From: Stenotrophomonas maltophilia | Lineage (GTDB): Bacteria; Pseudomonadota; Gammaproteobacteria; Xanthomonadales; Xanthomonadaceae | DNA length: 32,700 nt | Assembly (NCBI RefSeq): GCF_013464915.1 | Contig: NZ_RAVT01000006.1 | Span: 1-32,700 of the forward strand | Direction: 5' to 3' | Part shown: positions 1 to 32,700 of the stretch, piece after piece | How the letters are laid out: the number at the start of each line of letters is the position of its first letter | Numbering within the stretch: the first letter of the stretch is position 1 | Program-made: the position numbers and the translations under genes | Notes under the pieces: generated by a model | What the model was told of the DNA's origin: nothing | The model's database searches: none | Seen by the model: only the letters and a program-made list of their open reading frames with translations

Positions 1-33
1 CCGGGTGGGCGACGGGGGCGACGGGGGCGACGG

Positions 34-123
34 GGTAGAGTCGACTGTTAGTCGACTACCGCGCGCAGCGCGGGGATTTTCGCCGTCGGAACGAAGAGCA
101 GTCGACTAACAGTCGACTCTACC
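34..123. repeat. Inverted dimer of GTAG (SMAG-type) REP elements
   Basis: Left half is GGTAG followed by AGTCGACT, GTT, AGTCGACT (34-57); the right half is its reverse complement (100-123). The 42-base centre reads GCGCGCAGCGCGGGGATTTT and then CGCCGTCGG. A second copy with the same centre lies at 4142-4232. GTAG-headed short palindromes are the known SMAG family of S. maltophilia, thought to be spread by RAYT transposases. The dimer can fold into one long cruciform or RNA stem downstream of purC. Just before it, at 6-33, a 9-base GC-rich unit is repeated about three times. No gene is visible in 1-232. Confidence 0.88.
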
Positions 124-198
124 CAGTCGACCGTATCCGTATCCCGGCCGATTCCATCCCAGCCGACGCACCGCCGTCGGCGAACGCGCCTTCAATAC

Positions 199-223
199 GC
201 CCCCAGCCTTTCCGGCCGGGGGC
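199..223 (-). terminator. Hairpin 3' of purC, possible terminator
   Basis: GCCCCC-A-GCC pairs with GGC-C-GGGGGC around a TTTCC loop, 10 bases beyond the purC stop. There is no U-run on the purC side, so it may act only as a 3'-end stabiliser or a weak terminator. Confidence 0.4.
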
Positions 224-232
224 GCAGGCGGA

Positions 233-1159
233 TCAGTCGACGCTGATCCCGGCCAGGCGCTGCAGCGCCTCGGCGTACTTGGCGCGGGTGCGCTCGATGA
301 TCTCGGCCGGGATGGTCGGGCCCGGGGCGGTCTTGCCCCAGTCCAGCGTCTCCAGGTAATCGCGCACGAACTGCTTGTCGTAGCTCGGCGGGCTGGTGCC
401 CACTTCGTACTCGTCGGCCGGCCAGTAGCGCGAGGAATCCGGCGTCAGCATCTCGTCCATGATGTACAGGCGGCCATCGGCGTCGGTACCGAACTCGAAC
501 TTGGTATCGGCCAGGATGATGCCGCGCTCGCGGGCGTAGTCGGCGGCGAACTTGTAGATGCGCAGGGTGGCATCGCGTACGCGCTCGGCCAGATCGGCAC
601 CGACCTGCTTCACCATCGCATCGAAATCGATGTTCTCGTCATGGTCGCCGACGGCGGCCTTGGTCGAAGGGGTGAAGATCGGCTCCGGCAGCTGCTCGGC
701 CTGGCGCAGGCCATCGGGCAGGTCGATGCCGCTGACCTTGCCGGTGCGCTGGTAGTCCTTCCAGCCGCTGCCGATCAGGTAGCCGCGGGCGATCGCTTCC
801 ACCGGCACCGGCTTCAGCTTGCGCGTGACCACCGCGCGCTTGGCGTACAGGGCCGGGTCCACGCCTTCGGGCAGCACGCTGGCCACGTCGATGCCGGTCA
901 GGTGGTTGGGCATCAGGTGCGCGGTCTTGGCGAACCAGAAGTTGGAGACCTGGCAGAGCATCTCACCCTTGCCCGGAATCGGGTCGGGCAGGACCACGTC
1001 GAACGCCGACAGGCGATCGGTGGCTACCATCAGCAGGTAGTCGCCCGGCGGGGTTCCGGCTGGCAGCCGCTCGCGCGGGATATCGAACACATCACGCACC
1101 TTGCCGCGATGGCGCAAGGGCAGGCCGGGGAGATCGGATTGCAACAGCGTGGTTGGCAC
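233..1159 (-). CDS. purC: SAICAR synthase (phosphoribosylaminoimidazole-succinocarboxamide synthase)
   Basis: Catalyses the ATP-dependent joining of aspartate to CAIR to give SAICAR in cytosolic de novo purine synthesis. The 308-residue product is typical of the longer yeast/Xanthomonas-type PurC. Visible family signatures are the N-terminal [12 protein letters not shown] segment (nucleotide loop), [17 protein letters not shown], and LADTKFEFG followed by [14 protein letters not shown] chose the GTG at 1159 (protein begins [12 protein letters not shown]) because an AGGAG ribosome site ends 5 bases upstream and because the open frame further upstream has no family similarity. The gene is single, transcribed away from the following J-protein gene, and ends in a hairpin and the 34-123 repeat dimer. 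Confidence in function is very high. Confidence 0.97.
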
Positions 1160-1303
1160 GGGCACTCCTGGGGCGTTGTCGATACGGCTGCTGCCCAACG
1201 GACCCGGCGGGCCCGCTGACCAGCGGGCGGCCTAGTGTAAAGCCGTCCGGGCCCGCTGTGACGTAAAATGAGCGTCCATTTCGTCGGTCGACCCCGGAGC
1301 GCC

Positions 1304-1633
1304 ATGCGCTGGTACGGAAAACTGCTCGGATTCATTGCCGGCGCCCTGCTGTTCCGGCCCAATCCGCTGTTCGGCGCGGTGGTCGGCCTGTTGATCGGCC
1401 ACGCCTTCGACTCGGACTGGTTCCGCCTGAACAAGGAGAACCCGTACCGGGAGCTGGGGCTGACCTCCGAGGCCACCGATGCCGAGGTCGAGCGCGCCTA
1501 CCGCAGGCTGATCTCGCAGTACCACCCCGACAAGCTTGGCGGCGCCGCCCCCGAGCTGCAGCAGCAGGCCGAGCAGAAGTCGCGGCGCATCAATGCCGCC
1601 TACGACCGCATCAAGACCCTGCGCAAGCGCTGA
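1304..1633 (+). CDS. Miniature DjlA-like membrane J-domain co-chaperone
   Basis: A 109-residue protein with an N-terminal hydrophobic segment ([16 protein letters not shown]... to GLLIGHAFD, residues 1-35) and a C-terminal J domain (about residues 46-109) carrying the HPD tripeptide in [10 protein letters not shown]. Both ends resemble E. coli DjlA, but the central TerB-like domain of DjlA (roughly 150 residues) is absent, so the membrane anchor runs straight into the J domain. Expected role: stimulate DnaK ATPase at the inner membrane. The ATG at 1304 has a GGAG site 4 bases upstream; an earlier in-frame ATG at 1268 has no good site. It lies 56 bases before rpe on the same strand. Function is inferred from domains only. 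Confidence 0.85.
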
Positions 1634-1689
1634 CTCCTGAGCCCGCCTGCGGGCGGGAGAACCTTTTCTCCGTTCCGAAGGCCCCGGCC

Positions 1690-2364
1690 ATGTCCAACTG
1701 CCTCATCGCCCCGTCCATCCTTTCCGCCAACTTCGCCCGCCTCGGCGAGGAAGTCGACAACGTCCTCGCCGCCGGCGCCGACTGGGTCCATTTCGACGTG
1801 ATGGACAACCACTACGTGCCGAACCTGACCATCGGCCCGATGGTCTGCCAGGCCCTGCGCAAGCACGGCGTGACCGCACCGATCGACGTGCACCTGATGG
1901 TCGAACCGGTGGACCGCATCATCCCGGACTTCGCCGAGGCCGGTGCCACCTACATCAGCTTCCACCCGGAGGCCAGCCGCCACGTGCACCGCACCATCCA
2001 GCTGATCCGCTCGCTGGGCTGCAAGCCGGGCATCGTGCTGAACCCGGCCACGCCGGTGGACATTCTCGACTGGGTGCTGGATGACCTGGACCTGGTGCTG
2101 CTGATGTCGGTCAACCCGGGCTTTGGCGGCCAGGCCTTCATTCCCTCGGCGCTGGACAAGCTGCGCGTGGTGCGCAAGATGATCGATGCCAGCGGCAAGG
2201 ACATCCGCCTGGAGATCGACGGCGGCGTGAAGGCCGACAACATCGGCGAGATCGCTGCCGCTGGTGCCGACACGTTCGTCGCCGGCTCGGCCATCTTCAA
2301 TGCCAAGAGCAGCTACCAGGACGTGATCGCGCAGATGCGCGCGAACGTCGCTGCGGCGCGCTGA
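1690..2364 (+). CDS. rpe: Ribulose-phosphate 3-epimerase
   Basis: Interconverts ribulose 5-phosphate and xylulose 5-phosphate in the pentose phosphate pathway (cytosolic TIM barrel). The length, 224 residues, is typical. Metal and catalytic residues are visible: H34 and D36 in [14 protein letters not shown]68 in DVHLMVEP, and D177 in EIDGGVK. The [10 protein letters not shown] loop and the C-terminal phosphate-binding VAGSAIF are also intact. It starts at an ATG preceded by GAAGGCCCCGGCC. A strong hairpin terminator follows 2 bases after the stop. In Xanthomonadaceae rpe often lies near trpE, as here. Confidence 0.97.
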
Positions 2365-2365
2365 C

Positions 2366-2416
2366 AAAAAGGGGATGGAGGGGATTAAGCTCGCCTGATT
2401 CCCTCCATCCCTTTTT
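2366..2416 (+). terminator. Rho-independent terminator between rpe and the GNAT gene
   Basis: AAAAAGGGGATGGAGGG (2366-2382) pairs with CCCTCCATCCCTTTTT (2401-2416), about 16 bp with one extra G, around an 18-base loop. A T-tract follows on the plus strand, and the mirrored A-tract makes it potentially bidirectional. It ends only 5 bases before the next start codon. Confidence 0.85.
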
Positions 2417-2421
2417 CGCCC

Positions 2422-2904
2422 ATGGCACTGTTGAACATCCGTCCGGCCACCGTGGCCGATGCTGGCCTGATCCTGCATTTCATCCGCGAGCTGGCCATCT
2501 ACGAGAAGGCCGAGCATTCGGTGCAGACCGACGAGATCGGCATCGCTGAGAGCCTGTTCGGCGCCGATGCCACGGCGCGTGCGTTGATCTGCGAAGCCGA
2601 CGGCGAGGCCATTGGTTACGCCGTGTATTTCTACAACTACTCGACCTGGCTGGGCCGCAAGGGCATCTACCTGGAAGACCTCTACGTAAGCCAGGAAAAG
2701 CGCGGCGCCGGTGCCGGCAAGGCGCTGCTGAAGTACATCGCCCGCCAGGCCGTGGCCGAAGGCTGCGGCCGTTTCGAATGGTCGGTGCTGGACTGGAACA
2801 CCCCGGCCATCGAGTTCTACACCGCCGCTGGCGCCAAGCCCCAGGACGAGTGGACCGTATACCGGCTGCAGGGCCAGGCATTGCACGATTTCGCCAACGG
2901 CTGA
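2422..2904 (+). CDS. GNAT-family N-acetyltransferase (SAT1/thialysine acetyltransferase-like)
   Basis: A 160-residue single-domain GNAT protein that should transfer acetyl from acetyl-CoA to an amine. It opens with IRPATVADAGLILHFIRELAIYEK, characteristic of the diamine acetyltransferase-like branch. The acetyl-CoA loop is RGAGAGKALL (residues about 94-103), after the beta-4 strand GIYLEDLYVS. The later EWSVLDWNTPAIEFYTAAGA is the usual C-terminal half. Polyamine or lysine analogues are plausible substrates but not proven. The start codon lies directly after the terminator hairpin with no recognisable Shine-Dalgarno sequence, so translation initiation is unusual. A GTAG element follows 9 bases after the stop. 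Confidence 0.88.
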   Translation: MALLNIRPATVADAGLILHFIRELAIYEKAEHSVQTDEIGIAESLFGADATARALICEADGEAIGYAVYFYNYSTWLGRKGIYLEDLYVSQEKRGAGAGKALLKYIARQAVAEGCGRFEWSVLDWNTPAIEFYTAAGAKPQDEWTVYRLQGQALHDFANG

Positions 2905-2913
2905 GGCGAGTGC

Positions 2914-2937
2914 ATCCACGCATGGCGTGGATCTACC
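2914..2937 (-). repeat. SMAG element (ATCCACGC subtype), inverted
   Basis: ATCCACGC ATG GCGTGGAT followed by CTAC; on the minus strand this is GTAG plus an 8-bp hairpin. Identical stems occur at 23673, 25949, 29414 and 30392. A related hairpin without GTAG, GTGCGAACC TT GGTTCGCAC, lies at 2969-2988. Confidence 0.85.
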
Positions 2938-3002
2938 AGCCGGGTGGGCGCGAGCCGCAACCCGGTGGGTGCGAACCTTGGTTCGCACTCCCTGCGCACT
3001 CC

Positions 3003-3067
3003 AAAAAAAAGCCACGCCAATCACTGGCGTGGCCTCGCTGCATGCGTGGGAGGCTGATCCTGCCTCC
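3003..3067 (-). ncRNA. Candidate small RNA 3' end: hairpin plus orphan intrinsic terminator
   Basis: Read on the minus strand, GGAGGC/GCCTCC (3049-3067) is followed by GCCACGCCA/TGGCGTGGC (3011-3033) and then eight U residues (3003-3010). This is a textbook terminator, but no minus-strand gene lies upstream, since both neighbours (the GNAT gene and yegS) are on the plus strand. Either a short minus-strand RNA ends here or the signal is a relic. No convincing promoter was found at 3070-3185. Confidence 0.35.
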
Positions 3068-3184
3068 ATCCGTCGTCCCTGCTATGGCCTTCCATTCTCC
3101 AGCAGCTGAATGACACCTGCGTGACATTCACCGCGGGCAAACAGCGCATTGCTAGCCTGTGCCACCCCGTCCTGGAAGTACCGC

Positions 3185-4120
3185 ATGACCACCCCGCGCT
3201 GGCGCCTGATCCTCAACGGAAAATCCGCAGGCAATGACGAGCTGCGCGACGCGGTCGGTCATTGGCGTGGGCAGGGCGTGCAGCTGGACGTGCGGGTGAC
3301 CTGGGAGGACGGCGACGCCGAGCGTTACGTGGCCGAGGCGATCGATCATGGTGTGGACGTGATCGTGGCCGCAGGCGGCGACGGCACGCTCAGCGCGGTC
3401 GCGGAAACGCTGGCGCATCGTGAGGAACCGGCCGATGCGCTGCCCACGCTGGCGCTGATCCCGATGGGGACCGCCAACGATTTCGCCACGTCGGCAGGCA
3501 TTCCGACCGCACCGAAGGATGCCTTCGCCTTGATCGGGCAGACCGCGCCGCGTGCCATCGATCTGCTGCGCGTGGACGCCGATGGCACGCCGTGGTGGTG
3601 CGCCAATCTCGCCAGCGGTGGCTTCGGCACGCAGGTGACGGTGGAGACCGACGCCGGCCTGAAAAAGATGCTTGGCGGGCTGGCCTATGTGATCACCGGC
3701 ATCGCCAAGCTCGGCCGCATCGAGCCGATCAACGCGCGCCTGTCCGGCCCGGATTTCACCTGGGAAGGCGACTTCATCGCGCTGGGCATCGGCAACGGTC
3801 GCCAGGCCGGTGGCGGCCAGCAGCTGTGTCCGCAGGCACTGATCGATGACGGGTTGCTGGATGTGACGGTGCTTCCGGAGCTGGAAGGCGAAGTCACCGC
3901 CACCCTCGGCCAGATGCTGAAATCGGGCACCCAGGCTGCATTGGAACAGCTGGCCACGCGTGCGCGGCTGCCGTGGCTGCAGGTCGCCTCCGAGCGCCCG
4001 CTGACCCTCAACCTGGACGGCGAGCCGGTGCAGGCCCGCCAGTTCCGCATCGACTGCGTGCCGGGCCGGGTACGGATGCATCTGCCGGCCGATTGCCCGC
4101 TGCTGGGCGTGCAGGGGTAG
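3185..4120 (+). CDS. yegS: YegS-family lipid kinase
   Basis: A 311-residue diacylglycerol-kinase-fold enzyme; the family phosphorylates lipids such as phosphatidylglycerol at the membrane face. The N-terminus [19 protein letters not shown] and [16 protein letters not shown] closely follow YegS. The nucleotide loop GGDGT is at residues 64-68 and the second glycine-rich loop is PMGTANDFA. The C-terminal beta-sandwich contains [16 protein letters not shown] and LNLDGEP. The start at 3185 has GGAAG 7 bases upstream; an in-frame ATG 36 bases earlier lacks family similarity. The stop codon TAG is part of a GTAG repeat motif (4117-4120), so the last residues may have been set by repeat insertion. 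Confidence 0.92.
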
Positions 4121-4232
4121 AGCCGGCCGGCAGGGTCGACCGGTAGAGTCGACTGTTAGTCGACTTACGCGCGTAGCGCGGGGGTTTTACGCCGTCGGCA
4201 CGAAGCGCAGTCGACTGGCAGTCGACTCTACC
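4117..4232. repeat. SMAG monomer plus second 91-bp inverted SMAG dimer
   Basis: GTAG at 4117-4120 (containing the yegS stop) begins a partial element with AGCCGGCCGGC. From 4142 to 4232 lies a full inverted dimer: GGTAG, AGTCGACT, GTT, AGTCGACT; a 43-base centre almost identical to that at 58-99; then the inverted half ending CTACC. It differs from the first copy by a few substitutions and one indel. Confidence 0.88.
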
Positions 4233-4314
4233 GGTTCCCGCGCCGGTCGCCGCCACATCGGCCCCGGGCGTCCCGTGGTTCAGTTTCCCAGGGTTCCCCT
4301 CCCGCCGATCCTGC

Positions 4315-4320
4315 GATACA
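4315..4320 (+). promoter_or_regulatory. Possible extended -10 of the trpE promoter
   Basis: TGC followed by GATACA resembles an extended -10 (TGN-TATAAT). No good -35 is visible. A start near 4327 would give a leader of about 114 bases before trpE, a usual length for a trp leader. Stretch 4233-4440 otherwise holds only the leader described next. Confidence 0.3.
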
Positions 4321-4328
4321 GTCGAGGG

Positions 4329-4478
4329 GTGTCCAGCCTGACGACCCCGCATACCCTTTCTTCCGCACGCCGTTGGTGGCGATGGTGGCCCGTTGCCGTC
4401 GTCCGCCCCCATAACGCTGTGTCCCGGAAGGAAAGTCGTCTTGAACTCGCACGCTCAGTTTCAGCTGCAGGCCGCTGA
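4329..4478 (+). CDS. Candidate trp leader peptide overlapping trpE
   Basis: An open frame containing RRWWRWWPV, with Trp codons at 4374-4379 and 4383-4388. It passes through the trpE ribosome site and start (4441) and stops at 4476-4478, 38 bases inside trpE. The only plausible starts are GTG (4329, close to a possible transcription start; or 4275), and neither has a well-spaced ribosome site. CTTTC-TTCCG at 4356-4365 can pair with CGGAA-G-GAAAG at 4425-4435, which is the trpE Shine-Dalgarno. A ribosome stalled on the Trp codons would cover the upstream strand and free it. Family knowledge: trp leaders in other proteobacteria carry tandem Trp codons. The translational mechanism here is inference. 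Confidence 0.45.
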   Translation: MSSLTTPHTLSSARRWWRWWPVAVVRPHNAVSRKESRLELARSVSAAGR

Positions 4479-5916
4479 AGGCCACACCCATATTCCCGTC
4501 GTCCGTGAAGTGCTGTCCGACCTGGACACGCCGCTTTCGGTCTATCTGAAGCTTGCCGACGGCCCCAATACCTACCTGTTTGAATCCGTCGAAGGCGGCG
4601 AACGCTTTGGTCGTTACTCGATCATCGGCCTGCCGGCGCGCCGCGTGTACGCCTTCCACGGCCACACGCTGACCGTGCGCGAGGACGGCCAGGTGGTGGA
4701 CACCCGCGAGGTGGCCGACCCGTTCGCCGAGGTCGAGGCACTGCGCAGCGCCCACTCGGTGCCGAAGCTGGATGGCCTGCCGGGCTTCACCGGTGGCCTG
4801 GTCGGTTGGTTCGGCTTCGAGTGCATCGGCTACATCGAACCGCGCCTGGCACCGCCGGCCGGCCGCGACGAGCTGGGCACGCCGGACATCCTGCTGCTGG
4901 ACTCCAACGAGCTGGCGGTGTTCGACAACCTCAAGGGCCGGCTGTACCTGATCGTGCATGCCGACCCGCGTGTCGAGGGTGCGTTCGAGCAGGCCCAGGC
5001 GCGCCTGGACGCACTGACCGCCAAGCTGCGCGCACCGGGTGCCGGCTATCCCGCGCCGCTCAACAGCGATGTGCTGGACGAGTCCGATTTCGTCTCCGGT
5101 TTCACCCGCGAAGGCTTCGTCGATGCGGTCCAGCGCAGCAAGGAATACATCCGCGCCGGTGACATCTTCCAGGTGGTGCTCAGCCAGCGCCTGAGCGTGC
5201 CGTTCAAGGCGCGCCCGGTGGATGTGTACCGCGCGCTGCGTGCACTGAATCCTTCGCCGTACATGTACTTCCTCGATGTCGGCGACCTGCAGGTGGTCGG
5301 TTCCTCGCCGGAAATCCTGGTACGCCTTCAGGATGGCGAAGTCACCGTGCGCCCGATCGCAGGCACCCGTCCGCGCGGTGCCACCGTCGAGCAGGATCTG
5401 GCACTGGAAGCCGAACTGCTGGCCGATCCGAAGGAACGCGCCGAGCACCTGATGCTGATCGACCTCGGCCGCAACGATGCCGGTCGCGTGTCCAAGGCCG
5501 GCACGGTGGAAGTGGGCGAGCAGTTCGTGATCGAGCGCTACAGCCACGTCATGCACATCGTCAGCGAAGTGACCGGGCAGCTGCAGCCGGGCCTGAGCTA
5601 TGCCGATGTGCTGCGTGCCACCTTCCCGGCGGGCACTGTGAGTGGTGCGCCGAAGATCCGCGCGCTGGAAGTGATCCGCGAGCTGGAACCGATCAAGCGC
5701 AATGTGTATGCCGGCAGCATCGGCTACATCGGCTGGCACGGCGATGCCGATACCGCGATTGCGATCCGCACCGCGGTGATCAAGGACGGCCGCCTGTACG
5801 TGCAGGCCGGCGCCGGCATCGTTTACGACTCGGACCCGGACAAGGAATGGGACGAGACGATGAACAAGGGCCGCGCGCTGTTCCGCGCCGTCGCCCAGGC
5901 CGCCAAGGGCCTGTAA
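4441..5916 (+). CDS. trpE: Anthranilate synthase component I
   Basis: Converts chorismate plus ammonia (from TrpG) to anthranilate, the first committed step of tryptophan synthesis. The product has 491 residues. The N-terminal feedback-inhibition region LFESVEGGERFGRYS is intact. Catalytic chorismate-domain motifs PIAGTRPRGAT, LMLIDLGRNDAGRVS and FPAGTVSGAPKIRALEVI are all present. The start is TTG at 4441 (protein LNSHAQFQLQAAEGHTHIPVV), supported by GGAAGGAAA 6 bases upstream and by the family N-terminus. A 16-codon in-frame extension upstream to GTG/ATG lacks similarity. The rare TTG start and the overlapping Trp-rich leader fit control at translation. trpG lies 850 bases downstream, separated by a SIMPL-domain gene. 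Confidence 0.97.
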   Translation: MNSHAQFQLQAAEGHTHIPVVREVLSDLDTPLSVYLKLADGPNTYLFESVEGGERFGRYSIIGLPARRVYAFHGHTLTVREDGQVVDTREVADPFAEVEALRSAHSVPKLDGLPGFTGGLVGWFGFECIGYIEPRLAPPAGRDELGTPDILLLDSNELAVFDNLKGRLYLIVHADPRVEGAFEQAQARLDALTAKLRAPGAGYPAPLNSDVLDESDFVSGFTREGFVDAVQRSKEYIRAGDIFQVVLSQRLSVPFKARPVDVYRALRALNPSPYMYFLDVGDLQVVGSSPEILVRLQDGEVTVRPIAGTRPRGATVEQDLALEAELLADPKERAEHLMLIDLGRNDAGRVSKAGTVEVGEQFVIERYSHVMHIVSEVTGQLQPGLSYADVLRATFPAGTVSGAPKIRALEVIRELEPIKRNVYAGSIGYIGWHGDADTAIAIRTAVIKDGRLYVQAGAGIVYDSDPDKEWDETMNKGRALFRAVAQAAKGL

Positions 5917-5983
5917 GCCTGCCTCGCCGCGGCCGCTGGGCTGTGGTCGTTGCACCGTTCCCGTTCAAGACAAGGAGTACCGC

Positions 5984-6763
5984 ATGAAGCTGCTGAGCGC
6001 ATTGCTGTGGTCGTCACTGCTGGCCACGATGGCCCCGTCTGCGTGGGCGCAGGCCAATACCATTCCCTCGCAGCCGCACCTGCTGGTGAAGGGCGAGGCG
6101 CGCCGCGTGGTGATGCCGGACCGGTTCGGCCTGCAGTTGAACATCGAAGAGACCGACATGGATGCCGACGCCGCGCGCCGCCGCGTGCAGGACAACGTTG
6201 CCCGCGTGCTGGCACTGTTCAAGCAGCACAAGGCGGTGGAAGGCAGCGTGCGCGCGGACAACCTGCGGATTGGTCCTGCGACACGCTATGAGCAGAACCG
6301 GCAGGTCTTCATCGGTACCCGCGTGTCACGCCAGCTGCGCGCCAGCTTCGCCAGCGTCCAGCAGATGCAGGATGTCCTGGGTGCGCTGAAGGCCAACGAG
6401 AACGTGCAGGTCAGCAGCGTGGCTCCGACGTACTCGGGTGAAGTGGCGCTGCGCCGCGAACTCAAGGGTGAGGCGGCGGCCCAGACCCGCCAGTCCGCGC
6501 AGGGCCTGGCCAAGGCCTACGGCACCCAGCTGCGTGGTCTGTACAGCATTTCCGATGTGGCGCCGAACTTCGCCTATGGCATCCAGGCAGGCAGTTGGCC
6601 CAGCAGTGGGGACCTGGTGACGCCACCTTCGCCGCCCGCGCCCGAGGCCCCGATGAACAGCATCGAGGCCACGGGTTCGCGCCTGCGCGAGTCGGTGGAA
6701 GCCGGCCCCATCACCTACACCGAAAACGTATACGCCATTTTCCTGATAAGCGACGGAACCTGA
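5984..6763 (+). CDS. Secreted SIMPL-domain (DUF541) protein
   Basis: A 259-residue exported protein. The signal peptide is [22 protein letters not shown], with predicted cleavage before QA at residue 23. The mature part opens with [26 protein letters not shown], the usual SIMPL/DUF541 beginning, and continues with [22 protein letters not shown]. The family includes periplasmic oxidative-stress proteins (YggE) and outer-membrane or kinase-interacting proteins; the exact role here is unknown. A GGAG site precedes the ATG. It sits 67 bases after trpE and its stop is 2 bases before the trpG start, so it is almost certainly co-transcribed and possibly translationally coupled with trpG, although no link to tryptophan is known. 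Confidence 0.85.
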
Positions 6764-6765
6764 CC

Positions 6766-7353
6766 ATGTTGTGGATGATCGACAACTACGACAGCTTCAC
6801 CTACAACCTCGTGCAGTACCTGCAGACGCTGGGCGCCGAGGTGAAGGTGGTGCGCAACGATGCGATGAGCGTGGACGAGATCGCCGCGCAGAAGCCCGAG
6901 CGCATCGTCATCTCGCCCGGCCCGTGCACGCCCAACGAGGCGGGCGTGTCGCTGGAGCTGATCCAGCGCCTCGGCCCGACCACGCCGATTCTCGGCGTGT
7001 GCCTGGGCCACCAGGGCATCGGCCAGGTCTACGGCGGCAAGGTCATCCGTGCCGGCAACATCATGCACGGCAAGACCTCGCCCATCCGCCACGAAGGCAA
7101 GGGCGTGTTCGCCGGCTTGCCGGACCGTTACCAGGCCACCCGCTACCACTCGCTGGTGGTGGACAAGAACAGCCTGCCCGATGTGCTGGAAGTGACCGCC
7201 TGGACCGAGAACGACGACGGCTCGATCGAAGAGATCATGGGCCTGCGCCACCGCCAGTTCCCGGTGGAAGGCGTGCAGTTCCATCCCGAATCCATCCTCA
7301 CCGAACACGGCCACGCCCTGCTGCGCAATTTCCTGCAGCGCCCGGCGGCCTGA
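6766..7353 (+). CDS. trpG: Anthranilate synthase glutamine amidotransferase component II
   Basis: Supplies ammonia from glutamine to TrpE. The protein is a 195-residue class I glutamine amidotransferase with catalytic triad C79 ([13 protein letters not shown]), H173 and E175 (VQFHPESIL), and the oxyanion [10 protein letters not shown] loop. It is stand-alone, not fused to TrpD. The start is ATG 6766 ([14 protein letters not shown]); ATG 6775 is a possible alternative. It follows the SIMPL gene by 2 bases and precedes trpD by 16. In many bacteria the same subunit also serves folate synthesis (PabA role); whether it does here is unknown. Confidence 0.97.
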
Positions 7354-7369
7354 TCCAAGGAGCATTCCC

Positions 7370-8401
7370 ATGAGCTTCTCCCCCCAGGAAGCCCTGCAAC
7401 GCACCATCGAACACCGCGAGATCTTCTTCGACGAAATGGTCGACCTGATGCGGCAGATCATGCGCGGCGATGTCTCGCCGATGATGACCGCCGCGATCCT
7501 CACCGGGCTGCGCGTTAAGAAGGAAACCATCGACGAGATCGCCGCTGCGGCCACGGTCATGCGTGAATTCGCGCTGGCGGTGCCGGTGGCCGATACCACC
7601 CACCTGGTCGACATCGTCGGCACCGGCGGCGATGGCTCGCACACCTTCAACATCTCCACCTGCGCGATGTTCGTCGCCGCTGCCGCCGGTGCGCGCGTGG
7701 CCAAGCATGGCAACCGCAGCGTGTCGTCCAAGTCCGGCAGCGCCGATGCCGTCGAAGCACTGGGCGCGGCCATCGAGCTGCAGCCAGCGCAGGTGGCCGC
7801 TGCGATCGAGCAGACCGGCATCGGCTTCATGTTCGCGCCGATCCACCATCCGTCGATGAAGGTGGTCGCGCCGGTTCGCCGCGAGATGGGCGTGCGCACC
7901 ATCTTCAACATCCTCGGCCCGCTGACCAACCCGGCCAGCGCGCCGTCGGTGCTGATGGGCGTGTTCCACCCCGATTTAGTGGGTATCCAGGCACGCGTGC
8001 TGCGCGAACTGGGCACCGAACGCGCCATGGTGGTCTGGGGCCGCGACAACATGGACGAGATCTCGCTGGGCGCCGGCACCCTGGTCGGCGAACTGCGCGA
8101 CGGCAAGGTGCGCGAATACGAGATCCACCCGGAGGACTTCGGCATCGCCATGTCGGCCAGCCGCAACCTGCGCGTGGACGGCCCGGAGCAGTCCATCCAG
8201 ATGCTGCGTGCCGTGCTGGACAACGAGCCTGGCCCGGCGCTGGACATCGTCGCGCTGAATGCCGGCGCCGCGCTGTACGTGGCCGGCGTGGCCAGCGACA
8301 TCGGTGACGGCCTGGCCCGCGCCCGTGCCGCCATCGCCAACGGCAGCGCCCGCCAGCGCCTGCAGCAGTATGTCGAGACCACCCGCGCGCTGGTTGCCTG
8401 A
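7370..8401 (+). CDS. trpD: Anthranilate phosphoribosyltransferase
   Basis: Transfers phosphoribosyl from PRPP to anthranilate. At 343 residues it is the normal length. The PRPP/Mg loop [14 protein letters not shown], the [22 protein letters not shown] segment and the [11 protein letters not shown] motif are intact. It starts at ATG 7370 with AAGGAG 7-8 bases upstream. Third gene of trpG-D-C; 74 bases separate it from the trpC start. Confidence 0.97.
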
Positions 8402-8475
8402 GCGCGCGGTTCAGCCTGACCCCCTTGATGGCCGATAATGGCCGTCCTCACCGCCCCCGCACCGAACCGACGACG

Positions 8476-9270
8476 ATGAGCGACATCCTGCAGACGATCC
8501 TGGCCCGCAAGGCCGAAGAAGTGGCCCAGCGCCGCGCCCAGCGCCCGCTAGAGGAGCTGCAGGCCGCCCTGGCCAGCGCCCCGCCGGTACGTGGCTTCGT
8601 GCGTGCGCTGCAGGCGGCGGTGGCCAACGGCGACCCGGCTGTGATTGCCGAAGTGAAAAAGGCCAGCCCGTCCAAGGGCGTGATCCGCCCGGATTTCCGC
8701 CCGGCCGACATCGCCGTCAGCTACGAGTTCGGCGGTGCCAGTTGCCTGTCGGTGCTGACCGACGTCGATTTCTTCCAGGGCGCCGACGCCTACCTGCAGC
8801 AGGCCCGCGAGGCCTGCACGCTGCCGGTGCTGCGCAAGGACTTCGTGATCGACGCCTACCAGGTGTACGAGGCGCGCGTGCTGGGCGCCGACTGCATCCT
8901 GCTGATCGTCGCCGCGCTGGATGACACCCAGCTGGCCACCCTGTCCGAACTGGCGCTGTCGCTGGGCATGGACGTGCTGGTGGAAGTGCATGACATCGAC
9001 GAACTGGAGCGTGCGCTGCAGGTGCCGGCACCGATGATCGGCATCAACAACCGCAACCTGCGCACCTTCGAGGTGTCGCTGCAGACCACGCTGGACATGC
9101 AGAAGGCGGTGCCCCGTGACCGCCTGCTGGTGACCGAGAGTGGCATCCTGGGCCCGCAGGACGTTGCGTTGATGCGCGATGCCGGCATCCATGCCTTCCT
9201 GGTCGGCGAAGCCTTCATGCGCGTCGAAGAGCCGGGCGAGGGCCTGCGTCAGCTATTCTTCGCGGCATGA
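8476..9270 (+). CDS. trpC: Indole-3-glycerol-phosphate synthase
   Basis: Closes the indole ring from CdRP to indole-3-glycerol phosphate. The 264-residue TIM barrel is monofunctional, without a TrpF domain. Signatures: N-terminal [16 protein letters not shown], the catalytic-lysine segment [40 protein letters not shown] and VGEAFMR. ATG 8476 fits the family start; an in-frame ATG at 8425 would add unrelated residues. Its last four bases overlap the start of the next gene (ATGA), indicating coupling. The later steps (trpF, trpB, trpA) are not in the window, which matches the split trp layout of the family. Confidence 0.97.
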
Positions 9271-9983
9271 AAACGCACTATCCGACGCCGCGCGAGGATG
9301 CGCCGCTGGTGGTCTTCGACTTCGACCACACCCTCTACGACGGCGATTCGGGCACCCACCTGTTCGCCTCGCTGATCAAGCGCAACCCGCTGCGCATGCT
9401 GGCCGCGCTGCTGGTCACGCCGATCGCCGGGCCGCTGGTGGCGATGCTGCCGACCCGTCGAACGGGCATTTCGGTCTATGTGTGGATCGGCAGTTTCGGC
9501 CTGCACCGGGCGCGTGATTTCAACAAGGTGATCGATGCCTACGTGCTGCGCAACGAGGCGCAGATGCGCGCCAAGCTGCTGCCGCAGGCGCTGGACGTCT
9601 TTGCGGCGCATCGCGCCAAGGGCGACCGTGTCGTGGTCGCTACCGGCGCGCCGCCGGAGCTGGCACGGGCGATCCTGGCCTTCGTGGCCCACCAGGACGT
9701 ACCGGTGATCGGCACCGAGGTCGGCCCGCGACTGGGCGGTGTCGGCCCGACCCGGCACTGCCACAACGAAGAGAAGATGCGCATGCTGCGCGAGCGCGGC
9801 TACGGCGATATCGACATCGCGTATTCCGACAGCACCGCCGACCTGCCGCTGCTGCTGGCCGCGAAAGCGCCGGTGGTGGTGAACCCGAAGCGCTCCAAGG
9901 TGGATTTCTTCCGCAGCGTGCTGCCGGCCGGCACCCGCATCCTCAACTGGGGCTGCGTGGACCGCGGCGGCGACAAGGTGTAA
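9267..9983 (+). CDS. HAD-IB phosphatase, PgpC-like
   Basis: A 238-residue HAD hydrolase with motif [12 protein letters not shown] (nucleophile D20, acid D22), motif [10 protein letters not shown], and motifs III/IV around NEEKMRML and [11 protein letters not shown]. The insert [28 protein letters not shown] is hydrophobic and resembles the membrane-associated region of PgpC (YfhB), which dephosphorylates phosphatidylglycerol phosphate. Substrate assignment is therefore inferred. It overlaps trpC by 4 bases and should be translated with it, an unexplained link between tryptophan and lipid genes. A SMAG dimer follows 50 bases after the stop and probably ends the transcript. Confidence 0.82.
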
Positions 9984-10032
9984 CGCGCGGAATCCGCAGG
10001 GGATGGGATGGCGGAGTGCCGGGCTGCGACCC

Positions 10033-10145
10033 GGTAGTGCCGGCCGCTGGCCGGCAACCTCATGACTGCGGAAGGGCTTGCGGGGTTGCCGGCCAGCGGC
10101 CGGCACTACCGAATCCCGTGCAGCTGGCGCCGGGCATGGCCCGGC
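10033..10145. repeat. Inverted SMAG dimer (TGCCGGCC subtype) plus partial element
   Basis: GGTAG TGCCGGCC GCT GGCCGGCA at 10033-10056 and its reverse complement ending CTACC at 10110, with a 30-base centre. The same dimer recurs at 13174-13252. A further hairpin GCGCCGGGC ATG GCCCGGCG (10127-10145) lacks the CTAC end. The dimer lies between the convergent trp cluster and permease gene, where it can fold in both transcripts. Confidence 0.87.
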
Positions 10146-10151
10146 GAGCGC

Positions 10152-10913
10152 TCAGCGGTACAGGTGCCCGTACACCGCATGCCCGATCTGGAACAGGCTG
10201 ATGCCCAGCACCAGCACGCCAACGGCCACCAGCACCCAGCGTTCCTTCACCCGCTTGACCAGGATGGCCGCCACCGGTGCGGCCATCATGCCGCCGATCA
10301 GCAGGCCAGCGACGATCTGCAGGTGCTGCACGCCCATCGACAGCAGGAAGGTGGCCGAGATGGTCAGGGTGACGATGAACTCGGCCGCGTTGACCGTGCC
10401 GATGGTGGTGCGTGCCTGGCCGCCGCGGGCGAGCAGGGTGGACGTGGCCACCGGCCCCCAGCCACCGCCGCCGCTGGCGTCCAGCAGGCCGGCGAAGAAG
10501 CCCAGCACCGGGACCCGGCGGATTTCGCCCTTGGGCATCCAGCGCCCCGCAGCGCGGGCCAGGATGATGATCGCCAGCACCAGCAGGTACAGGTAGATCA
10601 ACGGCCGGATGATGTCGCCGGGGATCTGGGTGAGCACGTAGGCGCCCACCGCGCCGCCCACCGCCCCGGGCAGGGCGAGGCGCAGGAACAGGCGCTTGTC
10701 GACATTCCCGGCAGCGAGGTGCGACACGCCCGAGGCGCCGGTAGTGAACACTTCGGCGGTGTGGATGCTGGCGCTGACCTGTGCAGGTGGCAGGCCCATG
10801 CTCAGCATCACCGACGAGGACACCAGGCCGAAGGCCATGCCCAGTGCACCGTCAACCAGCTGCGCGCCGAGGCCGATGAGGATGAACCACCAGAATTCGC
10901 TGCTCAGTTCCAT
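10152..10913 (-). CDS. TSUP-family (TauE/SafE) membrane permease
   Basis: A 253-residue polytopic protein with about eight hydrophobic segments in two repeats: FWWFILIGLGAQLVDGALGMAFG near the N-terminus, then IPGDIIRPLIYLYLLVLAIII, and a second half beginning VPVLGFFAGLLDASGGGGWGPV. The glycine-rich GALGMAFG and GGGGWGPV motifs mark the two TSUP domains. Members export sulfite, sulfoacetate or related anions or take up sulfur compounds; the substrate here is not predictable. The ATG at 10913 follows directly from a GTAG-rich spacer shared with clp. No obvious partner gene. Confidence 0.88.
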   Translation of the reverse strand: MELSSEFWWFILIGLGAQLVDGALGMAFGLVSSSVMLSMGLPPAQVSASIHTAEVFTTGASGVSHLAAGNVDKRLFLRLALPGAVGGAVGAYVLTQIPGDIIRPLIYLYLLVLAIIILARAAGRWMPKGEIRRVPVLGFFAGLLDASGGGGWGPVATSTLLARGGQARTTIGTVNAAEFIVTLTISATFLLSMGVQHLQIVAGLLIGGMMAAPVAAILVKRVKERWVLVAVGVLVLGISLFQIGHAVYGHLYR

Positions 10914-10972
10914 GCACCGAGCCTAGCGGATGCCGGTGTGCGGGGCGTGCGATGGTACGTCGCATGGCGATC

Positions 10973-11037
10973 CGCCGGGCATGGCCCGGCGCTACCGTGG
11001 TGGACGCATCGGGGGTAGCGCCGGGCCATGCCCGGCG
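10973..11037. repeat. Diverging pair of SMAG elements (CGCCGGGC subtype)
   Basis: CGCCGGGC ATG GCCCGGCG CTAC at 10973-10995 and GTAG CGCCGGGC CAT GCCCGGCG at 11015-11037: two 8-bp hairpins with their GTAG ends facing each other across 19 bases, between clp and the permease gene. Confidence 0.87.
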
Positions 11038-11049
11038 CACATGCGGCAA

Positions 11050-11715
11050 TCAACGGGTGCCGTACAGCACCACGGTCTTGCCACGTGCATGCAGCAGGCC
11101 GTCGGTCTGCAGCTTCTTCAGCACGCGGCCAGCCATTTCGCGCGAGCAGCCGACCAGGCGGGCCAGTTCCTGGCGCGACACGCGCAGCTGGCTGCCCTGC
11201 GGATGGCTCATCGCTTCCGGTTCCTGTGCCAGGTCGTGCAGCGTGCGCACGATTCGATCGGTAACGTCCAGGAACGCCAGGCGACTGGCCTTGCGGCTGG
11301 TATCGAGCAGGCGCTTGGAGATCTGCTGGCCCAGCGCGTACAGCAGGCGCGGGGCGTCGGCCGACAGCGGGCCGAGGAACAGCTGGTGCAGGCGCTCGTA
11401 GCTGATTTCGGCCAGTTCGCAGGCGGTACGGGTCCGCAGGATCACCTCGCGGCGGTCCGATTCGACGAACAGGCCCATCTCGCCAACGAACTCGCCGGCA
11501 CCGAAGTAGCCCAGCACAAGCTCGCGATCGTCATCTTCCTCGGCCATGATCGAAACCGAGCCGCTGACAACGTAATACAGGGTTCCCGCCGGGTCACCGG
11601 GTCGGAAGACGTCGGTACGGGTGGGATATCGCCGCCGGTGGCTGTGCGCCAGGAAACGATCGATGGTGGCGATATCCAAGGCCAGTGGACTGCTAGCTAG
11701 GCGCACGGTTGACAC
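11050..11715 (-). CDS. clp: Crp/Fnr-family global regulator Clp (CAP-like protein)
   Basis: A 221-residue CRP-fold transcription factor: cyclic-nucleotide-binding domain (FRPGDPAGTLYYVVSGSVSIMAEEDDDRELVLGYF, FVGEMGLF) then a long dimer helix and a C-terminal winged helix with recognition segment VSRQELARLVGCSREMAGRVL. It matches Xanthomonas Clp almost throughout. In Xanthomonas, Clp controls virulence and extracellular enzymes and loses DNA binding when it binds cyclic di-GMP. I prefer GTG 11715 (VSTVRLASSPLALD) because AGGGAG lies 9 bases upstream and the length fits; ATG 11739 is the alternative. Divergent from speD across about 170 bases. Confidence 0.95.
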   Translation of the reverse strand: MSTVRLASSPLALDIATIDRFLAHSHRRRYPTRTDVFRPGDPAGTLYYVVSGSVSIMAEEDDDRELVLGYFGAGEFVGEMGLFVESDRREVILRTRTACELAEISYERLHQLFLGPLSADAPRLLYALGQQISKRLLDTSRKASRLAFLDVTDRIVRTLHDLAQEPEAMSHPQGSQLRVSRQELARLVGCSREMAGRVLKKLQTDGLLHARGKTVVLYGTR

Positions 11716-11765
11716 GATAGGGGCGCTCCCTCTGCGCATGAACGGATTCACGGGGTCGATAGCGG

Positions 11766-11794
11766 AGCTTAACCAGCGCAATTGTTAAGGGCAA
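11766..11794 (-). promoter_or_regulatory. Possible clp promoter
   Basis: On the minus strand TTGCCC (11794-11789), 17 bases, then TAAGCT (11771-11766), about 50 bases before the clp start. The -10 is poor; low confidence. Confidence 0.3.
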
Positions 11795-11833
11795 ACAGTG
11801 TGCCAGAACTCTTGCGTCTTCACGTTCCCCCCG

Positions 11834-11849
11834 GGGGCAGTTTGCCCCA
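11834..11849 (+). promoter_or_regulatory. Leader hairpin upstream of speD
   Basis: GGGGCA GTT TGCCCC, a 6-bp stem 40 bases before the speD start, directly followed by ATAATT. It could be a 5' leader structure, or the CATAAT that overlaps its end could serve as a -10. No clear -35 is present. Confidence 0.3.
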
Positions 11850-11888
11850 TAATTCCCCCTTTCCCTTCTTACACAGGAATCGACCGCC

Positions 11889-12683
11889 GTGGTCAAGCCG
11901 TTGCCTCGCCTGAGGCTGCAGGGTTTCAACAACCTCACCAAGGCGCTGAGCTTCAACATCTATGACGTGTGTTACGCGCGCACCGAAGAGGAGCGTCAGC
12001 GTTACATTGAATACATCGATGAAGAGTACAACGCCGACAGGCTGACTCAAATCTTGACCGATGTCGCCGAGATCATCGGCGCCAACATCCTGAACGTGGC
12101 CCGCCAGGACTACGACCCGCAGGGTGCCTCGGTGACCATCCTGATCTCCGAAGAACCGGTGATCGACAAGAAGCTGGCCGGCAAGGAGCTGATCTCCGAC
12201 GCCGTGGTCGCGCACATGGACAAGAGCCACATCACTGTCCACACCTACCCGGAAACCCATCCGCAGGAAGGTATCGCGACGTTCCGCGCGGATATCGACG
12301 TGGCCACCTGTGGCGTCATTTCCCCGCTGAAGGCCCTGAACTACCTGATCGAGAGCCTTGAGTCGGACATCGTGATCATGGACTACCGCGTCCGTGGCTT
12401 CACCCGCGATGTGAAGGGCAAGAAGCACTTCATCGACCACAAGATCAACTCGATCCAGAACTTCCTGGCCAAGAACATCAAGTCGCGTTACGAGATGTTC
12501 GACGTCAACGTCTACCAGGAAAACATCTTCCACACGAAGATGCACCTGAAGGACTTCGACCTGGACCAGTACCTGTTCGAGGAAAAGGCCAAGAACCTGT
12601 CGTTCAAGGAACGCATGAAGATCGAAGCGCTGCTCAAGCGCGAGATCGAAGAGCTGTTCCACGGCCGGAACCTGTCCGAGTAA
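11889..12683 (+). CDS. speD: S-adenosylmethionine decarboxylase proenzyme
   Basis: Makes decarboxylated SAM, the aminopropyl donor for spermidine. It is the 264-residue E. coli-type (class 1A) proenzyme that self-cleaves. The cleavage serine is S113 in [18 protein letters not shown], which becomes the pyruvoyl group. The downstream [23 protein letters not shown] carries the conserved processing cysteine. GTG start ([14 protein letters not shown]) with an AGGA site upstream. speE is not adjacent. It is divergent from clp, so the shared intergenic region may hold Clp sites, though I see no strong TGTGA-N6-TCACA palindrome. Confidence 0.97.
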
Positions 12684-12692
12684 GCCCCATGC

Positions 12693-12824
12693 GCGATGCC
12701 TGCAGGCATCGCCACCAGGCGGGACGACCCGCCCCGTGGAACCAGTGCTTTACGCGCGTTATAGTTCCACGGTGATGTACCGACCCACGGCCCGGTGTGA
12801 AAACACCGGGCCGTTTCGTTTTTC
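12693..12824 (+). promoter_or_regulatory. Structured leader of sugE/gdx with terminal intrinsic terminator
   Basis: Four successive hairpins: GCGATGCC TGCA GGCATCGC (12693-12712); GGCGGG ACGA CCCGCC (12718-12733); CCGTGGAAC paired with GTTCCACGG (12734-12772); and a perfect 12-bp terminator, ACGGCCCGGTGT GAAA ACACCGGGCCGT plus TTCGTTTTT (12787-12823). Only 27 bases remain before the sugE start, leaving no room for a promoter, so sugE transcripts probably run through this terminator. An ACGR tetraloop on a GC stem is the hallmark of guanidine-II riboswitch hairpins, but only one such hairpin is present. The terminator may simply end speD. Confidence 0.5.
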
Positions 12825-12850
12825 TCAAAAAAGGTAAGGAGCCCCCACCC

Positions 12851-13171
12851 ATGCCCTGGATCTACCTGCTGCTGGCCGGCCTGTTCGAAATCGGTTTCGC
12901 CCTCGGAATGAAGTACTCCGAAGGCTTCAGCAAACCCCTGCCCACCGCTGCCACGGTGGTATCCGCGCTGATCAGCCTGTACCTGATGAGCCAGGCGATG
13001 AAGAGCATCCCGGTCGGCACGGCCTATGCGATCTGGACCGGCATCGGCGCCCTCGGCGTGGCGGTGCTGGGTATCTACCTGTTCAACGACAGCGCCTCAC
13101 CGGCCCGCCTGGCCTGCGTGGGCCTGATCGTGGCCGGTGTGATCGGCCTGAAGCTGGTCTCGCCGAACTGA
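12851..13171 (+). CDS. sugE: SMR-family transporter, guanidinium exporter type
   Basis: A 106-residue four-helix small multidrug resistance protein. The first helix carries the essential glutamate (WIYLLLAGLFEIGFALGMKY), and AMKSIPVGTAYAIWTGIGALG is characteristic of the SugE/Gdx branch, which exports guanidinium rather than quaternary ammonium drugs. It works as an antiparallel dimer exchanging protons. The start at 12851 has AAGGAG 10 bases upstream; an in-frame ATG at 12797 lies inside the terminator and is rejected. The structured leader supports ligand-dependent expression. Confidence 0.93.
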   Translation: MPWIYLLLAGLFEIGFALGMKYSEGFSKPLPTAATVVSALISLYLMSQAMKSIPVGTAYAIWTGIGALGVAVLGIYLFNDSASPARLACVGLIVAGVIGLKLVSPN

Positions 13172-13173
13172 TC

Positions 13174-13252
13174 GGTAGTGCCGGCCGCTGGCCGGCAACC
13201 TCCAGATCTTCTGCAGTGCCTGCGGGGTTGCCGGCCAGCGGCCGGCACTACC
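13174..13252. repeat. Inverted SMAG dimer (TGCCGGCC subtype)
   Basis: GGTAG TGCCGGCC GCT GGCCGGCA ... and its inverted partner ending CTACC, the same as at 10033-10110 with a different 30-base centre that retains GCGGGGTT. It fills the gap between convergent sugE and coq7 and probably serves as a bidirectional 3' structure. Confidence 0.87.
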
Positions 13253-13258
13253 GTGTGG

Positions 13259-13903
13259 TCACAGCCGGTAGGCGATGGTCTTCATGACCTTGGAGGCCAG
13301 CGCCATCGCCCCCGGGATCGGGAACGGCAGGCGGCGTGCGCCGGCCTGCTCGGCGTGGTCCGCATGGCGGGCCTCGTCTTCCTTCATAACCGCGATGACC
13401 GCGCGGCTGCGCAGGTCGCCGGCCGGCAGGTCGACCAGGTGCTCGTCCAGGTGGGCCTCCACCTGGCGCTCGGTCTCGACCACGAAGCCCAGGTTCCAGC
13501 CATCGCCGCGCAGCCCGGCCAGGGTGCCGATGGTGTAGCTGCCGGCATACCACAGCGGGTTGAACAGGCTCGGACGGCTGTCCAGCTCACCCAGCCGGGT
13601 GGCGCACCAGGCCAGATGGTCGGTTTCTTCCTGCGCCGCTTCCAGCAGGTGTTCGCGCGTGGCCGGATCACGGGCCACGGCGGCCTGGCCGAAATACAGG
13701 CCCTGCGCGCAGACTTCGCCGACGTGGTTGATCCGCATCAGGCCAGCGGCGTGGCGGCGCTCGGCGCCGTCCATGCCGGGCTCATCGGTGTCCGCGGCCG
13801 GGTAGGGGCGGGCCGCCGGCGGGTTGCCGAATACCGTGTCCAGGGCGCGCTGCGCCTCGGTCAGCAGGTGGTCCAGCGGGGTGGTCTGGCGGAGCACGGT
13901 CAT
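13259..13903 (-). CDS. coq7: 3-demethoxyubiquinol 3-hydroxylase
   Basis: Membrane-associated di-iron monooxygenase for the penultimate step of ubiquinone synthesis. Its 214 residues carry the Coq7 metal ligands in [42 protein letters not shown] and [12 protein letters not shown] (E and ExxH motifs). Bacterial Coq7 is an alternative to UbiF. Start ATG 13903 ([14 protein letters not shown]); upstream in-frame codons to 14074 run through the rplM promoter region and are not coding. It is divergent from rplM-rpsI. Confidence 0.95.
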
Positions 13904-13981
13904 GGCAGTACGCGGTGGGGCGGAAGACCCCCCGATTCTCGCCCGGCCCCGCGCCCCTGCCAACCCGGCCCAGGGGGCGGG

Positions 13982-14010
13982 TTGCGCGCCCCCGGCAAGG
14001 TGAGTACAAT
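13982..14010 (+). promoter_or_regulatory. rplM-rpsI promoter
   Basis: TTGCGC (13982-13987), 17-base spacer, TACAAT (14005-14010). Transcription would start near 14017, leaving an 85-base leader with the hairpin GGCGA-GCCTT-TCGCC, a possible site for ribosomal-protein feedback. Confidence 0.7.
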
Positions 14011-14101
14011 CCCGCCTCTTACGCTTCACCTTTTCACAACGCGTGGCAGAGTTCCGGCGAGCCTTTCGCCGCAATGAGCCCGACCTAACCTAGAGTTCTT
14101 C

Positions 14102-14530
14102 ATGAGCACTTTCACTGCCAAGAACGAGACCGTCCAGCGCGACTGGTACCTCGTCGACGCCGAGGGCAAGACCCTGGGCCGTCTCGCCACCGAGCTGGCC
14201 CGCCGTCTGCGCGGCAAGCACAAGCCGGTCTACACCCCGCACGTTGATACCGGCGACTACCTGGTCGTCATCAATGCAGAAAAGATTGCCGTCACCGGCA
14301 AGAAGCTGCAGGACAAGATGTATCACCGTTTCACCGGCTACATCGGCAACCTGAAGACCGAGTCCCTGGCCCAGGCGCTGGAGCGCCACCCGGAGCGCGT
14401 GATCGAGATCGCCGTCAAGGGCATGCTGCCGAAGGGCCCGCTGGGTCGCCAGATGTACCGCAAGCTCAAGGTCTACGCCGGCACTGAGCATCCGCACGCC
14501 GCACAGCAGCCGCAGGTTCTGGATATCTAA
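14102..14530 (+). CDS. rplM: 50S ribosomal protein L13
   Basis: Binds 23S rRNA early in large-subunit assembly. Full length at 142 residues. Signatures [46 protein letters not shown], and [23 protein letters not shown]. The ribosome site is weak (AGAG). It is followed by rpsI after 2 bases, the universal L13-S9 pair. Confidence 0.99.
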
Positions 14531-14532
14531 TC

Positions 14533-14925
14533 ATGGCTATCACTCAAAACTACGGCACTGGCCGCCGCAAGTCCTCCACCGCTCGCGTGTTCCTGCGCAA
14601 GGGTTCGGGCAACATCACCGTCAATGGCCGTCCGCTGGACGAGTTCTTCGGTCGTGAGACCGCGCGCATGATCGTGCGGCAGCCGCTTGAGCTGACCAAG
14701 AACACCGAAAGCTTCGACATCCTGGTCACCGCCGCTGGCGGCGGCACCACCGGCCAGGCCGGTGCGATCCGTCTGGGCATCGCCCGTGCTCTGGTCGAGT
14801 ACGACGAAACCCTGAAGTCCGAGCTGCGCAAGGCTGGCTTCATGACCCGTGACGCCCGTGAAGTCGAGCGTAAGAAGGTCGGTCTGCACAAGGCCCGCCG
14901 CGCCACCCAGTTCTCCAAGCGCTGA
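14533..14925 (+). CDS. rpsI: 30S ribosomal protein S9
   Basis: Its 130 residues end in the conserved C-terminal tail FSKR that reaches the ribosomal P site. The N-terminal [15 protein letters not shown] and central [19 protein letters not shown] are intact. Co-transcribed with rplM; a strong terminator starts 50 bases downstream. Confidence 0.99.
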
Positions 14926-14974
14926 TTTGCCGCGCCTGGTTGGGCTCCTTCGGGAGCCCGCTGGTTGGAAAAGC

Positions 14975-15003
14975 AAAAGCCCGGCTTCGGCCGGGCTTTT
15001 GTC
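14975..15003 (+). terminator. Terminator of rplM-rpsI
   Basis: AAAAGCCCGGC TTCG GCCGGGCTTTT, an 11-bp perfect stem with a UUCG loop, followed by TGT. The preceding GGGCTCC/GGAGCCC hairpin (14943-14959) adds a second stem. Confidence 0.92.
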
Positions 15004-15026
15004 GTTTCGGGGTCGTGCATGTCCTG

Positions 15027-15052
15027 GTTGCCGGCCAGCGGCCGGCACTACC
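15027..15052 (-). repeat. Single SMAG element (TGCCGGCC subtype), inverted
   Basis: TGCCGGCC AGC GGCCGGCA CTAC (15029-15051). The rest of 15053-15154 holds a 9-bp hairpin, CCCCCTTGA TGT TCAAGGGGG, and no gene. Confidence 0.85.
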
Positions 15053-15154
15053 CGTCTTTTTGCATGTCCGACCCCGGGGTTCTCTCTGGAGAGGAGCCCC
15101 CTTGATGTTCAAGGGGGCGCGCCGACAGGCGCGGGGATAAGGTGGGATGCGTGA

Positions 15155-15212
15155 CCAAACAAAAAAGAAAAAAGCCTGATCTTTCGATCAGGCTTTTTTC
15201 TTTTTTGTTTGG
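15155..15212 (-). terminator. Perfect 27-bp palindromic terminator of the tRNA transcript
   Basis: Arms 15155-15181 and 15186-15212 are exact reverse complements with only a TTTC loop. The GC-containing inner stem GCCTGATC is flanked by A6-G-A6 and T6-C-T6 tracts, so a U-run follows the core hairpin on either strand. The right arm ends inside the CCA of tRNA-Gln. Confidence 0.9.
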
Positions 15213-15284
15213 CTGCCCCGGATGGATTCGAACCACCGAATGCCTGAGTCAGAGTCAGGTGCCTTACCGCTTGGCGACGGGGCA
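15210..15284 (-). tRNA. tRNA-Gln (anticodon CUG)
   Basis: 75 bases with encoded CCA. Acceptor TGCCCCG pairs with CGGGGCA. The anticodon stem CCTGA/TCAGG encloses loop CTCTGAC, giving anticodon CTG that reads CAG. The T-arm GGTTCGAATCC is intact. Read on the minus strand after tRNA-Met and followed immediately by the palindromic terminator. Confidence 0.96.
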
Positions 15285-15339
15285 AAACGTGCAACTATTT
15301 TCTCACTTTTCACGCTGAAAAACAACTTGATTTTCAGTG

Positions 15340-15416
15340 TGGTGGCTATGGGTGGACTCGAACCACCGACCCCAGCATTATGAGTGCTGTGCTCTAACCG
15401 GCTGAGCTACATAGCC
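15340..15416 (-). tRNA. tRNA-Met (elongator, anticodon CAU)
   Basis: 77 bases with encoded CCA. Acceptor GGCTATG/CATAGCC, D-arm GTAGCTCAGCCGGTTAGAGC, anticodon stem CAGCA/TGCTG around CTCATAA (CAT). It resembles the E. coli elongator tRNA-Met rather than the initiator (paired first acceptor bases). The 55-base spacer to tRNA-Gln can form an 11-bp hairpin with one mismatch, a likely processing site. Confidence 0.95.
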
Positions 15417-15430
15417 TTGGTGAGCCCGCT

Positions 15431-15459
15431 ATTCTGCGGATGTGTATCGCCCCTGTCAA
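15431..15459 (-). promoter_or_regulatory. Promoter of the tRNA-Met/tRNA-Gln unit
   Basis: On the minus strand TTGACA (15459-15454), 17-base spacer, CAGAAT (15436-15431), ending 15 bases before the tRNA-Met 5' end. Confidence 0.65.
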
Positions 15460-15475
15460 CACTTTTGTGTCGTGC

Positions 15476-15504
15476 TTGTGGGCCGACAGAGGGCATGGGA
15501 TAGT
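15476..15504 (+). promoter_or_regulatory. Possible rppH promoter
   Basis: TTGTGG (15476-15481), 17-base spacer, GATAGT (15499-15504), 33 bases before the rppH GTG. Back to back with the tRNA promoter. Confidence 0.4.
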
Positions 15505-15537
15505 CCCCGACAGTAGATTTTCTTAGGAGTCCGCATC

Positions 15538-16158
15538 GTGATCGATCCGGACGGCTATCGACCGAACGTCGGCATCGTGCTGATGCGGCAGGACGGCCAG
15601 GTGTTCTGGGCACGACGTGTGCGCCGGGATGGCTGGCAGTTCCCGCAGGGTGGCATGAACACCGACGAGACGCCCGTCGAGGCCATGTATCGTGAACTGC
15701 AGGAAGAGACCGGCCTGCTGCCTGAGCATGTGGAAGTGCTCGGGGCGACGCCCGGCTGGCTGCGCTACAAGCTGCCGGCGCGGGCCATCCGCCGCAACGA
15801 GCGGCAGGTCTGCATCGGCCAGAAGCAGGTCTGGTTCCTGCTGCGCCTGACCGGCGACGAATCCCACGTGAAGCTGGACCACACCGACTCGCCCGAGTTC
15901 GACCACTGGCGCTGGGTGGACTTCTGGTACCCGGTGGAGCATGTGGTGATGTTCAAACGTGGCGTCTATGCGCGTGCGTTGCGACATCTGGCGCCGCTGG
16001 CGCGCGGGGTGGCCGGGCAGGGGGTTACCGCCATGCCCAAGAGTGCCGCCGAGGCCTGGATGCCGGGCCATACCGCCGGGCATGAGCGCCCGCGCAAGCG
16101 CCCGCGGACCCGCGGCTACTGGCCGAAGAAGGCCACCGGCGACGGCCCGGCCAGCTGA
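15538..16158 (+). CDS. rppH: RNA pyrophosphohydrolase (Nudix)
   Basis: Removes pyrophosphate from 5'-triphosphorylated mRNA to trigger RNase E decay. The 206-residue protein has its Nudix box at about residues 38-60: [20 protein letters not shown] then TGL. RppH-specific [27 protein letters not shown], and [10 protein letters not shown] are present. The C-terminal tail after residue 165 is basic and proline-rich ([17 protein letters not shown]), longer than in E. coli (176 residues). GTG start with AGGAG 8 bases upstream. Confidence 0.96.
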
Positions 16159-16174
16159 CGGGCTGAACGGTATC

Positions 16175-16224
16175 GAGAATGGTTCAGGTCTCTGATTGAC
16201 AACCATTCTCGTTTCCATTGGAAT
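16175..16224 (+). promoter_or_regulatory. bfd promoter with inverted repeat, candidate Fur site
   Basis: TTGACA (16196-16201), 17 bases, TGGAAT (16219-16224). A 10-base inverted repeat, GAGAATGGTT (16175-16184) and AACCATTCTC (16201-16210), brackets and overlaps the -35. GAGAAT-type half sites resemble Fur boxes, and bfd genes are commonly iron-repressed, so Fur binding is a reasonable inference. Confidence 0.55.
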
Positions 16225-16266
16225 AGCCAACAGGCCGCTTCTGGCCTGTCAGCCCGGTCCACGCCT

Positions 16267-16476
16267 GTGTACGTCTGCATCTGCAACGGAGTCACCGACC
16301 ACCAGATCCGCGAAGCCGCCAGCCATGGCGTCAGCACGGTGGCCGAACTGACCATGCGTACCGGTTGCGGCGCTACCTGTGGTTCCTGCCTGGACATGGC
16401 CGGCGACCTGCTGGCCAAGGCACGTGCCACCCACGATCTTCCGCTGCCGGTATTGGGCCTGGCCCAGGTCGCCTGA
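16267..16476 (+). CDS. bfd: Bacterioferritin-associated ferredoxin
   Basis: A 69-residue [2Fe-2S] protein that delivers electrons to bacterioferritin to release stored iron. Cysteines fit C-X-C-X31-C-X2-C: C4 and C6 in YVCICNGVTD, C38 and C41 in CGATCGSCL (an extra C34 is present). GTG start (VYVCICNG). It has its own promoter and lies 142 bases before bfr, its physiological partner. Confidence 0.93.
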   Translation: MYVCICNGVTDHQIREAASHGVSTVAELTMRTGCGATCGSCLDMAGDLLAKARATHDLPLPVLGLAQVA

Positions 16477-16559
16477 TCGTCTCTTCGCGGCGCATTGACG
16501 CCGCGCTTTCGCATCCTTCACGTGCGGCCGCACAGGCCAATGCGCACGATTCGCGTTCC

Positions 16560-16587
16560 TTCACGACTGCACGCAAGGCGTTAAAGT
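16560..16587 (+). promoter_or_regulatory. Possible bfr promoter
   Basis: TTCACG (16560-16565), 16-base spacer, TAAAGT (16582-16587), 31 bases before the bfr start. Confidence 0.45.
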
Positions 16588-16618
16588 GCCTGCGTTTTCA
16601 GCGTGCAGGAGCATCCCC

Positions 16619-17089
16619 ATGAAGGGCGACACCAAGGTCATCGAATTCCTCAACAAGGTCCTCTACAACGAGCTGACCGCGATCAACCAGTACTTCCTGC
16701 ACGCCAAGATGCTGAAGAACTGGGGCATCAAGGAACTGGCCGAACACGAGTACAAGGAATCGATCGACGAGATGAAGCATGCCGACATGCTTGCCGACCG
16801 CATCCTGTTCCTCGAAGGCCTGCCGAACTTCCAGGCGCTGGGCAAGCTGCGCATCGGTGAGAACCCGACCGAGATCCTGCAGTGCGACCTGTCGCTGGAA
16901 CGCGATGGCGTGGTCACCCTGCGCGAGGCCGTGGCTTATTCCGATTCGGTCGGCGACTACGTCAGCCGCCAGCTGTTCGTGAAGATCCTCGATTCGGAAG
17001 AAGAGCACATCGACTGGCTGGAAACCCAGCTGGACCTGATCGAGCGCATCGGCGAACCGAAGTACCTGCTGAGCAAGCTGGAAGAGTGA
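16619..17089 (+). CDS. bfr: Bacterioferritin
   Basis: A 156-residue four-helix ferritin that forms a 24-mer with haem between subunits. Ferroxidase ligands E18 ([10 protein letters not shown]), E51 and H54 ([10 protein letters not shown]), and a later [11 protein letters not shown] are intact. M52 is the haem-ligand methionine, so this is a true haem-binding Bfr. ATG 16619 has AGGAG 6 bases upstream. It is convergent with the histidine-kinase gene with only 1 base between their stops and no terminator hairpin, so the two transcripts must overlap. Confidence 0.97.
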
Positions 17090-17090
17090 G

Positions 17091-19307
17091 TCAGCCGCCC
17101 TGGCCGGCGCGATGCTGTGCCAGGTAGCCCGTCAGTGCCACGCGCGCACGGGCGAACTCCGCCACCAGCAGCGCCACCGCCACTGCGGGGCGCTGCAGGC
17201 TGCCGCTGCGGGCTTCATGCTCGATGCGCTGCGCGACTGCCGACAGCGACAGTGCGCCCACGTTCGCGCTGGATGACTTGAGGCTGTGCGCGAGGGCCTG
17301 CAGGCGTGGCTCGTCGCCGGCCTGCGCAGCCTGCTGCAGCTGCTGCACCATCGCCGGCGCATCCTCCAGGAACACCGAGATGATCTGGAGGGAGGTGTCG
17401 CCGATCACCGCGTGCAGCTCGTCCAGCACGTCGCGGTCCAGCACCGGCTGCGTCACCGCTTGGCTTTTCGTGCCTTGTAGAGCCGAGCCATGCTCGGCTG
17501 GCGGTGCTCGATCGGGTGCGAGGGCTTCGCCGTCGGGCAAGCTCGACGCTCCGACATCGCGTGATCGTTGCCCCCAGCGCTGCAGCAGCGCGTGCAGGGT
17601 GGCACGTGCAATCGGCTTGGACAGATAGTCGTCCATGCCAGCCTGCAGGCAGCGCTCACGGTCACCGGCCATGGCATTGGCGGTCATCGCGATGATCGGC
17701 AGGCGCGGACGCCCGTTCTCCACTTCCTCGGCGCGCCAGCGGCGGGTGGCGGCATAGCCGTCCAGCACCGGCATCTGGCAATCCATCAGCACCACGTCCA
17801 CATCGCCTTCGCGCAGGGCAAGCAACGCCTGCTCGCCATCGGCGGCGTTGCGCACCTCGCACTGGAACACGCGCAGCAGCTGCTCGGCCACCATGCGGTT
17901 GACCGTGTTGTCTTCCACCAGCAGCACGCGCAGGTGCAACGGCGGCAGCGCGGGCGTGGGTTGTGCCTGTCCGGCATTGGCCAGCAGCGCGGCGGGGCGC
18001 GCATGCGCGACAGGTGCAGCCAGCAGTGCATGCAGCGCCGCGTCGTCGAAATGCGAGGGCAGCTGCCGCTGGCGCGGGCGTGCCGGAAGGGTATCGTCCT
18101 GCAGCCACAGCACCTGCAGCGCGTCGTCCTCGCCACGTTCGGCCAACGCCTGTTGCAGCGTCGCTTCACCGATGCGGCGGGCACGTGCATCGACCAGCAG
18201 CCAGGCCGGTGCTGGTTGCCCCGGCCTCGGTACCGCGCGCAGGCGCTCGACCACGGCATCGAACTGCGCCATGGCGTGCACCAGCAGTCCATGATGGGCC
18301 GCGATGCGCTCGATGCGTGCCTGCAGGAGGGCATCGCTGCTGAACAGCAGCAGCGAGTCTGGCGTGCGCGCCATGGCCGGCAGGTCGCCGGGCACCTTCA
18401 ACAACGGGATCTCGAACCAGAACGCTGCGCCCTGGCCTGGTGTGGACTGCACGCCGATGCGCCCATGCATCAGGTCGATGATGCGCTTGCAGATCGCCAG
18501 GCCCAGGCCGGTGCCACCGTAGATGCGGGTCGTTGAGGCATCGGCCTGGCTGAAGGACTGGAACAGGCGCGCCTGCAGTGCCGCGTCGATGCCGATGCCG
18601 GTGTCGATGATCTCAAAGCGCAGCTGGTGCTGTGCGGCACCTTCGCCCAGGCGCTGCACGCGCAGCTGCACCTGGCCGCGTGCGGTGAACTTGATCGCGT
18701 TGGCCAGCAGGTTGCTCAACACCTGGCGCAGTCGTACCGGGTCGCCACGCACCGGCAGGCGCACCGACGGGTCCAGCTGCAGCCCCAGCGACAGGCCCTT
18801 GGCGTCGGCGGCGCGCTGCATCAGCTGCACCACGCCATCAAGCAGGTCGCGCAGGTTGAAACTGGTGATCTCCAGTTCCAGTGCCTGCGCTTCCAGTCGC
18901 GAGTAGTCGAGAATGTCGTCGACGATGCGCAGCAGCTGCTGCGAGCTGGCCGAGGCGGTGGCCAGCATCTGTCGCTGGTCCTCGCCCAGCGGGCCGCGCG
19001 CGATCAGCTCCAGCATCGGCAGGATGCCGTTGAGCGGCGTACGGATCTCGTGGCTCATCGTGGCCAGGAACTCGCCCTTGGCCAGCACCGCCGCCTCGGC
19101 GGCCTGCTTGGCCTGCAGCAGCTGTTGTTCCAGCTGCCCCTGGCGTTCGGTGGTGCGGCGCAGCTGGTCGCGTTCGCTGGCCAACGCGCTGCGCTCGCGC
19201 TGCAGGAGGGCCAGTGCTTGGTTGCGCGCGCGCAGCCGCAGGCCCAACAGCAGCGCCGTGAGGGAGGCCGCGGCAAGGGCAACCAGCAGCGCGACCCACA
19301 TCGGCAC
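17091..19307 (-). CDS. Hybrid sensor histidine kinase (TM, HisKA, HATPase, pseudo-receiver, receiver, HPt)
   Basis: A 738-residue membrane-anchored phosphorelay kinase without a periplasmic sensor domain. One N-terminal helix (residues 4-24) leads into a coiled coil (about 30-76). Then come HisKA with H86 ([14 protein letters not shown]), HATPase (N box near 203, [16 protein letters not shown]), a receiver-like region lacking motifs (about 318-430), a true receiver with D509 ([15 protein letters not shown]564) and an HPt domain with H674 ([10 protein letters not shown]). GTG 19307 or ATG 19301 is the start, 1 or 7 bases after the preceding stop, so it is coupled to the degenerate GGDEF-EAL gene. 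The linker at about 603-611 is encoded by a GTAG repeat. The sensed signal is unknown. Confidence 0.92.
17477..17499 (+). repeat. SMAG element inside the kinase coding sequence
   Basis: GTAG, AGCCGAGC, CAT, GCTCGGCT: a full GTAG hairpin embedded in the minus-strand kinase gene, translated as PAEHGSAL and then Q (residues about 604-611) in the linker between the receiver and HPt domains. The reading frame is unbroken. Confidence 0.85.
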
Positions 19308-19308
19308 G

Positions 19309-21195
19309 TCAGAGCACCGCGTTGTGGAAGTCGAAGTTCAGATCGCTGCCGGCAGACTGCACCATGTTGCCCTGGATGTAGTCGACACCGCCCACCCACA
19401 TCGCAGCGGCGGCCTGCGGATCTTCGATCTGCTGGCCGATGATCTGCTGCCCGGCGGCGTGCGCCCGTTCGATTGCCCGGCGCAGCTCTTCGCGCGTGGC
19501 CGGATTGGCGTGGCTGCTGGAGAAGCGCGCGGCCATGCGCACGAACGACAACGGCAGCTGGGTCAGCAGTGCATCGGCTTCGCCACCGGGTTCGAACTGG
19601 CTCAGGCAGAAACGCACGCCGGCCCCTGCCATGCGTTCGCAGAACTGCTGCAGCGGCACGGTGTGGATCAGCGCGTCCGGCAGGCGCACGTCGATCACCA
19701 GTGCGTTGCCGGGCAGGCCGCGTTGCTGCAGTGATTCCAGCAGCCAGTCGGCGAAGGCATCGCGCTGCAGCGTGCGCAGTGACTGCGAGACGAACAGGTT
19801 CAGCGGCTGCGTCGCGTGCCGGTACAGGTCGAGAAGGCCCAGTGCATGGTCCATCACCTGCTGGTCGAGATCGGCGATGCGCCCGGCAGCCTCTGCGGCC
19901 GGAATCACCTGGCCTGCCGCCAGCAGCGTACCGTCGGCCTGGCGAAGGCGCAGCAGCAGCTGGTACTGCGCGGTATTGCCGCCGGCGACGGCGACGATCG
20001 GCTGGTAGGCCAGTTCAAGCTGGCCTTCCAGCAGTGCCAGGTGTTCCTGCTCGCTGATCACGTCGCGGTGCACGTGGCCGGCCACGCCGGCACTGAGCAG
20101 GCGTGCCTGCAGGGTGGTGCGCTCGACTGCTTCCAGCGCGCTGCTGGCATCGTCGAAGCCCGGCGACAGCGGTGCATAGCCGACCACGCCGCGCAGGTGC
20201 ACGGATTCGTCATCGCGGATCACGAAGGCCCGCGCCGACAACTGCTCGCGCAGCGCAGCGGCAATGCCTTCCAGGCTGTCTTCGCTGACATTGCGCGCAA
20301 GCAGCAGGAAGCTGTTGTCGTTCAGGCGCGCCAGCAGGTGCGGGTGGCCGGCTTCTGCCAGGCGTTGCCCGGCCTGCACCATCAGGCGCTCGAAGGCGGC
20401 ATAGCCATAGCGCTCGCGCAGGCCCAGTGCACTGGATATCTCGACGAACAGCACGCCGCCCTGGTCGCGGTGGGCAAGCGCGGCGTTGAGCTGCTGCAGT
20501 ACGTGATGCCGGGTCGGCAGCCCGGTTTCCGGATTGCTGGTGGCCGGGGTGCCGGATACGCCGGGGAGGGTTGCGGCCTGCGCCCGCGCGCGTCGGATGC
20601 GGTTGGCCACGGCGGCGATCAGGTGGCGCGGGCGGATCGGCTTGCTCAGGTAGTCGTCGGCGCCACTGTCGAGTACCTCGAACTGGCGTTCCGGGTCCGG
20701 GTCGCCGCTGAGGAACACGATGGGCAGCAGCTGCAGGCCGGGCTGCTGGCGGATCAGCGCGGTCAGGCGCATGCCGTCCAGGCCGGGCAGGTGCAGGTCC
20801 ATCAGGATCAGGTCGGGGCGATGTTCCTTGATCGCCTGCAGTGCGTCATCGGCATCGCTGTGCACGATCGCCTGCATGCCGGCGCCGTGCAGCACGCTCT
20901 GTGCGAACAGCGCCTGTGCGCGATCATCCTCGACGATCAGCACGCGGTAGGGCGAATCGGAATGCAGCAGTGCCGGGTCATTGCTGCCGGCTTCGGCCCG
21001 CAGCGATGGACCGGGCAGCGGCGGTGGTGCGCTGCCAATCCCTGCGGGTGTATCGACGGCCGCCAGCGGCGCGGCTGATGCCGGTGCTGCCGTGACCGCG
21101 GCCGCCGGGCCTGGCGCCCAGCGTTGCCAATGATCGGCCGGAGGGGTTTCAGCGCGTCCCGGGCGGGCGCCCGCGGGGGATTCGTTTGCGGCCAT
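19309..21195 (-). CDS. Receiver-GGDEF-EAL protein with both catalytic motifs degenerate
   Basis: 628 residues: a Pro/Ala-rich N-terminus (1-78), receiver (about 84-200, phosphoacceptor D133 in LILMDLHLPGLDG, K185), GGDEF domain (about 225-375) and EAL domain (about 388-628). The GGDEF site reads NDNSF (292-296). EAL reads QLL (412-414), and the DDFG loop has become SQFE, so neither synthesis nor hydrolysis of cyclic di-GMP is expected. The domain fold and the C-terminal YIQGNMVQ ... LNFDF tail are kept, as in FimX-type receptors, so it may be a cyclic di-GMP sensor or protein-interaction partner controlled by the receiver. AGGAG precedes ATG 21195. Confidence 0.88.
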   Translation of the reverse strand: MAANESPAGARPGRAETPPADHWQRWAPGPAAAVTAAPASAAPLAAVDTPAGIGSAPPPLPGPSLRAEAGSNDPALLHSDSPYRVLIVEDDRAQALFAQSVLHGAGMQAIVHSDADDALQAIKEHRPDLILMDLHLPGLDGMRLTALIRQQPGLQLLPIVFLSGDPDPERQFEVLDSGADDYLSKPIRPRHLIAAVANRIRRARAQAATLPGVSGTPATSNPETGLPTRHHVLQQLNAALAHRDQGGVLFVEISSALGLRERYGYAAFERLMVQAGQRLAEAGHPHLLARLNDNSFLLLARNVSEDSLEGIAAALREQLSARAFVIRDDESVHLRGVVGYAPLSPGFDDASSALEAVERTTLQARLLSAGVAGHVHRDVISEQEHLALLEGQLELAYQPIVAVAGGNTAQYQLLLRLRQADGTLLAAGQVIPAAEAAGRIADLDQQVMDHALGLLDLYRHATQPLNLFVSQSLRTLQRDAFADWLLESLQQRGLPGNALVIDVRLPDALIHTVPLQQFCERMAGAGVRFCLSQFEPGGEADALLTQLPLSFVRMAARFSSSHANPATREELRRAIERAHAAGQQIIGQQIEDPQAAAAMWVGGVDYIQGNMVQSAGSDLNFDFHNAVL

Positions 21196-21239
21196 CGATG
21201 CTCCTGGTGTTCGCGTCCATTATGCGACAAGCCCGGCGA

Positions 21240-21857
21240 TCAACCGGTGCCGGGCTGGCGTGGACTGTCGGGCGACGCAGTGCGTGCCAGCCAGCGCACG
21301 CCCTTCCACAGGGCACGCCAGACCAGCCACACCAGCAGTGCGCCGGCCAGGCTGCAGGCCAGCACCACGATCAGCGCGATCCACGGGTGTGCCAGCGCCA
21401 GGGCCAGGCCACCGATCACCACGGTGTCCTCGGCGGCGGAGGCGACCCAGTTGCTGGCCGGTTCCGGCGACGTGTTGAGCAGGGCACGGGTGCCGGCTTT
21501 CAAGCCATGGCTGGCCAGCGCAACACCCGCACCGGCAGCGAGCGCACCGGTGCCAAGCTGACCGTCCGGCGACAGTGTGGCCGCGGCGAGGAAGGCGCCC
21601 GCAGGCACGCGTGCCAGGGTCTGCACCAGGTCCCAGGCCGAGTCCACGCCGGGGATCTTGTCGGCGAAGAATTCGGTCACCGCCAGTGCCGCCGAGGTGC
21701 CCAGCACCCACCACGATTCGGTGGCCTGCAGGGCGGGGGGCAGGTCGACCCAGCCGAGCAGGCCGGCCAGGCCGACGCCGAACACGGTGAGGTAGACGCG
21801 GATGCCGGCCAGCCAGGCCAGCAGGATGCCGATCACGAACAGGTGGGCTTCGGTCAT
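21240..21857 (-). CDS. DUF4126 family membrane protein
   Basis: A 205-residue integral membrane protein of unknown function with about five hydrophobic helices: FVIGILLAWLAGIRVYLTVFGVGLAGLLG, a central glycine/alanine-rich pair, and a long C-terminal helix with IALIVVLACSLAGALLVWLVW. Conserved DUF4126 features are TEFFADKIPGVDSAWD and EDTVVIGGLALA. ATG 21857 has GGAG 7 bases upstream. It ends 44 bases before the REC-GGDEF-EAL gene on the same strand and may be first in that operon. No enzymatic motif is visible. Confidence 0.8.
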   Translation of the reverse strand: MTEAHLFVIGILLAWLAGIRVYLTVFGVGLAGLLGWVDLPPALQATESWWVLGTSAALAVTEFFADKIPGVDSAWDLVQTLARVPAGAFLAAATLSPDGQLGTGALAAGAGVALASHGLKAGTRALLNTSPEPASNWVASAAEDTVVIGGLALALAHPWIALIVVLACSLAGALLVWLVWRALWKGVRWLARTASPDSPRQPGTG

Positions 21858-22036
21858 GGCGGTGCTCCGGCGACGGAACTGTGCAGGGGGCCACACTATC
21901 GGCGATGGCGTGCCTGAACGCCACAGACCACGGTCGGGCGCTGCGCAGGAAACCCACCCGTCCTGTCATACACTAGCCCGTCGTTTGCCACAGGGGCCGT
22001 ACCGGTGTCGCCCTCGCGATGCCCCGGAATCCACCC

Positions 22037-22780
22037 ATGACCAACCGTCCTCCCATGCGCGTGCAGGTCCGCCTGCCCGGCGCGCCACAACCGCCGGCCG
22101 ACCGTCGCCGCCTGCTGGTGATCGGCGGCATCTGGCTGCTCAGCCTGGTGCTGGCGGTACTGGGCGGCTGCTGGATGGCCACGCCGCGCGATGCGCAGGG
22201 CCAGCGCCTGCAGGCCGCCGAGAAGCGCGCCGAGACGCTGCAGGCACAGCTGACCGAACTGCGCCAGAAGCAGGCCACGCTGGAAGCGTCCGACCGCATC
22301 AGCCGCGCCGCCAATACCGAGGTGCAGTCCTCGCTGGCCGAGCGCGATGAGGAAATCGCCGGCCTGCGTGCCGACGTCGCCTTCTATGAGCGCCTGGTGG
22401 GCTCGACCAGCCAGCGCAAGGGCCTGAACACCCATTCGATCGAGTTCAGCCCGGAAGCGGCCGGCACCTGGCAGTACACCGCCGTGCTGACCCAGAACCT
22501 CAACCGCGGTGCCATCAGCCAGGGGCAGATGCGTTTCACCGTGGAAGGTGTGAAGAACGGCAAGCTGGCCACGATCAGCTGGGATGATCTGCACCAGCGC
22601 AGCAAGGTGCCGGGACAGGATTACTCGTTCCGGTACTTCCAGCAGATCACCGGCAGCGTGATGCTGCCGGCTGACTTCACCCCGCAACGCGTGCGGGTGA
22701 CATTGGGGAGTGGTACGGGGGGTACCACCCAGGTATTCGACTGGAAACAGGCCGGTGCGCCGGCCAGCAAAGGGGAGTAG
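22037..22780 (+). CDS. DUF6776-like membrane-anchored coiled-coil protein
   Basis: 247 residues: short cytoplasmic N-terminus, one membrane helix (LLVIGGIWLLSLVLAVLGGCWM, about 31-52), a coiled coil (about residues 60-118, heptad-rich with RLQAAEKRAETLQAQLTELR), and a C-terminal beta-rich domain likely in the periplasm (WQYTAVLTQNLNRGAISQGQ onward). Family function is unknown; the topology suits a cell-envelope scaffold. It ends 4 bases before the bactofilin start, whose ribosome site AGGGGAG lies over its stop region, so the two are coupled. Confidence 0.75.
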   Translation: MTNRPPMRVQVRLPGAPQPPADRRRLLVIGGIWLLSLVLAVLGGCWMATPRDAQGQRLQAAEKRAETLQAQLTELRQKQATLEASDRISRAANTEVQSSLAERDEEIAGLRADVAFYERLVGSTSQRKGLNTHSIEFSPEAAGTWQYTAVLTQNLNRGAISQGQMRFTVEGVKNGKLATISWDDLHQRSKVPGQDYSFRYFQQITGSVMLPADFTPQRVRVTLGSGTGGTTQVFDWKQAGAPASKGE

Positions 22781-22784
22781 GCAG

Positions 22785-23249
22785 ATGTTCGGAAGCAGCA
22801 AATCCAACCGTGAAGGCCAGCTGGTGGTGGATGCCCTGATCGGCAACCAGGTGGTGATCCGCGGCGATGTGGAATTCAGTGGTGGCCTGTATGTGGAAGG
22901 CCGCATCCACGGCAAGGTGATCGCCGCCGAAGACGCCAGCGGCGCGACCCTGACGGTCGCCGAGCATGGCGTGATCGAGGGCGAGATCCGCGCCCAGGTG
23001 GTGGTCATCAGCGGTCGTCTCGATGGCGACGTGCATGCCACCGAAAAGGTCGAGCTGACCCCGAGCGCGCGGGTCAACGGCAACGTCCATTACCAGGTGG
23101 TGGAGATGAATGCGGGTGCCCAGCTGAACGGCCGCCTGATCCATGCCAGCGCGCCGATGGCGGCCCTGCCGGCCCCTGAAGGCGACGACGCCAATGGTGG
23201 CAAGGGTGACACTGCCGCACGCCGCAAGCTGGCCGAGGCGATGGCTTGA
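22785..23249 (+). CDS. Bactofilin family cytoskeletal protein
   Basis: A 154-residue protein with one bactofilin (DUF583) beta-helix domain at about 12-122, made of repeats like [33 protein letters not shown] and VNGNVHY, flanked by short flexible tails, the last Ala/Gly/Asp-rich. Bactofilins polymerise without nucleotide and organise cell-wall enzymes, stalks or polarity. Coupled to the upstream coiled-coil membrane protein, which could be its membrane anchor (inference). ATG 22785 with AGGGGAG 7 bases upstream. Confidence 0.92.
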
Positions 23250-23280
23250 AAGCCGTCGTCGGCGCCCCCATGCTGACGGC

Positions 23281-23673
23281 ATGAGCACGCTAGTCTCCCT
23301 GCCCGGCGCCACCCCGGCCGCCGCGCCCGATTACCAGTCGCTGGAGCGCCCGCTGATCTTCACCGAGTCGGCGGCCGCCAAGGTCAAATCCCTGATCCAG
23401 GAAGAGGGCAACCCCGACCTGGCCCTGCGCGTGTACATCGAGGGAGGCGGCTGTTCGGGCTTCCAGTACGGGTTCGAGTTCGACGAGAACCGCGCCGAGG
23501 ACGACCTGGCGGTACAGACCAGCGGGGTGACCCTGCTGGTCGACCCGCTGAGCCTGCAGTACCTGATGGGTGCCGAGGTGGACTACACCGAAAGCCTGAC
23601 CGGTGCGCAGTTCGTGATCCGCAACCCGAACGCGAAGACCACCTGCGGCTGCGGCAGCAGCTTCAGCATGTAG
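23281..23673 (+). CDS. erpA: Iron-sulfur cluster insertion protein
   Basis: A 130-residue A-type carrier that passes Fe-S clusters to apoproteins. The three cluster cysteines are in [10 protein letters not shown] and CGCGSSF near the C-terminus. The extended N-terminus and [15 protein letters not shown] are usual for ErpA in Xanthomonadaceae. Start ATG 23281, 31 bases after the bactofilin stop. The TAG stop shares its G with a SMAG GTAG. Confidence 0.95.
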
Positions 23674-23695
23674 TAGATCCACGCCATGCGTGGAT
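23673..23695 (+). repeat. SMAG element (ATCCACGC subtype) abutting erpA stop
   Basis: GTAG ATCCACGC CAT GCGTGGAT, starting on the last base of the erpA stop codon. A related hairpin, GTGTCCACG with CGTGGACCAC, follows at 23701-23726. Confidence 0.85.
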
Positions 23696-23789
23696 GCGCG
23701 GTGTCCACGACCTCGCCCGTGGACCACTCGGGCAGACTGCGCACAGCGCCGACCTTGCCACCTGCATCGATTGGCGGCACGCTTGCCGG

Positions 23790-24695
23790 ATGCCCAATAC
23801 TCCTTCGCCGCTTTCCGGTTTCGCCTTCGTGGGCGAACCGCTGGAGCGCGCCGATGCCCTGCGCGAAGATGCCGATGCACTGGCGCGCCTGTGGCCGGGC
23901 GCGCGCATTCTGGTGCTCGATCAGGACGGCAGCACCTTCATCGGCGATGACGACCAGCCGCTGGCGCTGACCGGCGCCGACATCGGCGGTGGTCCCGGCT
24001 CCGCGATCTTCCTCGGCCTGCGCGGGGAACAAGCGTGGTTCTCGGTTGAAGCCGCCAGCGTCACCGTCACCGCACCACGTCGCCTCGACCTGCGCCAGGC
24101 CGCCCTGCTGTGGCCGGTGGCTGATGCGACCGCTTTCAGCTACGCCCGTGGCATGTCCTACTGGCACTCGCGCACCCGTTTCTGCGGTGTATGTGGTGGT
24201 GCCGTGGCGTTCGCCCGCGGCGGCTTCGTGGGGCGTTGCGCGCAGTGTTCCACCGAGCACTACCCGCGTGTCGACCCCGCTGTGATCGTGGCGGTTGAAA
24301 ACCAGGGCCGCCTGCTGCTCGGCCGCCAGTCGAACTGGGCGCCACGTCGCTACTCGGTGCTGGCCGGCTTTGTCGAACCGGGCGAGACCTTCGAGCAGAC
24401 CGTGGTGCGCGAAGTCCACGAGGAGAGCAAGGTGCGGGTGACCGCCTGCCAGTACCTCGGTTCGCAGCCCTGGCCATTCCCGGGTGCGCTGATGGTTGGC
24501 TTCCGCGCACAGGCGCACGCCGATCTGCCGACCGTGGATGGTGAACTGGAGGATGCGCGCTGGTTCAGTGCCGAGGAGGTCGGTGCCGCGCTGGCACGTG
24601 ATGACCAGGACGATGGCGAGGGTATCCGCCTGTCACCGCCGATCTCGATTTCGCGAGGGCTGATCGAGCACTGGTACCGGCAGCAGAAGGGCTGA
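23790..24695 (+). CDS. nudC: NAD(+)/NADH diphosphatase (NAD-capped RNA hydrolase)
   Basis: 301 residues: N-terminal domain, a four-cysteine zinc ribbon (RFCGVCGG and RCAQCSTEHYPR), then a Nudix domain with GFVEPGETFEQTVVREVHEE and SKV, and the NudC-specific SQPWPFPGALMVGF array. It splits NADH to NMNH and AMP and removes NAD caps from RNA. ATG 23790 (MPNTPSPLSGFAFVG) fits the family; an upstream in-frame ATG lies inside repeat DNA. It is preceded by SMAG hairpins after erpA and shares RNA 5'-end chemistry with rppH upstream. Confidence 0.94.
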   Translation: MPNTPSPLSGFAFVGEPLERADALREDADALARLWPGARILVLDQDGSTFIGDDDQPLALTGADIGGGPGSAIFLGLRGEQAWFSVEAASVTVTAPRRLDLRQAALLWPVADATAFSYARGMSYWHSRTRFCGVCGGAVAFARGGFVGRCAQCSTEHYPRVDPAVIVAVENQGRLLLGRQSNWAPRRYSVLAGFVEPGETFEQTVVREVHEESKVRVTACQYLGSQPWPFPGALMVGFRAQAHADLPTVDGELEDARWFSAEEVGAALARDDQDDGEGIRLSPPISISRGLIEHWYRQQKG

Positions 24696-24768
24696 GCCCG
24701 GCCGGCGGGGGCGCCTGTATTGCCGCCACCTGAACACGGCCCGGGTTACAGTCCGGTTCACCGCTGAG

Positions 24769-24800
24769 GGCGTCGCTGCGACAGGTAAGGTAGCGACGCC
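24769..24800 (+). promoter_or_regulatory. Leader hairpin upstream of ampE
   Basis: GGCGTCGCT (24769-24777) pairs with AGCGACGCC (24792-24800), a 9-bp perfect stem with a 14-base loop, ending 29 bases before the ampE start. Function unknown. Confidence 0.4.
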
Positions 24801-24829
24801 GAGCGATCTGTTTCGTAGGGAGACCCGCC

Positions 24830-25717
24830 ATGTTCACCACTCTGGCCGCCGTGCTGGTCGCATTGGCCCTGGGCCATGTCGCTCCGGCCGCTGCTGCCTC
24901 GCTGCGCCGTTTCGACGGCTTCCGGCGCTGGCTGGGCTGGCTGGATGCGCGTGGTGGAAAGGCCTGGCAGGGGCCGGCGGGTGTTGCCCTGGCACTGCTG
25001 CCGCCGCTGCTGCTGATGGGTCTGCTGGCCTGGCTGCTGCGCGGGGTACTGTTCGGCCTGCCGTCGCTGTTGCTGGGCGTGGCGGTGCTGGCCTGGTGCT
25101 GGGGCCCGCGTGACCTGGACCGTGATATCGAGGCCATCATCGATGCCGACGATGCGGCCACGCGGCAGGCTGCAGTGCGCAACCTGCAGTCGGCTGGCGG
25201 CAGCCTGCGCGAAGACATTCCGTCGCTGGTCGAGGCGACGGTGCTCAACGCACTGCGGCGCTGGTTCGCGGTGTTGTTCTGGTTCCTGTTGCTGGGCCCG
25301 GCCGGCGCGCTGGGTTACCGGCTGCTGGCGCTGATGGCGGAAAGCCCGATGCGCGCACGCGTGCCGGTGGAGCCGCTGGCGCTGGCGCAGCGCCTGCTGG
25401 GCTGGATCGAGTGGCCGGTGGCGCAGCTGATGGCGTTCTCGATGGCGCTGGTCGGCAATTTCGATACGGCGTGGAAGGCCTGGCGCCAGGCGCACGGTGA
25501 GCGCCTGGCAGGCAGCATCGGGTTCCTGGGCGCGGTGGCGCGGGCCAGCGTCAATGCCGAACTGCGCGAGGATGCGCATGACTACACCGACGCAGGGCTG
25601 TTGCCGGTGTGGCAGCGGTTGCCGGACCTGCGCGATGCGATGAGCCTGGTGTGGCGGATGCTGCTGCTGTGGCTGGCGATCCTCGCCCTGCTGGTGATTG
25701 CAGGCTGGGTGACGTAG
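24830..25717 (+). CDS. ampE: AmpE-like membrane protein
   Basis: A 295-residue inner-membrane protein with four main hydrophobic regions. It matches the AmpE/CobD-like family: N-terminal helix, LRRFDGFRRWLGWLD, central ATVLNALRRWFAVLFWFLLLG and PAGALGYRLLALMAE, and a C-terminal helix MLLLWLAILALLVIAGW. AmpE is classically encoded after ampD and linked to beta-lactamase regulation and cell-wall recycling; here no ampD is adjacent. A GGGAG site precedes the ATG. The TAG stop lies within a GTAG that heads a hairpin (25714-25744). Confidence 0.87.
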   Translation: MFTTLAAVLVALALGHVAPAAAASLRRFDGFRRWLGWLDARGGKAWQGPAGVALALLPPLLLMGLLAWLLRGVLFGLPSLLLGVAVLAWCWGPRDLDRDIEAIIDADDAATRQAAVRNLQSAGGSLREDIPSLVEATVLNALRRWFAVLFWFLLLGPAGALGYRLLALMAESPMRARVPVEPLALAQRLLGWIEWPVAQLMAFSMALVGNFDTAWKAWRQAHGERLAGSIGFLGAVARASVNAELREDAHDYTDAGLLPVWQRLPDLRDAMSLVWRMLLLWLAILALLVIAGWVT

Positions 25718-25744
25718 TTGCTTTGCAGGGCTTGCAGCCCTGCA
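25714..25744 (+). repeat. GTAG-headed hairpin containing the ampE stop
   Basis: GTAG (25714-25717) supplies the stop; TGCAGGGCT TGC AGCCCTGCA follows at 25724-25744, a 9-bp perfect stem that may also end the transcript. The hexamer CAACAG is repeated three times at 25755-25772. Confidence 0.65.
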
Positions 25745-25798
25745 CCTGCAGAGGCAACAGCAACAGCAACAGCAGCTCTGGATTGGTGATGGTTGGGC

Positions 25799-25896
25799 GG
25801 GGCGGTGTGGGGTTGCAGGACACGCCGTAAACCCGTCCTTGGGGGCTCGATGGCGCCATCCATGGCGCCAACGGTCCTGCAGCCCCACACCGCCCC
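25799..25896. repeat. 98-bp inverted-repeat element with internal palindromes
   Basis: Arms 25799-25821 and 25874-25896 pair over 23 bp with a single G-T wobble. The 52-base centre has CACGCCGTAAACCCGTCC and two TGGCGCCA palindromes (25851-25870). I recall similar sequences between genes in Xanthomonas and Stenotrophomonas, but cannot verify copy number here. Confidence 0.75.
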
Positions 25897-25923
25897 ACCC
25901 CCGACAGATTCCCGCGGCTGTTG

Positions 25924-25971
25924 GTAGGTGTCGACCTTGGTCGACACGGTAGATCCACGCCATGCGTGGAT
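25924..25971 (+). repeat. Two tandem SMAG elements of different subtype
   Basis: GTAG GTGTCGACC TT GGTCGACAC (25924-25947) directly followed by GTAG ATCCACGC CAT GCGTGGAT (25949-25971), head to tail. Confidence 0.85.
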
Positions 25972-26047
25972 GCAGAGCGAAGCGATCCGCTTTTGCTTTT
26001 GATCTTTTCTTTCTTTTCCGTGGTGGACGCGCACGGAAACTGTCCGT

Positions 26048-26151
26048 GGCCGGGCGGGTGGGCTGCGCAGGGGCGTGAGCCGCATGGATGCGGCGACCGA
26101 GCTTACATGGACGTACTCGCAGCGACCCCTGCGCAGTCCACCCGCCCGGCC
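26048..26151. repeat. 104-bp inverted-repeat element
   Basis: Arms 26048-26073 and 26126-26151 pair over 26 bp with one G-T. The centre has GCCGCATGGATGCGGC (a 6-bp hairpin) and CGAGCTTACATGGACGTACT. Distinct from SMAG: no GTAG head. Confidence 0.78.
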
Positions 26152-26208
26152 TATCCCATGACCGACAAACGCCGCCCACCACGAGGGGCTGCGCCGTTGG
26201 CTGGAAAC

Positions 26209-26634
26209 CTAGATCGGCGCCAGTGCAGTGAACGGTGCCCACGGCAGGTTGCGCAGCAGCGCATAGCCGGGCAGCACCCAGAGCCAGAACACGGGATTGG
26301 CCAGCACCCGCATCAGCGGGTCGAGCACGCGTGGGCGGATGCCGGCGATGTTCAGCAGCATCAGCAACAGGAACGGCAGGCTGATGACCAGCAGCGGGTT
26401 CATCGCCATCGCGCCGGGCAGGTCGAAGTGGACCAGGGAATACAGGCAGCGCGTGCTGCCACAGCCCGGGCAGTACAGGCCGGTCAGCGCGTACAGCGGG
26501 CAGCTCGGCAGGGGATTGCCGGCCACATACGGATTGACGTTGCGCAGCACCACCGTGGCACCCACGGCCAGGCCGGCGGAAACCAGCAGCGGCGCCCAGC
26601 GGGCAAGTCGGGAACGGGCGGGAAGCGCGGACAT
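26209..26634 (-). CDS. DUF2752 membrane protein
   Basis: A 141-residue protein of unknown function with three hydrophobic helices. The defining DUF2752 motif CPLYALTGLYCPGCGSTRCL lies at about residues 45-64, followed by AMAMNPLLVISLPFLLLMLLN. The paired cysteines could bind metal or form disulfides. It is last in a minus-strand group with two CD225 proteins (43 bases upstream), an association that suggests a shared membrane role. Confidence 0.87.
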   Translation of the reverse strand: MSALPARSRLARWAPLLVSAGLAVGATVVLRNVNPYVAGNPLPSCPLYALTGLYCPGCGSTRCLYSLVHFDLPGAMAMNPLLVISLPFLLLMLLNIAGIRPRVLDPLMRVLANPVFWLWVLPGYALLRNLPWAPFTALAPI

Positions 26635-26677
26635 GCAACAACGGATCCGGCGCAGGCGCCGGACCCGTCCAGGCGTA

Positions 26678-26956
26678 TCAGTAGCCGCTGTTGCTCATCG
26701 CGCCCATGCCGCCGAGCACAACGAAGAACAGCACGTACAGCACGACCAGCACGGCCCAGGCGATGGCCGACCAGATGGCCCACTTCTTGGCCTTGGCGGC
26801 CGAATCCTGGGCGCCGGCGATGTCGCCAGCGGCCAGCTTGCCGTTGACCTGGGCGGCGTAGACGATCGACACGATGCCGGCCGGCAGGCAGCAGAACAGG
26901 GTGGTCAGGATGGCCCAGACCAGGTTGTTCGGGACCTGCGGAGTAGCGGTATTCAT
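26678..26956 (-). CDS. CD225/dispanin family protein (copy 1)
   Basis: A 92-residue two-helix protein. The CD225 core NNLVWAILTTLFCCLPAGIV then SIVYAAQVNGKLAAGDIAGAQDSA leads to AKKWAIWSAIAWAVLVVLYVLFFV. The intramembrane double cysteine and the QVN-GD-A-S signature match the dispanin family (which includes eukaryotic IFITM proteins). Bacterial function is unknown; members are thought to affect membrane curvature or fusion. AGGAG lies about 10 bases upstream of ATG 26956. Paralogue of the next gene, separated by 34 bases. Confidence 0.9.
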   Translation of the reverse strand: MNTATPQVPNNLVWAILTTLFCCLPAGIVSIVYAAQVNGKLAAGDIAGAQDSAAKAKKWAIWSAIAWAVLVVLYVLFFVVLGGMGAMSNSGY

Positions 26957-26990
26957 GGGTTCAAGCTCCTTGATGGGTGGTGGTGGTGAA

Positions 26991-27278
26991 TCATTGGTCG
27001 GAAAGAGCGCCCAGTACGGCCAAGCCGCCGAACAGCCCGAACCACAACAGCAACAGGACCGGCAGGGCCACGGCCGAAGCCACCGCCCACCAGCCCGCCT
27101 TGCGCGACGCGCTGTAAGCCCCCGGCAGATCGCCTGCCGCGCGGCGGCCATCGACCTGGGAGGCATAGACGATCGACACCACGCCCAACGGCAGGCAGCA
27201 GAACAGCGTCGTCAGGATCGCCCAGACCAGATGGTTGGGGATGTAGACCGGACGGCTGAGCGGTGGTGGTTGATTCAA
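26991..27278 (-). CDS. CD225/dispanin family protein (copy 2)
   Basis: A 95-residue paralogue of copy 1. The region YIPNHLVWAILTTLFCCLPL then GVVSIVYASQVDGRRAAGDLPGAYSAS is nearly identical, while the second helix (VASAVALPVLLLLWFGLFGGLAVLGAL) has diverged. Tandem duplication is evident. First gene of the CD225-CD225-DUF2752 group. Confidence 0.9.
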   Translation of the reverse strand: MNQPPPLSRPVYIPNHLVWAILTTLFCCLPLGVVSIVYASQVDGRRAAGDLPGAYSASRKAGWWAVASAVALPVLLLLWFGLFGGLAVLGALSDQ

Positions 27279-27460
27279 AGCGAGACTCCATTCCTTGGTG
27301 GCCGGCCTTGGTGAATCAGCCGGACCTCCCCCCTGTGGGTGCGTAATCTACCGCAACCGGCGTTGCATGTATGCGTTTACAGTCACTGCCCGCCGTGTTT
27401 GCCACTGGACGGTGGCGTATGCGGGGCGGGTCGCTGGGCCCGCCTGGCGGGCCGATTCCG

Positions 27461-29350
27461 TCAGGCGTGATCGCCACGCAGGGTCCGCACCTGGGCTTCC
27501 AGTGCCTGGGCGCTGGTGGCGTGGCCATCCACGGCCGGTGCCGCCACCACCTCGACGGTGGCGCGGAAACGGCGCGGCACCCGCATGCGGCCCAGGCGGC
27601 TGTCGCGCCGGCTCCACATGCTCGACCACATGCCGCGCAGGGCCATCGGCACCACCGGCACCGGCCGCCGTTCGAGGATCTTCTCCACCCCGGACTTGAA
27701 CGGGGCCATCGCGCCATCCTTGGTCAGTGCGCCTTCCGGGAAGATGCAGACCAGTTCGCCTTCGGCCAACGCGGCGTCGATCTCATCGAACGCGCGCTGC
27801 ATCAGCACCGGGTCCTCGCGTGCACCGGCAATCGGGATCGCCTTGGCTGTGCGGAAGATCCAGCGCATCACCGGGATGTTGAAGATCTTGTAGTACATGA
27901 CGAAGCGCACCGGGCGCGGGATCGTCGCCGACAGGATCAGTGCGTCCATGTAGCTGACATGGTTGCAGACCAGCAGCGCGGCGCCTTCGTCGGGCACGTT
28001 GGCCTCGATGCCGTGTGGGCGCAGCCGGTACAGGGTGCGCACCATCAGCCAGCTGAGGAAGCGCATCAGGAATTCGGGGACGATGGTGAAGATGTAGATC
28101 GCCACCAGCGCGTTGGCGATGGCCAGCGCCAGGAACTGCTGCGGGATGGTCCAGTGCAGCAGCTTGTGCGCGGCCAGCGACAGCAGGGCCGCGCCGACGA
28201 TGAAGCCGGAGTTCTGGATGTTCAGCGCGGCGAACACGCGCGACATCTGCGCTTTCGGCGTACGGCTCTGGATCAGCGCGAACAGCGGCACCACGAAGAT
28301 GCCGGTGAACAGGCCGATGCCGATCAGGTCGATGACGATGCGGATGCTGCCGGGCTGCTGCAGGAAGGTGCCGACGGTCAGTCCGTGCGCGGTCGCCTCG
28401 CCGTTGCGGGCGAAGTACAGGTCAAGCAGGAAGGCGGTCATGCCGAACGCGCCCAGCGGCACCAGGCCGATTTCCACCGTGCGTGCCGACAGCTTCTCGC
28501 ACAGCAGCGAGCCGACGCCGGTGCCGACCGAGAACAGGGCCAGCGCGAAGATGTACAGGGTCGGCTCACCGCCCAGATTGGTGACTGCGTAGGCCGGCAG
28601 CTGCGAAGTCAGCACGGTGCCGACGAACCAGAACCAGGACACGCCGAGGATCGAGTTGCGCACCGCTTTCTGCTGGCGCGCCATGCGCAGCACCGCCAGC
28701 GATTCCGGCAGCGGGTTCCAGTTGATCTTCAGGTTGGGATCGCCGGCATCGACCCTGGGAATCAGCCGTGCGGCGATGTTGCCGCAGATCGCCAGCGCGA
28801 TGATCGCGCACGCGGCCACCACCGTGCCGTGGCTGCCGGCCACGGTGAACACCAGGCCGCCGACGATCATGCCGGACAGGATCGACATCGAGGTGCCCAT
28901 CTCCACCAGGCCGTTGCCACCGGTCAGTTCCTCGGGCTTGAGCACCGACGGCAGCACCGAATACTTCACCGGGCCGAACAGCGTGGATTGCATGCCGGTG
29001 CAGAACAGCGCCACCAGCAGCACCGGCAGGCTCTGGGTGAGGAAGCCGGTGGCGGCCAGCGACATGATCACGATCTCCATGGTGGTGGTGATCACGATCA
29101 GTCGCGATTTTTCCAGTTTGTCGGCGATCTGCCCGGCCAGTGCCGAGAACAGGAAGTACGGCAGGATGAAGATGGCCGGCGCCAGCGTGGCATACAACCC
29201 CAGTTCTTCCTCCGGCACGGCCATGAACAGCAGCATGCTGATGATCGCCTGCCGGTACACGTTGTCGTTGAACGCACCGAGCGCCTGGACGACGAAGAAC
29301 GGCAGGAAACGGCGCTGGCGCAGCAGGGCGAACTGGTTGTGACCGGACAT
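27461..29350 (-). CDS. LplT-like MFS transporter fused to PlsC-type acyltransferase
   Basis: 629 residues. Residues about 1-410 form a 12-helix MFS domain (FLPFFVVQALGAFNDNVYRQ at the N-terminus), like the lysophospholipid flippase LplT. Residues about 430-629 are a glycerophospholipid acyltransferase with the HX4D motif NHVSYMD and the FPEGALTKDG motif. In E. coli, LplT and Aas together re-acylate imported lysophospholipids; here the acyl-ACP synthetase part of Aas is missing. Probable job: recover lysophosphatidylethanolamine at the inner membrane. ATG 29350 has AGGAGG 5 bases upstream. Confidence 0.9.
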   Translation of the reverse strand: MSGHNQFALLRQRRFLPFFVVQALGAFNDNVYRQAIISMLLFMAVPEEELGLYATLAPAIFILPYFLFSALAGQIADKLEKSRLIVITTTMEIVIMSLAATGFLTQSLPVLLVALFCTGMQSTLFGPVKYSVLPSVLKPEELTGGNGLVEMGTSMSILSGMIVGGLVFTVAGSHGTVVAACAIIALAICGNIAARLIPRVDAGDPNLKINWNPLPESLAVLRMARQQKAVRNSILGVSWFWFVGTVLTSQLPAYAVTNLGGEPTLYIFALALFSVGTGVGSLLCEKLSARTVEIGLVPLGAFGMTAFLLDLYFARNGEATAHGLTVGTFLQQPGSIRIVIDLIGIGLFTGIFVVPLFALIQSRTPKAQMSRVFAALNIQNSGFIVGAALLSLAAHKLLHWTIPQQFLALAIANALVAIYIFTIVPEFLMRFLSWLMVRTLYRLRPHGIEANVPDEGAALLVCNHVSYMDALILSATIPRPVRFVMYYKIFNIPVMRWIFRTAKAIPIAGAREDPVLMQRAFDEIDAALAEGELVCIFPEGALTKDGAMAPFKSGVEKILERRPVPVVPMALRGMWSSMWSRRDSRLGRMRVPRRFRATVEVVAAPAVDGHATSAQALEAQVRTLRGDHA

Positions 29351-29413
29351 GGAGCCTCCTTGACCGGCGCAGCCTAGCATTCCTGCCCGCGTGTCGGGAC
29401 TGCGGCGAGGCGC

Positions 29414-29490
29414 ATCCACGCATGGCGTGGATCTACCCAGCCCCCATCGCTGTGGGTGCGGACCTGTGGGTGCGGACCGTTGGTCCGCAC
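29414..29490 (-). repeat. SMAG element plus related hairpin
   Basis: ATCCACGC ATG GCGTGGAT CTAC (29414-29436, GTAG on the minus strand), then GTGCGGACC GTT GGTCCGCAC (29470-29490), the same pair of motifs in the same order as at 2914-2988. Confidence 0.8.
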
Positions 29491-29503
29491 ACTTTGAAAG
29501 ATC

Positions 29504-30298
29504 TCAGACGATATCGTCGACCACGCCGCCATCCACGCGCAGCGCCGCACCGGAGGTGGCCGAAGCCTGCGGGGACGCCAGGTACACCACCATGTTGGCT
29601 ACTTCCTCGACCGTGGCGGTGCGCTGGATCACCGAAGAAGGCCGGTGTGCCATCACGAACTCGCGGCCGATCTGCTCCAGCGGCTTGCCACTGCGCTGGC
29701 GTTCATCTTCGAACATTGCCGCGAAGCCGTCGGACAGGGTTGGGCCGGGCAACACCGCGTTGACGGTGACGCCACTGCCGGCCACGCGCTTGGCCAGGCC
29801 GCGCGACAGCGACAACTGTGCGGTCTTGCTGACCCCGTAATGGATCATGTCGGCGGGAATGTTGCGTGCCGATTCGGAGGAAATGAACAGCACGCGGCCC
29901 CAGCCGGCGTCGACCATCGCCGGCAGCAACGCCCGCGACAGGCGCACGCCGGACATCACGTTGGTCTGCCAGTAACGCTCCCAGGTTGCATCGTCGGTCT
30001 CGAAGAAGTCCTCGGGGCCGAAGATGCCGGCATTGTTGACCAGGATGTCGACCCTGGGCAGGCCGGCCAGCAGCGTGTCGACGCCGTCCGCATCGGAGAG
30101 GTCGGCGGCGACGCCGATCACGTCGGCACCCGGAACGGCGGCGAGCAGGCGCTGGCGGGCACGCTCGACGCTGTCGGTGCTGCGGCCATTGAGAATGACC
30201 CGCGCACCCGCGGTGGCCAGCCCCTGGGCGATGGCCTGGCCGATGCCGGCGGTGGAGGCGGTGACCAGCGCGGTGCGGCCGGCGAGTTCGATTTTCAT
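29504..30298 (-). CDS. Short-chain dehydrogenase/reductase
   Basis: A 264-residue classical SDR, an NAD(P)-dependent oxidoreductase. Cofactor motif TASTAGIGQAIA (TGxxxGIG with the first glycine replaced by serine), NNAG (ILVNNAGIFG), and catalytic Ser-Tyr-Lys in FISSESARNIPADMIHYGVSKTA. Arg in LNGRST after beta-2 suggests NADP preference. The C-terminus ends ALRVDGGVVDDIV as in many family members. The substrate is unknown. ATG 30298 (MKIELAGRTALVTA). Same strand as the flanking genes but separated from both by SMAG repeats, so probably its own unit. Confidence 0.9.
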   Translation of the reverse strand: MKIELAGRTALVTASTAGIGQAIAQGLATAGARVILNGRSTDSVERARQRLLAAVPGADVIGVAADLSDADGVDTLLAGLPRVDILVNNAGIFGPEDFFETDDATWERYWQTNVMSGVRLSRALLPAMVDAGWGRVLFISSESARNIPADMIHYGVSKTAQLSLSRGLAKRVAGSGVTVNAVLPGPTLSDGFAAMFEDERQRSGKPLEQIGREFVMAHRPSSVIQRTATVEEVANMVVYLASPQASATSGAALRVDGGVVDDIV

Positions 30299-30391
30299 GG
30301 CGATGATCCGGAGCAGGGGATCACCCAGTATCCGCGCGGGAACGTGATCGAACTGCAGCGCCAGGCGCAACGCGCTGTTGCACACGGCGCA

Positions 30392-30414
30392 GTAGATCCA
30401 CGCCATGCGTGGAT
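30392..30414 (+). repeat. SMAG element (ATCCACGC subtype)
   Basis: GTAG ATCCACGC CAT GCGTGGAT between the SDR start and the FUSC gene 3' end. Confidence 0.85.
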
Positions 30415-30439
30415 GGGATGTCCGATCAGCGCTGGGCGA

Positions 30440-32617
30440 TCAGGTCAGGCTGGTCACCGCCTCATTCGCGGCCGCCCGCACCTTCGGCAGCAGGCGCAGC
30501 ACCAGCGCCATCTGGGTGCGGATCAGCTGCAGCTTCGGCGGCATCGCCTCATCGATCTGTTCCAGCTCGGCGGCCACCGCACGATCAGCGTCGTTGTCAT
30601 CTTCCGCGACCTGCTGCCGTGCGGCCAGGGCCGCCGCCAGCTGCTGCAGTGCCTTCCGCACGCGATCACCTGCGGCCAAGGCCAGTGGATCGCCGGCGTA
30701 GCTGTCCACCTGGTCGCGGTGCGCGCCCAGCGCCGACAAGTGCCCCAGCAGCGTGTTGGAAAGCGCCAGGAAGTGGAAGCCGGCATCCAGGTTGCGGCGC
30801 ACGTGGCCGGGTTCGCGCAGCATGTTCGACAACGCGGTGGACAGCGCGGCATCGGCGTTGTGCATGTCGCGACGGGCGATGCGGTAGGCCAGGTCATCGC
30901 GCATGCCGCTGCGGTACTGGCCCAGCACCGAATCGAGGTAGCGCGCGGCGGTATCCAGCACCCGCGCCAGCACCCGATGCAGCTGGCGGCCCTGCCAGTC
31001 GGGCAGGATCAGGAACGCGGCGGCGGCGGCGATCGCGCAGCCCAGCAGCGTATCGACCATGCGCGGCACGATCAGCACGAAGCCATCGCCGATCAGGTTG
31101 AAGCAGGTCAGGGCCATTACGGTGATCGCCGCCGATGCCACCAGGTAGCGATCAGTACGGGTGAAGAAGAACAGCAGCGCCGACAGCAGCGCGATCAGCA
31201 GCTGCACGTGCAGTTGCGGGAACAGCTGCAGCAGCGCCCAGGTCAGCACGAGGCCGGCCACGGTGCCGACGATGCGCTGTGCCAGGCGCTGGCGGGTGGC
31301 GCCGAAGTTGGGCCGGCACACGAATACGATGGTCAGCAGCACCCAGGAGCCGTTCTGTGCGTTGAACAGCCGGATCGCCGCGAAACCGGCGATCAGCGCC
31401 AAGGCCATGCGCAGGCCGTGGCGGAACAGCACCGAACCGGGGGTGAGCTGCTGGCGGATACGCACGCCCATCTCGCGCAGGGTGTGCGGATTGCTGTCGC
31501 GCAGGCGGGTATCGACGTTGTCCAGGCTGGCCTCGGAGCGCTCGGCATCCAGCAGGCGGCGCTCGATGCTGCGCAGGTTGTGCACCAGCAGGTCCAGCGA
31601 ACCGAGCAGGCGCTGCCACTGCGGGCGCTGCTGGTCGCGCAGGTAGGCCAGCGCATCGGCCAGGTCGCGCCCCGCCTGCTGGTTGCTTTCGCCATACACG
31701 AACGGGCGGCGCAGGCGGATTGCCTCACCCAGCCGCGCGCAGGCCTGGCCCTGCAGATCGAGCAGGCGCTGGCAGCGGTACAGCACGTCGCTGTGGAAGA
31801 AGGCATCGACCAGGGCGCCGTACGGGTAGTGCGAGGAACTGGCGCGCTCGTGGAAGTCCTGTGCCATGTAGTACAGGCGCAGGTACAGGCCGGAGTTCAC
31901 GCCGGGCCGGCCGGAGCGGCCGAAGCGGGCCAGGATCGCCGTCTTGGCCTCGTTCAATGCGCCGACCACGCGCCGGTTCTGCTCGGCCAGATCGAGCTGC
32001 CGGCGTTGCAGGTCGGCCTCACGTACCGGCTCGAACAGGGCGGCCTTCAGCTGCAGGTAGCGGCCCAGTTCGATGTAGAGCCGCGCCACGCGTTCGCGCA
32101 CCGGGCGGTTGGCGAACAGTGCGGTCCACAGGATCGACAGCAGTCCGTACCAGACCGCACCCGCCAGCAGGTGGCTGACGGCGTCCAGCGCGCTGTGCAG
32201 ATCGGTGGCGCCGTGCTGCTCCAGGCCGATCATGGTGTAGATCGCCAGCGTGACCGTGGCCTGGGCGATGGATGCATAGCGCTCGCCGAGCGCGCCGAGC
32301 AGGGTCAGGCAGAAGGTGGACAGTGCCAGCGCGCCGATGAAGATCCACGGCCACGGGAACAGCCAGATCACCGATGCCGCGGCGATGCAGAAGCACAGCA
32401 GCGACAGCACCACGGCCTTGGTCCGGCCCCACCAGTTGTCGTCGGTCTCGGCAATGGCGCTGGCGATGATGCCGAGGAAAACGCCGGGCAGGGCGGTCAG
32501 TGCATCCAGCTGCCAGCACACGGCAAGCGCTGCGGTCAGGGCGATGAACACCCGCAGGCCATAGCTGGCCTTTTCGTGTGCCCACAGGCGGCTGAGGCGG
32601 GATTCGCGTGCGGACAT
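30440..32617 (-). CDS. yccS: FUSC-family inner-membrane protein (YccS/YhfK type)
   Basis: A 725-residue protein with two six-helix blocks (about residues 20-150 and 400-530), each followed by a cytoplasmic helical domain. The N-terminus ASYGLRVFIALTAALAVCWQ, FPWPWIFIGALALSTFCLTLLG, and the second block TPGSVLFRHGLRMALALIAG, NGSWVLLTIVFVCRPNFGAT and RQRLAQRIVGTVAG are YccS hallmarks. FUSC proteins resemble aromatic-acid efflux pumps and fusaric acid exporters; the YccS function is not established. Starts at ATG 32617. Confidence 0.9.
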   Translation of the reverse strand: MSARESRLSRLWAHEKASYGLRVFIALTAALAVCWQLDALTALPGVFLGIIASAIAETDDNWWGRTKAVVLSLLCFCIAAASVIWLFPWPWIFIGALALSTFCLTLLGALGERYASIAQATVTLAIYTMIGLEQHGATDLHSALDAVSHLLAGAVWYGLLSILWTALFANRPVRERVARLYIELGRYLQLKAALFEPVREADLQRRQLDLAEQNRRVVGALNEAKTAILARFGRSGRPGVNSGLYLRLYYMAQDFHERASSSHYPYGALVDAFFHSDVLYRCQRLLDLQGQACARLGEAIRLRRPFVYGESNQQAGRDLADALAYLRDQQRPQWQRLLGSLDLLVHNLRSIERRLLDAERSEASLDNVDTRLRDSNPHTLREMGVRIRQQLTPGSVLFRHGLRMALALIAGFAAIRLFNAQNGSWVLLTIVFVCRPNFGATRQRLAQRIVGTVAGLVLTWALLQLFPQLHVQLLIALLSALLFFFTRTDRYLVASAAITVMALTCFNLIGDGFVLIVPRMVDTLLGCAIAAAAAFLILPDWQGRQLHRVLARVLDTAARYLDSVLGQYRSGMRDDLAYRIARRDMHNADAALSTALSNMLREPGHVRRNLDAGFHFLALSNTLLGHLSALGAHRDQVDSYAGDPLALAAGDRVRKALQQLAAALAARQQVAEDDNDADRAVAAELEQIDEAMPPKLQLIRTQMALVLRLLPKVRAAANEAVTSLT

Positions 32618-32691
32618 GCAGGCTCGGTGGAAGGATCTCCCACCATTATTGCGGGTGCGGGGTGAAGGGGACAGCCCGCGAAGGAATACCC

Positions 32692-32700
32692 GGTAGTGCC
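32692..32700 (+). repeat. Start of a further SMAG element, cut by the window end
   Basis: The last nine bases, GGTAGTGCC, match the start of the TGCCGGCC-subtype elements at 10033 and 13174. Confidence 0.6.

Follow-up and report, generated by a model that had tools for sequence, protein, structure and literature searches.

How is trpE controlled when a short reading frame rich in Trp codons runs across its start out of frame? This question arises in the window analysed here, a 32,700-nucleotide stretch of DNA from Stenotrophomonas maltophilia (contig NZ_RAVT01000006.1, positions 1 to 32,700 of the forward strand). In this window, trpE (4441..5916, + strand; Pfam Anth_synt_I_N and Chorismate_bind) begins with TTG at 4441-4443, and a leader ORF of 49 codons plus TGA (4329..4478, + strand), with a predicted leaderless GTG start, overlaps it by 38 nt. 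We propose, with a probability of about two in three, that this element acts as a Trp-responsive translational attenuator, with a leaderless leader ORF overlapping trpE as its basis. A translational attenuator had already been suggested by the first-pass annotation of this DNA, and the comparison with relatives supports that reading.

A diacylglycerol-kinase-like gene (3149-4120) lies upstream of the leader region. On the other side, a SIMPL-domain (DUF541) gene assigned by Pfam (5984-6763) separates trpE from the next trp genes, at 7370-8401 and 8425-9270, with Pfam domains in keeping with TrpD and TrpC, respectively. Upstream of the trpE promoter, in the gap that follows the diacylglycerol-kinase-like gene, positions 4139-4235 hold a 27-nt inverted repeat (93% complementary) that includes a direct 19-nt repeat, AGTCGACT..AGTCGACT, and looks like a small dispersed palindromic repeat.

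The search for TrpE covered 247 genomes of the family and gave matches in 232; the trpE upstream regions were read in 130 loci spanning 31 genera. As 130 of the 232 were read, those with the TrpE most like the query first, the more distant genera are under-sampled. The 90 most query-like loci (30 loci and 60 further upstream stretches) formed the first set and 40 more distant ones the hold-out, for which a prediction was set down before the loci were read. All counts are of raw loci with kinship ignored, and genus-level counts were used instead of a tree. The window's genome belongs to genus g1, and g1, g7 and g17 are probably Stenotrophomonas, Xanthomonas and Pseudoxanthomonas, respectively. 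Named loci served only for the first look and the out-of-family view.

The four Trp codons in five described by the first-pass annotation are present as claimed (TGG TGG CGA TGG TGG; 4374..4388, + strand), with a conserved core, TGG CGA TGG, at 4377-4385. This W-R-W core was found in 114 of the 130 loci and in 25 of the 31 genera (84/90 loci of the first set, 30/40 of the hold-out); it is absent from 16 loci, one of which has a degenerate leader. Leaders carry two to four Trp codons in 109 of the 114 core loci and a single one in the other five. The core was located with GGCGATGG, and the divergent cores of L115, L147 and L158 were added by hand; L199 and L175, also read by hand, were kept outside the 114. 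The Arg codon between the Trp codons (4380-4382) is CGA in 114/114 core loci under a search pattern biased towards CGA, and because the core was found with GGCGATGG, this conservation is partly ascertained. CGA is read by an inosine tRNA, and its invariance may reflect either a constraint from the hairpin or a pause codon. It should be noted that the core alone is no marker, since TGGCGATGGTGGCC with one mismatch matches 66 places in the genome, against 15 for the control. By eye, an ATG at 4382 inside the core opens a second frame.

Sixteen different spacings between core and trpE occur, ranging from 58 to 115, yet a single phase is kept in 112 of the 114 loci; the phase is constant in 44 of 46 genus-by-spacing combinations. 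In the window, the trpE frame is +1 relative to the leader frame. The leader frame had been said to continue through the trpE ribosome site and TTG and to end at 4478, which we confirm, and a frame open across the trpE start is kept in 101 of the 114 core loci. The other 13 leaders end before or at the trpE start, so that the overlap is not indispensable; moreover, because 12 of these 13 short leaders keep the phase without needing it, the phase signal is perhaps partly inheritance. The first set has 77 long leaders in phase, whose leader frame is by definition free of stops ahead of trpE; over the same stretch, 21 and 15 stops lie in the remaining two frames. When the short ones are included, all 82 in-phase core loci of that set have 5 stops in the leader frame, against 21 and 17 in the others. 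The phase was also kept in 30/30 core loci of the hold-out, as predicted. The first-pass annotation had named a lack of conserved Trp codons or pairing in relatives as grounds for refutation; the comparison went against refutation, with the Trp codons and the frame kept. As for trpE itself, weak starts are usual: among the 92 core loci with NTG at the aligned position, 55 have TTG, 34 GTG and 3 ATG.

The leader terminates at a TGA (4476..4478, + strand) built from the trpE codons GCT GAA. All in-phase leaders that are open up to this site stop exactly there (96/96; 86 by TGA and 10 by TAA), in 23 genera and in both sets (73/90 first-set and 23/40 hold-out loci). The other five of the 101 long leaders end at +8 (two), +20, +29 and, out of phase, +46, counted from the second trpE codon. 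The T of the stop comes from the third position of a trpE codon, which is GCT in 92 of the 96 loci, ACT in two, TCT in one and AGT in one. For comparison, GCT accounts for 186 of the 1964 Ala codons (9.5%) in 30 trpE bodies, and within the same trpE segment 67 of 590 comparable codons end in T. Of the 34 other loci, two have the stop, namely L175, in which no leader is seen, and L199, which has the degenerate core WRCRP.

In the hold-out, 23 of the 30 core loci stop at the site, 20 of them via GCT, and 7 end before trpE; of the 10 loci without the core, 8 lack GCT at the site, and L175 and L199 have it. The prediction therefore failed in part, for 7/30 leaders and 2/10 coreless loci. Overall, core loci ending elsewhere occur in eight genera (g4, g11, g14, g17, g20, g27, g45 and g52). 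Earlier synonymous stops at a codon before Glu are used in 2 of 62 cases, against about 7 expected from the 67/590 rate with kinship ignored, a shortage that is suggestive only.

Three other origins of the stop were considered and rejected. A chance or by-product overlap is rejected by the phase, stop and hold-out results. Codon bias near the gene start as the cause of GCT is rejected by the 67/590 T elsewhere in the segment and by the lack of the stop in 32 of the 34 loci in which no leader ends there. A local CAGC/GCTG hairpin, seen in folds, does not explain GCT either, because the replacements (TAA for TGA in 10 loci; AGT, TCT or ACT for GCT in 4) keep the stop. The comparison indicates selection for an upstream ORF running out of frame across the trpE start. 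When differences are sorted by codon position, position 3 leads in the leader tail of g1 and g7, slightly in g17 and not in g11; the N-terminal leader parts have no clear position-3 lead, and no clear peptide conservation by codon position was found. Selection seems to act on the leader frame, not on the peptide.

At the other end of the leader, GTG 4329-4331 opens the frame VSSLTTPHTLSSARRWWRWWPVAVVRPHNAVSRKESRLELARSVSAAGR, read in the window down to the TGA. A -10-like hexamer, TACAGT (4317..4322, + strand), ends 6 nt before this GTG, and a weak -35-like element, TTCCCC (4294..4299, + strand), was seen by eye 17 nt before the -10; in the position profile, T is only mildly enriched at -23/-22 relative to the hexamer. 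A consensus scan found no sigma-70-like promoter in 4100-4600. In 113 of the 114 core loci, an in-frame ATG or GTG follows the end of a TANNNT hexamer (mostly TAAAGT or TACAGT) at a distance of 6-8 nt; in the remaining one the distance is 10 nt. This leader start lies 11-23 codons upstream of the core. As a control, the same arrangement precedes 1 of the 1035 other ATG/GTG codons of these regions, taken as all those more than 12 nt away. The exact leader start is chosen by rule, since the in-frame ATG/GTG with the hexamer spacing nearest 6.5 (among 6-10) was taken. RNA polymerase usually initiates about 7 nt past the -10 element; given this usual start and the hexamer spacing, the leader ORF is probably leaderless, with transcription starting on its start codon. 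The position of GTG 4329 near the transcription start had been flagged earlier as the weak point, and with the hexamer spacing kept in 113/114 loci it has become a strength.

The pattern combining hexamer, spacing, start and core has one match in its own genome, which is this locus, and the reversed-pattern control also has one. Across 121 genomes, 17 match, 14 of them in the family and all of these with leader-like sequence; the 3 matches outside the family look like chance, and the reversed control pattern also matches in a few of the 121 genomes.

A hairpin (4378..4403, + strand), in which 4378-4386 pairs with 4395-4403, has the Trp codons as its 5' arm. At least 8 of 9 pairs are kept in the best register in 104 of the 114 core loci, whereas the same arm tried inside trpE gives 3/114. 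Changes in the hairpin are almost confined to the 3' arm, which is the expectation if the codons fix the 5' arm. When RNAalifold was run on two ungapped sets (51 and 23 distinct sequences), the Trp-codon hairpin was recovered but the Shine-Dalgarno (SD) helix was not. By comparison among relatives, we thus found conservation of the Trp codons, their phase, the overlap, the stop inside trpE, the promoter-to-start spacing and the Trp-codon hairpin; on this sequence evidence, the element is real, conserved and selected.

We then considered how the leader might act on the trpE ribosome site. The anti-SD arm CTTTCTTCCG (4356..4365, + strand) is complementary to the trpE SD arm CGGAAGGAAAG (4425..4435, + strand), read as CGGAA-G-GAAAG with one bulged G, and the two are paired in the minimum-energy fold. 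Taken alone, the fold of this region does not stand out (z = -1.25), and 26 of 200 shuffles are as stable or more so. Over the 114 loci, the SD region pairs with the stretch before the core with a mean probability of 0.68, reaching 0.80-0.87 in g1, g7 and g17. On average, self-pairing gives -14.6 kcal/mol, against -12.3 kcal/mol with swapped partners, with a mean fraction of 0.30 of swaps as good. The pairing beats shuffles weakly, the fraction of shuffles as good having a median of 0.24 and a mean of 0.33, and eight genera (g4, g6, g14, g20, g25, g31, g43 and g44) have no excess over shuffles.

In the folding model, SD accessibility is 0.28 in the free leader and 0.44 when a ribosome is masked at the first core codon, a mask that raises it by more than 0.1 in 77 of the 114 loci. 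A control mask just 5' of the SD gives 0.41, and a mask at the fourth core codon 0.33. In g1, the unpaired probability of the SD is 0.13 in the free leader and about 0.5 if only the RNA downstream of the stalled ribosome folds; over all loci, such downstream-only folding gives 0.51, a value without a shuffled control. SD sequestration and its release are thus predicted by modelling, with masking likely in g1, g7 and g17, near the window, and a moderate, unproven case for it across the family. For the 10-bp SD-sequestering stem of the first-pass annotation, this means that the pairing is present and supported in these three genera, with only moderate support elsewhere.

If masking of the SD alone acted on trpE, the overlap would be a by-product of compact spacing. 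Such an attenuator, based on structure only and of the kind reported for mycobacterial poly-Cys leaderless ORFs, would suit the masked SD of the nearest genera and the 13 of 114 leaders that do not run past the trpE start, which are presumably functional all the same. We consider it unlikely, given that the exact stop is kept in 96/96 in-phase open leaders, against 2/34 other loci, and that one phase persists across 16 spacings. Constraint on an Ala codon would hardly be expected of a by-product.

From the arrangement of the leader we infer a probable mechanism, and with it the direction of the Trp response. Transcription would start on the leader GTG at 4329, so that ribosomes would enter at the 5' end, with no Shine-Dalgarno sequence involved. 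When charged tRNA-Trp is ample, the leader ribosomes would pass the Trp codons, cross the trpE ribosome site and TTG out of frame and terminate 38 nt inside trpE, too far in for re-initiation at trpE. Behind the passing ribosomes, the Trp-codon hairpin and the anti-SD/SD helix would re-form, and trpE would stay low because of both the out-of-frame passage and these re-formed structures. When Trp-tRNA is short, a ribosome would stall on W-W-R-W-W, 55-67 nt upstream of the trpE start, where it would sit on the 5' arm of the hairpin, between the anti-SD arm and its partner; a stall at the first Trp codons would cover the anti-SD arm as well. As the stalled ribosome would separate the arms, the SD and the trpE start would be free and trpE would be translated.

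Within this mechanism, the overlap may serve as a guard against re-initiation at trpE. According to a study cited in the review PMC12548453, coupling fell with overlap and was absent at -25 nt, compared with an overlap of 38 nt here. A proposal given in PMC4833913 is that leader ORFs whose end lies about 10 nt upstream of a gene boost translation of that gene. Our proposal can be taken one step further, tentatively and at somewhat less than even odds: in most of the sampled genera, the overlap itself would be the main switch, with a leaderless, amino-acid-sensing upstream ORF shutting trpE by out-of-frame passage. If so, a stop written into the coding sequence of trpE would fix one of its codons.

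A long overlap might also work the other way. Leader ribosomes that pass and end 35 nt past the trpE start could unfold the SD helix, so that leader translation would activate trpE; a long overlap can indeed keep the ribosome site clear of the terminating ribosome, for which PMC12548453 cites MS2 coat/lysis (-50 nt). We find such activation by coupling improbable, since masking the terminating ribosome in the model leaves the SD no more open than it is in the free leader (0.28 in both cases) and since trpE would peak when Trp is plentiful, opposite to need.

About equally improbable is transcription attenuation, intrinsic or Rho-dependent, in which stalling would decide the entry of RNA polymerase into trpE. 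It is the usual mode of Trp leader peptides, and Rho-dependent polarity could add to the model that we propose. The title of a cited work mentions attenuation of trpE and trpGDC in Pseudomonas putida. Against it, a consensus scan found no terminator-like site in 4100-4600, and the longest T-run between core and trpE is at most 4 in 114/114 loci, with 6 T in 8 at a single locus, L180. The earlier statement that no hairpin followed by a U-run precedes trpE is borne out by these two results, and an intrinsic terminator before trpE is rejected, as no site lies in 4100-4600 and no T-run stands out in the 114 loci. At Rfam gathering thresholds, no family matched here, the T-box model included; two tRNAs were the only matches in the window. 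Finally, a hungry-codon +1 frameshift from the leader into trpE, giving a leader-TrpE fusion when Trp is scarce, is hardly credible: although the trpE frame, +1 to the leader, is by eye open back to 4342 in the window, of the 77 long leaders of the first set that are in phase, 21 have a trpE-frame stop separating core from start, which disfavours it.

The overlapping translational attenuator proposed here has relatives among known systems. Escherichia coli trpL is a transcription attenuator, with which this leader shares its Trp codons before trpE, a stall-dependent RNA switch and Trp codons in a hairpin arm; it differs in that no terminator was found, the start is predicted to be leaderless and the leader ends inside trpE, whereas trpL ends before it. 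The nearest known kind, by analogy, appears to be the mycobacterial poly-Cys leaderless short ORFs, for which Canestrari et al. 2020 reportedly described a stalled ribosome that blocks a structure masking the downstream ribosome site. To our knowledge, they are the known example of amino-acid-sensing leaderless short ORFs. Both have a short ORF, predicted to be leaderless in the present case, with clustered codons for the end product, but here the amino acid is tryptophan and the gene trpE, in a family of Gammaproteobacteria, with the Trp codons inside a conserved hairpin. This leader may also differ from the mycobacterial ORFs in running 38 nt out of frame into the gene that it would regulate, where its stop is conserved. 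PMC9031893 likewise describes mycobacterial poly-Cys leaderless ORFs.

If the proposal holds, Trp and Gammaproteobacteria would be added to the known range of such sensing by leaderless short ORFs, and the control of trpE in a large family, with Stenotrophomonas and Xanthomonas among its members, would be explained with neither a terminator nor a known RNA family. In eukaryotes, ATF4-type overlapping upstream ORFs cross the main start out of frame and keep the main ORF off unless upstream events change. This leader has in common with them an out-of-frame upstream ORF over the main start, whereas it is bacterial and would add amino-acid-specific stalling and SD masking. Should the overlap be the main switch, it would be a bacterial counterpart of ATF4-type upstream ORFs, combined with starvation stalling. 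Whether a bacterial start can be repressed by elongating ribosomes that sweep over it can be put to a direct test here by synonymous changes. The family also offers a natural experiment on overlapping upstream ORFs, as 96 leaders pin their stop inside trpE and eight genera have core loci ending elsewhere. Among the matches listed in a search by title and abstract of a library with few subscription papers, no Trp leader before trpE was found for Xanthomonas or Stenotrophomonas.

Other Gammaproteobacteria share the GGCGATGG core in short W-R-W leaders, for example Chromatiales (L024), Microbulbifer (L027) and Marinobacter (L026). Short leaders with this core were seen in other Proteobacteria at L024, L025, L026, L027, L029, L030, L031 and L034, and further at L035, L036, L037, L038, L040, L041, L047 and L052. 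In contrast to the leader in the window, these out-of-family short leaders end before trpE in 16/16 cases, as does that of the betaproteobacterial L075. Three of them (L025, L030 and L052) have T-runs of 5-6, which could terminate transcription. Lastly, the genome of the window also encodes a TrpR-family gene (PF01371; G000:C42:101567-101821, L221), so that Trp control may possibly act at the promoter level as well.
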